Shown in pieces: positions 1-64,000 of a DNA stretch of 64,000 nt (positions are counted from its first letter, which is position 1; each line of letters begins with the position of its first letter). The stretch is taken from assembly GCA_015231885.1 (NCBI GenBank), contig JADGAT010000005.1, positions 1 to 64,000 on the forward strand. The letters are read 5' to 3'. The notes beneath the pieces were generated by a model. It searched no databases. It had not been told where the DNA came from and worked only from the letters and a program-made list of their open reading frames with translations. The position numbers and the translations under genes are program-made. This DNA is from SAR324 cluster bacterium (lineage in GTDB: Bacteria; SAR324; NAC60-12).

Positions 1-77
1 CTATTGTTGGGAAGCCTTGTGCATGGAGCGGGTTGATGATGGTATCGTCTTCATGGAGGTATTGTTGGTATTCTTCA
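1..77 (-). pseudogene. Inverted duplicate fragment of the cysH gene
   Basis: These 77 bases are an exact reverse complement of positions 5968-6044, which lie in the 3' half of the cysH gene found later in the window. Identity stops abruptly at base 78, and what follows has no resemblance to cysH, so on the minus strand the 5' part of this copy is missing. Whether the copy continues to the left of the window cannot be seen. It could be a truncated gene remnant, one arm of a real inverted repeat, or an assembly join; the length of exactly 77 equals a common assembler k-mer size. Confidence 0.75.
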
Positions 78-83
78 GAAATT

Positions 84-107
84 TAGGTGGGCACATAGGT
101 GGGCACG
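84..107. repeat. Two-copy 12-bp tandem repeat
   Basis: The unit TAGGTGGGCACA occurs at 84-95 and again, with the last base changed to G, at 96-107. It lies in the 154-base gap between the cysH fragment and the tRNA pair. The same gap also holds two copies of TTGCGGGAA (near 137 and 213). I see no gene in this gap and assign no function to the repeats. Confidence 0.6.
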
Positions 108-231
108 AGTCATTATTTTAGGGTTAAGAGGGAGTAAGTTGCGGGAAAGCGACAGGACGTAAAAGTACCATCAAACCCCTGTAAATATTATGTTGAATGA
201 TAATTTGGTAAATTGCGGGAAGTGCCATGAA

Positions 232-308
<77 letters not shown>

Positions 309-320
309 GCATAGCGGGAA

Positions 321-396
321 TGGTGGGCGGTACAAGGATCGAACTTGTGACCTACGGCTTGTAAGGCCGCCGCTCTCCCAGCTGAGCTAACCGCCC
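321..396 (-). tRNA. tRNA-Val (anticodon TAC)
   Basis: The minus strand folds as acceptor GGGCGGT/ACCGCCC, D stem GCTC/GAGC, anticodon stem GCGGC/GCCGT with loop CTTACAA (anticodon TAC) and T arm ACAAG/CTTGT with loop TTCGATC. The discriminator is A and CCA is encoded. It is the first gene of a two-tRNA unit with tRNA-Asp. Confidence 0.95.
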
Positions 397-513
397 AATT
401 TTATCTCAGGGAGATGCAATTTGTGAACTACATTTTTTACATGAGGCCCCTGGCTATTGCAAGTTTTTTTTAGATTCCAATCGCCTTCAACAGAAAAGAA
501 TAATTTTTTGATT

Positions 514-540
514 GAAATAGTACTTAATTAGTGCTATTTC
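514..540. promoter_or_regulatory. Palindromic operator/promoter of the Fe-S regulator
   Basis: A 27-bp near-palindrome has outer arms GAAATAG (514-520) and CTATTTC (534-540) and an inner ACT...AGT pair separated by TAATT. The ATAG-ACT-AGT-CTAT pattern resembles the type 1 sites bound by IscR-like Rrf2 proteins. A possible -35 (TTGAAA, 513-518) and a weak -10 (TATTTC, 535-540) overlap it. It sits directly upstream of an Rrf2-family Fe-S regulator, so autorepression is the likely role (inference). Confidence 0.6.
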
Positions 541-618
541 TATCAAAGGTTGAATAAATCTCGATTTGCTATTAGTAAATTACCTATATTACATGAATTC
601 ATTCAAGAGCCACTTGCT

Positions 619-1035
619 TTGTTAAAGTTATCAAAAAAAACAGATTATGCGATTATTTTATTGACCCATTTGGCGGTAAAGACGATCCCTGTCAGTGCTC
701 AGGAAATAGCCTTCCAGTATCATTTGCCGCAGCCCATGGTAGCAAATATTTTAAAACTGCTGGCGTCCTCAGGAATCATCGAATCAAAGCGAGGACAGCA
801 AGGAGGGTATATTTTAGTCAAATCCCCTGGTACCGTTTCTATTGCAGAAATCATTCGTGTCACCGACCATACCTTGAATTTGGTTGAATGTGTCCATGCC
901 GATGACAGCTGTAAAGTGAACCAATGGTGCCCAACAAAAGATACATTGATTGCATTGAACCACCGTGTTGAACAATTCATGGAGTCCTTAACACTGGAAG
1001 AAATTATCAGTCATCCCCGATTTAATATTATTTAA
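619..1035 (+). CDS. iscR: Rrf2-family Fe-S cluster assembly regulator (IscR/SUF-type)
   Basis: This is a small winged-helix transcription factor of the Rrf2 family. The first third holds the helix-turn-helix and wing, with the typical SKRGQQGGY-like wing segment. Three cysteines at residues 91, 98 and 104 match the [2Fe-2S] ligand positions of E. coli IscR (92, 98, 104). I chose the TTG at 619 because the protein then starts MLKLSKKTDYAI like the family; the frame is open back to a TTG at 550, but those extra 23 residues are not family-like. No strong ribosome site precedes either start. It is followed 18 bases later by iscS and presumably senses cluster supply to control this operon and itself through the palindrome at 514-540. 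Confidence 0.88.
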   Translation: MLKLSKKTDYAIILLTHLAVKTIPVSAQEIAFQYHLPQPMVANILKLLASSGIIESKRGQQGGYILVKSPGTVSIAEIIRVTDHTLNLVECVHADDSCKVNQWCPTKDTLIALNHRVEQFMESLTLEEIISHPRFNII

Positions 1036-1053
1036 TTATTAGGAGAAACATCG

Positions 1054-2268
1054 ATGAAATTGCCGATTTATCTTGATTATCAGGCGACCACCCCCGTTGA
1101 TCCAAGGGTAGTTGAAGAGATGCTGCCTTTTTTCACAGAGACCTTTGGTAACTCTGCCAGCCGCAATCATGCATTTGGCTGGAAAGCAGAAGAAGCCGTC
1201 GCGAAGGCAAGAGAACAAATTGCCTCGATTATTGGAGCAAGTGGGAAAGAGATCGTCTTCACCAGCGGCGCCACAGAGTCTGATAATCTTGCTATTCATG
1301 GGGTTGCCGAATTTTATAAAGAGAAAGGCAACCACATCATTACGACGGGAATAGAACACAAAGCTGTTTTGGACACTTGTCATTATCTGGAACAAAAAGG
1401 TTGTGAAGTAACTTATCTGGATGTCGACAAGCACGGTTGCATCGACTTGCAGCAACTCACAGATGCTATTACGGATAAAACCATTTTAGTCACACTGATG
1501 GCAGCAAATAATGAAATCGGCACTATCCATCCTCTTAAGGAAATCGGAGAAATCACTCGTTCCAAAGGAGTATTTTTTCATTGTGATGCGACCCAGGGCG
1601 TGGGAAAAATCCCTATTGATGTCAATGAAATGAATATCGATCTACTATCCATGAGTGCTCACAAAATTTATGGACCTAAAGGAATTGGAGCTTTGTATGT
1701 GCGGCGAAGAAAACCACGAGTCCGACTTTCTCCCATCATGTATGGAGGCGGTCACGAACGGGGCATGCGATCTGGAACACTCAATGTTTCCGGCGTTGTT
1801 GGATTTGGGAAAGCCCTTGAAATTTCTCAGACCGAAATGGATTCAGAAAGCGAACGGTTGATCAATTTGCGAGAGAGACTGCATCAGAAATTAACCGAAC
1901 AATTGGATTATGTCTTTTTAAATGGACACCCCACCAAACGCTTGCCAGGCAACTTGAATCTTAGTTTTGCGTACGTAGAGGGAGAATCGTTGATCATGGG
2001 AATTAGTGAAATTGCGGTTTCATCAGGCTCTGCCTGCACATCAGCAAGTCTGGAACCGTCTTATGTACTGAGGGCACTTGGAGTCGGTGATGATTTAGCA
2101 CACAGTTCGATTCGTTTTGGTTTAGGACGCTTCACAACGGTTGAAGAAATTGACTATACCGCGGATAAAGTTGCAGGAGCGGTTAGCCGTTTGAGGGAAA
2201 TGTCTCCTTTGTATGAGATGGTCAAAGAAGGAGTGGACCTTTCCAGCGTTTCCTGGACTTCTCATTGA
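1054..2268 (+). CDS. iscS: Cysteine desulfurase IscS
   Basis: PLP-dependent enzyme that takes sulfur from L-cysteine as a persulfide and passes it to IscU. At 404 residues it has the length of E. coli IscS. Visible landmarks are the N-terminal [13 protein letters not shown], the PLP lysine in [10 protein letters not shown], and the mobile-loop catalytic cysteine in [15 protein letters not shown] clear ribosome site (AGGAG, about 8 bases upstream) supports the ATG. It is the second gene of the ISC operon, between the regulator and iscU; the 173-base gap before iscU contains a dispersed repeat. Confidence 0.97.
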
Positions 2269-2319
2269 TCATTCATTGCAGGTATTGTAATTATCGTTAA
2301 TTTTATCATTTCATCATAC

Positions 2320-2421
2320 TAAGGAATGAGAATTAAATAACTTCCCTGTCTTGTGATAATTTCCCACCCACTTTTTTAAAGAGGGAATTGTTGTTGAAAG
2401 TTATTTTATTCTCACCCCCTG
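2320..2421. repeat. Short interspersed repeat, family A copy 1
   Basis: A non-coding element of about 102 bp in the iscS-iscU gap. Its left end, TAAGGAATGAGAATTAAATA, is an imperfect inverted copy of its right end (2396-2421), giving terminal inverted repeats of about 25 bp. A second copy of similar size lies at 31433-31536; the shared part is strongest over the right arm (GTTGTTG-AAGTTATTT). No coding potential or clear target-site duplication is visible. It is MITE-like. Because it lies inside an operon it may also act as an RNA structure between iscS and iscU. Confidence 0.65.
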
Positions 2422-2441
2422 AATAAAAGAAAGAGGAACAC

Positions 2442-2834
2442 ATGGCATACAGTGATAAAGTAGTAGACCACTATAATTCTCCGCGTAATGTTGGCAGTTT
2501 TAAAAAAGAAGAAGACAATGTAGGTACAGGGTTAGTTGGAGCACCCGAGTGCGGTGATGTCATGAAGCTTCAGATTAAAGTGGAGGATAACCGCATTGTT
2601 GATGCAAAATTCAAGACATTTGGCTGCGGTTCTGCCATTGCCAGTTCAAGTCTTGCCACAGAATGGGTTAAGGGAAAAAGCATCGACGAAGCATTGACTA
2701 TTAAAAATACCGACATTGTGGAAGAATTGTCATTGCCACCTGTAAAAATTCACTGTTCTGTTTTGGCAGAAGATGCTATTCGTTCTGCCATTAAAGATTA
2801 TAAAGACCGCCGTACTGAGAATACAGCGGAATAA
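2442..2834 (+). CDS. iscU: Fe-S cluster scaffold protein IscU
   Basis: Scaffold on which [2Fe-2S] and [4Fe-4S] clusters are built from IscS-derived sulfur. The 130-residue protein keeps the three conserved cysteines (C37 in APECGD, C62 in FGCGSA, C105 in HCSVLAEDAI), the assembly aspartate D39, and the LPPVK motif at 98-102 that HscA recognises. A GAGGAA ribosome site precedes the ATG. It is followed by its dedicated co-chaperone genes hscB and hscA, while iscA and fdx, common in the canonical operon, are absent from this cluster. Confidence 0.97.
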   Translation: MAYSDKVVDHYNSPRNVGSFKKEEDNVGTGLVGAPECGDVMKLQIKVEDNRIVDAKFKTFGCGSAIASSSLATEWVKGKSIDEALTIKNTDIVEELSLPPVKIHCSVLAEDAIRSAIKDYKDRRTENTAE

Positions 2835-2861
2835 TTTTACTTCGCTTTAAATCGTCAATCA

Positions 2862-3506
2862 ATGAAACACGATCATTTGTCGAGCCATTCTGTATGTTTA
2901 GGTTGTAACATCACAATGGCTACTCCCCTTTTCTGTTTTTCCTGCAATTCGATTCAACGTCTGAGCACCAAACCCAATTATTTTGAAATTTTTGACCTTC
3001 CGTATACTTACAACTTAGACATAAAAAGATTGGAAGACAACTACCAAAAACTTGCAGCCGAATTGCACCCCGATTTTTATTTACAGTCAGCTTCCACTGA
3101 GAAAAGACAGAGCCAGGAATCGTCTTCGTTATTGAACCGGGCATATACCGCTCTGAAATGCCCCATGAGCCGAGCTTCTTATTTATTAGAACTGCTCAGT
3201 CATGGGAAACCTCTGGATGAGCGGAAACTTCCTGCCGGATTTTTAGAAGATATATTCGAGCTTCAGGAAACATTGGAAGATTTACTGGTGGATGTTGAGG
3301 ACCATGCGGAGGAGCTGGCAGCCGTTAAATCCGATGTGGAAAAACGGCTGAATGCTTTACAAGAAGCTGTCTCACAATTGTTCGGAAACATTGAAAAAGA
3401 CCCATCAAATCAAAAAAATATAGTGGAGTCCATTCAAGTTAATCTGAATGCAGAACGTTATCTTCAACGACTGCTTGAACGCATTTCCAGGAGCAATCAA
3501 GTATGA
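2862..3506 (+). CDS. hscB: Co-chaperone HscB with N-terminal CxxC...CxxC finger
   Basis: J-domain co-chaperone that delivers IscU to HscA and stimulates its ATPase. The J domain covers roughly residues 40-115 and has the HPD motif in AELHPDFYL; the C-terminal helices are the IscU-binding part. At 214 residues it is longer than the E. coli protein (171) because of an N-terminal segment with CLGC and CFSC pairs about 13 residues apart, the arrangement of the metal-binding domain of eukaryotic HSC20. Its stop overlaps the hscA start (ATGA), so the two are translationally coupled. Confidence 0.93.
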
Positions 3507-5332
3507 AAGAAACAATCATTGGCATTGATTTAGGGACAACCAATAGCCTCGCTGCCATGGTTTTTGAGGATGGCCCCGAAGCAATTGGTCGTGTTGGAGA
3601 GAATCCCATTATTCCCTCTGTGCTTTCTAAAACAAAAGAAGGCTGGATTGTTGGAAAAGGGGCACTGCCTTATCGACTTTCTGCACCCGATCAGACAGTC
3701 TACTCGATCAAGCGTTTGATGGGACTTGATTTTGAGGAATTAGAAGAAGACCGAAAGGATCTTCCTTTTGAAATCGTTAAAGCACAACGACAGTTGGTCA
3801 AAGTGCGTCTTGGCGGCCAGGAATACACGCCTCAGGAATTATCTGCCGAAATTTTAAAAAAAGTAAAACAGGAAGCCGAAGACATCTTAGGGTTTTCTGT
3901 ACAAAAAGCAGTCATCACAGTTCCTGCTTATTTTGATGATGCACAACGACAGGCCACACGAGATGCAGGAAAAATCGCAGGGTTGGAGGTCGTTCGTATC
4001 ATCAATGAACCAACAGCTGCAGCAATTGCCTACGGGCTCGATGAAAAGAAAGAAGGATACATTGCCGTCTATGATTTGGGAGGAGGCACATTTGATGTTT
4101 CCATTTTAAAAATTTCTGGAAAAATATTCAAAGTTGTGGCTACCTGCGGCAACACCCACTTGGGAGGAGATGATTTTGATTATGCACTGGGCAGCACCCT
4201 CAAAGCCGCAGTGCAGCAAAAATACCCGCAAGCCGATTTGAATGACTCAATTTCTCAGCAAACATTCAAACAAATAGCCGAATCTCTTAAAATCGAGTTG
4301 AGCTCTTCTCTGGAGGCCGATTATCACATTGAAATTCCAGAAAAATCTATTTTTTTTCAGGGAAAATTAACGGTAGCTGAATTTGAATCCCTAATCCGAA
4401 ACATATTGGACGAAACCTTGGTCAGCTGCCAAAAAGCTTTGGATGATAGTCATGTGACCACCCAGGACATTGAAGAAATCGTTTTAGTGGGCGGGTCAAC
4501 CCGGATTCCGTGTGTCAGGAAATGTGTAGAACAATTTTTTAAAAGAACTCCGCATGTGGCAATTGATCCCTACAAAGTTGTTGCAATCGGAGCCGCTATC
4601 CAGGGACATTTACTGGCAGGAGGACGGAGGGATTTTTTGCTGCTGGATGTGATTCCGCTTTCTTTAGGAATTGAAACATTGGGAGGCACATTCAGCAAAA
4701 TCATTATGCAAAATACAACCATCCCCACAGAAGCATCTGAATTGTTCACCACTCATGTCGATCAGCAAACCAGCATCGATATCAATATCTACCAGGGAGA
4801 GCGCGAGCTGGTGAAGGATTGTCGAAAACTGGGACAATTCAAATTGCGGGGAATTCCTCCAATGAAAGCCGGTTTGCCGTTAGCAGAAGTGACGCTTCAT
4901 GTTGATGCAAATGGCATCCTTACTGTCTCAGCCTTAGAAAAACGAAGCGAGCAAAAAGCAGAAATTGAGATCATTCCTTTTCATGGGCTCACTCAATATG
5001 AAATCGACCAAATTGTGGAAGATTCGTTTGAGCATGCACTGGATGATTTCAATGAGCGTCAATTGATTGAATTTCGCAACACGGTCGAATCTGTATTCAA
5101 AGGCATCGAACAATTTTGGGCAACGGCTGAAACCATTTTGACCCCATCGCAACAGGAATCCATCCGCAAACAAATGAGCGTGGTAGAAAAATTTTCAAAA
5201 GGAAACGATGCCCAGGCTTTAAAAGCACAAATGGATATTCTGGGAGACTTAACCCGCCCCTTAGCTGATGCATCCATTGGAAATGCGGTGTTGTCTGAAC
5301 TGCAAAAGCCGTCTCCGTCCTCCTCTTCCTAA
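3503..5332 (+). CDS. hscA: Fe-S protein assembly chaperone HscA
   Basis: Hsp70-family chaperone specialised for IscU. The 609 residues are close to E. coli HscA (616). The ATPase domain shows the phosphate-1 motif [13 protein letters not shown], the phosphate-2 motif [13 protein letters not shown] and the adenosine motif VGGSTRIP; the substrate-binding domain follows from about residue 385. It is the last gene of the ISC block and overlaps hscB by four bases. Downstream, 108 bases separate it from cysH on the same strand, which may be the same transcript. Confidence 0.96.
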
Positions 5333-5440
5333 GTTTACTTTTAGCTGGAAAGTTTTTCCTAAACATAGCAAATTGTCCATTTTTGAGAATTGACCCCCTC
5401 ATCATTGTGCCTTTTTCTATTTTTCATTCCGTACAATATT

Positions 5441-6238
5441 GTGACTGCCTACTCCACAATTTCTGAAAGCGATTTACCACCCATCAATCACGTACTAGAA
5501 CGTTTATCCACAGTAGAAGTCATTCAATGGGCGTTGTCTGTTTTTCCTCGAATTGCCTTCCTCACTTCTGGGCAAAGAACTGGATCGATTCTGGCAAAAA
5601 TTATTTACCAAATGGGAGTGAAAGTAGACCTGATTTTTGCAGACACCGGAGTTTTGTTTCCAGAAACCCATGACACCATAGAAAAAATCAGCAGTAGTTA
5701 CCAATTGCCTTTAAAGCGTTATACTCCCGCGTTGTCCATGACAGAGCAAACCGAAAAATATGGAGTTTTGTATCTGAATCATGCGGGACAGGAGCAATGT
5801 TGTCATATGAGAAAAGTCGAGCCTTTGCTTGAGCTTCATGAAGACTACGAAGCACTTTTGAGCCCTCTGCGCCGTGGAGAAGGTGGTCAGCGCTCACGAG
5901 TCCCTATCATGGACCTGGATATAAATTTCAACGTAGTGCGAATCAGTCCCCTGGCCAACCTTTCAGATGAAGAATACCAACAATACCTCCATGAAGACGA
6001 TACCATCATCAACCCGCTCCATGCACAAGGCTTCCCAACAATAGGCTGCATTCGATGCACCACCCCTGTGAGGGATGACGAGCCAAGAAGAGCCGGGCGC
6101 TGGAGGCATCTATCAGGAGTGGATTACTGCGGAATCAACCCCAGTGACTTTTCTCACAAAACTGCTTCCATCGAATTACCGCAAGAAGTGGTTCAAAGCC
6201 TTAAAACATCCTTTTCTGACGCAGAGAATCGAAAATGA
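5441..6238 (+). CDS. cysH: Phosphoadenylyl/adenylyl-sulfate reductase family protein
   Basis: Member of the PAPS/APS reductase family, which reduces activated sulfate to sulfite in the cytoplasm. The PP-loop segment near residue 40 reads TSGQRTGS, somewhat altered from the usual SFGAEDxV type. The CC pair in QEQCCHMRKVEPL and the later CIRC pair are the four cysteines that hold a [4Fe-4S] cluster in the APS-reducing subgroup, so APS may be the substrate. The frame is open to a TTG at 5390, but that leader is not family-like; I prefer the GTG at 5441, without a strong ribosome site. The stop overlaps the tyrS start (ATGA). Bases 5968-6044 are duplicated in inverted form at the window start. 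Confidence 0.85.
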   Translation: MTAYSTISESDLPPINHVLERLSTVEVIQWALSVFPRIAFLTSGQRTGSILAKIIYQMGVKVDLIFADTGVLFPETHDTIEKISSSYQLPLKRYTPALSMTEQTEKYGVLYLNHAGQEQCCHMRKVEPLLELHEDYEALLSPLRRGEGGQRSRVPIMDLDINFNVVRISPLANLSDEEYQQYLHEDDTIINPLHAQGFPTIGCIRCTTPVRDDEPRRAGRWRHLSGVDYCGINPSDFSHKTASIELPQEVVQSLKTSFSDAENRK

Positions 6239-7461
6239 GTATCATTCAGACATTCAAAAAACGTGGTTTTTTTCAGCAAGTCACACACGAAGAAACATTA
6301 GCACAAAAGACCGAACAAGGCCCCGTTTGCTGTTATACGGGATTTGATCCTACCGCAGACTCATTACACGTGGGACACTTGATACCCATGATGGGACTGG
6401 CACACCTGCAGCAAGCAGGACACCGTGTCATTGCATTGGTTGGAGGAGGAACGGCCCTCATTGGCGATCCAAGCGGCAAAACCGAAATGCGCAAAATCCT
6501 TACTAAGGAGCAGATCGAATCAAACATTGTTGGGCTAAAAACTCAACTTTCTCAATTTTTGGATTTTAGTGACGGAAAAGCCGAGCTGGTCAATAATGCA
6601 GACTGGTTATGCACTTTAAACTATATTGATTTTCTACGTGACATTGGGCGGCATTTTTCTGTAAATCGCATGCTATCGTTTGAAACTTACAAAATACGCA
6701 TGGAAACCGGACTGTCTTTTCTGGAATTCAATTACCAATTGCTGCAGGCTTATGATTTTTTGGAGCTCTACCGACGTCATGGGTGTTTGTTACAGTTGGG
6801 AGGAGATGATCAATGGGCAAATATTATATCAGGAACTGACTTGATTCGTCGGGTAGAACAAGTCGAAGCGTATGGTCTGACCTATCCGCTGCTGACAACT
6901 TCCTCCGGGAAAAAAATGGGCAAAACGGAAAAAGGGGCTGTATGGCTCAATGCAGAAAGAACTTCTCCTTACGATTACTACCAGTACTGGGTGAACATTG
7001 ATGATGCTGATGTCGAGAAATGCCTGTCCTTTTTCACCTTTCTGCCAATGGATGAAGTGCACCGCCTTGGGGCTTTGCAAGGGTCTGACATTCGAGAAGC
7101 CAAAGCGCAGTTGGCTTTTGAGGCAACCGCACTGGTGCATGGCAAAGATCAAGCGCAGCAGGCGCAAGATACCGCTCAGGCACTTTTTGGGAAAAAGTCC
7201 AATAATATGGAAAATGTCCCCACCACCACTATTTCTGAAGAAAAAATTACTGTAGGGATGGGGTTGTTCGAACTTTTTGCAGAAGTGCAACTGTGTAAAT
7301 CAAAAGGGGAAGCACGGCGTTTGTTTGCTCAAGGCGGAATCTATGTCAATGAGATCCGTATCAGCGATGAAAATTGGAAATTGACTCCAGAAAGCCTGGA
7401 TGCAGGAAGTGTTTTGCTTCGAGCCGGGAAAAAACGCTACCATCGATTGGCTGTAAAATAA
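6235..7461 (+). CDS. tyrS: Tyrosyl-tRNA synthetase
   Basis: Class I aminoacyl-tRNA synthetase charging tRNA-Tyr. At 408 residues it has the usual bacterial length. The HIGH-type signature is HVGHLIPM near residue 46, the tyrosine-pocket stretch GGDDQWANI follows, and the KMSKS loop is KMGKTEKG near residue 230. The C-terminal part is an S4-like RNA-binding domain (AEVQLCKSKGEARRLFAQGG). It overlaps cysH by four bases and ends seven bases before a convergent gene. Confidence 0.97.
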   Translation: MSIIQTFKKRGFFQQVTHEETLAQKTEQGPVCCYTGFDPTADSLHVGHLIPMMGLAHLQQAGHRVIALVGGGTALIGDPSGKTEMRKILTKEQIESNIVGLKTQLSQFLDFSDGKAELVNNADWLCTLNYIDFLRDIGRHFSVNRMLSFETYKIRMETGLSFLEFNYQLLQAYDFLELYRRHGCLLQLGGDDQWANIISGTDLIRRVEQVEAYGLTYPLLTTSSGKKMGKTEKGAVWLNAERTSPYDYYQYWVNIDDADVEKCLSFFTFLPMDEVHRLGALQGSDIREAKAQLAFEATALVHGKDQAQQAQDTAQALFGKKSNNMENVPTTTISEEKITVGMGLFELFAEVQLCKSKGEARRLFAQGGIYVNEIRISDENWKLTPESLDAGSVLLRAGKKRYHRLAVK

Positions 7462-7468
7462 ATTGATT

Positions 7469-7792
7469 TCATTCATTCCAGAAATGAACCAATTCATACA
7501 ACTGCTCTAGCTCTTCTTCTTCACAAGGATTGGGTATGCCCATTTCATCTACTCCTTTGAACAAGAGCATAGGCCCCCAAAACGATTCATGGTTCAACAG
7601 CCATTCCTGCTGCCTGCCCTGCCAAGCCCCTTCTCCATCGATATAGCCCATCAAACCGAAAGGGAATTCAACAATATCTGTTGCATCGCATCTCAGTAAA
7701 TCACAAAGCGAGTCAACATCCAGATTTTCAATGAAAATCAGATCAAGGGATTTTTCATCGGGATCGATGAAAATAAAGTATCCATGCATCAT
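7469..7792 (-). CDS. Small acidic hypothetical protein downstream of nuoM
   Basis: A 107-residue, strongly acidic protein with no signal peptide or membrane segment, and no domain that I recognise. It begins MMHGYFIFIDPDE, with a second ATG three bases on, and ends in a Glu-rich helix (CEEEELEQLYELV). The start lies seven bases after the nuoM stop, so it is probably translated from the nuoM transcript. It converges on tyrS with a seven-base gap. Function unknown. Confidence 0.65.
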   Translation of the reverse strand: MMHGYFIFIDPDEKSLDLIFIENLDVDSLCDLLRCDATDIVEFPFGLMGYIDGEGAWQGRQQEWLLNHESFWGPMLLFKGVDEMGIPNPCEEEELEQLYELVHFWNE

Positions 7793-7799
7793 TCAAGGG

Positions 7800-9461
7800 T
7801 TACTTATCCTGCTTCAAGGACCAGTAAGCAGCAAGGTCAAATTTATGTTGCTGCTGGAACTCTTCTGCATTAAACTGCTTCAAATACCCCTCTAATGTTG
7901 TGTTCACATGATCAAAAAATGGCTGCGGGTAAACACCAAGAACCAGAGTGAAAACAGCCAGAGGAATCAAAACCAGTTGTTCGCGTAAGTTCAAATCCTT
8001 CAGGTTGCGGACCATATCATTCTTGATAGGGCCAAAGATAACCCGCTGATACATCCACAGCATGTAAACAGCGGCAATCACCACACCAAAAGCAGCGGCA
8101 ATTGCATAAAAAATGTTCATGCGTGCCGCACCCAGCATGATCATCAGTTCACCAACGAACCCATTGAGTCCAGGCAAACCAATAGAGGCCAAAGAGAAAA
8201 ACAGGAAAAAGCAGGCAAAAATCGGCATACTGTGTGCCACACCACCATAATCCACAATTTCCTGAGTTTTGGTACGTTGATACAACATTCCCACACAAAG
8301 GAACAGAGCCCCGGTCACCAGGGCATGATTGATCATCTGAATTAAGCCGCCAGCCAGCCCCTGCATGTTGAAAACAAATACCCCAATAATGATATATCCC
8401 ATATGCGCCACAGAAGAGTAAGCGATCAACTTCTTCAATTTCTGTTGAACCATTGCCACCAGTCCACCGTAGGTGATCCCAATCAGTCCAAAAATGATGA
8501 GAATGGGAACATAAACATGTGCAGCATCCGGAAATAAAGGGATCACAAAACGAATAATACCATACGGTCCGAGCTTCAAAAGCATGGCAGCCAGTTCTAC
8601 CGACCCTAGTGTAGGTGCCTCATAGTGAGCATCTGGAAGCCAGGTATGGAAAGGAAACATTGGAGCCTTGATGGCAAATGCGAGACAAAACCCAGCAAAG
8701 AGCCACATTTGTGTTGAAGCGGGAATTGGTAAATCATACCAATCGATGATACTGAATGACCACACCCCGAATGTTTCGTGATAGAGAATGCCGGTATAAA
8801 TGATCGAGGCCAGCAACAACAATGAACCAAATACAGTATAAATGAAGAATTTAGTCGTTGCGTAGATCCGATTGTGTCCACCCCATATTCCGATCATGAA
8901 ATAGAGAGGAACCAGCATGATCTCAAAAAAAGTGTAAAACAATATGGCATCCAGTGCCATGAAAGAGCCCAAAATACCAATTTGGAGCAACATTGTCTGC
9001 ACCTGGAATTGCCAGCTTTTTTCTTTAGTCGACCACGTTGCTGCCAACGCAGACGGTAATATTAAAATAGCCACCAACACCAGAACCAGACTGATGCCAT
9101 CAATTCCCAGATAATATTGGATACCAAAAATATCAATCCATGGAACTTGTTCTACAAACTGGAATCCATAATGGTTGAGATCAAACTGAAGCAGCAAATA
9201 GATACCGAGCGCAAACGTCACAAAACTACTCAAAAGAGTCGCCACACCCGCAGAACGCTCTCCATGGCCATTACGAAGTAAACAGGCGAATAATAGCCCC
9301 AGCAATGGAGAAAAAACCATCAAGGACAGTATGGGAAAACCAACTCCAGGAGAGGCCGGTAACGTGACCAGATTTGTTTCGGCAGTACAAACGCTGGTAA
9401 TCATTATAAAAAACATTGTGATTCCGGATATGATACCCCAATGGAGAAAAATCTTTTTCAT
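7800..9461 (-). CDS. nuoM: NuoM-type proton-pumping NADH dehydrogenase subunit (orphan)
   Basis: Antiporter-like membrane subunit of complex I or a related complex. The 553 residues contain about 14-15 hydrophobic helices and the family core, including the conserved glutamate in the FFEIMLVPLYFMIG helix, the lysine stretch in FAIKAPMFPFHTWLPDAH, and HMGYIIIGVF. The N-terminus carries an extra hydrophobic segment (GIISGITMFFIMI) before the first expected helix. No other nuo gene is in the window, so it is either a stray paralogue or part of a split locus; a hydrogenase- or quinone-linked role is possible but not shown. The start codon and its AAAGG ribosome site lie in an inverted repeat with the end of the upstream gene. 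Confidence 0.9.
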   Translation of the reverse strand: MKKIFLHWGIISGITMFFIMITSVCTAETNLVTLPASPGVGFPILSLMVFSPLLGLLFACLLRNGHGERSAGVATLLSSFVTFALGIYLLLQFDLNHYGFQFVEQVPWIDIFGIQYYLGIDGISLVLVLVAILILPSALAATWSTKEKSWQFQVQTMLLQIGILGSFMALDAILFYTFFEIMLVPLYFMIGIWGGHNRIYATTKFFIYTVFGSLLLLASIIYTGILYHETFGVWSFSIIDWYDLPIPASTQMWLFAGFCLAFAIKAPMFPFHTWLPDAHYEAPTLGSVELAAMLLKLGPYGIIRFVIPLFPDAAHVYVPILIIFGLIGITYGGLVAMVQQKLKKLIAYSSVAHMGYIIIGVFVFNMQGLAGGLIQMINHALVTGALFLCVGMLYQRTKTQEIVDYGGVAHSMPIFACFFLFFSLASIGLPGLNGFVGELMIMLGAARMNIFYAIAAAFGVVIAAVYMLWMYQRVIFGPIKNDMVRNLKDLNLREQLVLIPLAVFTLVLGVYPQPFFDHVNTTLEGYLKQFNAEEFQQQHKFDLAAYWSLKQDK

Positions 9462-9587
9462 ATAGGCCTTTATTCCCAGTAAGATTGCATCATCTAGATT
9501 GTAAAGAAAAAATATGACGAATGACTATAGAAATGTCCAGCTTTCTGTTGATTTTCTACGTAAAATGGAATTTGAAAAGGCCTATAT
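9460..9587 (-). promoter_or_regulatory. 12-bp inverted repeat covering the nuoM ribosome site and start
   Basis: ATATAGGCCTTT at 9460-9471 and its exact reverse complement AAAGGCCTATAT at 9576-9587 are separated by 104 bases. On the minus strand the second-transcribed arm contains the nuoM ribosome site (AAAGG) and the first bases of its ATG; the first-transcribed arm lies just after the stop of the Nudix/MBL gene. In a read-through transcript the two arms could pair and hide the nuoM start. The pairing is exact over 12 bases; the regulatory reading is inference. Confidence 0.5.
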
Positions 9588-9592
9588 CTTTT

Positions 9593-10951
9593 TCAAAGTC
9601 GTTGTTCTTCTTTTAGTTTGATCAAATGGGACTCAATATTTTTCATGGCTGCTGGTAACAATCTGGGATCGATATCATGATAGATTTCCGCCAAAGTCTG
9701 GTCTTTGGTTTTTCCATCCTGGTAACATTGCAGCACTTGGTTTTCTCTCATTTTCCGATGCTTTAATGCGGCTTTGAGACGGGTGGTTGTTCTCATAGGA
9801 ATTCCATGAGAGGGGATAATAACTTTTGGATCAAGCCGAATAATTCTTTCCAAAGTCACAAAATATTTTGCCATATTCCCTTCGGGCTGCCCAATGACCA
9901 CTGTACCAATTCCCTGAATCAAGTCTCCAACCAAGAACCATTCCATAGAAACAGGAGCCAGACCCAGCTGCCCTTCATCATGCCCGGGAATTTCATAAAC
10001 CCGTATATCCTTACCCAACCATCTTGTTAAAATATCGCCCTCATGTGCTATTTGAACCTCAAGGTCTTTAAAATAAACGGCTCCATGTTTGGACACGATT
10101 CGATGGTAGGTATCGTTACTCATTTGGACAGGAACTTTCAGCAGCTCGGCCAGCTGATTGGAAAATTCATGATGATCAGGATGATGATGGGTTAAAAAAA
10201 TACCTGTAATCTCGAATGCCGCTAATGTCTGAAGAAGTCTTTTCAGTTCTTTTTCAGATGATGGAGAAGGATCAATCAAGTAGCTGCCATCTGAAGGATC
10301 TCCTATAATAAACGCATTGGTTCTTTCTGCAGGAGGAAGAGTGTGGGAAAGAACAGGAATCTGAAACATTTTATGCACAAACTCAAGACAAGGCACTTCA
10401 GCCTCTGGGTCATATTCCACATGAAGCATTCCAAGTTTTCTCACATCGGGTTTCTCTGCCAGTGCCTTAATCACATTCCATGTTGGTAAAGCAATCAGGA
10501 CTTCTCCCTGATAGTATTGTTCCATGCAGTCACGTAAGGCTTGCCAACCAGACCATTCGGCTTCACTGCTGTCCATTGTGAAATCAATCCTGGATTTTAA
10601 TTGAACTCTAAAGAAATGAGTATGAAATCGGTGAGGAAGAAAAGGTGGGCCAATGGCGACACCCAGCTCTGAAAAATCAGACACGACATTGGATTGAATG
10701 GCCTCTTCTAAATCGAAATGAACTTCTTCTTTGATTTCCCGGCAAAGCGCCCGCATCAAGGTCGGATCATACTTCTCCAAAAATTGAGTATGGAAGGAAA
10801 AACCAGAATCATCCTTGTCTACTTTACCGCCAGGAAAGGAATGATAGCCCGGAAATGCCAGTAAATAAGGTTGACGCCGGATAATAAAAACAGAGTTCTG
10901 GTAAGTAAAGACTGCCGCAACCGACATATGGATTTTTGCACTTTTCTTCAT
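9593..10951 (-). CDS. Nudix hydrolase - metallo-beta-lactamase fusion protein
   Basis: Two-domain soluble enzyme of 452 residues. Residues about 8-170 form a Nudix fold, with FPGGKVDKDD and the helix CREIKEEVHFD as the Nudix box, here split by a longer-than-usual insert. Residues about 215-440 form a metallo-beta-lactamase domain with the zinc motif THHHPDHHEF, and later PGHDEGQ and SHG. The domain pairing resembles LACTB2-like MBL proteins joined to a CoA-type Nudix domain (family knowledge); a nucleotide-derivative or thioester substrate is likely but unknown. It is divergent from the small ORF at 11100, and nuoM follows it on the same strand. Confidence 0.85.
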   Translation of the reverse strand: MKKSAKIHMSVAAVFTYQNSVFIIRRQPYLLAFPGYHSFPGGKVDKDDSGFSFHTQFLEKYDPTLMRALCREIKEEVHFDLEEAIQSNVVSDFSELGVAIGPPFLPHRFHTHFFRVQLKSRIDFTMDSSEAEWSGWQALRDCMEQYYQGEVLIALPTWNVIKALAEKPDVRKLGMLHVEYDPEAEVPCLEFVHKMFQIPVLSHTLPPAERTNAFIIGDPSDGSYLIDPSPSSEKELKRLLQTLAAFEITGIFLTHHHPDHHEFSNQLAELLKVPVQMSNDTYHRIVSKHGAVYFKDLEVQIAHEGDILTRWLGKDIRVYEIPGHDEGQLGLAPVSMEWFLVGDLIQGIGTVVIGQPEGNMAKYFVTLERIIRLDPKVIIPSHGIPMRTTTRLKAALKHRKMRENQVLQCYQDGKTKDQTLAEIYHDIDPRLLPAAMKNIESHLIKLKEEQRL

Positions 10952-11099
10952 AATGCTTTATATTGTTAAAGACAAAACGACATTATTGTCTGTTCAAAAA
11001 TTTGAGTATTCGTTATTATTTCAATTATTGTTCATTTTTTCTATCATAATTATTGCCGAAGGCTTAATCTTTGCTACACTTAAATATAAGGGAAATATC

Positions 11100-11210
11100 A
11101 TGGAATTATCAATGATTCTCCTGCTTTGTGCATGTGTCTGTGTGGTTGGTGCCGTTGCTTTTGTTCTCGATGAACATTGGGAAGAGCGGTATGGATCCAA
11201 TCACTTTTAA
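11100..11210 (+). CDS. 36-residue single-helix membrane protein
   Basis: A short ORF with ATG at 11100, preceded by AAGGGA about six bases upstream. The protein starts with a hydrophobic stretch (SMILLLCACVCVVGAVAFVL) long enough to span the membrane and ends in a charged tail (DEHWEERYGSNHF). The frame is open upstream to 10953, but the ribosome site favours the short form. It is followed 30 bases later by a lipoprotein gene, so the two may be one unit. Function unknown. Confidence 0.55.
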   Translation: MELSMILLLCACVCVVGAVAFVLDEHWEERYGSNHF

Positions 11211-11240
11211 TTACAAAAAAACAATGTTCGAGGAGGAAAT

Positions 11241-11936
11241 GTGAGAGGTTTGCGCCAGATTCTATTTTTATTCTGTCTGCTGTTAGGGATAGCCGGCTGT
11301 TCATGGTTTAACTTTTTTGGCAGTGATGAAGAAAGTAAAGAGAGTGATACGTATCAAAAAGGACTGGAAGCCTATCAGAAGAAGAAATATGATAATGCGA
11401 TCAAGCACTTCAGGTCCGTCTCTCCTAAATCCCCCAATTACTCCAAAACACTCCGCCTCATTGAACAGATCCCCATGCAGCGGGCCGAGAAAGCTGTTGC
11501 TCAAAAAGACTATAACACCGCAATGCAAGAACTCGATAAAATCACGGAAGGAAATTCAAACTATTCCAAAGCTCAAAAGCTCAAAACAAAAGTATATTAT
11601 GAAAGTGCGTTAGTCAATTACGAGAAAGCATCTTCTTCCATGCGAATACCAGCTCTGGAAGAGCTGGCAAAGGTTGCTGTTGAGACCAACAACAGGGAAA
11701 ATATATTGCGAACAATCGAAATGATTGGTGACGAGCTGAATCAATCAACAAAAGCCCCAGACATTAGCCAATTGATCACTCTGCTTCATTCGACTGTAGA
11801 GCCGACAAGAGATTCAGAGGTCATACATGTCGGATTGGAGCATGCTTTTCAAGCCTATGAACGATTCAACACTCAGCCCCGTCTCCGTAATCAATTGCTC
11901 CGTTTGATCGCAGCACTAAAAATTAAGTTGCAATAA
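11241..11936 (+). CDS. TPR-like lipoprotein
   Basis: Predicted envelope lipoprotein of 231 residues. The GTG start is set by a strong AGGAGG ribosome site. A 19-residue signal peptide ends in the lipobox LGIAGC. The mature part has helical repeats of the TPR kind (YQKGLEAYQKKKYDNAIKHF, then similar lysine-rich pairs). Such proteins usually act as assembly or docking factors at the outer membrane; the partner here is unknown. It converges on the PrsW-like gene. Confidence 0.8.
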   Translation: MRGLRQILFLFCLLLGIAGCSWFNFFGSDEESKESDTYQKGLEAYQKKKYDNAIKHFRSVSPKSPNYSKTLRLIEQIPMQRAEKAVAQKDYNTAMQELDKITEGNSNYSKAQKLKTKVYYESALVNYEKASSSMRIPALEELAKVAVETNNRENILRTIEMIGDELNQSTKAPDISQLITLLHSTVEPTRDSEVIHVGLEHAFQAYERFNTQPRLRNQLLRLIAALKIKLQ

Positions 11937-11968
11937 ACACGTAGAGTCGTTGACGGGTTTTCCTCAGA

Positions 11969-12721
11969 CTATCGGTTAGAATAGTTGACAGAAGGAGGTG
12001 CCAGTTGGGACAGCTGAAGGCATCGACTTCGTAAGACAAGCGTCACCCCACCCATGATGAAGAGTTGGGCATAGGCCCATTCTTTGAATCCAAGCGACAA
12101 CAAACTATCATAGCCTGCATGCAAAAGTGCGGCAATCCCCCATCCTTTTAATAAAAGTACAATTGATTCCAAATGAATTTTTTGCTCTGTTGGGTTGTCA
12201 TGGAGAGCAAAACGGGATCGGGCCACATAGAATCCCATTGGAGCGCTCATAAAAATATGAGTGGGGAGAGTAATCAGAGTCCGTGTCAGTAAAATAGAAA
12301 ACCCATATTGTTCCACATAAAAAGCATTTTCAATCGTAGCGAACCCCAGAGCGACAACAGCTGCATACAAAACCCCATCAAATGGCTCCTGAAAATCACG
12401 AGAAGGGTATGCTATTAACAGAATGACAACTAATTTTGCAAGCTCTTCATTGAATCCAACCATGACCCAAAACCCCAAACTGTGCAATGGCAACGGAGGA
12501 ATGAAATCAAACAACGAACTGGTTTCTTGTGCATCTGACCAAAAAATTGTATATTTTTCGACAATATGGTTTAATGTCAGTGCTAACAGCCCACAAAGAA
12601 GGCCTCCCATAAATAGTAATAGCAATAGCTTCGCACTGGTACGCTTATAGCGATTAAAAATATAAAACAACCAGATCCAAAATAATGCGGGAACAACCCC
12701 TAAGATCAAGAAAGAAAACAT
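11969..12721 (-). CDS. PrsW-family intramembrane metalloprotease
   Basis: Polytopic membrane protein of about 250 residues with seven or eight hydrophobic helices. The conserved PrsW signatures are visible: NEELAK, then GFATIENAFYV, and histidines in later helices (LPTHIFMSAPMG, ALLHAGYDS). PrsW cleaves the anti-sigma factor RsiW in Bacillus; the substrate here is unknown. I start at the ATG at 12721, two codons inside a TTG-initiated frame. The gene is divergent from the GGDEF gene with only 45 bases between starts. Confidence 0.85.
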   Translation of the reverse strand: MFSFLILGVVPALFWIWLFYIFNRYKRTSAKLLLLLFMGGLLCGLLALTLNHIVEKYTIFWSDAQETSSLFDFIPPLPLHSLGFWVMVGFNEELAKLVVILLIAYPSRDFQEPFDGVLYAAVVALGFATIENAFYVEQYGFSILLTRTLITLPTHIFMSAPMGFYVARSRFALHDNPTEQKIHLESIVLLLKGWGIAALLHAGYDSLLSLGFKEWAYAQLFIMGGVTLVLRSRCLQLSQLAPPSVNYSNR

Positions 12722-12766
12722 TGGCAATAAACCAGTAAGATTACAAAAAACGCGTTAAAATAAATT

Positions 12767-14179
12767 ATGAAACGAATCCCCTTATTTACAGATAAACCAA
12801 ATCCTCAATTAGATAATTATGTTACTGTTCTGTCCGAGGGACGATATTTTAAGAAGTTCAGCCACAAATTGCTAAAAAATATTATCAGACGCGGCACACT
12901 CGTCAAACTGAAAGCGGAGGAACATTTGATTTATCAGGGAGATGATTCTCCTCCTGAAATGTATGTCCTCTTAAAAGGCTCGCTTGCTGTACTGGCCAAT
13001 TCCAAGTTCATCCTGCGTCTAGAACTTCCTGGAGACATTGCAGGAGAATTGTCTGTTCTCAATCCGAGTCCCCGTTCTGCAGAAGTGGTTGCAGAAACAG
13101 ATACAGAAATTATTGCATTCACCCAGGATGTCTTTGCTGTCGATGAACAATCAGAAACCGTACCCGTTTTCTACTTGATGTTCACCTATATTTTGGCAGA
13201 AAAGTTACGCATTACCACGGCTCAATCACTGGTACGCAAAAATAACCGAGTGATTTCTGTGGATAATACCAGGATTGCACTCATTGATGAAAACACCACG
13301 GATCGCCTCATTATCCGGGGTATACTCCGTTCTGAATGGCCTGAGGCAAAAATCACTGATTTTGATAATGTGGCTGCATTCATTGAAAATTCCCTGCAGC
13401 ATGATTTTGACCTTTTCATCATTGATCCCAACTTCACCTCTCAGCAAAAATTAGATGAGAAACAGATCAAATCAATCTTCAATGCCATGCAACTCAAAAA
13501 CTCTCCCATCATTGTTACCAGTAAATTATGCCAGGATGTGCTACAACGTCAGAAATGGATGCGGATGGGAGCAAATGACTTGCTGACAAAGCCTTTTTCC
13601 ATTTTTGATTTCAAGCATAGTGTTACCAAATCCAAAATCATGTATCATCAACAGCGGGAATTGGACCGTATTGAGCAAGATGCTGATACAGATCGTTTGA
13701 CAGGTCTGGCCAATCGACGACGTCTTGATCAATTTTTAGAAGCACTCCAAACCGTTTATCCGGACAATAAAAAACCATTTTCCCTCGTCATCTCGGATGT
13801 GGACAACTTCAAGCATTACAATGACACCCACGGACATCAAATGGGAGATGTTGTCTTAGCTGGAGTGGCTGGAATTTTTGCAAAAACAGTACGCAAAGGA
13901 GATCTCGCTGCTCGCTTTGGAGGCGAAGAATTTGTTATGATCCTGCCTGATTGTCAAAAAACAAATGCTGTACAGGTTGCTGAAAAATTACGTAAAGCTA
14001 TTGAAAACGAAGAATTTCCCTACCAGGATCAACAACCGACCGGCAATCTAACCGTTACATTAGGAGTGGCTACTTTTCCCCAAGATGCAGACAATATTGA
14101 CACTCTGCTCAAAAAAGCGGATGAATGTCTTTATATTGGTAAAGAATCAGGCAGGAACATTACGATTGCTGTTGAATAA
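12767..14179 (+). CDS. Diguanylate cyclase with cNMP-binding and receiver domains
   Basis: Predicted c-di-GMP synthase of 470 residues. Residues about 35-145 are a cyclic-nucleotide-binding fold (GDIAGELSVLNPSPRSAEV is the phosphate-binding cassette). Residues about 165-290 look like a receiver domain with a non-standard acidic pocket (ALIDENTTDR, LFIIDPN, TKPF). Residues about 305-470 are a GGDEF domain with GGEEF at 385-389, so it is likely active, and an RKGD inhibitory site at 376-379. It could join second-messenger or phosphorelay input to c-di-GMP output. No partner kinase is adjacent. Confidence 0.93.
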   Translation: MKRIPLFTDKPNPQLDNYVTVLSEGRYFKKFSHKLLKNIIRRGTLVKLKAEEHLIYQGDDSPPEMYVLLKGSLAVLANSKFILRLELPGDIAGELSVLNPSPRSAEVVAETDTEIIAFTQDVFAVDEQSETVPVFYLMFTYILAEKLRITTAQSLVRKNNRVISVDNTRIALIDENTTDRLIIRGILRSEWPEAKITDFDNVAAFIENSLQHDFDLFIIDPNFTSQQKLDEKQIKSIFNAMQLKNSPIIVTSKLCQDVLQRQKWMRMGANDLLTKPFSIFDFKHSVTKSKIMYHQQRELDRIEQDADTDRLTGLANRRRLDQFLEALQTVYPDNKKPFSLVISDVDNFKHYNDTHGHQMGDVVLAGVAGIFAKTVRKGDLAARFGGEEFVMILPDCQKTNAVQVAEKLRKAIENEEFPYQDQQPTGNLTVTLGVATFPQDADNIDTLLKKADECLYIGKESGRNITIAVE

Positions 14180-14228
14180 AAAACAAAATACCTTCATTTT
14201 GCTGGCAGACAAGGTTCCAGGTTCATCA

Positions 14229-14243
14229 TTGCAATTATTGCAA
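14229..14243. promoter_or_regulatory. Perfect 15-bp palindrome upstream of leuC
   Basis: TTGCAATTATTGCAA is a 7+1+7 palindrome 129 bases before the leuC ATG, within the 192-base gap after the diguanylate cyclase gene. A related GCAATAATG follows at about 14271. The size and symmetry fit an operator for a dimeric repressor or activator of the leuCD operon. The regulator is unknown. Confidence 0.35.
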
Positions 14244-14371
14244 ATATAAATTCCAAATAATTCATTTTACGCAATAATGATTACATGCTAGTCATATATC
14301 ACCACCATTAGCATAAATTGTTTATGTTCACCAGTTTCTCACATATATAATCAGGAGTCAAAAAGGTAATT

Positions 14372-15775
14372 ATGGGAAAAACAATGTTTGAAAAAATATG
14401 GGATGCCCATGTGGTCCATGAACAAGATGGCAATGCCATCCTGTATATTGACCGGCATCTTGTTCACGAAGTGACGTCTCCGCAGGCATTTGAAGGACTA
14501 CGCATTGCAGAGCGTCCCTTGCGTAAACCCAATGCGACATATGCAGTTCCTGATCACAATGTTCCAACCATTGATCAGGACAAGCCCATACAAGATCCGA
14601 TCTCTGCCAAGCAAATCGAAACGCTGCGCCAAAACTGTAAAGATTTTGGGGTGACTCTCTTTGATCTTGGCGATATTCGCCAGGGAATTGTTCATGTCGT
14701 GGCACCAGAACAAGGATTAACCCTTCCTGGCTCAACTATTGTCTGTGGAGATTCACACACTTCAACTCATGGAGCATTTGGCGCGTTGGCATTTGGAATT
14801 GGGACCTCGGAAGTGGAGCATGTCCTGGCGACCCAAACCCTTCAGCAGCAAAAAGCGAAATCCATGCTGGTTCAAGTAGACGGTCCTCTGTCTGATCAAA
14901 TCACACCAAAAGATATCGTATTGGCCATTATTGGAAAAATTGGTACAAGTGGAGGAGCAGGTTATGTGATTGAGTATGCAGGAGAGGCCATTCGAGATAT
15001 GTCCATCGAAGGACGCATGACCTTATGTAACATGACGATTGAAGCAGGTGCACGAGCCGGTTTGATTGCTCCTGATGAAAAAACTTTCACCTACTTGCGT
15101 GATCGTCCGTATACTCCAAAGGGAGAATTATTTGAACAGGCTGTAGGGTCTTGGAGATTATTGGCATCAGATCCTGACGCAAAATTTGATACCGTTGTCG
15201 AATTCAATACAAAAGACATTTTACCCCAGGTGACTTGGGGTACTAATCCAGGCATGGTGACTGATATCAATGGAAAGGTTCCTGACCCAGAAAAAGCAGA
15301 AAACCCTAAAGATCAACAGGCAATCAAGGCAGCACTGGAATATATGGGACTCATTCCCAATACGCCCATCCAGGAAATACAGATCGACCGTGTTTTCATT
15401 GGTTCGTGCACTAATTCCCGCATTGAAGACTTACGGGCAGCTGCAGCAGTAGCCAAAGGGCAGAAGGTGTCAACATCCGTTAACGCAATTGTCGTTCCAG
15501 GCAGTGGACAAGTGAAAGAACAGGCAGAAGGCGAAGGGCTTGATATTATTTTTAAAGAAGCCGGCTTTGAATGGAGAGAACCAGGATGCTCCATGTGTCT
15601 GGCAATGAACGATGACAAATTGAAACCTGGAGAACGCTGTGCTTCTACCAGCAATCGCAATTTTGAAGGACGCCAGGGAAAAGGAGGCCGGACACATTTA
15701 GTCAGTCCAGAAATGGCGGCGGTGGCGGCAATCACTGGCCATTTTACAGACGCTCGTTCTTTTGAAAAACACTAA
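14372..15775 (+). CDS. leuC: 3-isopropylmalate dehydratase large subunit
   Basis: Catalytic subunit of isopropylmalate isomerase in leucine biosynthesis (2-isopropylmalate to 3-isopropylmalate). At 467 residues it has the standard length and opens with the family sequence [15 protein letters not shown]. Cluster cysteines are in [13 protein letters not shown] and [12 protein letters not shown], which hold the [4Fe-4S] cluster. leuD follows 29 bases later. The genes for LeuA and LeuB are not in the window. Confidence 0.98.
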
Positions 15776-15804
15776 TCAATCAACCTTGTTACACAAAAAA
15801 CATT

Positions 15805-16425
15805 ATGCAAGCATTTACAAAAATGACGGCTTTGGCTGCTCTATTGGATCGGGCAGACGTCGACACGGATGCAATCATCCCTAAACAATTTCTGAAAAAA
15901 ATTGAACGCACAGGATTCGGGGTTCACCTTTTCCATGATTGGAGGTATTTAGATGATTCCGGAACACAACCAAATCCAGACTTTGTCTTGAACTCAGACC
16001 GTTATACAGGGGCTCAAATTTTGGTCACCCGCGACAATTTCGGGTGCGGGTCCAGTCGCGAACACGCGCCATGGGCATTGTTGGAATATGGTTTTCGAGC
16101 AATCATTGCTCCCAGTTTTGCAGATATTTTTTACAACAATTGTTTTAAAAATGGCATTCTCCCTGTCAGATTGGATGCGACTCAAATCCAGAGGCTGTTT
16201 GAGGAAATCCAACCCAATGAGGGCTGCCAGCTGACCGTGGATTTGGAACAGCAACAGGTCACAACACCACAGGGACATTGCTTTACCTTTTCAGTTGATC
16301 CATTTGCACGTGAGCGCCTTTTGCAAGGCTTGGATGACATCGGTTGGACACTTCAGTTCAAACATCAGATTGTCCAATTTGAGGGCCAATACCAAAACAC
16401 AGCCCCGTGGATGTTTATTCAATAA
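15805..16425 (+). CDS. leuD: 3-isopropylmalate dehydratase small subunit
   Basis: Small, swivel-domain subunit of isopropylmalate isomerase; pairs with LeuC. The 206-residue protein shows the conserved [12 protein letters not shown], the substrate-loop [13 protein letters not shown] and [17 protein letters not shown]. It follows leuC closely on the same strand, so one transcript is likely. Confidence 0.98.
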
Positions 16426-16441
16426 TTCAAATCATGTATCC

Positions 16442-16894
16442 ATGATAACAATGAGGAATTCTTGTTTAACTTTATCCACTTGTCTGGTTTTATTGTGCTG
16501 GGGAGGTATAGTGCCTTCCCTGCATGCCCTTTCCTATCTTGACGTAGAGCAGATGGTCAGAGAAAAAACGGGAAAAGATCTGATCCTAGCACAAGTTGAG
16601 AAAAATAATGCGTATTTCACTTTTGATGAAATTTTATACTTGCAAGAACGCAAGTTGCCCAATGAGCTGGTCGACTATTTGTTACGATATCATCTCAGCT
16701 TGATCCCAGACATTGATATCGAACTGTTGATTAAAATGAAATCGGTTCCTCTCAGTGATGAAATCATTGAGATGCTAGTAAATCGTTATGGGGTTACATT
16801 TCTTCCGATCACTCCTGATGAAGTGTCTCAGCTCAAAGATGCCAAAATAAACGATAAACTGATCGAAATGCTCATCCGTTCCAGTAAAAATTAA
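16442..16894 (+). CDS. Secreted hypothetical protein after leuD
   Basis: A 150-residue protein with a typical signal peptide (SCLTLSTCLVLLCWGG, cleavage likely after LHA). The mature part is helical and appears to be built of short repeats of the form DEILYLQERKLPNELVDYLL and IDIELLIKMK. The start is one of two ATGs (16442 or 16451) just after leuD; an upstream open extension runs into leuD in another frame and is not coding. I do not recognise the family. Confidence 0.65.
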   Translation: MITMRNSCLTLSTCLVLLCWGGIVPSLHALSYLDVEQMVREKTGKDLILAQVEKNNAYFTFDEILYLQERKLPNELVDYLLRYHLSLIPDIDIELLIKMKSVPLSDEIIEMLVNRYGVTFLPITPDEVSQLKDAKINDKLIEMLIRSSKN

Positions 16895-16971
16895 GCACAC
16901 AGCACCTTTTGTGAAAGGAACTGTTTACCCAACATACATTTTCTATTTTCCCCAACCCATTTTGTTTTGAT

Positions 16972-17892
16972 ATGATCGGATTTATCATTCGACGTTTACT
17001 TTTATTGTGTCCGGTTCTTTTTGGTGTGATTACCCTCGTTTTTTTTTTGATTCACATGATTCCTGGAGATCCTGTCGAATTGATGCTCGGAGATTCCGCG
17101 ATGCCCACCGATAAAGAAGAATTACGCCACCAACTGGGACTCGATTTGCCGCTCCATGAGCAGTACCTGAACTATTTGCAAGATCTCGTGCAAGGAGATT
17201 TTGGTACTTCCATTCATAGCAGAGAACCCGTTGCTCAGGAAATCCTGGAACGGCTGCCGGCAACAATCGAACTAATGGCAGGAGCCATGTTAATTGCAAT
17301 CGTCCTGGCAATTCCATTAGGCTTGGTATCTGCCGTGAAACGCGGCAGCTGGATTGATCAGATTGCCATGTTTTTTTCTTTGCTGGGAGTGTCTATTCCT
17401 AATTTCTGGATGGGTCCCATGTTGATCCTTTTGTTTGCCATTCATCTGGACTGGCTTCCTGTCAATGAAAGAGGAACGCTGCTCCATTTGATTCTTCCTG
17501 CCATTACACTAGGCACTGCCTTGGCTTCGATTTTATCCCGCATCACCCGATCTTCCGTCATAGAGACCCTGGGCACCGATTACATTCGTACAGCACGGGC
17601 AAAAGGAATTTCTGAAATGCAAATCGTATTTCGTCATGCCTTTCGAAACGCATTGATTCCCGTGATCACGGTCATTGGACTTCAAATAGGAGTGCTATTG
17701 TCTGGAGCGATTATCACAGAGCATATTTTTGACTGGCCTGGTTTGGGAAATCTTCTGATTGAAGGGATCCAGTCGAGGAATTATCCTTTAGTCCAAGGAT
17801 GTGTGATCTTCATTGCGGCCAGCTACGTTTTTGTGAACCTTCTCACTGATTTATCTTACGCATTTATAGATCCGAGAGTACGCCTGCAATGA
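16972..17892 (+). CDS. dppB: Dipeptide/oligopeptide ABC transporter permease, DppB type
   Basis: Inner-membrane permease of 306 residues with six hydrophobic helices. It starts MIGFIIRRLLLLCPVLFGV as DppB/OppB proteins do, has the N-terminal periplasmic loop (HMIPGDPVELMLG) and the cytoplasmic EAA loop (DYIRTARAKGISEMQIVFRH), which contacts the ATPase. It overlaps the next permease gene by four bases. Substrate could be peptides, nickel or another small solute; the family alone does not decide. Confidence 0.93.
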   Translation: MIGFIIRRLLLLCPVLFGVITLVFFLIHMIPGDPVELMLGDSAMPTDKEELRHQLGLDLPLHEQYLNYLQDLVQGDFGTSIHSREPVAQEILERLPATIELMAGAMLIAIVLAIPLGLVSAVKRGSWIDQIAMFFSLLGVSIPNFWMGPMLILLFAIHLDWLPVNERGTLLHLILPAITLGTALASILSRITRSSVIETLGTDYIRTARAKGISEMQIVFRHAFRNALIPVITVIGLQIGVLLSGAIITEHIFDWPGLGNLLIEGIQSRNYPLVQGCVIFIAASYVFVNLLTDLSYAFIDPRVRLQ

Positions 17893-18704
17893 TTTGGAAA
17901 AACCCTCGCATATTCTGGTTGAGTCTCATTTTACTCGTCCTTTTTATCGTTCCAGCGCTGCTGGCGCCATGGATTGTTCCTTATGATCCTGAAGAAATCC
18001 ATTTGAGCGCGCAGCTGCGTCCTCCTTCCTTGGAGCACCCCCTGGGGCAGGATCAAAATGGGAGTGATATATTGAGCCGTCTCTTGTATGGTGCCCGTAT
18101 TTCCCTTTATGTTGGATTCTGGGTCATTTGTATTGCAGGCATTATTGGCATTACCATTGGTTTGATTTCCGGATACTATGGAGGCTGGGTCGATACGTTG
18201 ATCATGCGCATTGTTGATGTTCTACTAGCCTTCCCTGGGTTGCTGCTGGCCATTGCACTGGTTGCTGTCTTAGGCCCCAATTTGAACAATGTCATTATTG
18301 CTCTGACTGTTCAAGGGTGGGTGAGTTACGCCCGATTGGTGCGGGGACAGGTACTTGCTGTTAAGGAACAGGAATTTGTATTAGCAGCTCAAACTTCTGG
18401 GATTTCTGATGGACGTGTTATGTTTCGACACATCCTCCCCAACATTATTCAGCCTGTTATTGTGCAGGCAACCTTCAATTTAGCAGGCACGATCATTGCG
18501 GAATCCAGCCTCAGCTTTCTTGGTCTTGGTGTTCCTCCAGGCACTCCAAGCTGGGGTGCCATGCTTTCTGAAGGAAAAGATGTACTCATTGATGCACCCT
18601 TTGTTTCCATTTTTCCAGGACTCGCTATTATGCTGGTGGTACTGATATGCAATATTCTGGGAGACGCGCTCCGTGACCATTTTGATCCCAAAATTTCCAG
18701 ATGA
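17889..18704 (+). CDS. dppC: Dipeptide/oligopeptide ABC transporter permease, DppC type
   Basis: Second permease, 271 residues, with the DppC landmarks: the N-terminal PLGQDQNGSDILSRLLYGAR segment and an EAA loop (FVLAAQTSGISDGRVMFRH). Overlaps of four bases on both sides show tight coupling with dppB and dppD. The usual first two positions of the family (substrate-binding protein) are absent from the cluster. Confidence 0.93.
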   Translation: MIWKNPRIFWLSLILLVLFIVPALLAPWIVPYDPEEIHLSAQLRPPSLEHPLGQDQNGSDILSRLLYGARISLYVGFWVICIAGIIGITIGLISGYYGGWVDTLIMRIVDVLLAFPGLLLAIALVAVLGPNLNNVIIALTVQGWVSYARLVRGQVLAVKEQEFVLAAQTSGISDGRVMFRHILPNIIQPVIVQATFNLAGTIIAESSLSFLGLGVPPGTPSWGAMLSEGKDVLIDAPFVSIFPGLAIMLVVLICNILGDALRDHFDPKISR

Positions 18705-19660
18705 ATCTGTACCTTGACAAACTGAATCTGTATCTGTCTGCGGGAAAAACGGCCATCCAGGTTTTACATGAAGTTTCCTTCTCTATTGAAGCCGGTCATA
18801 CTCTAGGCATTGTCGGAGAATCCGGTTGTGGAAAATCGATGACGGCATTGGCCATCATGCAGTTGATTTCATCACCCCCTCTGCTTAAGATGGAAGGCCG
18901 TATTTTATGGGAAAATCAGAATTTACTCCAGCTGACCACAAGACAAATGCGTAATATTCGAGGTAAAGACATTGCGATGATTTTCCAGGAGCCCATGACG
19001 GCATTGAATCCAGTACTTCGCGTCGGCGAACAAATTCGGGAGGTACTTCGCGAGCACCTTCATTTGAACCGCCGGGAAGAAACAGAAAAGATTGTTCAAC
19101 TGTTTACCAATGTGGGGATTCCTTCTCCGGAGCAGCGTATTCTGAATTACCCTCACCAATTATCCGGAGGAATGCGGCAAAGAGTCATGATTGCCATGGC
19201 ACTGGCATGCAATCCGAGGCTTCTGATTGCTGATGAGCCCACAACAGCTCTGGATGTTACGATCCAGGCGCAAATTTTGGAACAGCTCAAACAGCTTCGG
19301 GAGTCTTATCAGATGAGTTTACTGTTCATTTCTCATGATCTCGATGTGGTGGGCTATTTGGCTGACCAGGTTCTGGTGATGTATGCCGGAGAAATTGTTG
19401 AAAAAGCATCAGCCCAAGAATTGTTTTCCCGTCCATCCCATCCTTACACACAAGCGTTACAGAAATCTCGGCCCAAGGCAGGAAATGCGGGTAGGCTATC
19501 ACCCATTTCCGGTAGCGTTCCTCCTTTGGGCAATTTACCCAAAGGCTGCCGATTCTATGAACGCTGTGACGTTCGTAAAGACGAATGTGCCCAGCAGCCT
19601 CCCCCTTTATTTTCAATCAGCGAGCAGCATGAAGTGCGTTGTTTTTTATATGCTTCTTAG
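18701..19660 (+). CDS. dppD: Dipeptide/oligopeptide ABC transporter ATPase, DppD type
   Basis: ATPase of 319 residues powering the DppBC channel. Walker A is [11 protein letters not shown], the signature LSGGMRQRV, Walker [13 protein letters not shown] and the switch histidine is in LLFISHDLD. The C-terminal oligopeptide-transporter tail has three cysteines ([14 protein letters not shown] ... VRCFL) that in DppD-type proteins bind an Fe-S cluster. No second ATPase (DppF) and no binding protein follow; a terminator comes about 100 bases later. Confidence 0.93.
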
Positions 19661-19760
19661 CTATTTCGTGGTGGAGAAATTTTTTCTCTGAACAACTTGA
19701 GTAATGTGGTTTTCGAAGGCTAACTACCGGCTGGATTTGAATTTGAGGATCATATCGATT

Positions 19761-19786
19761 ATGGCGATGACAAAATCGCCATTTTT
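19761..19786 (+). terminator. Rho-independent terminator of the dpp operon
   Basis: ATGGCGAT (19761-19768) pairs with ATCGCCAT (19775-19782) around a six-base loop and is followed at once by a T run. It lies 100 bases downstream of dppD on the same strand. Confidence 0.7.
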
Positions 19787-19950
19787 GGGACACTACATCA
19801 AAAATTCCAGATATTTATCTATCCGATTTGTGCCGTCTCCCAAGAAATATCCCGTTTGATACCACTTCAGGCAGAATCGATGTATATTCCTTAAATAAAT
19901 GCACTGCATGTGTAGAAGGGGCAGATGACTGTTACGACGTCTGGAAAGAG

Positions 19951-19978
19951 GCATCACTCCAAATCGTTGGAGTGATGC
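19951..19978 (-). terminator. 12-bp hairpin downstream of the cytochrome c' gene
   Basis: GCATCACTCCAA and TTGGAGTGATGC form a perfect 12-bp stem with a four-base loop (ATCG), ending ten bases past the stop of the cytochrome gene on the minus strand. The downstream side on that strand has only a modest T-rich run, so termination is likely but not certain. Confidence 0.55.
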
Positions 19979-19987
19979 TGCGAGCGA

Positions 19988-20461
19988 TTATTTTTTTTTC
20001 TTCTTTTCACGGAAAGGCTTGTGACAATCACCACAGGTTTCCCCTAATTTTTTCATGGCAGGACCGATGTTGGCCATATCGCCTGTTTCAGCAGCCTTCA
20101 CCATATTGGTGCTAGCTTTGACGAAGGCATTTGATTCTTTTTCAAAATCGCCCCACTTTTCCCAGATAGCGTTTTTGGAACGTGAGTTTTTTTTACTTTT
20201 GCTCGTATCTTGTTTGAAAATGGTTGTAACGGTTTTGCTGGTTTCATTCAACGCCTTGGCATAGTGTACAATCAGTTCTTTATGGTCAACTTTTCCTTTA
20301 AGAATGTCTCCAATGGAGTGCATGTTTGCACCGATGCCCTTCATCACTCGAACACGGTAAGTGATGGCTGCTTTATCATCAGCTGCTGTCACCTGCAGCG
20401 GCATTAAAAATAACAGCACACCAAATAAAACCAAGCAGCTCAACTTAAATTGAATTTTCAT
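19988..20461 (-). CDS. Periplasmic cytochrome c'-family protein
   Basis: Exported monohaem cytochrome of 157 residues. A signal peptide (LSCLVLFGVLLFLMPLQVTA) is followed by a four-helix-bundle-like sequence and a single CGDCH haem motif near the C-terminus, the position typical of cytochrome c'. Cytochromes c' bind NO and CO and help in nitrosative stress; electron transfer is also possible. The tail is a run of lysines (FREKKKKK) coded by a long A tract, prone to slippage. A strong AGGAGA ribosome site supports the ATG. Confidence 0.85.
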   Translation of the reverse strand: MKIQFKLSCLVLFGVLLFLMPLQVTAADDKAAITYRVRVMKGIGANMHSIGDILKGKVDHKELIVHYAKALNETSKTVTTIFKQDTSKSKKNSRSKNAIWEKWGDFEKESNAFVKASTNMVKAAETGDMANIGPAMKKLGETCGDCHKPFREKKKKK

Positions 20462-20583
20462 AATGATTCTCCTAATAAATTAGTAGACAATAAGCGGATT
20501 AATCCGTTTTTATGATTTTTAAAGCACATATTACTTTCAAATAAATGACTCAAATGCTTCTTGAAATAACCATGGCCTATTTA

Positions 20584-20721
20584 TTATAATTTTCTGAATG
20601 AATCAACAATATTTTTTAAAAATATATCGACCCAGCTTAATTTTTGTAATTGATTTTCTGCCTGTTTACGTGCTTCGATTTCCATATTGCGCTCTTCAAC
20701 TTCTTGGTCAAGGCTCCACAT
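20584..20721 (-). CDS. 45-residue amphipathic small protein
   Basis: A short ORF upstream of the cytochrome c' gene on the same strand. Its ATG follows AAGGA at a spacing of eight bases. The protein begins MWSLDQEVEERNMEIEARKQ, a highly charged helix, and ends in a hydrophobic amphipathic stretch (SWVDIFLKNIVDSFRKL). The gap of 122 bases to the cytochrome gene permits one transcript. I do not recognise it; a membrane-surface or regulatory role would be a guess. Confidence 0.5.
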   Translation of the reverse strand: MWSLDQEVEERNMEIEARKQAENQLQKLSWVDIFLKNIVDSFRKL

Positions 20722-20820
20722 TCTTTATTTCCTTACCAAAAAATTCTTGAGCCGTTTGATTCAAACAGGGGAACCGGCTTTCCTGCTGGGGATAAATTTT
20801 CACATATTTCACAAACATCA

Positions 20821-20846
20821 CATATTTTCTTCATATTTTCTTCATA
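20821..20846. repeat. Two 11-bp tandem units in the divergent promoter region
   Basis: CATATTTTCTT occurs at 20821-20831 and 20832-20842, followed by a partial third copy (CATA); a looser copy (CACATATTTC) lies just upstream. They sit in the AT-rich 244-base stretch between the small ORF on the minus strand and the secreted protein gene on the plus strand, where promoters for both must lie. They may be regulator-binding repeats. Confidence 0.4.
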
Positions 20847-20965
20847 ATTGATTGATATTTTATAAACACGTTCTCAAGCATTCCAATGAATCGGGTATTG
20901 AGGGCGCTTTTAAATCAATTTGTTCAAAAATGGAAAATTCATCAACTTATTTGTAGGAGAATATT

Positions 20966-21442
20966 ATGAAATCTTTTGTAAAAAAAACAATTGCCAGTAT
21001 TTCGTTAGCAGGATTGCTTTTTTCTGGAGTGGCCATGGCAGAGCCTGGATGGCAAGGGAAACCAAAACACCATAGAGGCGGTCCTTATTTTCATCAAATG
21101 GGAGGCGGAATGATGGGAGGAATTCCAGGTCTTCAACTGCGTGATGAGATGTACAGCGCTCGAATTGAGGCACTGGCAGAATTAGCAAAACAACCTGTTA
21201 AAACCATTCAGACAAAAATCCAAACCAAACCTTTTCCATCCATCATGGAAGAATACAAAGTGGAGCCCGAAGCACTGCAAGCGAAAATGAAGGAAAAAAT
21301 GCCTCAGGTTTTGAAAAAAGCAACAGCTGCAGGAAAAATTACAGCAGAACAGGAAAAACTTTTGCTGGAACGCATGGAAAAAGCCTATGCTCGTGCAGGA
21401 AAAGGTCACGGAAAGCGAGGGTCTGAACGTAATTGTCAATAA
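20966..21442 (+). CDS. Secreted His/Met-rich periplasmic protein
   Basis: A 158-residue exported protein. The signal peptide ends at GVAMA. The mature start is rich in His, Gly and Met (KHHRGGPYFHQMGGGMMGG), which could bind metal, and the rest is a long charged helix (EALQAKMKEKMPQVLKKA). The composition recalls Spy/CpxP-type periplasmic proteins, but I see no LTxxQ motif, so I do not assign it. GTAGGAGAAT precedes the ATG. Confidence 0.7.
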   Translation: MKSFVKKTIASISLAGLLFSGVAMAEPGWQGKPKHHRGGPYFHQMGGGMMGGIPGLQLRDEMYSARIEALAELAKQPVKTIQTKIQTKPFPSIMEEYKVEPEALQAKMKEKMPQVLKKATAAGKITAEQEKLLLERMEKAYARAGKGHGKRGSERNCQ

Positions 21443-21508
21443 CATTGATCTTATTCTGATCGCACCAGATACACGACAGGTAGCGACACACCAAACATGG
21501 TCACTGCT

Positions 21509-21532
21509 GGGGCAAAAGAACGCTGTTGCCCC
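21509..21532. terminator. Hairpin between convergent genes
   Basis: GGGGCAA (21509-21515) pairs with TTGCCCC (21526-21532) around a ten-base loop, in the gap between the secreted protein gene and the convergent DUF1127 gene. A second small hairpin (CCCTT/AAGGG, 21542-21558) is next to it. Neither has a strong T run. Confidence 0.35.
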
Positions 21533-21569
21533 GGCCAACAACCCTTCTTCCGCAAGGGAGGGGGGATCA

Positions 21570-21824
21570 TTATTCTTGCCAAAAGTGCTTTTGATATTCC
21601 TGCAGAGCATCCACACGAGTCACCCCAATGTCTTTAAGCTGTTGATCATCCAGTTCGATTAACTGGCGTCGTTGTTGCGCTCGTTGGCTCAAGACATGGA
21701 TTGTTAAAAGTATATTTTCAAAAAAACGTTTTCCGGCACTTGTTGGTTTGAAAAGGGCAACGGTATTTTTTTGCAGCATCATCGGAGGAATGGGATGGAT
21801 TGAATTGCTGTATGATTTAATCAT
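21570..21824 (-). CDS. DUF1127-family small protein
   Basis: An 84-residue protein whose C-terminal half carries the DUF1127 signature (QRAQQRRQLIELDDQQLKDIGVTRVDAL), an arginine-rich helix found in short proteins that bind RNA or regulatory proteins in Proteobacteria. The N-terminal half is non-conserved. GAGG is six bases before the ATG. It is divergent from the LysR gene, 147 bases apart. Confidence 0.85.
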   Translation of the reverse strand: MIKSYSNSIHPIPPMMLQKNTVALFKPTSAGKRFFENILLTIHVLSQRAQQRRQLIELDDQQLKDIGVTRVDALQEYQKHFWQE

Positions 21825-21971
21825 GATGACCTCTTCATTAGATTTATTAATTTAAAATAGCTCAATAAATGACTCTATTATTTTTTCTACAATTCCAGTA
21901 TGCTTGTTTTTCCGCTACCTGACAAACGATTTAATTTTATGTAATGAATAAGAATAATTTATGCATAAGCC

Positions 21972-22877
21972 ATGAATATTGAGTTACCTCCACTGAATGG
22001 TTTTTACGTATTTGAGAGTGCTGCCCGCCATTTGAGTTTTACCAAAGCTGCTGCTGAATTGTATGTCACCCAGGCTGCCGTCAGTCAACAGATTAAAAAT
22101 TTAGAGGAACACTTGGGCTTCAAGTTGTTTCACCGCCTCACCCGTCAGCTGGTTTTGACAGAAGAGGGTCGACAGCTGGCAGAAGAAGTTCGAATCATGT
22201 TGAATCATCTGGCTGATGTGGTCAATGAATTGAAATCCGAAGACATTGGAGGAATATTGACGGTGAGCACGATTCCTTCATTTGCCATGAAGTGGCTGAT
22301 TCCCCGGTTGAGGGCTTTCAATCAGCAGTATCCTGAGATCACACTACAGTTGAATACATCGGAACAACTTGTCAATTTCAGGACAGATAAGATTGATATG
22401 GCCATTCGTTATGGACGCGGCAATTACAAGGGGCTGCACTCTACATTCATGATGCGAGATGAAATTTTCCCGGTTTGCAGTCCCGACCTTCTCAAAGAAA
22501 AATCCTTGCAGGCATTGACGGATTTACGAAACCACATATTACTCTACGATACGGACCAAAGCCCATTGATGAATCAGGAAACCGATTGGAATACCTGGCT
22601 GACTGCGGTAGGTGCTACCGAAATCTATATCAAAGAAAAAATGTCTTTTACCGGAACCCACATGGCCATTGAAGCCGCGATCATGGGGGAAGGGATTGCG
22701 CTGGGAAGAACATCCCTGTCCACTCTCGATTTATCGACCGGTCGCCTCATCTGTCCTTTCGATTATCGTACCCAATCAGAAAATGCCTATTATATTGTCT
22801 CTCTGGAAGAAGCGGCAGAGAAACCCCGGATTAAAATATTTCGTGATTGGCTTTTGGAGCAGGCAGCACGTCCATAA
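21972..22877 (+). CDS. LysR-family transcriptional regulator, GcvA-like
   Basis: A 301-residue LysR protein. The winged helix-turn-helix is at residues 5-65 (FESAARHLSFTKAAAELYVTQAAVSQQIKNLE), followed by the two-lobed effector-binding domain. The opening LPPLNGFYVFESAARH and the AVSQQI helix are typical of the GcvA branch. The effector and target are unknown; the divergent DUF1127 gene shares its promoter region and is a possible target. Confidence 0.92.
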   Translation: MNIELPPLNGFYVFESAARHLSFTKAAAELYVTQAAVSQQIKNLEEHLGFKLFHRLTRQLVLTEEGRQLAEEVRIMLNHLADVVNELKSEDIGGILTVSTIPSFAMKWLIPRLRAFNQQYPEITLQLNTSEQLVNFRTDKIDMAIRYGRGNYKGLHSTFMMRDEIFPVCSPDLLKEKSLQALTDLRNHILLYDTDQSPLMNQETDWNTWLTAVGATEIYIKEKMSFTGTHMAIEAAIMGEGIALGRTSLSTLDLSTGRLICPFDYRTQSENAYYIVSLEEAAEKPRIKIFRDWLLEQAARP

Positions 22878-22887
22878 ATGAACCATC

Positions 22888-22974
22888 AGTACCCGATCAT
22901 AAGTTGTTAAAAGGCTATTCCTTATGATCTGGGCTTATAGCGAAAAAATGTTAAAAAACACTTGGTCGGGTACT
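22888..22974. repeat. Nested inverted repeats downstream of the LysR gene
   Basis: AGTACCCGA (22888-22896) is an exact reverse complement of TCGGGTACT (22966-22974). Inside it GATCATAAG (22895-22903) pairs with CTTATGATC (22921-22929) around a 17-base loop. The two pairings overlap at one arm, so they form alternative structures. The inner hairpin may end the LysR transcript. The outer right arm abuts the family B repeat. Confidence 0.5.
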
Positions 22975-23136
22975 TAGAAATGCTCAAACAATAACTTGCC
23001 AAATCTACTTGTCTTTTCAACGATCTTTTGCGTTGCTTTACCGGTTACATAGCAGGCTATGCGCCCGATAAAACTCCTTGAATCTCGATGAAAATTCTGC
23101 GTAACTTTCGCATGTTATTATTTTCTCATTCCTTAA
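22974..23136. repeat. Interspersed repeat, family B copy 1
   Basis: A 163-bp element almost identical to 42816-42977 over most of its length. It begins TTAGAAATGCTCAAACAATA and ends TTTTCTCATTCCTTAA, so the ends are imperfect inverted repeats. The centre has the palindrome CATAGC-AG-GCTATG within a larger imperfect stem. No coding potential is seen. The rest of the 460-base gap before cheV (23137-23339) holds nothing I can name beyond a small ACTGGA/TCCAGT inverted repeat near 23250. Confidence 0.75.
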
Positions 23137-23339
23137 CAATTCAAAAGTTTGGTACTTGGCAAAGCAAGTTGAATGTGAGAATATGCTTTAAAACACAACC
23201 TGTGGTCTCTCAATTATACTTTCAGGTTGATATTTGAAAAAAACTGGATGTGATACGGAATTCCAGTATGTGTAATTAGTTCAGTGGCAGCTTATTTTTT
23301 GCCTTGCCCGGTATATTTGTGATAACAGAAAGGTCCACT

Positions 23340-24287
23340 ATGGAGGAGCAAGAAATATTATTGGAATCCGGTACCAACGAACTTGAAATCTTAGAATTGA
23401 TGTTAGGAAATCAAAGTTACGGCATCAACGCCCTGAAAGTTCTAAAAATCGCCCAGTATGATGAGTCTCAAATCACCCTTGTCCCCAAACTTCATCCTTC
23501 CATCATCGGCAACATCCGAATTCTAGAAAAGTCCATTCCTCTGGTGCATTTACAAAAACATCTTTATGAAGACCAGCCTCCATCAGAAACAGAACGGCCG
23601 ATTGTTCTGCTCACAAAAATCAATTCTGCTGTGAATGCTTTCTTAGTGGATGGATTCCGACGCATCCATCGCGTGTATTGGACCGATATTCAGCCGCCGC
23701 CAATGAGCTTAAGCATGTCAGGCTCTGAGGTTACGGGTATTGCCACACTTCCTGGTCGAGATATTCTGATGCTTGATTTTGAATCGATCATTACGACCAT
23801 TTTTGGTGACATGTCCCCGAATCGACGCAGTGGAAATCGAGGTGCGGACGCCGATGCCGATGCTCGAAAATCAGAAAGAGGACGTATTAAATTATTGCTG
23901 GCTGATGACTCAATCGTTATTCGGGAAGGAATTGCAGAAAAATTGGAGGAGGCCCAATATACAAATCATCGTGTCTATACAAATGGACAAGAACTTTATG
24001 AGGCGTATCTGGAGATTAAGAGAGAAGCTGAGAAAGCACAAAAACCCATTACCGACTATGTCCAAATTGTTGTCACGGATATTGAAATGCCGGTCATGGA
24101 TGGATTGACGCTGTGTAAAAAAATAAAAGAAAGCTCCCCCGAAATTACGGTGATTATCCTGTCTTCCATGGTCAATGAACAAATGGAGATCAGATGCCGG
24201 GACGTTCATGCAGACGGTAGCCTGGCCAAAAGTGAAATTTACAAACTGATTGGATTGATGGACCAGTTTGGCACAGTTCATCATTGA
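23340..24287 (+). CDS. cheV: Chemotaxis protein CheV (CheW-receiver)
   Basis: Adaptor of the chemotaxis array: residues about 10-160 form a CheW-like coupling domain (LMLGNQSYGINALKVLKIA is the opening strand pair) and residues about 180-315 a receiver domain with the acidic pair LLADDS, the phosphoacceptor aspartate in VVTDIEMPVMDG and the lysine in SLAKSEI. I start at the ATG at 23340 because GAAAGG lies seven bases before it; a TTG 36 bases upstream gives only extra residues. A glycine/aspartate-rich linker joins the domains. Confidence 0.93.
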   Translation: MEEQEILLESGTNELEILELMLGNQSYGINALKVLKIAQYDESQITLVPKLHPSIIGNIRILEKSIPLVHLQKHLYEDQPPSETERPIVLLTKINSAVNAFLVDGFRRIHRVYWTDIQPPPMSLSMSGSEVTGIATLPGRDILMLDFESIITTIFGDMSPNRRSGNRGADADADARKSERGRIKLLLADDSIVIREGIAEKLEEAQYTNHRVYTNGQELYEAYLEIKREAEKAQKPITDYVQIVVTDIEMPVMDGLTLCKKIKESSPEITVIILSSMVNEQMEIRCRDVHADGSLAKSEIYKLIGLMDQFGTVHH

Positions 24288-24312
24288 ATCGGAAAACCCT
24301 CTTTTATATCGG

Positions 24313-24385
24313 TACTCCCGCCGGGACTCGAACCCAGAATTGCGGATTAGGAATCCACCGTGTTATCCAGTTATACCACAGGAGC
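24313..24385 (-). tRNA. tRNA-Arg (anticodon CCT)
   Basis: The minus strand folds as acceptor GCTCCTG/CGGGAGT, anticodon stem GTGGA/TCCGC around TTCCTAA (anticodon CCT) and T arm CTGGG/CCCGG with loop TTCGAGT. The discriminator is A; CCA is not fully encoded (CCG follows), unlike the two tRNAs near the window start. Confidence 0.93.
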
Positions 24386-24554
24386 AATGAGGAAAAGACC
24401 ACTCAAGAAAACAATTGAATTGCTTAAAAATTTAGCTTGATTGGTGGGCAAACACAAGGATAAATCGTCTGAGATATTTCTTCTTGCAGGTGTTCACAAG
24501 TTAGCAGGACAATCGAAAGTCAAGGTCGTTGTAGCCAGGAAATTGAGTTAACGG

Positions 24555-25028
24555 ATGAATCAAATTATTAGAGTTCCTATTGCAGGAGCAAATGTCGGAA
24601 GAGCAGGAGAAACTCTCTTTACCGTAGTGGGCTCCTGTATTGCCATCATGTTGTATGATAAAGAGAGGATGTTGGGAGGGATGGTGCACATCATGTTGGG
24701 ATATGCAAAAGATCGGAAAGACAATCCTGCCAAGTATGCCGATACAGGAATTCCTTTGCTGTTGAAGATGATGCAGGAGGCAGGGGCCGCTCCTCATCGA
24801 CTGGGGAGAGCCAAAATTTCAGGAGGAGGAGAAATGTTCGATGTCCTCAATAAGGAAGATAGTGTTTCGCGGAACAATATCAAGGAAGTAAAGGAGCTGC
24901 TGGGGCAGCATAATATCCAAATTATTGCTTCGGACTGTGGGGGGAAGGCAGGGCGTCGTATCAGTTTTGATGTATCGACAGGACATGTTTTGGTGTCGAT
25001 GCAGGATCGTCAGGATATCTTGTTGTGA
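24555..25028 (+). CDS. cheD: Chemoreceptor glutamine deamidase CheD
   Basis: Cytoplasmic enzyme that deamidates glutamines on methyl-accepting receptors. The 157-residue protein has the catalytic cysteine C28 in VVGSCIAIMLYD and histidine H45 in GGMVHIMLG, as in the family. It stands alone between tRNA-Arg and a convergent phosphatase gene, with cheV just upstream; no cheC, cheA or cheR is in the window. The CheX-like domain of the phosphatase at 31561 is the only CheC-type relative nearby. Confidence 0.93.
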   Translation: MNQIIRVPIAGANVGRAGETLFTVVGSCIAIMLYDKERMLGGMVHIMLGYAKDRKDNPAKYADTGIPLLLKMMQEAGAAPHRLGRAKISGGGEMFDVLNKEDSVSRNNIKEVKELLGQHNIQIIASDCGGKAGRRISFDVSTGHVLVSMQDRQDILL

Positions 25029-25056
25029 TTGAAAATGATTCCTTTTTTCTGGGAGA

Positions 25057-26301
25057 TTATTGGGAGGAAGAATCAGGTTTCCAGCGCATTGCTACACATG
25101 TGAAGTCATCTTCACGAGGGAGATTGCCTCGGTACTCATTCGCTTGTTGAATCAACTTCTCAATGAATTGTTGAGTGGGTTCGTGTCCATGTTCTTCACA
25201 AGCTGCCAGGATTCTCCCGTATCCAAATTCTTCCCGTTTTTCATTTTTATGTTCTTCAATACCATCGGTGAACATGAAGATCAGGTCTCCAGGTGTTAAC
25301 TGCATGGAATGTTCCGGGTATTCGCCCATAAACATTCCCAGTATCATTCCTGTTTCGGTCTCGACGATTTTATAATGCTGATCTTGTCCGCAAACCAGAA
25401 AGGGGTGTGCTGAATTGGCACTGGTGACCAATCCGGTTTTCAGGTCAATCACAACATAAAGCATGGTCACAAAATGGCCTCTAGGGTAATTGCCATCTAC
25501 TTTTTCATTAAGGGCTTGAACCAATTTTCCAGGAGACATGTCATTTTTTGTGGCCAAATCCCTGAAAAATGCCCGGGTGATCGCCATGATGCAAGCGGCA
25601 CTGGGCCCGTGTCCAGAAGCATCGGCAACCACAATTCCCAATTTATCATCGGGCAACTCTATCAAGTCATAATAATCCCCTCCGCCACCCAATTCGATGC
25701 AGGTGTCATAATACACTCCTATTTCCAGGTTGGGGTAGCTTGGGATAGAGTGGGGCAGCAGATTGCGCTGAACAATGGATACTTTTTCCAACTCCATGTT
25801 GAGTGCTTTTGTCCTTTGCTTGACCAGGTTTTCCAAGTTCTCACTGTATTCTTTATTCTCTTTGCGTAAGTTCCAGCTCGATATAAGGTTTTGGGCCAGC
25901 TGCCGGATCTCACCATCATTGAATGGCTTGTTGAGGTACAGCCACATGGATTGATCATCAAAAAACTCACGTATTTCCTTGGGATCACGGTCAGCATAAG
26001 CAGTCACAATCACACACATGATGGAGGGGTCGATGAGGCGGATTTGACGAATGGTTTCCGTTCCGTCAATTCCCCCAGGCATGAGCATGTCAAAAAATCC
26101 TGCTGCAATAGGATCTCCTTTATCCAACTGCTCCTGATAAATTTCGACGGCTCGTTCTCCGTTTTCTGCAAAAAAAAGGTTGTACTCCTGCTGCTGGCTT
26201 TTACGACGACGAGAGGTTCGTCTCTGGGCAGGGGTTAGGATGGTTTTGTAGGCTTCCAGGATGTTGACTTCGTCATCTACAAAAAGAATGTTTCGATTCA
26301 T
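25057..26301 (-). CDS. Receiver-PP2C (SpoIIE-type) phosphatase
   Basis: Response-regulator phosphatase of 414 residues. Residues 1-150 are a receiver domain (ILFVDDEVNILEAY, phosphoacceptor in GFFDMLMPGG, lysine in YLNKPFN) with an Arg/Ser-rich insertion near residue 28. A coiled coil (about 155-185) leads to a SpoIIE/RsbU-type PP2C domain with metal-binding motifs GGGGDYYDL, VVADASGHGPSAA, FMFTDGIEE and the final DDFT. Such enzymes dephosphorylate anti-anti-sigma proteins in partner switching. It lies downstream of secA on the same strand. Confidence 0.92.
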   Translation of the reverse strand: MNRNILFVDDEVNILEAYKTILTPAQRRTSRRRKSQQQEYNLFFAENGERAVEIYQEQLDKGDPIAAGFFDMLMPGGIDGTETIRQIRLIDPSIMCVIVTAYADRDPKEIREFFDDQSMWLYLNKPFNDGEIRQLAQNLISSWNLRKENKEYSENLENLVKQRTKALNMELEKVSIVQRNLLPHSIPSYPNLEIGVYYDTCIELGGGGDYYDLIELPDDKLGIVVADASGHGPSAACIMAITRAFFRDLATKNDMSPGKLVQALNEKVDGNYPRGHFVTMLYVVIDLKTGLVTSANSAHPFLVCGQDQHYKIVETETGMILGMFMGEYPEHSMQLTPGDLIFMFTDGIEEHKNEKREEFGYGRILAACEEHGHEPTQQFIEKLIQQANEYRGNLPREDDFTCVAMRWKPDSSSQ

Positions 26302-26406
26302 CTGTTATTCCGTGAATGCTCCTGTTGTGTACTGAATTGATTCCATTGTTGCTTCAGTTTTGCAAAGGCTGTCAAAAATAGCAAATCATAGTTCAGTGTT
26401 TATACG

Positions 26407-29400
26407 TCACGCAGAGTGCGTGGTTTTTTTCTTTTTTTGCCTTTGTTTTTTTCGATCCCTGCTGGAAACATAGTTCTTCTTTCTGGCCGATGCTTTGGTG
26501 CGTGAGCGTGTTTGAGTATTATCGCCTTCAACCGTATCTGCGGAACTGTGATGGTAAGTGGGCTCTGGCGTTTGCGGGTCCACATGGAAGAATAGATAAC
26601 GAGGATGAGGCAATTTACCTCTATGGAAAAATTGGATAACCGATTCACGGGCTGTTTCGGTGATCAGTTTTTCAAATAAGGCAAATGCTTTTCTACGGTA
26701 CTCATCAATTGGTTTTTTCTGCGCATAGCCTGCCAAGCCTACTTCTTCTCGAAGATGATCCATTGACAGCAAGTGATTTTTCCAGCGCTCATCACCCGTC
26801 ATTAATAAAGTCTGACGTTGAATCAGAAGCAGCAGGGTTTCAAAAATTTCCTGCCGAAATACTGTATAGCTCTCTGAAAACTGCTGCCTGAATTCTGTTG
26901 AGATCTGATTGAGAAATTGGGCAATAGTTTCGTTTCCCTGAGCGGCACCATGCGTTTGGCAATATTCTCTAAAACGTTCAAACCAACCGTTACAAAAGTT
27001 TTGCAGTTTTTCCATTTCCGGATATGGAAAAGCCCAGGCCTCTGGTTCATAGTGCAACGCCAGCTGCAAATAGATGCCAATGACTTCTAAAAGTTCGCTA
27101 TCCTGGTATGTGTGAAAAAAGTCCTCTTGGAAGTGGTTGATTTTTGATTCATAATTATCTTCAGCAACTTGGTAGAGTTTTTGGATGATCTCGTCCTGCT
27201 GTAAAGTTGGAGTCTCCCATTCTTCATCAAGATGCATGTTGAAAAGATGAAAAAATTCCTGCTTGAATTCATCCCATTTCCATTGATCCTGGAATTTGTC
27301 GCTGCAGAACTCATCCATGATTGCCTCAATCATTTCGGCGCACATGTCCAAAAACCCATGGTGTATGTCATCACTCAAAATGGCTCGACGCTTCTCATAG
27401 ATGATGTTGCGTTGACGTTCCATGATGTCATCATATTCGAGCACATTTTTACGTGCAGTGAAATGCATGCCTTCCACTTTTTTCTGTGCATTGGCAATGG
27501 CTTTGCTTACAAAAACATGCTCAATGGGCATGTCTTCTTCGATTTGGAGGCGATCCATCCACCTGGCCAGTTTTTCTCCTCCAAAAATGCGGAGCAAGTG
27601 GTCTTCCATGGAAAGAAAAAATTGTGATTCTCCAGGGTCTCCCTGTCTTCCTGACCGTCCACGCAGCTGATTGTCAATACGGCGGCTGTCATGACGTGCT
27701 GTTCCCAGAATGAAGAGACCTCCTAGTTCTAGCACCTCAGACGCCAGCTTGATGTCAGTTCCTCGACCGGCCATGTTGGTAGCAATGGTGACAGCACCCT
27801 TTTGCCCTGCTTGCTTAATGATCTCAGCTTCTTGTTCATGAAATTTTGCATTGAGCACGCGATGTGAAATATTCTTTTGGTTCAGGCGGTTGCTGATCAA
27901 TTCTGATGTTTCCACCGAGACGGTTCCTACCAGAACAGGCTGTCCCTTTTCATGCAACTCCACCACTTTATTGGCGATGGCATTGTACTTGGCATCCTCT
28001 GTCTTGTAGATAACATCGGGATGATCCTGACGAATGATGGTTTGGTTTGTTGGAATGACCACAACCCCCAGGTTATAGATTTTCTTGAATTCATCTTTTT
28101 CGGTTTCAGCGGTTCCCGTCATGCCTGCCAATTTTCGATAAAGGCGAAAATAGTTTTGGAAGGTGACCGAAGCCAATGTCTGGCTTTCCATTTCGACCCG
28201 AACCCGTTCTTTTGCTTCCAATGCCTGGTGCAGTCCATCACTGTAGCGCCGTCCCTGCATCAAACGGCCGGTGAAATCATCAACAATCACGACTTTACCA
28301 TTTTGTACGACATAATCGACATCTCGATTGAAGATCAAGTGTGCTTTCAATGCTTGATTGACATGATGCAATGTAGAGGTATTCACCCGGTCAAAGAGGC
28401 TTTTCAGTACTTCGACATGAGGGAGTATATGGGATTGCAGCAGTCTTGTTTTTTCTTCCCCGATGGTACTGCGTAATGCTTCCAGAAAGGCCTCAATGGT
28501 TTCATACTCCAAGTCTTTCATTGTTTTCAATTCAGGGAGCACAGATTTTATTTCCGGATTGGATTCCAAGGTGCTCAATCCTTTCTCAGAAATTCGAAAT
28601 GTGGGAAGCAGCAATCCCTGATATGCTTCTTTGAGGATGATAGATTTGAATTGAGCCGTTTGTTCTTCTCCAATTTTTTGAGAAAGATGAGCTAACAGGT
28701 CCTCCTCATGGCGGTATTCAATCCCTACGGTATTGTGTAACCCATTGATGATGGATTCGTCATGGATCTCTGATTCTAATTTTGCCAGACCTTCCTGGGT
28801 CAACTGATAGCGTTCCAGGTTATACAAAAGTTGTTCTATTTTCCCTGCACCACGATCCGTCAGGGCAACATACCTGGATTTTTCATCCAGCGTGTAATCG
28901 CCTTCACGCACAATATCGCGGTCTTCTTTTTCTTCCCAGTCTTCATCGATACCATAAGTTTCCTGCTGGGTCAGCTGCGGGACTTCTATTTTTTGGAGTT
29001 CGCGCTGCAGTTGGGATTTGTTGACCAATTGATTGATGGTGACATATTTGTCTATGTTGTCATCAGTGGGGCCACTGATGATGAGTGGTGTTCGTGCTTC
29101 ATCAATGAGGATACTGTCTACCTCATCCACAATGGCAAACGCGAATTCACGCTGTACATAATCTGCAAGATCCATCTTCATATTGTCGCGTAAATAATCA
29201 AACCCGTATTCATTGTTAGTTCCGTAGGTGATGTCCTGTCTGTAATTGAATTGTCGGTCTGATTGGCTGGAGTCGTGCTGGATCAATCCAACGCTGATTC
29301 CCAGGAAATTATAAATCCTGCCCATCCACTCACTATCACGTTTTGCCAGGTAATCGTTGGGGGTCACGATGTGCACCCCTCTTCCCGTCAACGCATTCAG

Positions 29401-29964
29401 GTAAGAGGGACAGGTGGATGCCAGTGTTTTTCCTTCTCCTGTCTGCATTTCTGCGATATTCCCTTCGTGGAGCGCAATTCCACCGATCAGCTGCACATCA
29501 TAATGTCGTTCCCCAAGCACTCTTACTGCGGCTTCGCGAACTAGAGCAAATGCCTCAGGCAAAACGGAGTCCAGTATTTCAGAAGCATCTTCCTGGATAT
29601 GTCGCTTTGCTGCAAACCTTGTTTCTTCTAGCTGTTCTTCCAGAATTCTGTTTTCAATTTCTTTCAGTAATTCGTCTTGAGATAAATAATTTTTACCCTT
29701 CAGCCCTTTCAGTTGTTTCCAGATCGTATCGGAGGAAAGTTCAGATTCCAGTTTAAATAAGCTTTGCTCTGTTAAAGTAAACCGTGTATTTTCTCGGACA
29801 CGCTTTTTCAATGCTTCTGTTCTGGTAGGAAATTCATGATCCTGCAGTTTTTGTATTTCCGGTTCGAGAGCATTGATTTTCGCTACGATTTTATGGTAGC
29901 GCTTCAGTGTCTTTTCGTTTTCATTGCCAAACAGATTAGAGACTTTTGTTAAAAGGGATGCCAT
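26407..29964 (-). CDS. secA: Preprotein translocase ATPase SecA (extra-long form)
   Basis: Motor ATPase that drives proteins through SecYEG. It has 1185 residues compared with about 900 in E. coli. Walker A is QTGEGKT at 174-180, against about 102-109 in E. coli, showing an N-terminal insertion of about 70 residues. Other marks are VDEVDSILIDEARTP, RDVDYVVQNGKVVIVDDFTG, YRKLAGMTGTAETE and QLRGRSGRQGDPG. A second insertion of about 200 residues, rich in Glu and Leu, lies between about residues 310 and 530 in the preprotein cross-linking domain. The C-terminus is strongly basic (RKKQRQKKKK) and lacks the usual zinc-binding cysteines. No other full-length secA is seen here. Confidence 0.95.
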   Translation of the reverse strand: MASLLTKVSNLFGNENEKTLKRYHKIVAKINALEPEIQKLQDHEFPTRTEALKKRVRENTRFTLTEQSLFKLESELSSDTIWKQLKGLKGKNYLSQDELLKEIENRILEEQLEETRFAAKRHIQEDASEILDSVLPEAFALVREAAVRVLGERHYDVQLIGGIALHEGNIAEMQTGEGKTLASTCPSYLNALTGRGVHIVTPNDYLAKRDSEWMGRIYNFLGISVGLIQHDSSQSDRQFNYRQDITYGTNNEYGFDYLRDNMKMDLADYVQREFAFAIVDEVDSILIDEARTPLIISGPTDDNIDKYVTINQLVNKSQLQRELQKIEVPQLTQQETYGIDEDWEEKEDRDIVREGDYTLDEKSRYVALTDRGAGKIEQLLYNLERYQLTQEGLAKLESEIHDESIINGLHNTVGIEYRHEEDLLAHLSQKIGEEQTAQFKSIILKEAYQGLLLPTFRISEKGLSTLESNPEIKSVLPELKTMKDLEYETIEAFLEALRSTIGEEKTRLLQSHILPHVEVLKSLFDRVNTSTLHHVNQALKAHLIFNRDVDYVVQNGKVVIVDDFTGRLMQGRRYSDGLHQALEAKERVRVEMESQTLASVTFQNYFRLYRKLAGMTGTAETEKDEFKKIYNLGVVVIPTNQTIIRQDHPDVIYKTEDAKYNAIANKVVELHEKGQPVLVGTVSVETSELISNRLNQKNISHRVLNAKFHEQEAEIIKQAGQKGAVTIATNMAGRGTDIKLASEVLELGGLFILGTARHDSRRIDNQLRGRSGRQGDPGESQFFLSMEDHLLRIFGGEKLARWMDRLQIEEDMPIEHVFVSKAIANAQKKVEGMHFTARKNVLEYDDIMERQRNIIYEKRRAILSDDIHHGFLDMCAEMIEAIMDEFCSDKFQDQWKWDEFKQEFFHLFNMHLDEEWETPTLQQDEIIQKLYQVAEDNYESKINHFQEDFFHTYQDSELLEVIGIYLQLALHYEPEAWAFPYPEMEKLQNFCNGWFERFREYCQTHGAAQGNETIAQFLNQISTEFRQQFSESYTVFRQEIFETLLLLIQRQTLLMTGDERWKNHLLSMDHLREEVGLAGYAQKKPIDEYRRKAFALFEKLITETARESVIQFFHRGKLPHPRYLFFHVDPQTPEPTYHHSSADTVEGDNTQTRSRTKASARKKNYVSSRDRKKQRQKKKKTTHSA

Positions 29965-30083
29965 AAATTATTCTTATAGATTTTGAGATTTTGATGTATT
30001 GCGTTAGAATATGATAGAGATTGTTGTAATGCAGCAGTCAAGGGGTTGAAAAAATCATGTAAATCGATTAAGGGTAGATTACC

Positions 30084-30254
30084 ATGAAAAAAAGACAAGA
30101 CCAATTTTTACAAGCAATTCGATGGGGATTGATTGTCTTTTTTTTTGGGATAATGTTTTTTGGTTTTTTTATGAATTATCAGCGCTCCCTTTCCCGAAAA
30201 CAAGTTCCAAAAATTGAAACTAAAATAGCCGATGCTCCTGAAAAAAAAGAATAA
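30084..30254 (+). CDS. 56-residue single-pass membrane protein
   Basis: A short ORF divergent from secA. AAGGG lies eight bases before the ATG. The protein has a short basic N-terminus, one hydrophobic helix (GLIVFFFGIMFFGFFM) and a charged tail ending DAPEKKE. Its 3' end is directly followed by, or overlaps, the possible starts of the ankyrin gene (an in-frame ATG at 30232 in the other frame), so the two are likely co-expressed. Function unknown. Confidence 0.55.
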   Translation: MKKRQDQFLQAIRWGLIVFFFGIMFFGFFMNYQRSLSRKQVPKIETKIADAPEKKE

Positions 30255-30258
30255 GCTC

Positions 30259-31431
30259 ATGAATGTTGATAAGGCAGGCAGAACAATGGTGTTCCTGATA
30301 GCGTGCTTGATTTTCTTTGCCCAAGGCGTGTCCCTCTATGCTCAGCAAACAACAACAGGTTTGTCTGTGAAGAGTACTAAAACGAATCGTCATCCACAAA
30401 CTTTGATAGAATCCATTCGTCAGGATTTACCAATGCTGGCGGAAGAATTCATTCAGCAGCGAGTGGGCATTACCGTCAAAGATAAACAGGGAAGAACAGC
30501 CTTGATCTGGGCTGCCTTCAAAGGGCAGTCGGGAATTGTCAAGCAGCTGGCTGAAAAGGGCGTCGATATCAATGCAAAGGATTATGAGGGCATGAATGCC
30601 TTAATGTATGCGGCGATGGAAGGGAAAACAACATTGCTGGAATGGCTGTGTCAGCATGGCGCCAAAGTGAATGCTCAGGACAACTTGGGCCGGACTCCTT
30701 TGATGTATGCGGCTTTATATGGGCAGCCCAGCATCATTCCAATCCTTTTGGGTTATGGAGCCGATACACAAATAAAAAACCACAAGGGAATGACAGCGTT
30801 ACAATTGGTTCAGTTCAAAAGTAATCCTCAGGTTGAAATGCTGCTCCGTCAGCTACCGATGAAAAGGTCACGCCAATCCACTCCGAAAATTAAAAGAACG
30901 CTTCAGGTACAGCTCCCTGTTTCCCCTAAAATGAGGTCTTTCAAAAAAAAGAGAATAGCAGCAAACACTCCGTCTCCTTCCCTTCCTTCCAAACCTGTGT
31001 CAACAGATCCTCTTCCGGTGTTGCCGATGAAAGTGCACGCCTCCATGGTCTCCATCGAAGATGGGTACTCGCTCAAACAAGCTGCTATTGAAGGCAACAG
31101 CCGCCAGGTTCTGCAGTTGATCTCAAGAGGAGTTGCCGTTGACTATCGAGACACTGATGGAATGACAGCATTGATGTGGGCATCGCGTTATGGTCATACC
31201 GCTACGGCGAAATTGTTGATTGATCAAGGGGCCGATGTCTATTTGAAAGAATATATTTTTAACTGGAACCCCCTGATGTGGGCCGGACGGTACGGTCATA
31301 CGTCCACTGTGAAACTATTAGTTGCTGCAGGAAGTGATGCACGTGCTACGGATAAACACGGTTGGACGGTGCTCGATTTGGCTCTGTCCAATTATAAAAA
31401 GGATATTGTTAAATTTTTGGAAAGTCGGTAG
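30259..31431 (+). CDS. Exported ankyrin-repeat protein
   Basis: A protein of about 390 residues with a signal peptide (TMVFLIACLIFFAQGVSLYAQ). Two blocks of ankyrin repeats (GRTALIWAAFKGQSGIVKQL, GMNALMYAAMEGK, GRTPLMYAALYGQ and later GMTALMWASRYGHTATAKLL, NPLMWAGRYGHTSTVKLL) flank a Pro/Ser/Lys-rich linker of about 70 residues. Ankyrin blocks bind other proteins; the partner is presumably in the periplasm. Starts at 30232, 30259 and 30286 are all possible; the last puts the signal peptide at the very N-terminus. The stop lies just before a family A repeat. Confidence 0.85.
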   Translation: MNVDKAGRTMVFLIACLIFFAQGVSLYAQQTTTGLSVKSTKTNRHPQTLIESIRQDLPMLAEEFIQQRVGITVKDKQGRTALIWAAFKGQSGIVKQLAEKGVDINAKDYEGMNALMYAAMEGKTTLLEWLCQHGAKVNAQDNLGRTPLMYAALYGQPSIIPILLGYGADTQIKNHKGMTALQLVQFKSNPQVEMLLRQLPMKRSRQSTPKIKRTLQVQLPVSPKMRSFKKKRIAANTPSPSLPSKPVSTDPLPVLPMKVHASMVSIEDGYSLKQAAIEGNSRQVLQLISRGVAVDYRDTDGMTALMWASRYGHTATAKLLIDQGADVYLKEYIFNWNPLMWAGRYGHTSTVKLLVAAGSDARATDKHGWTVLDLALSNYKKDIVKFLESR

Positions 31432-31432
31432 T

Positions 31433-31536
31433 TTGGGAACCAAAATTAAATAACGCCTCTTTTTTAGAAAATCCACCCTGGCCTTCTTTACCAAAGGAGG
31501 GATTGTTGTTGGAAGTTATTTAATTCTTATGCCTTA
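31433..31536. repeat. Short interspersed repeat, family A copy 2
   Basis: About 104 bp in the gap between the ankyrin gene and the CheX-PP2C gene. The right end GGAAGTTATTTAATTCT (31511-31527) is the exact reverse complement of the left end of copy 1 (2329-2345), and its own left end (AATTAAATAAC at 31444) matches copy 1 at 17 of 22 positions. The centre can form a CCCT...AGGG stem. It may work as a terminator-like structure for the ankyrin gene. Confidence 0.65.
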
Positions 31537-31560
31537 TAAATTATCAACAACCGAGGAAAA

Positions 31561-32913
31561 TTGAACTATCATCAAACCGCCATACAAGAGAAGTTAAGTA
31601 AGCCCATTCAAATCCTCTATGTAAAGGTTGCCAGTCAAATGACAAAGATCTTTTTACAGGTACTGGAAGATCTTTTGGGGCTTCAAGTCATTGCCGAGAG
31701 AGAGGACAGCGACTTCTTCCCCACATTGTCTGCTAAAAAAACAGTACTGGGAACCGTTGATATCATCGGAACGGTCGTGGGTTCTTTTGGAATTTCGATG
31801 GATGAGCAGACATTGTCTGATCTTTTAGGAATGGGAGTGCTGCCTGCGTTAGACGAGCGCGGAGATATCAGACAGGGCTGTGGTGATTTCCTCAAAGAAG
31901 TCTTGAATCAAGTCAGCGCTCCTTGTATCAAATTGCTGCAACCTGAATACGATGTGACCTTGTTTGCTCCTAAAGTTATTTATGGGGAGGCTCAGTTTCC
32001 CAAAAGTATCTGCATTGAGCGAACAATGATGACCGATCATGGTGAGTTTTATTTTTATTTTTACCTCGATTTCACCAGGCTGGATTTAGCTGACTTAGCA
32101 AAAGAATTGACTGCAGCAAATTCTCAACTCCTCGAAGTCAATGAAAAACTGCAGCAATCGGAAAAATTATTACGAGCACACAATGAGACCATGCAGGAGG
32201 ATTTAGCACTTGCCGTGGACTTTCAACAGTCCCTTTTACCTAAAATCCCCAGAATTGGCTTCCTGCAGATAGTATCGTGCTACATTCCTTATTCGGGAGT
32301 TTCTGGCGATATTTATGATATTTCTCTCAATCGTGAAGGAGACATCAGTATTTTTTTGGGAGATGCGACAGGGCATGGAATTGCAGCAGCATTCATGACG
32401 ATGATGGTCCAAATAGGACTGGATAATATTCCACAAAACTTTCCTGTTCATGAGGTGATGCATCACTTGAATATGCTGCTGTCTGTTCGTGATACTGGAA
32501 AATCATTGACATCGGTCTTTGTCAGAGTTTCTCAAGCCGGGGCATTGTCAGTCGCTCAGGCAGGGCATCCTCCATTGATTCTGATTCCTGCGGATGAGTC
32601 CGAGGTCACTTTATTTGAGGAAGGAGGATTGGCCCTGGGATTGTTTAAAGATGAACCCATTCCTTATGTACAGGAAACCTGTCAATTGAAGGATGGTGAT
32701 AAATTTTTTATTTATACAGATGGTATCATTGAATGGGAAAATGAAAACAAAGTGCGCTTTGGAGTGAATCGCCTGGTTGAATTTTTCAAAGCAAACAGGA
32801 GGTTGGCACTGGATGTGATGCTCGATGCCCTCATGAAGCATCTTCATGATTTTTCCCAGGGAATAGAAAGTGGAGATGATGTCTCCATCCTTGGATTTCA
32901 GTTCATGGAATAA
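31561..32913 (+). CDS. CheX-like domain fused to SpoIIE-type PP2C phosphatase
   Basis: A 450-residue signalling phosphatase. Residues about 15-175 resemble a CheX/CheC-type domain: the strand VDIIGTVVGSFGISM, the helix around LSDLLGMGV and the acidic-polar helix GCGDFLKEVLNQVSAP in place of the usual E..N active pair (D and N are present). A coiled coil (about 180-215) links to a PP2C domain at about 220-450 with GVSGDIYDI, LGDATGHGIAAAF, IYTDGIIEWE and GDDVSIL. The start is a TTG with GAGG eight bases upstream. The CheY-like gene follows 91 bases later. Confidence 0.88.
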   Translation: MNYHQTAIQEKLSKPIQILYVKVASQMTKIFLQVLEDLLGLQVIAEREDSDFFPTLSAKKTVLGTVDIIGTVVGSFGISMDEQTLSDLLGMGVLPALDERGDIRQGCGDFLKEVLNQVSAPCIKLLQPEYDVTLFAPKVIYGEAQFPKSICIERTMMTDHGEFYFYFYLDFTRLDLADLAKELTAANSQLLEVNEKLQQSEKLLRAHNETMQEDLALAVDFQQSLLPKIPRIGFLQIVSCYIPYSGVSGDIYDISLNREGDISIFLGDATGHGIAAAFMTMMVQIGLDNIPQNFPVHEVMHHLNMLLSVRDTGKSLTSVFVRVSQAGALSVAQAGHPPLILIPADESEVTLFEEGGLALGLFKDEPIPYVQETCQLKDGDKFFIYTDGIIEWENENKVRFGVNRLVEFFKANRRLALDVMLDALMKHLHDFSQGIESGDDVSILGFQFME

Positions 32914-33004
32914 ATGGATTGAAAGTATTGATCGATTTCGGTAAAAAAGATATTTATTCAACCATTCAATAACAACCGTACCATCCTAAAGAATAAGCTG
33001 CACT

Positions 33005-33385
33005 ATGGCACGAATATTACTTGTAGACGACAGTGCCTTCATTGTTGGAACGTTGAGACCCTTTTTAGAAAGTGAAGGTCATGAAATCGTAGCAGTAGGC
33101 ACTGATGGCAACGAAGGAGTGGCATTATTCCAGGAACACCATCCCGATTTAGTCTTACTGGATATTACGATGCCAAATAAGGATGGTCGGGCTTGTCTGG
33201 AAGAAATTCTAGAATTGGATGCCAAGGCCAAAGTGATCATGGTTTCTGCAATCCAGGATATGAAAATTTTTATGGAGTGCATGAAAAAAGGAGCTCTCAA
33301 CTTTATCCAGAAACCCCTCAAATTGAGAGATCCTGCCTTTTGTCTGGAGTTTCGAAAACTCATTGATGAGGCACTGACGCACTGA
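33005..33385 (+). CDS. Single-domain response regulator (CheY-like)
   Basis: A stand-alone receiver of 126 residues with the full active site: acidic pair LLVDDS, phosphoacceptor in LVLLDITMPNKDG, conserved Ser in MVSAIQD and lysine in FIQKPLK. There is no output domain. Its position directly after the CheX-PP2C gene suggests that it is either the substrate of the CheX-like domain or its control input. No histidine kinase gene of classic type is adjacent. Confidence 0.93.
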   Translation: MARILLVDDSAFIVGTLRPFLESEGHEIVAVGTDGNEGVALFQEHHPDLVLLDITMPNKDGRACLEEILELDAKAKVIMVSAIQDMKIFMECMKKGALNFIQKPLKLRDPAFCLEFRKLIDEALTH

Positions 33386-33517
33386 CCTACTCATTTGTTT
33401 TCCTACTTTCTATTCCCTCATAGAAAAATAACCGGTATTTGAATTATGCCTCTGTTTTTGGAATTCAGGGCACATCCCCTTATTGTTATCAGACGGTACA
33501 GTTGCGGCTACATAATC

Positions 33518-34462
33518 ATGCGGCCTTTGATCATCATTTGCCAGCTTGCTGTAATCTTTTTATTCTGCATGATGCCAACAACAACGTTTGCGATGGATGT
33601 GGTGTCTGAAGGAACCGTATGGTGGATTTGGCCCATTCTGCTGTTTGTCTTAACATTTCTGATTGGTGTGTTTGGAGTGATGGCCGGAATTGGAGGAGGG
33701 GTTCTGTTTGTTCCTCTGGTCAGCAGTTTTTTTCCGTTCCATATCGATTTTGTCAGAGGCGCCGGATTGTTGATCGCCTTGGGCAGCTCTCTGGCAGCAG
33801 CTCCCAATTTGCTGCAAAAAAACCTAGCCAGCCTCAAATTGGCCATTCCCTGTGCTTTAGTGGCATCCACCTTTTCTATTATTGGCGCTTTTGGCGGATT
33901 GTGGCTTTCCAGTATAAATTCTGCTTATATTCACACAAGCCTTGGAGTGCTGGTTCTTTTAGTTGTAGCTCTCATGCTTGCTTCAAAACGAACGGATTAC
34001 CCGCAAGTCCAACCAGGGAATTTCTTAACAGAAGCATTGCAACTCAACGGGATTTACTTTGAACCCACCCAAAACAGAGAAATTTCATGGACGGTGCACA
34101 GAACTGGAAAAGGGTTGGTTGCTTTTAGTGTGGTTGGGGTGTTGGCTGGTATGTTTGGATTGGGGGCCGGCTGGGCCAATGTTCCTGTTTTGAACTTATT
34201 GATGGGCGCTCCGTTGAAAGTAGCGGTTGCTACCAGCAGTTTTTCACTTTCTATCACCGATACTACGGCGGCCTGGATTTATTTTAACAAAGGAGGGGTT
34301 TTACCCATTATCATAATCCCTTCTATGGCAGGCATTATGCTAGGTGCGAAGATTGGAAGCCGTTTGTTATCCAAAGTGGAACCAGCCCTTATTCGAAAAA
34401 TGGTCATTGGTGTTTTGCTGTTGGCCGGTCTTCGCTCTTTATTGAAGGGATTTGGGATATGA
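33518..34462 (+). CDS. TauE/SafE-family sulfite/anion permease
   Basis: Inner-membrane transporter of about 314 residues with eight or nine hydrophobic helices in two related halves; each half has the family glycine motif (VFGVMAGIGGGVLFVPL and AGMFGLGAGWANVPVL). Members export or import sulfite, sulfoacetate or other organic anions. I favour the ATG at 33518, which begins a signal-like helix; the frame is open to an ATG at 33446. It overlaps the next membrane protein gene by four bases and converges on the hydrogenase operon. Confidence 0.88.
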   Translation: MRPLIIICQLAVIFLFCMMPTTTFAMDVVSEGTVWWIWPILLFVLTFLIGVFGVMAGIGGGVLFVPLVSSFFPFHIDFVRGAGLLIALGSSLAAAPNLLQKNLASLKLAIPCALVASTFSIIGAFGGLWLSSINSAYIHTSLGVLVLLVVALMLASKRTDYPQVQPGNFLTEALQLNGIYFEPTQNREISWTVHRTGKGLVAFSVVGVLAGMFGLGAGWANVPVLNLLMGAPLKVAVATSSFSLSITDTTAAWIYFNKGGVLPIIIIPSMAGIMLGAKIGSRLLSKVEPALIRKMVIGVLLLAGLRSLLKGFGI

Positions 34463-34872
34463 CACAAGAGTTTGAAAACCTGGAATGTCAGCAGGGGTAT
34501 GCGATGCTGCTCAAGCGAATCAGTAATCTGGGACTGGTGCTCTTATTTCTCACCTTCGGCCTTTATATCTTCGGAGTGCTGGAACCGTTGATTCCGTTAG
34601 AAAAACTGCCTCAGTACTGGAACTTACCGCTCAATGAGTACATTGAACAATCGGGTGCCCCGATAGGCTGGGGGTGGTTGAATCATCTCGGAAATGGAGA
34701 TTACTTGAGCTTCATCGGTCTGATCCTTCTTGCGGCTGTAGACGGGATCTGTTATGTTTTTCTATTTATCTTTTTTACCAAAAAAAAGAAACGCTTGTAC
34801 ATGGCTCTGGTGTCTGTTGAGCTTTTCCTGATTTTGCTGTCAGCATCGAACCTGATGCAATTTGGGCATTGA
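34459..34872 (+). CDS. Small membrane protein partner of the TauE permease
   Basis: A 137-residue protein with three hydrophobic helices (ISNLGLVLLFLTFGLYIFGV, LSFIGLILLAAVDGICYVFLFIFF and LYMALVSVELFLILLS) and a central loop ending in GWGWLNHLGNGDY. The four-base overlap with the permease gene points to a shared function. The layout recalls DUF1634-type proteins next to TauE permeases, but I cannot confirm that family by eye. It converges on the hydrogenase small-subunit gene with a three-base gap. Confidence 0.7.
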   Translation: MTQEFENLECQQGYAMLLKRISNLGLVLLFLTFGLYIFGVLEPLIPLEKLPQYWNLPLNEYIEQSGAPIGWGWLNHLGNGDYLSFIGLILLAAVDGICYVFLFIFFTKKKKRLYMALVSVELFLILLSASNLMQFGH

Positions 34873-34875
34873 ATA

Positions 34876-35799
34876 CTATATTTTATTCTTAATGGTTCGA
34901 GGGTCTGCATAGCGATGGTACATGATTTGCCGTGGAAAACGTTCGCCAGCACATCCAATACAAGGGTGCCCGGCCCGGATGCAATTGTTGGTATTGCTGT
35001 TGTATCCAACGGTAAAGCAATTATTTTTAGTGGCCGGTCCCTGGCATCCTAACTTGAATAGGCATCCATCATCTCCAATGAATTCCGCAAAAAAGTTTTC
35101 TTGGTAGTCTGCATGGTAAATGCAGCGCTCATGGACACTCCTCCTAAAAAAATGTTTGGGCATCCGATGGTTGTCCATTTTTGGCAGAGTCCCTTTTTTG
35201 ATATAATGGAGTAGGGTGTAGGTGATATGTTCGGGCTTCATGGGGCAGCTGGGCAAGTTGACAAGAGAAGGTGGAATATTGCGATAATTCATATACTCCT
35301 GGAGTGTCATGGCTCCGGTCAATGTACCTTGCATTTTTGTTACACCGCCATGCACGGCGCAGGTGCCTCCTGCCACATTGACTGTTGCTCTGGTAGCCAG
35401 CTTGTCCACCCAGTCGGTGAGAGGTTTATCACCAATCATGCAGGCATGCGGCAATTTGACTGGAATGGCTCCTTCCAGTACAAAAATGTATTCTTGTTCA
35501 GATTCGAGCAATGTATCGATGACTTGCAGAACCTGATGCCCGGTGGCTGCAGAAAGATCAGGATGAAAAACCATTTTAAAGAACTGAGTGAGCAGCTCCA
35601 TCACAGGAACATCTTCCATGTCCAGAAAAGCTGAGGAGCATCCAGAACAAGAGGTCCCATGAAACCAAAGAACATAAGGCTTGACAGGGGTCTCCTGAGC
35701 CGCCAGTAAATCATCAAAAGAAAGAAAAGTGGATGCTCCTACGGCAATAACTGCCTGATACATTTTTTTGAGCGCTTCTCTTCGAGTGATGTCTTTCAT
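34876..35799 (-). CDS. [NiFe] hydrogenase small subunit, Tat-exported
   Basis: Electron-transfer subunit of about 307 residues. The N-terminus has a twin-arginine motif (ITRREALKK) and hydrophobic stretch, so the enzyme faces the periplasm. Proximal-cluster cysteines are in TSCSGC, GGTCAVHGG and PSCPM. The distal set is HERC-x-x-H, GCLFKLGCQGP and the downstream Cys. In the medial set NNCIRAGHPCIGC, a Cys occupies a place where standard group 1 enzymes have Trp-Pro, suggesting a third [4Fe-4S] rather than [3Fe-4S] cluster (inference). There is no C-terminal membrane anchor. I start at the ATG at 35799 because of AAGGAG seven bases upstream. It lies downstream of, not before, the large-subunit gene. 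Confidence 0.93.
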   Translation of the reverse strand: MKDITRREALKKMYQAVIAVGASTFLSFDDLLAAQETPVKPYVLWFHGTSCSGCSSAFLDMEDVPVMELLTQFFKMVFHPDLSAATGHQVLQVIDTLLESEQEYIFVLEGAIPVKLPHACMIGDKPLTDWVDKLATRATVNVAGGTCAVHGGVTKMQGTLTGAMTLQEYMNYRNIPPSLVNLPSCPMKPEHITYTLLHYIKKGTLPKMDNHRMPKHFFRRSVHERCIYHADYQENFFAEFIGDDGCLFKLGCQGPATKNNCFTVGYNSNTNNCIRAGHPCIGCAGERFPRQIMYHRYADPRTIKNKI

Positions 35800-35810
35800 G
35801 AGTTGTCTCC

Positions 35811-37364
35811 TTAGTGAACAGAGCACGCCAGGCAGGGATCGGTAGAACGAACAATCCGTGCCAATTCAATAGGATGATCCGTGTCGTTGACGTTGGTGCC
35901 AAGGAGCATTTTTTCCACAGGACCTGGTTTTCCTTGAGAATCTCTAGGTGATATATTCCAGGTAGTTGGCACAATGAGTTCATAATTTTGAATATAGCCC
36001 TTACTGTCTGTTTCAATCCAATGGGCCAGTGCGCCTCGGGTGGCTTCTGTCAAACCATAACCCCGAGCATTCCTGGGTGTTTCTCCTTCCACAAAAGCTG
36101 GTTCGTTAGGGCTCAGTTCTTCGATTTGTTCTTTGATGCGTTCCATCGTCTCACTGGCCAGAATGAAGCGGCTCAAATGCCTTCCCATCACCGAAGGGTA
36201 GTCTGCCAAAGTGATGCCCAATTTGCGGTTGAATTGGTCGACTTTCTGCTGAAGCCTGGGGTTGGTTTTGCTGTGATACGTGTTGATCAATCGTGCGACT
36301 GGCCCGACTTCCATGGGTTCTCCATTGTACCTGGGGGCTTTGGCCCAACTGTATTTGCCGTTTGCCTTGTCACGCTCCTGCTCAAAACGATTCGGTGTGA
36401 TGGGCTTCAACTGAGTGGACATTAAAGGCTTAATGCCTGTTGAGGGTAAGTCTTCATAATAAGCATAGGTGTGGTCTTCTGAAATGAGATTCATATCCAG
36501 GGGTTGGTATTTTCCATGGATGGTTGCCCCTCCTGCAAAAGCAAAATGTTCCCCGTGTTTATCAGGAAAATAGGGATAAGACAACAGGTTTCCATAGCCC
36601 TTGCCTTCTTGAAAGTATCCTTTAAATTCTCCAAGCACCCCAAGCAGGTCATTGTAATATTTTTCTGTGATGAACTGTTCTGCCTTACGAAACCAGGTTT
36701 TATACTTTGCAATTTTTCCAAACGTGGGAATGGTTGTCACGCCTCCTGCTTCCAAAGTGACTGGGTGGGGAGCTTTTCCTCCAAAAATTGCCACCATCTT
36801 GTGCAGATCAGCCATTATAGCAAGAGAATCGGCATAGTTTTTGACAGCACTGATATTCAACTCATCATTTTTGCTGTAGTCGGCTTCATATCTTGGAAAA
36901 AAAGGAGTTGCCGGAAAGATTTCACTGCTTTTCAATTCATGAGCAATCCATGTTTTGATTCCCAGCAGAGTTTTGTCTTTCCCCTGGTATTTCAGACAGG
37001 AGGTGATATCAATGAAATCCAGTGAGCAAAGCTGGTAAAAATGTAATAGGTAATCTTGCAGATGGTAAGCTGCTGTGATCAGACTGCGGAGAAGCTGGCC
37101 ATTGGGATTAGGCTTCATCTTCATCGCATTTTCCAAAGCATGAGATGCGGCTTCGGCATGGGCGTACGGACAGATACCGCAGACTCGTTGGGTGACATGC
37201 TGAGCAACCCGGACATCGTATCCAATCAGAGCCTTTTCGATGCCGCGAAACATCTCGGCAGAGGCTCTTGCGTCAACAATAATCCCATTTTCGGCAGAAG
37301 TTCTGATTTTCAAATGACCCTCAATGCGGGTCATTGGATCAATCACAATACGTTTTGTCGCCAT
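35811..37364 (-). CDS. [NiFe] hydrogenase large subunit lacking the C-terminal tail
   Basis: Catalytic subunit of 517 residues holding the Ni-Fe(CN)2CO site. The L1 motif is RVCGICPYAH (C62, C65) and the L2 motif DPCLACSVH (C511, C514). In most [NiFe] enzymes a peptide of about 15 residues after the L2 histidine is cut off by a maturation protease; here the stop codon follows that histidine directly. N-terminal IDPMTRIEGHLKI is typical. The small-subunit gene follows 11 bases after the stop. No hyp maturation genes and no protease gene are in the window. The gene is divergent from the dihaem sensor gene. Confidence 0.95.
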   Translation of the reverse strand: MATKRIVIDPMTRIEGHLKIRTSAENGIIVDARASAEMFRGIEKALIGYDVRVAQHVTQRVCGICPYAHAEAASHALENAMKMKPNPNGQLLRSLITAAYHLQDYLLHFYQLCSLDFIDITSCLKYQGKDKTLLGIKTWIAHELKSSEIFPATPFFPRYEADYSKNDELNISAVKNYADSLAIMADLHKMVAIFGGKAPHPVTLEAGGVTTIPTFGKIAKYKTWFRKAEQFITEKYYNDLLGVLGEFKGYFQEGKGYGNLLSYPYFPDKHGEHFAFAGGATIHGKYQPLDMNLISEDHTYAYYEDLPSTGIKPLMSTQLKPITPNRFEQERDKANGKYSWAKAPRYNGEPMEVGPVARLINTYHSKTNPRLQQKVDQFNRKLGITLADYPSVMGRHLSRFILASETMERIKEQIEELSPNEPAFVEGETPRNARGYGLTEATRGALAHWIETDSKGYIQNYELIVPTTWNISPRDSQGKPGPVEKMLLGTNVNDTDHPIELARIVRSTDPCLACSVH

Positions 37365-37581
37365 GCTCTCTCCCAGTTCCCCCTGGTAAGTAGAAGTTTA
37401 CAGTTTAGCATTTATTTGGTGTTTGGCAACCTCAAATAGAATTATTTTTATTTTCCAAAAAAAACAGAAAAATGTTCATTTTCCTTTCCTTACTGTTCCA
37501 AATGGGGTAGTTCATACAATAAAAGTGCAGGGGGAAATAATTTGCAAAACGGGCCGACATCACACTTTATTTCAGTTTGTC

Positions 37582-39792
37582 ATGTCTGAATCTGTCGTCA
37601 AACAAACCCATTCCATCGTTTTCCGCACATTTGCCTTAGTGGTTGTCAGCGCATTCCTAGTGGCAGTCATTGCAGTCTTTATCTTTCAAACCATTGAAAG
37701 TAAAATCCTGGAAGAAAAAGGCATTGCAACAGGATACAGCATCCTCGATACATTCATCGAACAATCCAAAGATTCCATCGAAAAAGGGCAGCGAAAATCA
37801 TTTCAAATCGTGATGGACAACATTGCTAATATTGCCAATGTTGAGGAAACGGCCTTGTATTCTCACACAGGATTGATGATCTATAAATCGAGAGAAGTGA
37901 CCGTAGGATTTCCTTTTGTCCATGATCCTGAGACTAAAAAATTTTACAATCCCAGTGAAAAAATTTACCAGGAAACCAGAGGACGATATGTGAGGGAGGA
38001 TTGGAGGATTCGTGATCTATCTCAGGGAGAGAGTTGCAAAAAATACATCCGTGAGAGAAACAAACAGGAGTTGCCATGTACAGCTTGCCATTACCATCTG
38101 AATGAGAGCTTGCAGTTTAATGCAGCTGGCAGAGCCCATCAGGTATTTGAGAACCGCGTCGATTTCTTCCAGAGGTTGAAAGTTGAGAAGGATTGTGTGA
38201 TCTGTCATACTCACTGGAATGACCACGAGACTGCAGGATATCTCAGAGTCACTCTCGATAAACAATTCATCCATGAGCAGGAATCCGAGAACCTGGTGGG
38301 GATCGGTTCGATCCTGACAGCAGCATTGATACCCAGCTTCATTATGATCGTTTTTATTTTTCGCAATATGGTGGGGAAGTTGAATCAGAGGGACGAACAC
38401 ATTGGCCAGATTTTAACAAATCTGGAGGAGGCCAATGTCGAACTGGCCGAGGCTAATCAACTCAAAGAAGAATATAATAAAATCCTGGAGCAAAAAGTAT
38501 CAGAACGGACCCATGAATTGAAAGTGGAGAAGCAATACACAGAACAACAGCTTTTTGAATTACAGGCCAGTTACAACAAGCTGGAAGATCTGGACAATCT
38601 CAAGGAACGATTCCTGGAGCAGATGAATTCCTTGAGCCAGACCCATTTTCCTTATTTGCGGGAAAAGCTGGAAACATTGCTGGATCACCCTGCTGATGAT
38701 CCCCAAAAACTGATCTCACAGGCAGTCCGGGAAATGCACACGATTGATGAAACACTGGTGCCGTTCCAATCCTTGTATTTGTCAGAGCAGGCCATTCAAA
38801 GTAAAAATGTACTGTTGGCAGATACCGAAAAGAAACAGCAGATTATTGCTAAAATGGCCCTGGGAGGCACTGGGGTGGAGCTTGATATTGCTTCAAGCCT
38901 GGAAGAGGGTCTGCAGCTTCTCGAAGAAAAAGTGTATGACATCATCTGCACCAATGCAGAAATGATTGAGTTGAGTGAAAGAGCTGTTGAGCAATACCCT
39001 GAAATCAAATCGGTTTTCATGACTTCAGATGATGCGTCAACCTACCTGGCAACACTGCAGCAGTATCCGTTTTTGTCCAATATTGTTTCACGGATTGATG
39101 AAGACCGAACCTTCACCTTGAAAAATATCACCACCACGATTCGTAAGTTGATCACCAACGATTATTTTGGATTGGAAAAATATTTGAACTGGGGTGTGGA
39201 AGTCCATGAAATCCCTGTGACCGGCAGCAAAACCCGTTCAGATTTAGTAGATCAAATGGAAGAGGATTTCCAGAAGCTTGGAGTGAGGAAGCAGATCATT
39301 AATAAATGTTCGGCAGTTGCAGAGGAACTGATGATGAATGCCATTTATGATGCTCCTATTGATGCTGAAGGAAATTCGCTGTATAACCATTTGCCCAGAA
39401 CCACGGAAGTGGTGTTGAATGCAGAAGAGCAAGGGGTTTTTCGTTATGCCTGTGACGGTCTGTTGGTGGCTATTTCGGTCAAAGATCCGTTTGGTGCGTT
39501 TGGGCGGGATACCATCCTCCATTATCTGGAAAGCTGCTATAAAGGGAGATCCGGATCATTGCAAGAGGGCAAAGGAGGAGCAGGCAGGGGACTTTTTTAT
39601 ATTATGGAAACAGCAGATCTGATGGTATTCAATATCAAACCTAAAATACAAACAGAAGTGATTGCCATTTTTAATATAGACCCCAACAAGCCAAAGCGCA
39701 CCAAAGGCACTTCTTTCCATTATTTTTATCAAGAGAAACAGAAAGCGTCTCCTTCGTTTCAAGCAGACAATACATTCTCTACTGATTTGTAA
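37582..39792 (+). CDS. Dihaem membrane sensor with GHKL (anti-sigma-type) ATPase output
   Basis: A signalling protein of about 736 residues. One membrane helix (FALVVVSAFLVAVIAVFIF) and a second (about residues 235-258) bracket a periplasmic domain with two haem c motifs, CTACH at 166-170 and CVICH at 205-209. In the cytoplasm a coiled coil (about 275-340) leads to a receiver-like segment without a clear phosphoacceptor, then a GHKL ATPase domain: N-box AEELMMNA, G1 DPFGAFG, G2 GKGGAGRGLFYI. I see no clear H-box, so the output resembles RsbW/SpoIIAB serine kinases rather than a histidine kinase. I start at the ATG at 37582; the frame is open to 37423 but that leader is not protein-like. The last codons lie antisense to an ald remnant. 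Confidence 0.82.
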   Translation: MSESVVKQTHSIVFRTFALVVVSAFLVAVIAVFIFQTIESKILEEKGIATGYSILDTFIEQSKDSIEKGQRKSFQIVMDNIANIANVEETALYSHTGLMIYKSREVTVGFPFVHDPETKKFYNPSEKIYQETRGRYVREDWRIRDLSQGESCKKYIRERNKQELPCTACHYHLNESLQFNAAGRAHQVFENRVDFFQRLKVEKDCVICHTHWNDHETAGYLRVTLDKQFIHEQESENLVGIGSILTAALIPSFIMIVFIFRNMVGKLNQRDEHIGQILTNLEEANVELAEANQLKEEYNKILEQKVSERTHELKVEKQYTEQQLFELQASYNKLEDLDNLKERFLEQMNSLSQTHFPYLREKLETLLDHPADDPQKLISQAVREMHTIDETLVPFQSLYLSEQAIQSKNVLLADTEKKQQIIAKMALGGTGVELDIASSLEEGLQLLEEKVYDIICTNAEMIELSERAVEQYPEIKSVFMTSDDASTYLATLQQYPFLSNIVSRIDEDRTFTLKNITTTIRKLITNDYFGLEKYLNWGVEVHEIPVTGSKTRSDLVDQMEEDFQKLGVRKQIINKCSAVAEELMMNAIYDAPIDAEGNSLYNHLPRTTEVVLNAEEQGVFRYACDGLLVAISVKDPFGAFGRDTILHYLESCYKGRSGSLQEGKGGAGRGLFYIMETADLMVFNIKPKIQTEVIAIFNIDPNKPKRTKGTSFHYFYQEKQKASPSFQADNTFSTDL

Positions 39793-39905
39793 TCGTATCC
39801 CAGGTCGTTTGCGACTGCTTCATGAGTGATCTCACCGCGATGGACATGCAGTCCGTTTCGGAGGTGTTCACTGTCCAGTAACGTCTGACGAGTTGTACTT
39901 ATCTG
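39759..39905 (-). pseudogene. 3' remnant of an alanine dehydrogenase gene
   Basis: Read on the minus strand, 48 codons end in TGA and encode a sequence containing LRNGLHVHRGEITHEAVAND and LGYDYKSVENVLSA, which matches the C-terminal end of alanine dehydrogenases (the LxxGLNVYKGKVTHEAVAEALG region). Two in-frame stops precede it and there is no start or catalytic part, so only the tail remains. It overlaps the last 11 codons and stop of the haem sensor gene in the opposite sense, which suggests that a rearrangement fused the sensor's end to this remnant. Confidence 0.6.
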
Positions 39906-39929
39906 TCACCCTCATAGGCATATATTTTC

Positions 39930-41339
39930 TTATTTACGAGTCATTTTTTGTTTGATGGCATTCACTTCAGCTGCTTCAAGTCCCGGGATGGTCTCGGTTT
40001 CTGTAAGGCCCAGTGCTTTTTCCTGTGCTTTGCGCCATTGAGCGAGGCGGTCTTTGATCACTTTTTCATGACCTTCTGAGGAAGGTGCATAAAAATAGGT
40101 TCCCAACAGTGAATCTGGCAGATATTGTTGTCCAGTGTGATGGCCTGCTTCGTTATGGGGATAGAGGTAGCCTTCTCCATGCCCCAGCGGTTTTTCGTCA
40201 CGACTCGGGTCTTTCAGATGGTCAGGCACTTCCACCTTGCCGTCTTTTTCGATTTTGGAATAGGCAGAAAAATAGGCCCCCGCACTGTTGGATTTTGGTG
40301 CTGTTGCCAGGTACAGTGTGGCCTCCACAATCGAATAAATCCCTTCGGGCAACCCTATGTATTCAAAGCTTTGTGCGGCTGCATTGGCAACAACCAGCCC
40401 CATAGGAGATGCCAGCCCCACATCTTCTCCTGCCAAAATGAGCAGTCGGCGTAAAATAAAGCGAGGACTTTCTCCGGCATACAGCATCTTGGCCAGCCAG
40501 TACAACGCAGCGTCCGGGTCGGAGCCGCGAATGGATTTAATGAAAGCACTGATGGTGTCGTAATGGGCATCGCCATCCTTGTCATAAAGAACGGCTCGCT
40601 GCTGAATGGACTCCTGGGCTACTTCAAGGTTGAGCCGCAGAATGCCTTCTTCATTTGATGCAGTGGATTCGATAGCCAACTCCAAAGCATTTAAGGCGTT
40701 GCGTGCATCGCCGCCTGCTACATTGACCAAATGCGCCAATGCTTTGGGATCGGCCTGGACTTCTCGTTTTCCATAGCCTCGCTCTGTATCAGTCAATGCA
40801 CTTTTTAAAATTGCCTGGATGTCTTCATTTTCCAAAGCCTTGAGTTGAAAAATCCGTGAACGGGACACCAGGGCAGAGTTGACTTCAAAATAAGGGTTTT
40901 CGGTAGTAGCGCCAATCAAGGTGATGGTTCCATCTTCTACATGAGGAAGCAAGGCATCCTGCTGTGCTTTGTTCCAGCGATGTACTTCATCGACAAACAA
41001 AATAGTTTGCTTTTGATACAGCCTGTTTCGCTCTTTGGCTTCTTTAATCAACTGCCGTAATTCGGCAGTTCCGGAGAGCACCGCACTGATCATCTGAAAA
41101 TGAGAGAGGGTCGAATTGGCGACAATCTGGGCCAAGGTCGTCTTTCCTGTTCCAGGAGGTCCCCAGAGGAGGATTGAGGAAAAAAGGCGGTCTGCTTCAA
41201 TGACACGTCGTAATAAGCATCCAGGGCCGATAATGTGCTCCTGCCCAATAAACTGGTCCAGGGTTCGTGGGCGCATGCGTGCGGCCAGTGGTGCTTCATG
41301 TGTGAAATGCTGATTGACGGCATGGTCAAAAAGATCCAT
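39930..41339 (-). CDS. rarA: Replication-associated recombination protein RarA (MgsA)
   Basis: AAA+ ATPase of 469 residues acting at stalled replication forks. It starts with the family hallmark PLAARMRPRTLDQFIGQEHIIGPG, then Walker A LLWGPPGTGKTTLA, Walker B ILFVDEVHRWNKAQQDALLP, sensor 1 IGATTENPYFE and the sensor 2 region. The C-terminal tetramerisation part includes ALYWLAKMLYAGE. Its ATG directly abuts the stop of the hydrolase gene before it (TAAATG), so the two are coupled. Confidence 0.96.
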   Translation of the reverse strand: MDLFDHAVNQHFTHEAPLAARMRPRTLDQFIGQEHIIGPGCLLRRVIEADRLFSSILLWGPPGTGKTTLAQIVANSTLSHFQMISAVLSGTAELRQLIKEAKERNRLYQKQTILFVDEVHRWNKAQQDALLPHVEDGTITLIGATTENPYFEVNSALVSRSRIFQLKALENEDIQAILKSALTDTERGYGKREVQADPKALAHLVNVAGGDARNALNALELAIESTASNEEGILRLNLEVAQESIQQRAVLYDKDGDAHYDTISAFIKSIRGSDPDAALYWLAKMLYAGESPRFILRRLLILAGEDVGLASPMGLVVANAAAQSFEYIGLPEGIYSIVEATLYLATAPKSNSAGAYFSAYSKIEKDGKVEVPDHLKDPSRDEKPLGHGEGYLYPHNEAGHHTGQQYLPDSLLGTYFYAPSSEGHEKVIKDRLAQWRKAQEKALGLTETETIPGLEAAEVNAIKQKMTRK

Positions 41340-42725
41340 TTAAAGAGAACTCCCTGGATTTCTGTGGATGTAACGGCCAGCTCCTCTTTCAACGTTCAGG
41401 TTCCCTTCGTCCCATTGGACTTTCCCATTGACAATGACCCAAGTGGGAGCACCTTTGGTCTGAAACCCTTCAAAAATACTGGTATCGCAGCGATGATGAC
41501 AGGTTTTCGCAGAGATGGTATTCTCTGTGTCAGGATTCCAAATGACCAGGTCAGCATCAGCACCAGCACAGATGGTTCCTTTTTGAGGGTACATGCCAAA
41601 TAGCTGCGCAGGGCGGGTGGAATTGACTTCAACAAACTGTTTTAAGGTGAGTTTTTGTTCCAAGACGCCATAGGTATACATCAATGCCAGTCGGTTTTCG
41701 ATGCCTGCAGCCCCATTCGGAATGTTGCGAAAATCATCCTTTCCCATGTCTTTCTGACCATGCAACTGAAAAGGACAATGGTCGGTAGCGACTGTTTGGA
41801 TCTGTCCCGCTTTCAAGGCTTCCCAAAGGGACTTTTGGTGTCCCTTCGGACGAATGGGGGGACTCATGACATAGGCGGCACTCTGGAAACCAGGTTTGTC
41901 GTAGACGCTGTCGTCCAGTAATAGATACTGGGGGCAGGTTTCTCCAAAGACCGTTTGCCCGGCAGCCCGTGCTTTTATAATGGTTTCTACAGCTTCCCGA
42001 CATGTGACGTGAACAATATAAAGTGGCACTCCAACGGTTCGAGCAAAGGTGATGGCTTTGTGGGTGCCTTCTTCTTCGATAAATGAGGGCCGGGATTGGG
42101 CATGGTATTGAGGATCTGTTTTTCCGACATCAATCAGCTGCTTCTGTAATTCTGGAATGAGATCTCCATTTTCACAATGGGAGGTGACCAGAGCGCCCAG
42201 TTTTTTAGCAGTTTTCATCACCTCAATCAGTGCCTGGTCCTCAATACCGATGGTTTCTTTGTAGGCCAGAAATGTTTTGAAAGACGGGATTCCCTCATTG
42301 ATCACACACTGTTCCATTTCCTGGGCTGTGTGCGGGTCAAATCCAATGACAGCCATATGGAACGCGTAATCAGAGACTGCTTTTCTGGCAGCATCTTTGC
42401 GTTCATGCAAAGCCCCCAATAAGGATTGGCCTCGGTTTGGAGTAACAAAATCAATAATAGAGGTGGTCCCTCCTGCAATTCCGGCAGCAGTGCCTGTTTC
42501 AAAATCATCTGCAGAAACAGTATCCATCACGGGCAATTCCAAATGCACATGAGCATCAATCGCACCTGGAAAAACATAATGTCCCTGCGCATCGATCTGC
42601 CTGTCGGCAGAAAAGTCCAAATCCTTTCCAATGGCTTGGATTAATCCATTTTCAATGTAAATATCGGCATTCAATTGATCAATGGCCGTGACAATGTCAC
42701 CATTTTTAATGAGTAAGGATTCCAT
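41340..42725 (-). CDS. Dihydropyrimidinase/hydantoinase-like amidohydrolase
   Basis: Zinc amidohydrolase of 461 residues hydrolysing cyclic amides. The metal motif is GAIDAHVHLELP, the carbamylated lysine lies in SFKTFLAYK, further ligands are in SHCENGD, IVHVTCREA and the catalytic aspartate in VATDHCPF. These match the dihydropyrimidinase/D-hydantoinase branch rather than dihydroorotase, though allantoinase cannot be excluded. It is coupled to rarA without a shared pathway. Confidence 0.88.
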   Translation of the reverse strand: MESLLIKNGDIVTAIDQLNADIYIENGLIQAIGKDLDFSADRQIDAQGHYVFPGAIDAHVHLELPVMDTVSADDFETGTAAGIAGGTTSIIDFVTPNRGQSLLGALHERKDAARKAVSDYAFHMAVIGFDPHTAQEMEQCVINEGIPSFKTFLAYKETIGIEDQALIEVMKTAKKLGALVTSHCENGDLIPELQKQLIDVGKTDPQYHAQSRPSFIEEEGTHKAITFARTVGVPLYIVHVTCREAVETIIKARAAGQTVFGETCPQYLLLDDSVYDKPGFQSAAYVMSPPIRPKGHQKSLWEALKAGQIQTVATDHCPFQLHGQKDMGKDDFRNIPNGAAGIENRLALMYTYGVLEQKLTLKQFVEVNSTRPAQLFGMYPQKGTICAGADADLVIWNPDTENTISAKTCHHRCDTSIFEGFQTKGAPTWVIVNGKVQWDEGNLNVERGAGRYIHRNPGSSL

Positions 42726-42815
42726 ATCAACAAACCTCTTTCAATAACTATGGAACAGGAAAGAAAAAAATAACCATGGCCTTTTGGTCGTTGCCTCCGA
42801 ATACAACATCAAAAA

Positions 42816-42977
42816 TTAGGAATGCTCAAACAATTATTTAGCAAATCTACTTGTCTTTTCAACGATCTTCTGCGTTGCTTTACCGGTTGTATAGCAGGCT
42901 ATGCGCCCGATAAAACGCCTTGAATCTCGATGAAAATCCTGCGTAACTTTCGCATGTTATTATTTTCGCTTTCCTAA
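42816..42977. repeat. Interspersed repeat, family B copy 2
   Basis: A 162-bp element with strong identity to 22974-23136. Left end TTAGGAATGCTCAAACAATT, right end TTTTCGCTTTCCTAAG; the ends are imperfect inverted repeats of about 20 bp. The central CATAGC-AG-GCTATG palindrome is kept. Its right end contains the stop codon of the nitrobindin-like gene (42974-42976). Confidence 0.75.
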
Positions 42978-43543
42978 GCATGCAATGTTAACTCATTCTT
43001 GTCGGTATGTTCGAAGATTTTTCCATATATTTCAAGCGTTGTTGTTTCTGAATAGGAAAGTTTATTACCACTGATGGTAATATTATGCTGGAACTCGATT
43101 GTACGGGCATTGTCACGCATAAAAGGAGATTGAAGGATTCCCCAATCAGAATCTCCAAGTTTTGCTGTAACATTTAGAGAGACTACACCACTTGGATCAT
43201 TTTCAGGAATATATTTGGATCCAGCAAGAAGGCAAACGCCTCTGGGGATCACTAATGAATGCATCACTACTTTTTCTTGAGCATCCCACATCCAATAACC
43301 TGTTTCGTCATGAAAAATCTCATCATCTTTTTTTCGGCTCACAACTTGATGATAGCGCACCACGGCCAATATCTGAGTTTCGGCATTTTTTGCATTGCCC
43401 GCTGCTTCAAAAACAATTGTTTCATAAAAAGGGTTCTCTTCTGAACCATCAGGCTCGGGTGCTATATCCAATCCGTTGTTTCCTGTCCATTTTCCAATTA
43501 AACCAGACAAAGGTCCATAATTTATATCGGTTTTTTTTGTCAT
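42974..43543 (-). CDS. Nitrobindin-like haem-binding beta-barrel protein
   Basis: A 189-residue soluble protein. The opening LIGKWTGNNGLDIAPEPDG matches the start of the nitrobindin/THAP4-type ten-strand barrel, which binds ferric haem and isomerises peroxynitrite. GYWMWDAQEKVVMHSLVIPRG and the C-terminal THR/SER-rich strands fit. I infer haem binding by family likeness; the axial His cannot be set with certainty. The stop is provided by a family B repeat, so the C-terminal end may have been shaped by its insertion. Confidence 0.72.
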   Translation of the reverse strand: MTKKTDINYGPLSGLIGKWTGNNGLDIAPEPDGSEENPFYETIVFEAAGNAKNAETQILAVVRYHQVVSRKKDDEIFHDETGYWMWDAQEKVVMHSLVIPRGVCLLAGSKYIPENDPSGVVSLNVTAKLGDSDWGILQSPFMRDNARTIEFQHNITISGNKLSYSETTTLEIYGKIFEHTDKNELTLHA

Positions 43544-43673
43544 ACTTCACCTTCTCAAATCAATGACTTTTCATCATTTTTACACAACTAATCCAACCCT
43601 TTCAGCCTAGCACAACGATGCTGATGAAGGAATGAAAAAATAGATCATTTTCTCTTAAAAACGCAGAACTCTA

Positions 43674-44921
43674 TCATGGCTCCTTCTTGATTTCGGCTCT
43701 GGGATCCAGTTCAAAAGTTTCTGGAGCAATACGTGATACAGGAACCACAACAAAACCAGAACGTTCCTCCGGAGGGACCATTCGGTGGAGGGTCAATTGT
43801 GAGAGTACATAGAAGGCATAAATAGTATGGAATGCAGCAGAGAAGATAAAAATCACACCAGTCCCCAGACTAATCATTGCAATCGAAGCAATGGCTGGCC
43901 CTATGATAGCACCGATAGAAAAACTCAAGAGCAGCCCACCGGAAACTGAAACAAAATCCCCTTCCTTTGTATGGTCGTTCGCCTGGGCAATACAGACTGG
44001 ATAAAGCGTGAGTGAGAACGCACCGAAGCAGAAGGTCACTAGCAAGAGCCCCGTTTGAGATAGAATTTCTGCAACAGACACAAGCCAAACTTCACCTATA
44101 ACGGCTCCAAGACTAACAAAAATAATAACTTTACGCCGGTCAATGACATCCGATAAACGGCCAATTGGCCACTGAGCAACCGCACCGCCAAAAATAGCGG
44201 CTGTCATGAAAAAGGAGATCGCCCGGACATCCATACCTATTTCCCTGGCAAAAACAGGTGCTAACGTCCAAAAGGGACCGTTGGTAAGACCTACAACAAA
44301 GCAACCAACCAAACCGATTGAAGACGTCTGCCATAACCTTCTTAGATCAAGCTTTACCCGTTGAATGGGTTTTGGTTGGCTAGAGTTGCTCAAAGCAACC
44401 GGAAGGAGCGCAAACGAGGCTAGAATGGAAGCCAACACGAACAAAATCATGCTTCCCGGAGATGCCAGGTTGATCAGTAGTTGTCCGACTGTAATGGATA
44501 TTAGATTGACAGCAAGGTAAATGCTGAAAACACGTCCCCTCATTTCACTGCTTGCTTCTTCATTGATCCAACTTTCAATAATCATAAAAAGTCCGCAAAA
44601 ACAATATCCCGTTACGACACGAAAGAAAATCCAGACAATCTCACTTGGTATCAATGCATGAATTAAAGGAGTAACCGAGGCCAGTGAGGCAAAGGCTGCA
44701 AACGCCCGAATATGTCCGGATCGCTGTACAATGACCGGACAATGAAGGCAGCCTAGTATGAAACCAATATAATAAGCAGTGCCGATTAATCCGATGATCG
44801 TCCCGGAAAAGGCTTCAATGTCTCCTCGGATAGGGATCAATGTCCCTTGCAGGCCATGACCTGTCAGCACAATGGCGGTAGCCAGCAACAAAGAAAATAA
44901 AGAAACAAATGTTTTACCCAA
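43674..44921 (-). CDS. MFS transporter, YcaD-like
   Basis: A 415-residue major facilitator permease with twelve hydrophobic helices. The loop 2-3 motif is weak (CPVIVQRSGHIRAF), the mid-protein loop reads RLSDVIDRRKVIIF, and the helix-4 region (RVVTGYCFCGLFMIIESWINEEASSEMRGRVFSIY) is typical of the YcaD branch. Substrate unknown. The C-terminal 35 residues are hydrophilic. It is transcribed alone. Confidence 0.9.
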   Translation of the reverse strand: MGKTFVSLFSLLLATAIVLTGHGLQGTLIPIRGDIEAFSGTIIGLIGTAYYIGFILGCLHCPVIVQRSGHIRAFAAFASLASVTPLIHALIPSEIVWIFFRVVTGYCFCGLFMIIESWINEEASSEMRGRVFSIYLAVNLISITVGQLLINLASPGSMILFVLASILASFALLPVALSNSSQPKPIQRVKLDLRRLWQTSSIGLVGCFVVGLTNGPFWTLAPVFAREIGMDVRAISFFMTAAIFGGAVAQWPIGRLSDVIDRRKVIIFVSLGAVIGEVWLVSVAEILSQTGLLLVTFCFGAFSLTLYPVCIAQANDHTKEGDFVSVSGGLLLSFSIGAIIGPAIASIAMISLGTGVIFIFSAAFHTIYAFYVLSQLTLHRMVPPEERSGFVVVPVSRIAPETFELDPRAEIKKEP

Positions 44922-45240
44922 AGTTCTTTCTCCTTATAAAGTCTTCGTCCATACTTGTGGAAAAGCAATGGTTGTCATCTTACACTGTTATGGTCAGGGA
45001 TGAGCTGCAGATTCAATTAGAAATCCAAGCTATCAAAAAGAAATAATGCAGTTTTGTGAACTCCTCAATGAGAAGTCAGAATCTCAATCAATAAAAAATT
45101 GATGATCTTGTTGAATTGACTGGTGTCCACAATTGATTCAGAATACCCTTCTCTTAATGGGAAGACAAATTGTTAAACCTGAGTAACTCCCTTTCCCTAA
45201 AACGGTCAAATCAAAATTTTCAATATCAACACAAGTTGCA
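44922..45240. other. 319-base intergenic region without recognised features
   Basis: This gap separates the divergent MFS and trmJ genes and must contain both promoters. I find no tRNA, strong hairpin or family A/B repeat. A 17-codon ATG frame near 44990 has no ribosome site and is not called. Confidence 0.5.
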
Positions 45241-45960
45241 ATGGGGTTGGAGCACATACGAATCATCCTGGTAGAGCCTGCAGGCGCATTGAATGTGGGT
45301 GCCATTGCGCGAGTGATGAAAAACTTTGGATTGAAGACACTGGTTTTAGTCAACCCCCAATGCAGCCCACTATCCAAAGACGCCCAGAAAATGGCTGTAC
45401 ACGCACAGGATGTCCTGGAGTGCTCTCAACAGTTTCCTTCTTTACAGAAAGCCTTGGCTAACTGTTCTCAAGCTGTGGCAACAACTGCCAGAAATCGCAA
45501 TTTTTTCAAGCCCTTAGACTTTCCAAAGGCCGCATTATCCAGACTTCTGGAAATTAGTGAGCCGGTTGCATTGATTTTTGGTTCAGAAGAAAGCGGATTG
45601 AGTAATGCCGATCTGCAACTGGCTCAGTACTGGATGCAAATTCCTGCCAACCCCGAATACCCCACCCTCAATTTAGCACAGTCCGTAGCCTTGTGCTGTT
45701 ATGAACTTTTTCAGCAATCGACCTCGAACGCCCCAGAAAAAACGGTGGAAAAATCTGCAACATTAGGTGAAATGGATGCCTACCTGAATCAGATGGCTTC
45801 TCTTTTGTTAGAAATAGGTTATCTGCACCCTCATACAGAAACTTCTCGCATGAATAAGTTCCGCCAGCTCTTGTATCGCTCTACTCCAGGGTCTTCTGAA
45901 ATTGATATGCTGCGTGGAGTGCTAACCCAAATGCAATGGGCATTGAAAAATAAGAAATGA
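45241..45960 (+). CDS. trmJ: tRNA (Nm32) 2'-O-methyltransferase TrmJ family
   Basis: SPOUT methyltransferase of 239 residues that methylates ribose at tRNA position 32. The opening IRIILVEPAGALNVGAIARVMKNFG and the SAM-knot motifs IFGSEESGLSN and LNLAQSVALCCYEL fit TrmJ well; the C-terminal helical extension includes the FRQLLYRS segment. It converges on hemH, seven bases apart. Confidence 0.92.
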   Translation: MGLEHIRIILVEPAGALNVGAIARVMKNFGLKTLVLVNPQCSPLSKDAQKMAVHAQDVLECSQQFPSLQKALANCSQAVATTARNRNFFKPLDFPKAALSRLLEISEPVALIFGSEESGLSNADLQLAQYWMQIPANPEYPTLNLAQSVALCCYELFQQSTSNAPEKTVEKSATLGEMDAYLNQMASLLLEIGYLHPHTETSRMNKFRQLLYRSTPGSSEIDMLRGVLTQMQWALKNKK

Positions 45961-45967
45961 AGTGTAT

Positions 45968-47074
45968 TCATACAATTGCATAAAATAAGGCTATCAGCAG
46001 CGCAAGACACCAGCTGTAGAGAATCCATTGACTTGAGCGCCGGAAGTGCTGGCTGGGAGGTAAAAGCAGCGGCAGATCCATTCCCTGTAACCCCTGGTTC
46101 CAAAGCAGCGTTTGTTCACCGAGGAGTTCGATAAAACGAGGATGGGTCTCCACAGCAGGGACACGGTAAGGGGTCAATCCTTCTGAACGGGCAAGTTCAA
46201 AATAGGTATGATCTATTTCAAATAATGTTTCCAGATGGTCGTTCACAAAACTAAGAGCAACAAAAAGAACCGAACGAACTCCTTGTTTTGCTAGCTCTGG
46301 GAGCAGTTCATCCGTGTAGGGCTGTAGCCATTTGGCAGGCCCTACACGACTCTGAAAACAAAGTTGAAATTTCCATTCAGGAAATTGCTTGCGTAAACTT
46401 TCTACAGTAGACCACAATTCCATCAAATAGGGGTCCCCTTTGTCTACATAAGATTGAGGAAGACCATGGGCAGAACACAAAATCAACGTTTCTTGAGGCA
46501 CCAATGTATGCTGCGAAAGCTCCTTTTTTAATAAATCAGAAAGAGCTTCAATATAGTAAGGGTGATTGGGATAAGAGCGCAATACCTGGATTGTACAGGC
46601 ATAACCTTGCTTTTTTAATAAACCATCAAGCTGTTCCAGTGAAGATCCCGTAGTGGCATAAGAGAAATGAGGATACATGGGAATGGCATATAGTTGCTCA
46701 ATCTGATCCTCTATTATTTGTTTCACCACACTTTCGGCATTGCCGGCGAGATAGCGATGAGCCACATATATTTTGCATCCCCCTTTCTGTTTTTGTAGAA
46801 TTTTCTCCAACTGAGCACGTTGCTGTTCTGTGGCTTCTACAATTGGAGACTTCCCCCCAATCTGCTGATACTGTTCAGCGACCTCAACTGCGCGCTTTTT
46901 CGATATTTTCCTGGCGAAACGGTTTTGCAGCCAATGAGGAAATGGCAGTTGGATCACATTGGGATCTCTCAAAATTTCATATAAAAAATCAGCGACTTCC
47001 TCCAGATGGCGAGGCCCTCCAAAATTTAGCAGCACTACTGCCTTTTGGGCAGATGGAACATTATTTTCTTGCAT
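45968..47074 (-). CDS. hemH: Ferrochelatase with C-terminal membrane anchor
   Basis: Final haem-synthesis enzyme, inserting Fe2+ into protoporphyrin IX. The 368 residues include VVLLNFGGPRHLEEV, the catalytic histidine in LCSAHGLPQSYVDKGDPY, and ALSFVNDHLETLFEID. The last 20 residues (WILYSWCLALLIALFYAIV) form a hydrophobic helix that probably anchors it to the inner membrane, as in some bacterial and plant forms. The product would serve the several haem proteins in this window. Confidence 0.95.
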   Translation of the reverse strand: MQENNVPSAQKAVVLLNFGGPRHLEEVADFLYEILRDPNVIQLPFPHWLQNRFARKISKKRAVEVAEQYQQIGGKSPIVEATEQQRAQLEKILQKQKGGCKIYVAHRYLAGNAESVVKQIIEDQIEQLYAIPMYPHFSYATTGSSLEQLDGLLKKQGYACTIQVLRSYPNHPYYIEALSDLLKKELSQHTLVPQETLILCSAHGLPQSYVDKGDPYLMELWSTVESLRKQFPEWKFQLCFQSRVGPAKWLQPYTDELLPELAKQGVRSVLFVALSFVNDHLETLFEIDHTYFELARSEGLTPYRVPAVETHPRFIELLGEQTLLWNQGLQGMDLPLLLPPSQHFRRSSQWILYSWCLALLIALFYAIV

Positions 47075-47168
47075 AATATTTTATAAAAGATAGCTTGAGA
47101 AAGCCCCTCACCCATTATAGGTTCGGCTATTCAAAGAAACACCTTACCAAAAGTCCGTTAAGAATGGA

Positions 47169-47537
47169 ATGGGAGATATGTTGATTAAACAACTTGAATG
47201 CTGCAAAGAATTCATCGCAGGCGATTTAACGGTTTTACGAGAAATATTACATCCCAGCAAAGAGAATCTGAAAATTCATTACAGCCTCGCACATGCTAAG
47301 GTTTCGCCAGGAAAAAGTTCGGTGGACCATAAGCTGAAAACATCGGAAGTTTACTACATTCTGGAAGGGAAAGGGATTATGTATATTGATGGAAAAGCCG
47401 CAGAAGTAGCAGCTGGCGCAACCATTTATATTCCTCCTGGTGCCGTTCAGCGCATCCATAATACTGAAAATTCGGAACTAATGTTCTTATGTATTGTTGA
47501 TCCGCCATGGCGAGAGGAAGAAGAAGAAATAATATGA
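47169..47537 (+). CDS. Small cupin-domain protein
   Basis: A 122-residue single cupin: HYSLAHAKVSPGKSSVDHKLKTSEVYYILEGKG is the first cupin motif and GATIYIPPGAVQRIHNTE the second, with the His/Glu metal ligands partly kept. Two ATGs (47169 and 47178) could start it. The role is open: isomerase-like or regulatory. The stop TGA meets the mgtE stop on the other strand in TGATCA. Confidence 0.85.
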   Translation: MGDMLIKQLECCKEFIAGDLTVLREILHPSKENLKIHYSLAHAKVSPGKSSVDHKLKTSEVYYILEGKGIMYIDGKAAEVAAGATIYIPPGAVQRIHNTENSELMFLCIVDPPWREEEEEII

Positions 47538-48902
47538 TCAAACAGGGATATCGGTAAAAGTTAGAGTAATCGATAAATAAACGATCACCCCCAATAGATC
47601 ATTAGCTGTGGTGATAAAGGGCCCTGTTGCCAAAGCAGGGTCAATATTAACCCGTTTTAACAACATCGGAACCGCAGAACCAACTACAGTGGCTAGAACA
47701 ACAACTGCGATCAAAGCACACCCAGCAACAATTCCCATGGTCAGATTATCTGTCAAAAGCAATACCATCCCAAACAAAATGATCGCACACACAGGACCAT
47801 TCAAAAAACTAACTCGTAATTCTTTCCAGAGCCGAACAAACAAATCGGTTGCTTGAATCTCTCCTGTTCCCAGTCCGCGAACAATAATCGAAGAAGACTG
47901 AATTGCAATATTTCCTCCGAGTGCTGCAATGAGTGGTATAAAATACATAACTTCAGGTAATTTTTCTAAATATACCGCAAACGATTCCATTGCCAGTGCC
48001 GCACCAAAGCCTCCAACCAAACCTAAGATCAGCCATGGAATACGATCCTTTGAAGTACGAAAAACTGAGGTTTCCAGGACTTCTTCATCTCCTGTTCCTG
48101 CAATATGGCCCAAGTCTTCGTAAAATTCTTCATTCAACACATCCATCACATCATCGATGGTAATTCTGCCGATTAGTTTTAAGTACTTATCAATGACAGG
48201 CACAACTACCAAATCATACTCACGGACAATATTAGCAACATGCTCCTGATCCATCTCCACATCCACAGCAACGACATTTGGATCCATTAAATCTTTGATA
48301 AATGCAGTAGCTTCTGTCAATAACAGCTTGTGGATATCAACAAAGCCAATCAGATGCTGGAACTCATCAATAACATACACTATATAGAATTTTTCAATGT
48401 CTTCTTTGACCGTATATTTTCGAATTTCCTGAATTGCTTTTGCCACAGTATGCTCTTTTTGGACAGCAACCACATCAGGATCCATAATCCCGCCAGCACT
48501 TTCGCTGTCATATTTCATCAAGTTCGTGATTTCTTCACGCTCTTTCAAAGGCAAACTGCCCAGAATTTCGTCAGCCTTTTCTTCATCCAGGACAGCAACC
48601 ACATCAGCGGCATCATCACCGTCCATTTCTTCAATGAGTCCTCCTAAGGTCTCCGCATTCATTTGCTCCACAACTTCTGTAAAAACGGGAGAATAATTGT
48701 GCAGCTGAGCAAGAACATCCGAAGCAATTTCTTTAGGTAAGGCTTCGAGCAAATCCAACTGGTATTTCAGCTTTAACTGTAAGAAGCTGTTCATGATCTC
48801 AACCACATCAAGGTCTTTTAGTAAACCTCGTAATGCTTCAGTCCTTTGTGTATTGATCAGTTTCTTAATCAGTTTATGATGAGATTTTTTTTCAATGCCC
48901 AT
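47538..48902 (-). CDS. mgtE: Magnesium transporter MgtE
   Basis: Homodimeric Mg2+ channel of 454 residues. The N-terminal superhelix (about 20-135), tandem CBS domains (about 140-260) and C-terminal five-helix pore domain (about 285-454) are all present. DPDVVAVQKEHTVAKAI marks the first CBS and FIPLIAALGGNIAIQSSSIIVRGL a pore helix. The last residues lie adjacent to the cupin gene stop. The upstream TerB-like gene is eight bases away on the same strand. Confidence 0.95.
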   Translation of the reverse strand: MGIEKKSHHKLIKKLINTQRTEALRGLLKDLDVVEIMNSFLQLKLKYQLDLLEALPKEIASDVLAQLHNYSPVFTEVVEQMNAETLGGLIEEMDGDDAADVVAVLDEEKADEILGSLPLKEREEITNLMKYDSESAGGIMDPDVVAVQKEHTVAKAIQEIRKYTVKEDIEKFYIVYVIDEFQHLIGFVDIHKLLLTEATAFIKDLMDPNVVAVDVEMDQEHVANIVREYDLVVVPVIDKYLKLIGRITIDDVMDVLNEEFYEDLGHIAGTGDEEVLETSVFRTSKDRIPWLILGLVGGFGAALAMESFAVYLEKLPEVMYFIPLIAALGGNIAIQSSSIIVRGLGTGEIQATDLFVRLWKELRVSFLNGPVCAIILFGMVLLLTDNLTMGIVAGCALIAVVVLATVVGSAVPMLLKRVNIDPALATGPFITTANDLLGVIVYLSITLTFTDIPV

Positions 48903-48910
48903 AAAAAATT

Positions 48911-49813
48911 TTATGATAAAATTCTTAATTCTTTCATTGTTGCGATCAATGAATGAGAGTGATGTCTGATCTTCACAACTTCATCGTCAGTCAAATTCAA
49001 AGTATCTGCCAAACGGTCCATGAATTGTATTTCCCGATCTGATATATCCCCATCAATGGCAGCCAACAAAAAAGCAGAAGAAAACACATCAAATTTTGCG
49101 CTCTTTTCTGTAATGGAGGTCAACAAGACTTGAAATAAACGGTCCATGTTGTTTGCATACTCTTCAAAGCTACTCTGGATTTCCTGAAAGTCCAGTTTTT
49201 CCCCACTCCTGTCAAACGAATACAATGCCCTCATTAACCCCAATTCTCGACTGACATCCGACTTTTCATCAGAATGAATGACGGCGAGCATCGCTAAAAT
49301 CCTGGCTTTACTGAGAGATATTTCTGTCGAGGATGATTCAACGGTTTCATGATCCAGCAAATGGTATTTGTTCAAAGTATCTGTAATATACTTGGAATGC
49401 TCTTCTACCGTCTGGATATCTTCTAATGTCATTCTCAGCGTTTTAGCCAGTCTGTGCAATATTTGAGTTTCTTCTTTGGAAATATAGCCATCAATGGATG
49501 CCAATAAATAGACTGAGGCCAATAAATCCATTTTATCATCTCGGCTGAGCATGGAGTCCTCCAGTTTTTCAAATAAAAAATCTAAATCTTTCCCATACTC
49601 TGTAAATTGTTTAACATAATCTGGAATCGCAATCCCTGCCAATCGCTGATCAAAAGCACACAGGGCCTCCATTAAGCCCATTTCCCGTTTCATTTCATCC
49701 TTTTCATCAGAATGAATAACGGCGAGCATTGCCAAGACCTTTGCGTCAGAAAATGTTAACTCCGGAGCCAAAACATTTTCTTTGAATCGATCGACCATTT
49801 TTTTGAAAAACAT
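48911..49813 (-). CDS. Tandem TerB-like domain protein
   Basis: A 300-residue all-helical protein made of two related halves of about 135 residues. Each opens with AKVLAMLAVIHSDEK or AKILAMLAVIHSDEK and ends with a YLLASIDGYISKEETQ or FLLAAIDGDISDREIQ helix-loop-helix, the acidic pattern of TerB/DjlA-type domains, which can bind metal. I start at the ATG at 49813 because of AGGAAG upstream; the open frame runs to 49861. It precedes mgtE by eight bases, which suggests a magnesium- or envelope-related role (inference). Confidence 0.75.
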   Translation of the reverse strand: MFFKKMVDRFKENVLAPELTFSDAKVLAMLAVIHSDEKDEMKREMGLMEALCAFDQRLAGIAIPDYVKQFTEYGKDLDFLFEKLEDSMLSRDDKMDLLASVYLLASIDGYISKEETQILHRLAKTLRMTLEDIQTVEEHSKYITDTLNKYHLLDHETVESSSTEISLSKARILAMLAVIHSDEKSDVSRELGLMRALYSFDRSGEKLDFQEIQSSFEEYANNMDRLFQVLLTSITEKSAKFDVFSSAFLLAAIDGDISDREIQFMDRLADTLNLTDDEVVKIRHHSHSLIATMKELRILS

Positions 49814-49934
49814 GCACTTCCTTTTTCTGGAAAATAGTACAATTCTGATCACCCCAGTCACTAAATGGAATAAACAATATGCTGCTTAAATAGAAGAATT
49901 TTGTTATAAAAGCAACAAAGAATTGAAATAAATG

Positions 49935-49964
49935 TTGACGAAAATGTTAAAAATAGAGTACAAA
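49935..49964 (+). promoter_or_regulatory. Sigma70-like promoter of the rplY operon
   Basis: TTGACG (49935-49940) and TACAAA (49959-49964) are 18 bases apart, 44 bases before the rplY ATG. The -35 is close to consensus and the -10 matches at four of six positions. Confidence 0.5.
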
Positions 49965-50008
49965 GTAAGTTTATTTTTTTAATCAATATACTCAATAAGG
50001 AGTTCTGG

Positions 50009-50635
50009 ATGTCACAAGAAACACTGACAGCAAAAGTACGTCATTCCAGTGGAAAAAAAATTACCCGCAAATTGAGAAAATTAGATAAAATTCCTGCAAT
50101 TCTTTATGGTTCTGGCCAAGCTACGATGCTAGAAATGGATGAAGTGCCCACACGACAATCCATTGAGAAAATGTATGGAGCTCATCAGCTGGTTCCCTTG
50201 CAAATCATAGAAAACGATAAAGATCCTGTAGAGCATCAGGTTCTCATCCAAGAAATTCAAAAGCACCCTTACAAGCGTAAAATCGTTCATTTGGATTTGC
50301 GTCAACTGGATGCTGATAAACACATCATATTAAATATACCTCTACGGATAACTGGAGTTGCTCCTGGAATCAAAAAAGGAGGCTCACTGCAACTCATTGT
50401 ACGCGAAGTTCCTATTCGTTGTCTACCTTCTAATATTCCAGAATATATTGAAGTCGATGTATCTGATCTGGATTTCAATGAAACCATACGAGTCCAAGAA
50501 GCCAAATACCCAGAAGCTATATCTTGTTGTGCCAAAGAAAATTATACGATTGTGACTATCATTGGTAGAAAAGCAGAAACAGAACTGGAACAAGAACAAG
50601 AAGAGGAAACCGTCGAAGAACAGCCGGAAGAATGA
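50009..50635 (+). CDS. rplY: Ribosomal protein bL25 (Ctc form)
   Basis: 5S rRNA-binding protein of 208 residues, with the N-terminal L25 fold (AKVRHSSGKKITRKLRKLDKIPAILYG) and the longer C-terminal TL5/Ctc domain, then an acidic Glu-rich tail. AAGGAG lies before the ATG. First gene of the block; the stop overlaps the pth start (ATGA). Confidence 0.95.
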   Translation: MSQETLTAKVRHSSGKKITRKLRKLDKIPAILYGSGQATMLEMDEVPTRQSIEKMYGAHQLVPLQIIENDKDPVEHQVLIQEIQKHPYKRKIVHLDLRQLDADKHIILNIPLRITGVAPGIKKGGSLQLIVREVPIRCLPSNIPEYIEVDVSDLDFNETIRVQEAKYPEAISCCAKENYTIVTIIGRKAETELEQEQEEETVEEQPEE

Positions 50636-51204
50636 AATTAATTGTAGGACTGGGCAACCCTGGTGCAGGTTACGAACAGAATCGGCATAATATTGGTTTT
50701 TTGGTTCTAGATCAGCTTGCTAAACACTTGGGGGGGGCCTCTTTTCGCGAAAAATTTCATGCTCTCATTGCAAAATCCAGCGTTGGCAGTGAAAATTTTA
50801 TTTTGATGAAGCCTCTGACTTTTATGAATAACAGTGGGCAAGCGGTTGTTGCCTGCATGAATTTTTTTAAAATTTCAGTAAACGAGGTTGCCATTATCTA
50901 CGATGATCTGGATTTGCCGACAGGAAAAGTCAGATTTCGTGTAAGTGGAGGACATGGGGGGCACAATGGAATCCGATCCATTATCCAGCATCTAAAAACA
51001 CAGGATTTTAAACGAATTCGTTTTGGCATTGGCCGCCCTCCTCAAGGAATGGCACCACGCGATTATGTCCTGAGTAATTGGAATGAGTCCGATAAGCAGC
51101 AGATCAACCAGGTTCAGGAAGAAACCATACCGCATCTGATGCGATTTATAAGCCATTCCGAATTCAAAGATACATCCCTTCATGCTATCCATGAGGAGAA
51201 CTAG
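50632..51204 (+). CDS. pth: Peptidyl-tRNA hydrolase
   Basis: Releases peptides from prematurely dropped tRNAs. The 190-residue enzyme shows the signature IVGLGNPGAGYEQNRHNIGF with the catalytic histidine, KPLTFMNNSGQAV, and DDLDLPTGKVRFRVSGGHGGHNG. It overlaps rplY by four bases, a very common gene pair. Confidence 0.97.
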   Translation: MKLIVGLGNPGAGYEQNRHNIGFLVLDQLAKHLGGASFREKFHALIAKSSVGSENFILMKPLTFMNNSGQAVVACMNFFKISVNEVAIIYDDLDLPTGKVRFRVSGGHGGHNGIRSIIQHLKTQDFKRIRFGIGRPPQGMAPRDYVLSNWNESDKQQINQVQEETIPHLMRFISHSEFKDTSLHAIHEEN

Positions 51205-51232
51205 TATCAAATGTATTTATTGATTATTGCAT

Positions 51233-51258
51233 TTGAATCAGCCCGGTTGCTGATTCAA
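51233..51258 (+). promoter_or_regulatory. Leader hairpin upstream of rpsF (candidate S6:S18 leader)
   Basis: TTGAATCAG (51233-51241) pairs perfectly with CTGATTCAA (51250-51258) around the loop CCCGGTTG. It lies 57 bases before rpsF. Known S6:S18 leaders upstream of rpsF carry a CCG in a bulge or loop bound by the S6-S18 complex; the CCCGG here fits that. A T run follows (51263-51269), so it could also end the rplY-pth transcript. Confidence 0.5.
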
Positions 51259-51314
51259 CAGTAATTTTTCCTTGTCTGCAAGAGCAGGCTTAACTCGAAA
51301 GGAAATGGAACCTT

Positions 51315-51839
51315 ATGGAAGGATATGAATCCGTTATCATTACAGACCCTGACTTAACAGAAGAAGATACGTCAGGCATTCTTGACAAAGTCAAAGATAC
51401 GATTACCAGCCATGGTGGAGAAGTACAGAAATACCATTTATGGGGACGACGTCGATTGGCATACTTAATCAATAAAAAAAATTATGGTGTCTATCACATT
51501 TTCTATTTCACTGGAGATGGAGAACTATTAAATGATCTCAACCAATATTATCGTTACTCAGAAAATATTCTGCGTTTTCAAACAATAAAAGTTGAAAATA
51601 TCCAGGAAGAATTTGATAGATTTCTTGAATACTTAAAAGCCGCTGCGGCCCCCCAGAACCCCAAACGTCATAACGAGAGAGCGAACACTCCTGCTCAAAA
51701 AGTAGGGGATCAAACAGTAGAAACAGAAATAGCGGCAGAAGGAGCAGCAGATGCTCCTGAAGAAAAAGAACCTGAAACAGAGCTAGAAGCAGTCACCTCA
51801 GAGGAAGATACAACCATGAACAGCGAAGAGGAGAAATAA
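51315..51839 (+). CDS. rpsF: Ribosomal protein bS6 with extended acidic tail
   Basis: Small-subunit protein that pairs with S18. The core (about residues 1-100) has [40 protein letters not shown] and [12 protein letters not shown]. The remaining 70 residues are an Ala/Glu-rich acidic extension, making it 174 residues compared with 95-135 in most species. rpsR follows one base after the stop. Confidence 0.96.
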
Positions 51840-51840
51840 C

Positions 51841-52101
51841 ATGTCATATAAAAGCCAGCGTCGAAAAATTCTTGCTCGAAAACGCAAATTCTGTCCTTTT
51901 CGAGAAGCAGGTGTCCAATCCATCAATTACAAAGATATCAATACACTCAAAGATTATATAACAGAGTGTGGAAAAATCATTCCAAGCCGAATTTCAGGTG
52001 TGTCGGTTCCTTATCAGCGTATGCTAAAAAGAGAAGTCAAACGCGCACGTAATTTAGCCTTATTATCCTATACAGAAGGATATATTTCTCCTGATGCTTA
52101 G
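51841..52101 (+). CDS. rpsR: Ribosomal protein bS18
   Basis: S6-binding ribosomal protein of 86 residues with the core [20 protein letters not shown] and [20 protein letters not shown]. It is immediately downstream of rpsF, as usual. Confidence 0.97.
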
Positions 52102-52171
52102 AAACCAACAGTAAGCGTGCCATTTTCTCCAGTATTTTGTTTATGAAAAACTGTTTATTAAGAGAAGTACC

Positions 52172-52720
52172 GTGAAAATCATATTAACTCAAGATGTTCC
52201 TAATTTAGGGGTAGTTGGCGACCAGATTCAAGTCAAGCCTGGGTATGCGCGTAATTATCTAATACCCCAAAGTAAAGCAATATTAGCAACAAGTAAAAAA
52301 TCAAAAGAATTGCAGCACCGCATGAAATTCTTCGAAAAATTGCGGCAAGCTGCTATAGAAGCTGCCAAAGGGGAAGCTGAGAAGCTAAAAGAGCTTCAAT
52401 TGGAAATTACTAAAAAGTCTGGCTCTGGTGGACGCTTATTTGGTTCCGTCACCAGCAAGGATATCTCAGAATTACTGCAAGAAAAAGGATTTGAAATCGC
52501 TCGCCGTGATATCGTATCATACGAACCAATCAAGACGGTTGGTACTCACACTGTTAGCGTGAAATTACATACCACTGTCAAAGTGGATGTAACTATCCAG
52601 GTACAGGGCGATGCAGTAGAGTCAAAGCTCGCTCCTCCGCAAGAAGATGAAGCCTTGCAAACCGAAATACCATCTACAGAGACAGAAACCGTGGATGTCG
52701 AAGATTCTACAGAATCGTAA
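52172..52720 (+). CDS. rplI: Ribosomal protein bL9
   Basis: Large-subunit protein of 182 residues starting with GTG (KIILTQDVPNLGVVGDQIQVK). The N-domain, the long connecting helix and C-domain (GRLFGSVTSKDISELLQEKG) are present, followed by a Glu/Thr-rich acidic tail of about 30 residues beyond the usual end. AGAGAAG lies before the GTG. Confidence 0.96.
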   Translation: MKIILTQDVPNLGVVGDQIQVKPGYARNYLIPQSKAILATSKKSKELQHRMKFFEKLRQAAIEAAKGEAEKLKELQLEITKKSGSGGRLFGSVTSKDISELLQEKGFEIARRDIVSYEPIKTVGTHTVSVKLHTTVKVDVTIQVQGDAVESKLAPPQEDEALQTEIPSTETETVDVEDSTES

Positions 52721-52748
52721 GCTGATCATTATCAAGACGTAGATGCAT

Positions 52749-52764
52749 GAGTGCCTGAGCACTC
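52749..52764 (+). promoter_or_regulatory. Small hairpin between rplI and dnaB
   Basis: GAGTGC and GCACTC form a perfect 6-bp stem with loop CTGA, 17 bases before the preferred dnaB ATG, followed by a T-rich stretch. It may weaken read-through or translation into dnaB. It overlaps the alternative GTG start at 52751. Confidence 0.3.
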
Positions 52765-52780
52765 CTCCTTGTTGGTTTGT

Positions 52781-54127
52781 ATGGCTTCTCAGACACTTCC
52801 TTCAGAAATATTGCCCCACGATAAGCTTGCAGAACAAGCTGTTTTAGGGGCAATTATTCTCAAAAATGAACTTCTGCTCGAGTTGGCAGACATCCTCTCT
52901 CCCAACGACTTTTTTGCACCGGCACATCAAAAAATTTATCAAATAGCCCTAGAGCTCCACACGAACAAAGAACCTATTGATGAGGTCACGCTAGGAACGC
53001 TTCTTAAAGACCGCAACCTTCTCGACCAAACAGGAGGAGCACATTACTTGGTTGAATTAGCACAATCGACTCCAATCATCGACAATGTGACTCACTATGC
53101 GCAAATGATCCGAAAAAAAGGAAAGTTGCGTGAGTTGATCACTACAGCAAATGAGATCGCAACCGGTAGTGTCGAATCGGCCAAGGATGTGGAAGAACTG
53201 ATTCGGGAGGCGACAGAAAAAATCAGCGGCATCGAAGGCGACAATGCAGAACGGCAATATGAAAGCATAGAACAAATATTTCATGGCTATTTTGAAGCAT
53301 TAGAACAGCGATCTTTATCACCAGAAACTGTAACAGGACTGCCAACAGGATTCACCGAACTGGATGAACTGACACACGGCCTGCAAAAAGGAGATCTTAT
53401 TATTGTAGCAGCTCGCCCATCCATGGGAAAAACTGCTTTTGCTATGAATGTCGGTTTTTATGCGGCCATACAAACCAAAGCACCTGTCCTGATTTTTAGC
53501 TTAGAGATGCCAAAAGCACACATTGCCATGCGTTTATTATGCAGCCAAGGGCAAGTAGACACTCATAAACTGCAAACAGGGCATCTGGAACAGCAAGATT
53601 GGGACAATCTATCCGTGGCTGCCGCAAAAATAATGGATGCTCCCCTCTTCGTTGATGATCAGGGAGGGATTACTTCTAGTCATGTTCGACGGATTGCAAA
53701 ACAAGTAGAGTTTGAAAAAGGGCCACTGGGATTGATTGTTATTGATTATTTGCAACTGATGCAGGGAGCATCTCGGACCAACTCCAGAGAACAGGAAATT
53801 TCTGAAATTTCCAGAAACCTGAAAACTATTGCAAAAGAGTTCAATACTCCTATTGTTGCACTGTCCCAATTAAATCGAGATTTGGAAAGACGAACAGATA
53901 AAAGGCCCATGATGGCAGATTTGAGAGAATCAGGAGCTATTGAACAAGATGCAGATATTATTATGTTTATTTATCGAGATGAGGTGTACCATGAAGAAAC
54001 AGAAGATCAGGGAATTGCAGAAATCATTGTGGCAAAACACCGTAATGGAGAAATAGGCACCAAGCGATTGGCATTTATTGGAAAGTATACCAAATTTGCT
54101 AATTTGACACTTCGGGAAAACACTTAA
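52781..54127 (+). CDS. dnaB: Replicative DNA helicase DnaB
   Basis: Hexameric helicase of the replication fork. It has an N-terminal domain (LPHDKLAEQAVLGAIIL), a linker helix and a RecA-like core with Walker A ARPSMGKTAFAMN, Walker B LIVIDYLQLM, and the R-finger region SQLNRDLERR ... MADLRESGAIEQDAD. With the ATG at 52781 it has 448 residues; the GTG at 52751 would add ten. No strong ribosome site is seen before either. It closes the rpsF block, a common bacterial arrangement. No intein is present. Confidence 0.96.
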   Translation: MASQTLPSEILPHDKLAEQAVLGAIILKNELLLELADILSPNDFFAPAHQKIYQIALELHTNKEPIDEVTLGTLLKDRNLLDQTGGAHYLVELAQSTPIIDNVTHYAQMIRKKGKLRELITTANEIATGSVESAKDVEELIREATEKISGIEGDNAERQYESIEQIFHGYFEALEQRSLSPETVTGLPTGFTELDELTHGLQKGDLIIVAARPSMGKTAFAMNVGFYAAIQTKAPVLIFSLEMPKAHIAMRLLCSQGQVDTHKLQTGHLEQQDWDNLSVAAAKIMDAPLFVDDQGGITSSHVRRIAKQVEFEKGPLGLIVIDYLQLMQGASRTNSREQEISEISRNLKTIAKEFNTPIVALSQLNRDLERRTDKRPMMADLRESGAIEQDADIIMFIYRDEVYHEETEDQGIAEIIVAKHRNGEIGTKRLAFIGKYTKFANLTLRENT

Positions 54128-54170
54128 AATTTGAAACGTTTTCCTTCATTCCCCTATATAGAGAGACCTC

Positions 54171-55175
54171 ATGGCATCGTTATCATCCTTGGATTTAGGC
54201 AACGAGCTCGGAGATTTATTAGAAGATGGAAAGCTTGTTGAATCAGCAGTACTCCTGGTTCCACCTAACATTCCATTGACTTGTTTTCCAGCCATCATTG
54301 AAAAATTACTATCTCTCTTACTCACAAGAGAATGGGAGCAATTGAGTGAAAGAGCACAAAATTATTTAAAATGGATTTCGGTCAAAGCTGAGTCTATTGA
54401 CGTATTGGTTCCCATAGATGTCTATCCTCCAACCAAGGGTTTTGAAATGTTGTCCATTGATCGCGAAGGTAGAAGCTTTGGAGGCATCCTGGAGCAATGT
54501 AAAGCTTTAGAAATTCCACCCGTATTACTCCGATTTGCCTCTTTAATCGTTGTTTTAATTACTCTCAGGCTATTGAGACGGCAAACCGTCCTGTCTCATG
54601 AAAACCTTGCCTCTCTCAAGTTCACACAAAATGTAGATGCGGATTACCTAAACTATCCCATGGCCCTAAAGTTGCTTCTCCGATTATTTCCTGAATATAT
54701 ACGTATGTTTTACCTGGAGGTCAATGAGGGGATTACCAAAGATTATTTAAAAACTCTACGGGCATTATCAGAGGATCTGGAAATTGGGTTTGTGCTGGAC
54801 GATTCCAATAAAATGGATGTTGATGTGCATTGGGAATTGCTGGATTTGTCTGATTGGATTAAAATTGATTTTCAGGCAACTCGATCGCTTGAGCGTCATT
54901 TGGAAGCAGATAGAGGAGAGGAAATTATTTCACACTTTGAAAAATATGCCACTGGATCCGGTTCCCGGGTTATCGTTTTGGAAGGGTTGGGAGAAAGTTC
55001 TCCTTTGAAAACCTTCCTCCAGGAAAATTGGCAATATGCTGAAACGGCACTCTATTATCAAAGTAGAGAAAGGCTTCCAGTCCCTCCTTGGGATCGATAC
55101 TTTGGATTGATCCAGGATTACGAACCAAGCGAATTTGGATTATTTTTTAAAGGATTACTCACAAAAGAGAAATGA
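54171..55175 (+). CDS. Degenerate EAL-like protein
   Basis: A 334-residue protein of unknown function. The C-terminal 170 residues follow the strand order of an EAL phosphodiesterase: FYLEVNEG, then GFVLDDSNK, LSDWIKIDFQ and VIVLEGLGE, followed by a final segment resembling the QGYY region (TALYYQSRERLPVP). The EAL motif itself is not found at the N-terminus and several metal ligands are replaced, so it is more likely a c-di-GMP receptor or inactive scaffold than an enzyme (inference). It overlaps the TPR gene by four bases. Confidence 0.6.
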   Translation: MASLSSLDLGNELGDLLEDGKLVESAVLLVPPNIPLTCFPAIIEKLLSLLLTREWEQLSERAQNYLKWISVKAESIDVLVPIDVYPPTKGFEMLSIDREGRSFGGILEQCKALEIPPVLLRFASLIVVLITLRLLRRQTVLSHENLASLKFTQNVDADYLNYPMALKLLLRLFPEYIRMFYLEVNEGITKDYLKTLRALSEDLEIGFVLDDSNKMDVDVHWELLDLSDWIKIDFQATRSLERHLEADRGEEIISHFEKYATGSGSRVIVLEGLGESSPLKTFLQENWQYAETALYYQSRERLPVPPWDRYFGLIQDYEPSEFGLFFKGLLTKEK

Positions 55176-55966
55176 GTGCTGAATTAGTCCGTTTGAAAAA
55201 ACTAAGCATATTGGCAGATGAGCTCACCTCTTCTGGAAAAATCGAAGCATCCCGGAATAAGATAATTGACGGGTTGGAACTCGCAATCGAAATTGAGGAG
55301 CAACCATATTTTTATTTTTTTCAAGGGGAACTCAACTATTTAGACGAGCATTTATTGGCAGCAGTTGAGTATTATCGTGTCGCTTCTGAACTGGAACCCA
55401 GAAGTCCCTTCATTCTGCGAGGTTTAGGAGTTGCCTATAGTAAACAGAATTGTGTCAGAAAAGCCATTGCAATTTTTGATCGTGCCTCAAAAATGAATCC
55501 TTATGACCACCGACTGTGGAGACAGAAAGGCGTGACTCTTTCTAAGATGAAAGAATTCGACAAAGCCTTGAAATGTTTTGATCGTGCAATAAAATTAGAT
55601 GCTAACGACTATCATTCCTATCGGCAACGTGGTGTCACCCTCATCAATGCAGGACAATACGAAGAAGCCATATATATGTTCTCTAAGACGCTGCTCCTGA
55701 ACCCTAATGATTTCCGTGCATTATACGAAAAAGGCAAGGCACTGAACTACGCAGGCCATGGTGCAGAAGCCCTTCGAGCCCACAGTCTTTCCGTTGAAAT
55801 CGAGAAAAGAGTCACTCACGTTCCATCTCGAGAATCACTTCTTGCACGCATCAAAATGAATCGTATCCGCAAAAATCAAATACGCATTCTAGGAGAATTT
55901 CGTTCAGCCATTCAAGAAGAATCTATCCCTCTTTTTAAGAAACGATCCACTCATCTTGCTAAATAA
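55172..55966 (+). CDS. TPR-repeat protein
   Basis: A 264-residue protein with about five TPR motifs (EYYRVASELEPRSPFILRGLGVAYSK, AIAIFDRASKMNPYDHRLWRQKG, ALKCFDRAIKLDANDYHSYR, YMFSKTLLLNPNDFRALYEKG) and a basic C-terminal tail. No signal peptide. The coupling to the EAL-like gene suggests that the two proteins work together. It converges on the glycosyltransferase gene. Confidence 0.85.
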   Translation: MSAELVRLKKLSILADELTSSGKIEASRNKIIDGLELAIEIEEQPYFYFFQGELNYLDEHLLAAVEYYRVASELEPRSPFILRGLGVAYSKQNCVRKAIAIFDRASKMNPYDHRLWRQKGVTLSKMKEFDKALKCFDRAIKLDANDYHSYRQRGVTLINAGQYEEAIYMFSKTLLLNPNDFRALYEKGKALNYAGHGAEALRAHSLSVEIEKRVTHVPSRESLLARIKMNRIRKNQIRILGEFRSAIQEESIPLFKKRSTHLAK

Positions 55967-55979
55967 AACGACACTACTT

Positions 55980-57050
55980 TCACTGCTTCCAGGTAAATGT
56001 TTTGTTGGCCAAATAATTCCAACTGATTCCAACCCAAATTCCCAACATACTAGCCAACCACCAGGAATGTCCCTGTAACACCAAATACCATGCAATGGCC
56101 AAGTTATACAGACTCCCTAATGAGCAGGCAGCATTATACCGGACCAGGCCTTTCCACCATTCTGATTTTAAGAAGCGCTGCCTGGCAAAAGTCCACTGAT
56201 TGTTCCAGATATAATTGGAGAGCAGTGCAATTTCAATAGCAAACACGAGAGACACTCCATAATGCCATCCCCACTTGACATAGAGCAGATAAAGTGCAGC
56301 AAAATGAACGGCTACCCCAGAGGCTCCAATAATACCATAATGAATAAACTGCAGGCTGAAACGTGCAAAAAATGTTTGGGAGATCAGCAAATCAATAAAA
56401 TCAAGGACCACTTTTGTATCCATTTTGCTGGTTCCGTGGAGACGTTTTCCAAATTCATAATGCAGTTCCTTGATTTTTGCACGAGGACATTTCAACAGGA
56501 GGTCTAACAAAATTTTAAACCCTTCACTGTATAAATCAGGAGCCACTTCATGAACTATGGATCGCTTCAACATAAAAAATCCACTAAGGGGATCGGTGAC
56601 CTCTCTTTTTAAAAAATGACATGCCAGTTGCGTAGCCAGCCTACTGCCCCAAAGACGCAACCGATTCCAGCCTGGTATGGACTTTTGCTCGAGATATCGT
56701 GAACCAATCACAATATCGTACTCGCCCATGTGCTCTAACATCACAGGCAAAAGTCGTAAATCATGCTGCATGTCTGCATCTACGACGGCCACAGACTCTC
56801 CCTTACCCAACAAAAACCCTTCAATCACAGCAGATGTTAAACCTTTCCGATGAATCCTTCGGATCAGTTGTATATTTTGATGCTGCAGTGACATCTCCTT
56901 TGCCAACTGCCAGGTACCATCTTCTGAGTTGTCATCAACGATGATGATTTCATACAGATGTCCTTTCAATATTTGCTGGAGCTGCTCTACAATAAGAGGA
57001 AGGTTGGGGCACTCGTTATAAGTGGGAATGATAATGGATAGCTGAGTCAT
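55980..57050 (-). CDS. GT2 glycosyltransferase fused to a GtrA membrane domain
   Basis: A 356-residue protein. The N-terminal half is a dolichol-phosphate-mannose synthase-type GT2 (SIIIPTYNECPNLPL, IIVDDNSEDGT, VVDADMQHD, SGFFMLKRS). The C-terminal 130 residues contain four helices of GtrA (FIHYGIIGASGVAVHFAALYLLY, SNYIWNNQWTFAR). It would make a polyprenyl-phosphate sugar and flip or anchor it, for cell-surface glycan or lipid A modification. I start at the ATG at 57050; the open frame continues into the neighbouring phosphoesterase gene. Confidence 0.9.
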   Translation of the reverse strand: MTQLSIIIPTYNECPNLPLIVEQLQQILKGHLYEIIIVDDNSEDGTWQLAKEMSLQHQNIQLIRRIHRKGLTSAVIEGFLLGKGESVAVVDADMQHDLRLLPVMLEHMGEYDIVIGSRYLEQKSIPGWNRLRLWGSRLATQLACHFLKREVTDPLSGFFMLKRSIVHEVAPDLYSEGFKILLDLLLKCPRAKIKELHYEFGKRLHGTSKMDTKVVLDFIDLLISQTFFARFSLQFIHYGIIGASGVAVHFAALYLLYVKWGWHYGVSLVFAIEIALLSNYIWNNQWTFARQRFLKSEWWKGLVRYNAACSLGSLYNLAIAWYLVLQGHSWWLASMLGIWVGISWNYLANKTFTWKQ

Positions 57051-57073
57051 TGCTGTGATATGGGATGAAGGAG

Positions 57074-57823
57074 TTAGAAAGTATAAAAACCTTGAAACGA
57101 TGCTGTAGACCAAACAGAAGTATCAAAAGTGTCTTGACCAATCATGATCTTACGAAAATAAGGACCTTTTTTGTCCAATGTATGATGTGATACATTAGGA
57201 ATAATAGGAAGCGTGGCTGACGGAACCGAATAAAAATGAGTGTGCTTCCAGTGAAACTCAAATTCGTAATGAATGTGTCCAAAAAATATATGCAAAGGAC
57301 TGACACTCTCTGACAAAATCTGGTAAAATGAATCTCTCCAGGGCAGTACACATTCCTCATCAAAAAAACGATAGCCTACGGCAATAGGAGGATAGTGTGT
57401 AAAAAGGTAGACTGGATGGCTACTTTGGCTTAAAAAATCTTTTAATGCTTGCAGGTCGATTTGTGGAAGCGATTCGGCAGAAGTATCAAAAAACAGAATC
57501 GATGCATAACTCCACTCTTTCCAACATTGAAATCCTGTAGAGAAGTTATCTGCAAAAACGGCATCAAACATTGTGCCGCGATCATGATTACCTTTGAGTG
57601 CCACCCATGGAATGCCTAAATTACTCAATGTTTGTTTTAAATACCTGTAAGAATTGAGTTCTGGTACTTTAGCAGCAAGGTCACCACTGACGATCAGTAA
57701 ATCAGGAGATTCTTTTTGAATACAAGGGATCAACTTTTCAAACTCCTGGCACACATTGGCACGATCCTCACTCTCTGTAAGAGCGAGACTGATATGCAGG
57801 TCAGAAATTTGAATGATATACAT
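57074..57823 (-). CDS. Calcineurin-like metallophosphoesterase (CpdA-like)
   Basis: A 249-residue phosphoesterase with the five family motifs: ISDLHIS, VSGDLAA, LKGNHDRG, FTHYPP and FGHIHYE. The pattern is closest to CpdA/GpdQ-type enzymes that cleave cyclic nucleotides or phosphodiesters. If it cleaves cAMP it could oppose the cNMP-sensing cyclase elsewhere in the window, but this is speculative. It lies just upstream of the glycosyltransferase gene. Confidence 0.85.
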   Translation of the reverse strand: MYIIQISDLHISLALTESEDRANVCQEFEKLIPCIQKESPDLLIVSGDLAAKVPELNSYRYLKQTLSNLGIPWVALKGNHDRGTMFDAVFADNFSTGFQCWKEWSYASILFFDTSAESLPQIDLQALKDFLSQSSHPVYLFTHYPPIAVGYRFFDEECVLPWRDSFYQILSESVSPLHIFFGHIHYEFEFHWKHTHFYSVPSATLPIIPNVSHHTLDKKGPYFRKIMIGQDTFDTSVWSTASFQGFYTF

Positions 57824-57849
57824 CTTCTTCTTGCATGAAGAACTGCCGA

Positions 57850-58239
57850 TTAAGCTTCAGGAATAAGCTCTTCGAGGACGGTCACTTCATTCCGGACCGT
57901 ATTTTGTTGTTCTTGCGTAATATTCACAAATTGCAGCCCTGTTTCCCAAGAAGAATAGTCATCTTCGGACAAAGCATTTCTCCAAACCACCTGAGCTTTA
58001 ACTTTCAAAGGATCCTGATCAATAAAGTCAAAGACATTAGCCCTCTGAAAGTACACTTCTAAGGTAACCAGAGAATTTATCGGAAGCTTGACTCCAATCT
58101 CAATGTGAATGCCATAAAGAGAAATATCCCGGGAATGCCCTGCTAAATGGGGTAAATCTTCTCGGATATAAATTTGAATAGGAGTTTGAAGCTCCCAGCG
58201 TCTTTCTTCTCCAACTTCTATGTAGCGCTCTGGTTCCAT
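57850..58239 (-). CDS. PilZ-domain c-di-GMP-binding protein
   Basis: A single PilZ domain of 129 residues. The c-di-GMP motifs are visible as ERRWELQTPI (an altered RxxxR) and RDISLYGIHIEI (D/N-x-S-x-x-G). It is probably a c-di-GMP effector, in line with the HD-GYP protein encoded upstream on the same strand. An inverted repeat (AGCAGTCC at 58274-58281 and GGACTGCT at 58322-58329) lies in the gap between the two genes. Confidence 0.85.
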   Translation of the reverse strand: MEPERYIEVGEERRWELQTPIQIYIREDLPHLAGHSRDISLYGIHIEIGVKLPINSLVTLEVYFQRANVFDFIDQDPLKVKAQVVWRNALSEDDYSSWETGLQFVNITQEQQNTVRNEVTVLEELIPEA

Positions 58240-58358
58240 CGTTTTTTAAATGTAGTAAAAATTTACAATGGGCAGCAGTCCAAATAGTTTGGTGCTCCTC
58301 ATGTTTCTCAGAGTAGTCGACGGACTGCTTATCGAAGGCGGTCTGTCGTCATTTATTA

Positions 58359-60341
58359 TCAATGCATTGGGCGAGCAACAATTTGATACAATTGTGCTTC
58401 GATAAATAATTCTAGTAAATCGTTATCAATATGGTTATCTTTTGCCTCGAACTCCAGGATATTTAATGCACGATCTGGTGGGATTGCTTTTTTATAAGGG
58501 CGATCATATGCAGTTAACGCGTCATAAATGTCGGCGATTGTCATTATCTTAGATTGCAGTGGAATTTGATCACCTTCTAATTGTTGCGGGTATCCCTTAC
58601 CATTGAGTTTTTCATGATGCGCATAAGCTATTTTTGGCACTTCACGTAAATTTTTTGTCCAGGGAATGATACTCAAAAATTTATAAGTATGGGTTACATG
58701 AGATTCAATTTCACGACGATCTTTATCATTCAAAGATCCTTTTGGGACAGACAAAGAAGCCACTTCTGGGACATTGAGATAGGGAGTGGAAATCAGAGAG
58801 TTATCATTGACCAGCAGCTGGCTGATTTCCTGCAACCTTTCAAAGCCTCCCTGTGCCAGAACAGTGGGTTCATTACATCGAATAATGAATTTGATATAAT
58901 CATCGATTTCATCCAGGCGCGCCTTCAGGGTTTGGTTACTTTCTGCAATAAAGGCCAAGGATTCTTCATGAGATTTCTCTAGCGAATATTCTAACTGCTT
59001 CTTCGTTATTTCAAATTCCAGGCTCATTCGAATCAGCTTAAAACGATCGGCAACCGCTTGCTGTTCATGGGGGTACAATTTTTTCGATTTGACCAAAACC
59101 TGCTCACGTACTCCAATCTTACCAAAATCATGCAATAACGAGGCATAGCGGATTTCATTCATTTCTTCTGCAGTAAAAAAAACTCCAGCGAAACGTCCTG
59201 TCTGATTCCGGTTGAGTGCTTCCGCCAAACCGACCGTTAATGCCGCAACCCTACTTGAATGCCCCGATGTCGTAGGATCTCTGGATTCGATGGCCTTCAC
59301 ACTAGCATTAATGAATCCGTCAAAAAGCGTTTGGATCGAATCAATCAGCTTTTTGTTCTGCAGTGCTACTGCTGCTTGTGATGCAATAGACTGAATAGCT
59401 TTGGCATGTTGAGGAGTGAAGGGAATGACCTGATCCAAAATTTCTTTTGGACTCCCCAAGGAGGTATGGTATTTTTTTTTGCAGTTGATCAATTGGATCA
59501 CACCAATCACCGTATCCTCATGCCCCAGCATCGGGATAGTCAACATCGATTTTGTACGATAATTGATAGTGATATCAAATTCACGACCTCCCCAACTGTA
59601 TTCCCGCTCTGGCTCAATATAGTAAGCGTCTTCGATGAGTAATGGCCGATTGGTCAACGCTACATAGCCATAGATAGATTTTTTGCTAATATCCAGTACA
59701 AAAGATTGGAATGGCACATTACGAGACTCATTTTTTGCCACCTCAAACCGAAATCGTTTGTTTACAAAATAGTCATTTTCATTTTCTGGAACTCCTGGGA
59801 TTTCTTCAATCAGGTAAAGGCTGCCCGCATCGGCATGGGTCAGTTCCATCGAATTTGTGATAATGAGATCTAACAGAGATTCCAGACTCTTTTCTGCAGA
59901 AAGCGCAATCCCAATTTCATGCAATTGATCGACTTCAAGCTTTCGGTATTCAACATCTTGCTCCAGTTGGCTAATAGCAATGAGGTTATCAAAAGAGCGA
60001 ACGGCTTCTGTAATGACAAATTCCCACCGCTTTGGGGAAATCTCAGGATCAATCCAGGACAAAATACGATGATTTGCATTACAATCAATTGAAGTCTCAC
60101 TCCCTTCTTCAACAACGATGATGCCTATTTCAGAAATTCTCTCGGTTGATTGCTGTTTGAACCATGGAATATAATCCGATTCTGTTAAAACCATCAGTAA
60201 CGGCGAATCACTCTGATCCACCGTCATCTCTTGATGACTTTTGTAAAATTCTGTAGAGAGCTCGAATGGATGCTCTTTTAAGGCAGGAGCTTCTTTTAAA
60301 TGCCGCAGAGATTCAGGAATTGCCAAGCGTAGTTGATCCAT
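58359..60341 (-). CDS. GAF-HD-GYP cyclic-di-GMP phosphodiesterase
   Basis: A 660-residue signalling enzyme. Residues about 145-330 form a GAF sensory domain (DLIITNSMELTHADAGSLYLIEE). The HD-GYP domain follows, with GHSSRVAALTVGLAEALN, LLHDFGKIGVREQVL and HHEKLNGKGYPQ, and the conserved DALTAYDRPYKKAIPPDRAL. An insertion of about 110 residues lies between the HD and GYP parts. The HD and GYP residues are present, so hydrolysis of c-di-GMP is likely. The first 140 residues are unlike any domain I recognise. Confidence 0.92.
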   Translation of the reverse strand: MDQLRLAIPESLRHLKEAPALKEHPFELSTEFYKSHQEMTVDQSDSPLLMVLTESDYIPWFKQQSTERISEIGIIVVEEGSETSIDCNANHRILSWIDPEISPKRWEFVITEAVRSFDNLIAISQLEQDVEYRKLEVDQLHEIGIALSAEKSLESLLDLIITNSMELTHADAGSLYLIEEIPGVPENENDYFVNKRFRFEVAKNESRNVPFQSFVLDISKKSIYGYVALTNRPLLIEDAYYIEPEREYSWGGREFDITINYRTKSMLTIPMLGHEDTVIGVIQLINCKKKYHTSLGSPKEILDQVIPFTPQHAKAIQSIASQAAVALQNKKLIDSIQTLFDGFINASVKAIESRDPTTSGHSSRVAALTVGLAEALNRNQTGRFAGVFFTAEEMNEIRYASLLHDFGKIGVREQVLVKSKKLYPHEQQAVADRFKLIRMSLEFEITKKQLEYSLEKSHEESLAFIAESNQTLKARLDEIDDYIKFIIRCNEPTVLAQGGFERLQEISQLLVNDNSLISTPYLNVPEVASLSVPKGSLNDKDRREIESHVTHTYKFLSIIPWTKNLREVPKIAYAHHEKLNGKGYPQQLEGDQIPLQSKIMTIADIYDALTAYDRPYKKAIPPDRALNILEFEAKDNHIDNDLLELFIEAQLYQIVARPMH

Positions 60342-60441
60342 ACCACCATCTGTATAGTTGGTGAAGTAGTAAGCCTGTTTAAATGATAACTTAAAATAAT
60401 TTCATGAACTCAAAAATACTTCAAGATAATACTGTTAATGC

Positions 60442-61683
60442 TCAAGCAAAGACAGCGCTTGACCAGAATTTCAACTGATATTGCCAATGGAGAAATTCTT
60501 CATAATTTTGTAATCCATTAAACACACTCAAGAACGTTTTCCGATGAGCAGGTTTCTGATTCAGGAGCACAATCACATGTTCCAACAATCCAGGACGTTT
60601 TAAAAAAAATCTCATCAGCTTTATAAATCTGTCTAATTCATGGACTCTTTTTAAATAATCCTGTTCCCATTGGGCGAAGTCCCATTGTTCTTCATGACGG
60701 CGGATCAAAACTTTCAGCAAATCATCGATTCCTTGCAAACCCATCAGCAGGCCGGAAGAACCTATAGGATCCATACAACGGGCGGCATCTCCCATCAGGA
60801 CAACACCAGGTGACTGGAGTTGGGTACTGTAGTTTCCCCGTAAAGAAACGATTCTCCAATCATCAATCGGGGAAGCCCCCTTCATCGCATCTGCAAAATT
60901 TTCAGAACGAGACAATATCTGTTGGAATAAATTTTCCAGATTATCTTTATGAGAGGTTACCTTCACTGACGGATGATTCAAATCCGTTTCCAACTCAACA
61001 TACGCACACCCTTCACCTCTTTCATCTGCAGAAAAAGTCAACAGGATTTGTCCGCGTCGGGGTTGCAGAAACAAAGCAGTATGGTGACCAGTAAATTGCG
61101 TATTAGCATACATTCGCCCCTGGTAAAGGCGATTAAAGCTAGGCCTCTCTGATCGAAACCCCAATGTCTTTGCTAGTTTAGATTGAGACCCATCACAAAC
61201 AATGACTTGTTTACAAAAAAACTGCAGCTTTTTCTCCTGGTGTACACACTGGATTCCAATCACCCGTTGATTTTTCCAAAGTGGAGCAACTGCCTGCACA
61301 TGATCCAAGCAGTCAACATCCATATCCGCAATGCCATGGCGTAATTTCACATCAAATTCTTCTCTACAAAAAAATATTCGACGACCTCGTTCCTCCCATT
61401 CTTCGTGAAGTGCAGTTCCTGTTTCTGTGGTGATGCTCAACCGTTTTCCTTCATTAATTTGTGTTTCCTTGACCAATGAATCCACACGTAACTTATGCAG
61501 CAACGGAAAAAAAACTTCGCTGATTCCATTCAAATAAGGACCATTGACACTGTGCCAGTCATTTTTTTCCAGAATCAAAACACGGAAACCATGATGATAA
61601 AGATTCATAGCCAGAATACATCCAACAGGACCCGCACCAGCAATAATAAAATCATAGCTATTATTTTTTTGATTTTGGAGCAT
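60442..61683 (-). CDS. FAD-dependent monooxygenase
   Basis: A 413-residue flavoprotein of the PHBH/geranylgeranyl-reductase-like group: dinucleotide motif IIAGAGPVGCILAMNL, and the second FAD motif GDAARCMDPIGSSGLLMGLQ. It could oxidise, hydroxylate or epoxidise a carrier-bound acyl chain, given its place after the FAAL gene. I do not see the halogenase WxWxIP motif. The start overlaps the end of the FAAL gene by 23 bases. C-terminal part is helical and Leu-rich. Confidence 0.85.
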   Translation of the reverse strand: MLQNQKNNSYDFIIAGAGPVGCILAMNLYHHGFRVLILEKNDWHSVNGPYLNGISEVFFPLLHKLRVDSLVKETQINEGKRLSITTETGTALHEEWEERGRRIFFCREEFDVKLRHGIADMDVDCLDHVQAVAPLWKNQRVIGIQCVHQEKKLQFFCKQVIVCDGSQSKLAKTLGFRSERPSFNRLYQGRMYANTQFTGHHTALFLQPRRGQILLTFSADERGEGCAYVELETDLNHPSVKVTSHKDNLENLFQQILSRSENFADAMKGASPIDDWRIVSLRGNYSTQLQSPGVVLMGDAARCMDPIGSSGLLMGLQGIDDLLKVLIRRHEEQWDFAQWEQDYLKRVHELDRFIKLMRFFLKRPGLLEHVIVLLNQKPAHRKTFLSVFNGLQNYEEFLHWQYQLKFWSSAVFA

Positions 61684-63496
61684 GAGACATATTCCACAAA
61701 CTTTTAACAGCAGACATTCCTGATTGCAGTACGAGCTTACCTGCCCCTATGTATTCAGGCTTGCGTATTGTTTTTAATTTACCCTGCAAATAAGCATCCA
61801 GAGTATCCTGATGACGCAGCTTCCCACTAGAAGTACGCAGGAGTGTATATTTTTCCAGCAAAATGACATAATCGACCTGAACACCATGTTCTGCAAGCAA
61901 TTGTGCTGTTATTTCAATTTCCACGCCTGCCAATTTCTCTTTAGCAGCCAGTATGGAGTCCGTTACTTCCACAAAGCAGTAAATCTCTTCAATCACATTT
62001 TCTGCTGTATTCGTGATCAAACAAGAAACAGCCAGGCAATTCCCGGTGCGTACTCCTTGAACATTCCCCATCGTATTTTCTAACTCATGGGGATAAATAT
62101 TTCGACCATTGCGAATAATGAGGTTTTTGTTTCGTCCACAGACGTACAATTTATTATCGTGGATGAAACCTAAATCTCCTGTCAATAACCAATCTGACGT
62201 TGTCAGTTCAATGGTCCCATCCGGCTGGAGATACCCTTTCATGACGGAATCACTCTTTATTAAAATATTGCCCACGAGTCCCTGCGGCTGTACAAATGAT
62301 GGATCTTCTATGGAGCCAATACGAATAGAGGTCCCCAGAATGGGGTCTCCTGCCGGAACAATTTCACAACCTCCTTTTTCATAAACAGCTTGATGTTGTT
62401 CCAAAGCTTTTTTTTGGAACACACCACTTCTCAATCCCTGTTGAGCTTTTCCAATTGTCGCAGCCAGCGCTATTTCTGCCAAACCGTATGCAGGAACAAT
62501 TGTTCCTTTTTTCAGTCCCCATTTGGCAAAACGGGATTCAAAGGCATCAACTATTTTAGGATTGATGGGCTCGGCTCCATTCAATGCCGAATGCCAGCAA
62601 GTCAAGTCAACATTTTCCATGTGTTCTTCTTTGATTCGTTTCAGACACAGGGAATAAGCAAAATTGGGAGCCGAAGAAAATGTTGCATGAGTTTCACTGA
62701 TGAGCTGCGGCCATCTCCAAGGACGAGCAACAAAATCCTGAGGGGGCATCAGCACATTGGGGCAGTCCCAGGCCATGGGAACCAGCATATTTCCAATCAA
62801 CCCCATATCGTGATACAAGGGCAGCCAGGATAGGTTTATTGGTTCAGTAGTATCACTTTCTAAATACCGCAGTCCAATTGCTGTTATATTTGCCATCAAA
62901 TTCCGATGGGAAAGCGCAACAGGCTTTGGCGAAACAGTAGTACCTGAAGAAAATTGAACCAATGCAATATCATCAGGATGAGTCTGTGGAGTCCTCAAGT
63001 CTTGTTGATCACTGAACAATTCCTCAACCTCATACAATCCCAAAAATCCTGGATGGAAGGGAACCATGGCAGGCAATAACTTTTTTAAGCGGGGAATTGT
63101 AACCAGCAGACGAGGCTGCAATGTAACAATCATTTCTCGGGTGCGAATGCTGTAAGCATTCAGCCCATGTAATCCCATTGGAGGATAAAGCGGTGCTGGA
63201 ATCGCTTCTACCAGGAGAGCCGCAAAATAAATCAGGATGAATTCTGGAGAGGTGGGTAGAACAATCGCAACACGATCCCCACGGCCAACTCCAAGCACCT
63301 GCAAACCTGCTGCGACTTTTTTGGATTGAGAGAATAAGCTCGCATAACTGCAAAAATCAGATGTTTTATTTAAATGATGAAACGAAATGCCAACTTCATC
63401 ATTTTCTTCCGTGTGAAGCCAAGCATCTGTTACTGTGGAAAAGACAGGAGGGGGTAATGGATCTGCGTGGATTTCAGCAAGTGGAGAATCATTCAT
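61661..63496 (-). CDS. Fatty acyl-AMP ligase (FAAL)
   Basis: An adenylate-forming ligase of 611 residues that activates a fatty acid as acyl-AMP and passes it to a carrier protein. The A3 loop reads VQFSSGTTVSPKPVALSHRN; LPLYHDMGLIGNMLVPMAW, GAEPINPKIVDAF and YGLAEIALAATIG are typical of FAAL, and WLLTGDLGFIHDNKLYVCGRNKNLIIRNGRNIYP marks the hinge. The adjacent ACP gene (8-base overlap) is the obvious acceptor. Similar FAAL-ACP pairs start lipopeptide or polyketide synthesis; no such synthase is in the window. Confidence 0.92.
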   Translation of the reverse strand: MNDSPLAEIHADPLPPPVFSTVTDAWLHTEENDEVGISFHHLNKTSDFCSYASLFSQSKKVAAGLQVLGVGRGDRVAIVLPTSPEFILIYFAALLVEAIPAPLYPPMGLHGLNAYSIRTREMIVTLQPRLLVTIPRLKKLLPAMVPFHPGFLGLYEVEELFSDQQDLRTPQTHPDDIALVQFSSGTTVSPKPVALSHRNLMANITAIGLRYLESDTTEPINLSWLPLYHDMGLIGNMLVPMAWDCPNVLMPPQDFVARPWRWPQLISETHATFSSAPNFAYSLCLKRIKEEHMENVDLTCWHSALNGAEPINPKIVDAFESRFAKWGLKKGTIVPAYGLAEIALAATIGKAQQGLRSGVFQKKALEQHQAVYEKGGCEIVPAGDPILGTSIRIGSIEDPSFVQPQGLVGNILIKSDSVMKGYLQPDGTIELTTSDWLLTGDLGFIHDNKLYVCGRNKNLIIRNGRNIYPHELENTMGNVQGVRTGNCLAVSCLITNTAENVIEEIYCFVEVTDSILAAKEKLAGVEIEITAQLLAEHGVQVDYVILLEKYTLLRTSSGKLRHQDTLDAYLQGKLKTIRKPEYIGAGKLVLQSGMSAVKSLWNMSHAPKSKK

Positions 63497-63734
63497 GAGC
63501 TATTACATTTGTTTTAATATAATCAACGATATCTCCAACGGTATGGATATTTGAATCTTCTGTGATTTCAAATACCATTTGATAATGATTTTCTAATTCT
63601 GTCAGAAGGGTGAGTAGATAGATTGACTCTAATTCCAAATCTTTGACCAGGTGGGTATGCTCTGCAATGTTTCCTTCACACTCACATTGCTCTGTTAAAA
63701 TTTTTCTAATGATTTCAAGAGGAGTTGGTGTCAT
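63489..63734 (-). CDS. Acyl carrier protein
   Basis: An 81-residue carrier protein. The phosphopantetheine serine lies in DLELESIYLLTLLTELE, a variant of the DSL motif, on the usual acidic helix. It has two cysteines (EQCECEG) unusual for ACPs. It is encoded between the MCP gene (two-base gap) and the FAAL gene (8-base overlap). Confidence 0.88.
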   Translation of the reverse strand: MTPTPLEIIRKILTEQCECEGNIAEHTHLVKDLELESIYLLTLLTELENHYQMVFEITEDSNIHTVGDIVDYIKTNVIAHE

Positions 63735-63736
63735 TT

Positions 63737-64000
63737 TTAGATTTTGAATCGTTGCACCTGTCCACTCAAATTATCAGACAATTGAGTTAAATTTTCAACC
63801 GTGGCAGCGAGTTGATTGGTGCGCTCGGAAATTTCATGAATCGAGTCCGTATTTTTTTCTCCGGCCTCGCTTAATACATCAGAAATTTCAGCAATTTCCT
63901 GAATACCTATATTTTGTTCGGCCATAGCGGCGCTAGCTGAATTAATACGAACCGATATGTCTTCTACCTTGGTAATGATTCCCCGCAAAATATGTTCTGT
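63737..64000 (-). CDS. Methyl-accepting chemotaxis protein, C-terminal part (cut by window end)
   Basis: The last 87 residues of a chemoreceptor; the frame is open through the window edge. The sequence (KVEDISVRINSASAAMAEQ, GIQEIAEISDVLSEAG, ERTNQLAATVENLTQLSDNL) is the descending helix of the MCP signalling domain after the hairpin tip, with methylation-type Glu/Gln-Ala pairs. The tail lacks a pentapeptide for CheR. The ACP gene starts two bases after its stop. Confidence 0.85.
   Translation of the reverse strand, partial: TEHILRGIITKVEDISVRINSASAAMAEQNIGIQEIAEISDVLSEAGEKNTDSIHEISERTNQLAATVENLTQLSDNLSGQVQRFKI

Follow-up and report, generated by a model that had tools for sequence, protein, structure and literature searches.

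A tail-free, Tat-type [NiFe] hydrogenase paired with periplasmic heme transducers, a probable H2 sensor outside the cytoplasm

The locus described here, from a SAR324 cluster bacterium, raises the question what a [NiFe] hydrogenase is used for when its large subunit ends directly with the L2 motif and its small subunit carries a twin-arginine (Tat) signal. The whole stretch of DNA that was analysed (64 kb, in the following called the window) contains the hydrogenase pair with these features:

34876..35799, minus strand: [NiFe] hydrogenase small subunit, 307 aa (PF14720 and PF01058, alignments, hydropathy)
35698..35799, minus strand: Tat signal region MKDITRREALKKMYQAVIAVGASTFLSFDDLLAA, RR invariant in 7/7
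35811..37364, minus strand: [NiFe] hydrogenase large subunit, tailless, 517 aa (PF00374)
35811..35840, minus strand: L2 motif DPCLACSVH and stop codon TAA (8-row alignment)
37158..37187, minus strand: L1 motif RVCGICPYAH, NiFe ligands (alignment; family membership via PF00374)

PF00374 covers the large subunit end to end (profile 1–508 of 508, E 6e-132), and its C terminus reads ...STDPCLACSVH with the TAA directly after it. A degenerate form of this motif plus stop occurs once in the 64-kb window and in none of 100 shuffles. A sequence-only reading of the locus had proposed that the tail is naturally absent and had named a frameshift or error, to be recognized by longer-tailed homologues, as the alternative. 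We found large-subunit homologues of 67% and 62% identity in two genomes of the window's own class and, among the matches listed from a scan for DPCxACxVH followed by a stop, five further ones of 58–62%. These seven close homologues, from the genomes G006 and G050, Thiocystis violacea DSM 208, Sedimenticola selenatireducens DSM 17993, Sulfurimonas, Helicobacteraceae and a deltaproteobacterial MAG, represent several phyla and all stop directly after the same histidine (7/7 at 58–67% identity, among the matches listed); none has a longer tail, and apart from conservative changes the L2 motif and stop are kept across the 8-row alignment. The genome to which the window belongs is indeed a draft in 241 contigs, which is all that we found in favour of a tail removed by sequencing or assembly error. 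As the seven homologues share the terminus and come from independent assemblies, isolates included, a frameshift is ruled out and the error explanation is refuted, its remaining probability being negligible.

With the stop codon abutting DPCLACSVH a maturation protease cut is needless, as had been proposed, and the large-before-small gene order is equally plain from the large subunit stop at 35811 and the small subunit ATG at 35799, 11 bases past the large subunit gene. The hyp genes and the HyaD-type protease that the same reading had suggested to look for are both present in the genome, beside another hydrogenase (LYDENGSYVHQLNTF) with a normal 15-residue tail, small-before-large order and a cytochrome b gene, which is a natural within-genome control; HypD is present elsewhere in this genome. 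Naturally tailless [NiFe] enzymes are described for groups 2b, 2d, 4c, 4e and 4g, a list that includes no Tat-exported group 1 type (PMC7294309), in agreement with the view that the missing tail is unusual for an exported enzyme. RH-type gas-channel substitutions were looked for in the large subunit and none was found beyond the Ile in CGIC. A third [NiFe] large subunit of the genome (G000:C196:23787-25127, seen as L004, L005 and L039) has a 26-residue tail (AIGQMPLVIELYDEEGNLVDSKSQYV), and only one HycI-family protease was found.

All cluster ligands are present in the small subunit, and hydropathy revealed no C-terminal membrane helix or anchor. Its N terminus contains TRREALKK, with the RR invariant in 7/7 of the aligned homologues. 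At the medial-cluster position the alignment places a Cys, which is found in all tailless-Tat small subunits inspected, as in HoxB; the tailed respiratory small subunits (C219 of the same genome, HybO from E. coli and HoxK from C. necator) have a Pro there and continue into a C-terminal extension, before which the tailless-Tat proteins end. The Cys is supportive rather than diagnostic because [NiFeSe] enzymes likewise have a Cys at the medial cluster. It predicts a third [4Fe-4S] cluster in the tailless-Tat small subunits, and the RH sensor carries three such clusters (PMC5665086). Convergent with the small-subunit gene are genes for a TauE/SafE-type permease and a small three-TM protein (33446–34872, plus strand); further away a SecA-like protein of 1185 aa is encoded (26407–29964, minus strand), apparently long for SecA with seemingly large insertions.

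On the other side of the large subunit gene the window encodes a transducer:

37365..37581, no strand: intergenic region of 217 bp between hydrogenase pair and transducer gene (ORF coordinates)
37582..39792, plus strand: membrane signal transducer, 736 residues (two TM segments; homologous to MCP/kinase transducers)
37687..38301, plus strand: periplasmic heme sensor domain, Cache/PAS-like predicted fold (AlphaFold, Foldseek)
38077..38091, plus strand: CxxCH heme motif 1 (CTACH), invariant in 7/7 close relatives
38194..38208, plus strand: CxxCH heme motif 2 (CVICH), invariant in 7/7 close relatives
38593..39789, plus strand: output module with a weak receiver-like part and ATPase-like motifs (AEELMMNAIYDAP, DPFGAF), recurring in related genomes

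Its gene is divergent from the hydrogenase pair. The probable start is the ATG at 37582, the ORF list having a TTG start at 37423; a promoter scan of the intergenic region was not clearly above chance and a terminator scan was uninformative. Both CxxCH motifs lie between the two TM segments and are invariant in the seven close domains, as is M152 (789-residue numbering). Motif 1 is located in an insert of the close members and is missing from the broader clade described below; motif 2 is retained across most of that clade, mostly as DCxRCH, and close and broad receptors have in common the pattern S(L/I)xxGQxxxF ... LYxxxGxxxxS ... DCxRCHxxW ... GGxL. In the AlphaFold model of the domain (pLDDT 81) helices and strands make up the core, and a short helix ahead of the last long strand holds the second CxxCH. 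Foldseek matched it with weak scores (TM-scores of about 0.2–0.6) to the extracytoplasmic PAS/Cache sensors YycG/WalK, CitA, GSU0935, GSU0582 and Tll0287; the topology, with the CxxCH before the last strand, agrees with that published for sCache_heme (PMC12889525) and with a Cache fold, which we regard as predicted from these weak structural scores. PF11845 (DUF3365) gave no match to the domain at E ≤ 1, and the profile match to Tll0287 (5B82) was weak (E 0.19). Among 52 genomes of the class the three hydrogenase loci give the top three matches to the domain (E ≤ 1e-33). The main exception to this pairing within the class is an orphan diheme-domain fragment (L172 1462-2067, G049:C101), possibly a relic, whose genome yielded no tailless hydrogenase.

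The window's transducer is not an MCP. In related genomes its output module is joined to other N-terminal parts; Pfam did not recognize the ATPase-like motifs and gave only a sub-threshold Response_reg match, and a model from the single sequence without alignment reached a pLDDT of 36. The same genome has some 21 MCP genes, and judging from these chemosensory signalling exists in the organism. Near the hydrogenase unit a gene for a CheX-like protein with SpoIIE phosphatase is followed by a CheY-like receiver gene (31561–33385, plus strand); that this phosphatase and regulator are partners of the ATPase-like transducer is only a suggestion.

The pairing itself is observed in all close relatives with sufficient flank: in the window, G006, G050, Thiocystis, Sedimenticola, Sulfurimonas and the deltaproteobacterial MAG (7/7) a transducer with two periplasmic CxxCH motifs stands directly beside the hydrogenase pair, and in the one close member with no transducer in view (L044) the contig stops 88 bases past the large subunit. 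Thiocystis, Sedimenticola and Sulfurimonas have the order large subunit, small subunit, diheme transducer. An MCP that shares the periplasmic domain comes after the pair in G006 and before it in G050, and the deltaproteobacterial MAG has a CheA-like kinase with Hpt as transducer, adjoined by a CheX gene. No gene for a cytochrome b or another electron carrier was found within the unit in the window or these relatives. In G006 hypD, hypA and hypF adjoin the unit and no HycI-family protease was found, which is only suggestive since a further hydrogenase-like large subunit is encoded in G006. HypE-like and HypX-like genes lie immediately upstream in Sulfurimonas (L068 1008-3699).

Protein-pattern scans of genome and viral contigs had given no relatives, and tblastn against plasmids reached at most 34% identity among the matches listed. 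A DNA scan for DPCxACxVH plus stop across about 85,000 species yielded at least 80 loci, at least 75 of them with a verified tailless large subunit. In at least about 50 loci the large subunit is 36–45% identical to that of the window, with a Tat-type small subunit where this is in view. Together with the window group they form one clade in a tree with references from E. coli, C. necator and the same class (no 1a/1b row), apart from the HoxC-type (2b) and the tailed group-1 sequences, although the most distant four rows join weakly (83/47) and the tree does not resolve its deep root; the HoxC-type rows group in a clade of their own (100/100), with weak support for the deep branching. Among the matches listed the clade includes Desulfobacterota, Planctomycetota, Verrucomicrobiota, Pseudomonadota, Riflebacteria and Campylobacterota.

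We called a locus informative when both subunits and at least 450 downstream bases were present (n = 44 among the matches listed). An MCP, heme motif or kinase beside the hydrogenase was found by script in 39 of these 44, and in 42 of the 44 once L050, L051 (second pair) and L068 were read individually (both among the matches listed). The two loci without linkage are L082, with only 528 bases visible, and L122, where an esterase gene stands instead and no transducer is in view. Pfam identified MCPsignal in 29 of 31 complete neighbour proteins among the matches listed. By comparison, in a small and taxonomically narrow control set MCP or heme-sensor linkage was seen at 0/10 tailed group-1 loci of the same class (stretches of 8–14 kb; Fisher p 1e-7 against the script count) and at 0/13 HoxBC-type (group-2b-type) loci. 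Five planctomycete loci (L045, L071, L072, L076, L107) have an MCP without CxxCH beside the tailless hydrogenase. In L096 (302-4249) the MCP gene sits between the small and large subunit genes, and a Verrucomicrobia contig (L051 1761-7244) carries two divergent tailless pairs ending in DPCLSCAVH and DPCLACAVH.

The adjacent diheme transducer thus points to the likely function of the tailless hydrogenase, and its consistent pairing with a heme receptor in unrelated bacteria suggests H2 sensing outside the cytoplasm, for example in order to swim toward H2. We consider it likely that the two subunits form a soluble periplasmic hydrogenase that serves the adjacent transducer as H2 sensor, with electrons from H2 reaching the receptor heme. 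From the anatomy, conservation, genetic linkage and clade described above we infer a mechanism in which Hyp proteins would insert the NiFe cofactor without C-terminal extension or protease, the heterodimer would be exported by Tat via the small-subunit signal, and electrons from H2 oxidation would pass along three [4Fe-4S] clusters. The distal cluster would then reduce the c-type heme(s) of the periplasmic Cache-like domain, and the change at the heme would alter sensor domain and output. Most relatives would respond by MCP signalling, and thereby by H2 taxis; one relative would use a CheA-like kinase as output and the window's organism the ATPase-like module. Potentials of -156 and -251 mV should be within reach of an H2-oxidising enzyme on thermodynamic grounds. 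These are the values for the c-heme receptor domains GSU0582/GSU0935, in which the axial ligand switches with the redox state (PMC8396549). Counting against a sensor are L122 with its missing transducer, and in the window the divergent, not co-operonic transducer gene and its non-MCP output.

The same genes might also encode an ordinary periplasmic uptake (respiratory) hydrogenase feeding a periplasmic cytochrome pool, with the neighbouring chemoreceptor independently sensing redox for energy taxis. The closest solved structures to the hydrogenase are the Desulfovibrio periplasmic [NiFe]/[NiFeSe] enzymes, anchor-free soluble periplasmic hydrogenases exist, and c-heme MCPs can sense redox potential (PMC8396549), but the recurring partner in a unit without electron-carrier gene is a transducer, this linkage is missing at the ten tailed group-1 loci of the control set, and a complete respiratory-type operon is already present in the same genome, which together make this explanation improbable. 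We give even less credence to a transducer for another ligand (NO, O2 or general redox) that would do no more than control or accompany the hydrogenase: a TM/HAMP-linked sCache_heme protein does bind NO tightly (PMC12889525), yet MCP outputs are directed at motility and not at hydrogenase expression, and the persistence of the linkage in different phyla, while the outputs vary, indicates that the constant input is the hydrogenase.

How the signal would pass from the hydrogenase to the receptor is a different matter. A coupling by direct protein contact, in which the receptor would respond to the conformation of the H2-reduced hydrogenase and the hemes would be accessory or secondary, is a variant of the sensor and not an alternative to it. 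Such a coupling is suspected for the cytoplasmic HoxBC-HoxJ as well, and the RH signalling route is still described as under investigation (PMC6978683). Since the planctomycete MCPs keep the linkage without CxxCH, heme transfer cannot be universal in the clade, and given this loss the heme may be a variation on a mechanism that generally works by direct contact. As CxxCH is nevertheless invariant in the close members and retained in most of the clade, we regard contact with merely accessory hemes as rather unlikely.

A near parallel is the regulatory [NiFe] hydrogenase HoxBC/HupUV (group 2b), which also has no C-terminal extension (HoxC ends with DPCMVCTVH), a Cys at the medial cluster and a link to signal transduction. 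In contrast to the pair described here it is cytoplasmic, has no Tat signal and acts with the kinase HoxJ instead of a membrane transducer with periplasmic heme domain, and its large subunit belongs to a different clade. The Tat-type small subunit, the L1/L2 motifs and the overall similarity are shared with the group 1 periplasmic [NiFe]/[NiFeSe] enzymes (1a/1b, Desulfovibrio type), from which the window's unit differs by the absence of the tail that an M52 protease cleaves, the large-before-small order, a transducer in place of the cytochrome partner and its separation in the tree from the tailed group-1 rows tested (1a/1b having no row). H2 sensing has also been proposed through MCPs for the putatively chemotactic [FeFe] group C2, an unrelated protein with a different metal centre, and via a signalling output for the putatively diguanylate-cyclase-linked [NiFe] group 2c; HydDB gives MCP linkage for [FeFe] C2 alone and no MCP-linked [NiFe] class (PMC5037454). 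Periplasmic c-type heme domains on MCPs or kinases are known from GSU0582/GSU0935, DcrA and sCache_heme (DUF3365/Tll0287), the last with the CxxCH in a short helix preceding the last strand (PMC12889525); unlike sCache_heme, the close members here add a second CxxCH in an insert and give no Pfam DUF3365 match. A consistent pairing with a hydrogenase, as seen here, is not reported in PMC8396549 and PMC12889525, from which the word hydrogenase is absent.

No description of such a [NiFe] sensor module was found in the open-licence papers searched, so its novelty is provisional. A table row in PMC12727194, in which 87 MCP genes make up one cluster in the vicinity of [NiFe] genes, is possibly the nearest, apparently undiscussed, trace of the linkage. 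A molecular H2 chemoreceptor was likewise not described in the literature searched. Anaerobes commonly exchange energy in the form of H2. Possible H2 chemotaxis with an unknown receptor was reported for a sulfate reducer in 2025 (PMC12004927). Candidate genes are present in the cultured strains Thiocystis violacea DSM 208, Sedimenticola selenatireducens DSM 17993 and Desulfobacter vibrioformis DSM 8776, which makes the question of the H2 chemoreceptor directly testable. We lean, if only narrowly, towards the wider view that the Tat-exported tail-free [NiFe] class is a dedicated periplasmic H2-sensing subunit of heme chemoreceptors serving true H2 taxis in many bacteria; these would then wire the electrons of an enzyme directly into a receptor heme. 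Natural Tat-exported hydrogenases without C-terminal extension also bear on the debate over the purpose of this extension (PMC7294309). Tailless large subunits without adjacent MCP occur outside the Tat-MCP clade as well, namely in the small-before-large pairs L108 and L116, which have no Tat signal, in the actinobacterial forms L103, L112 and L120, and in the Denitrovibrio form L105.
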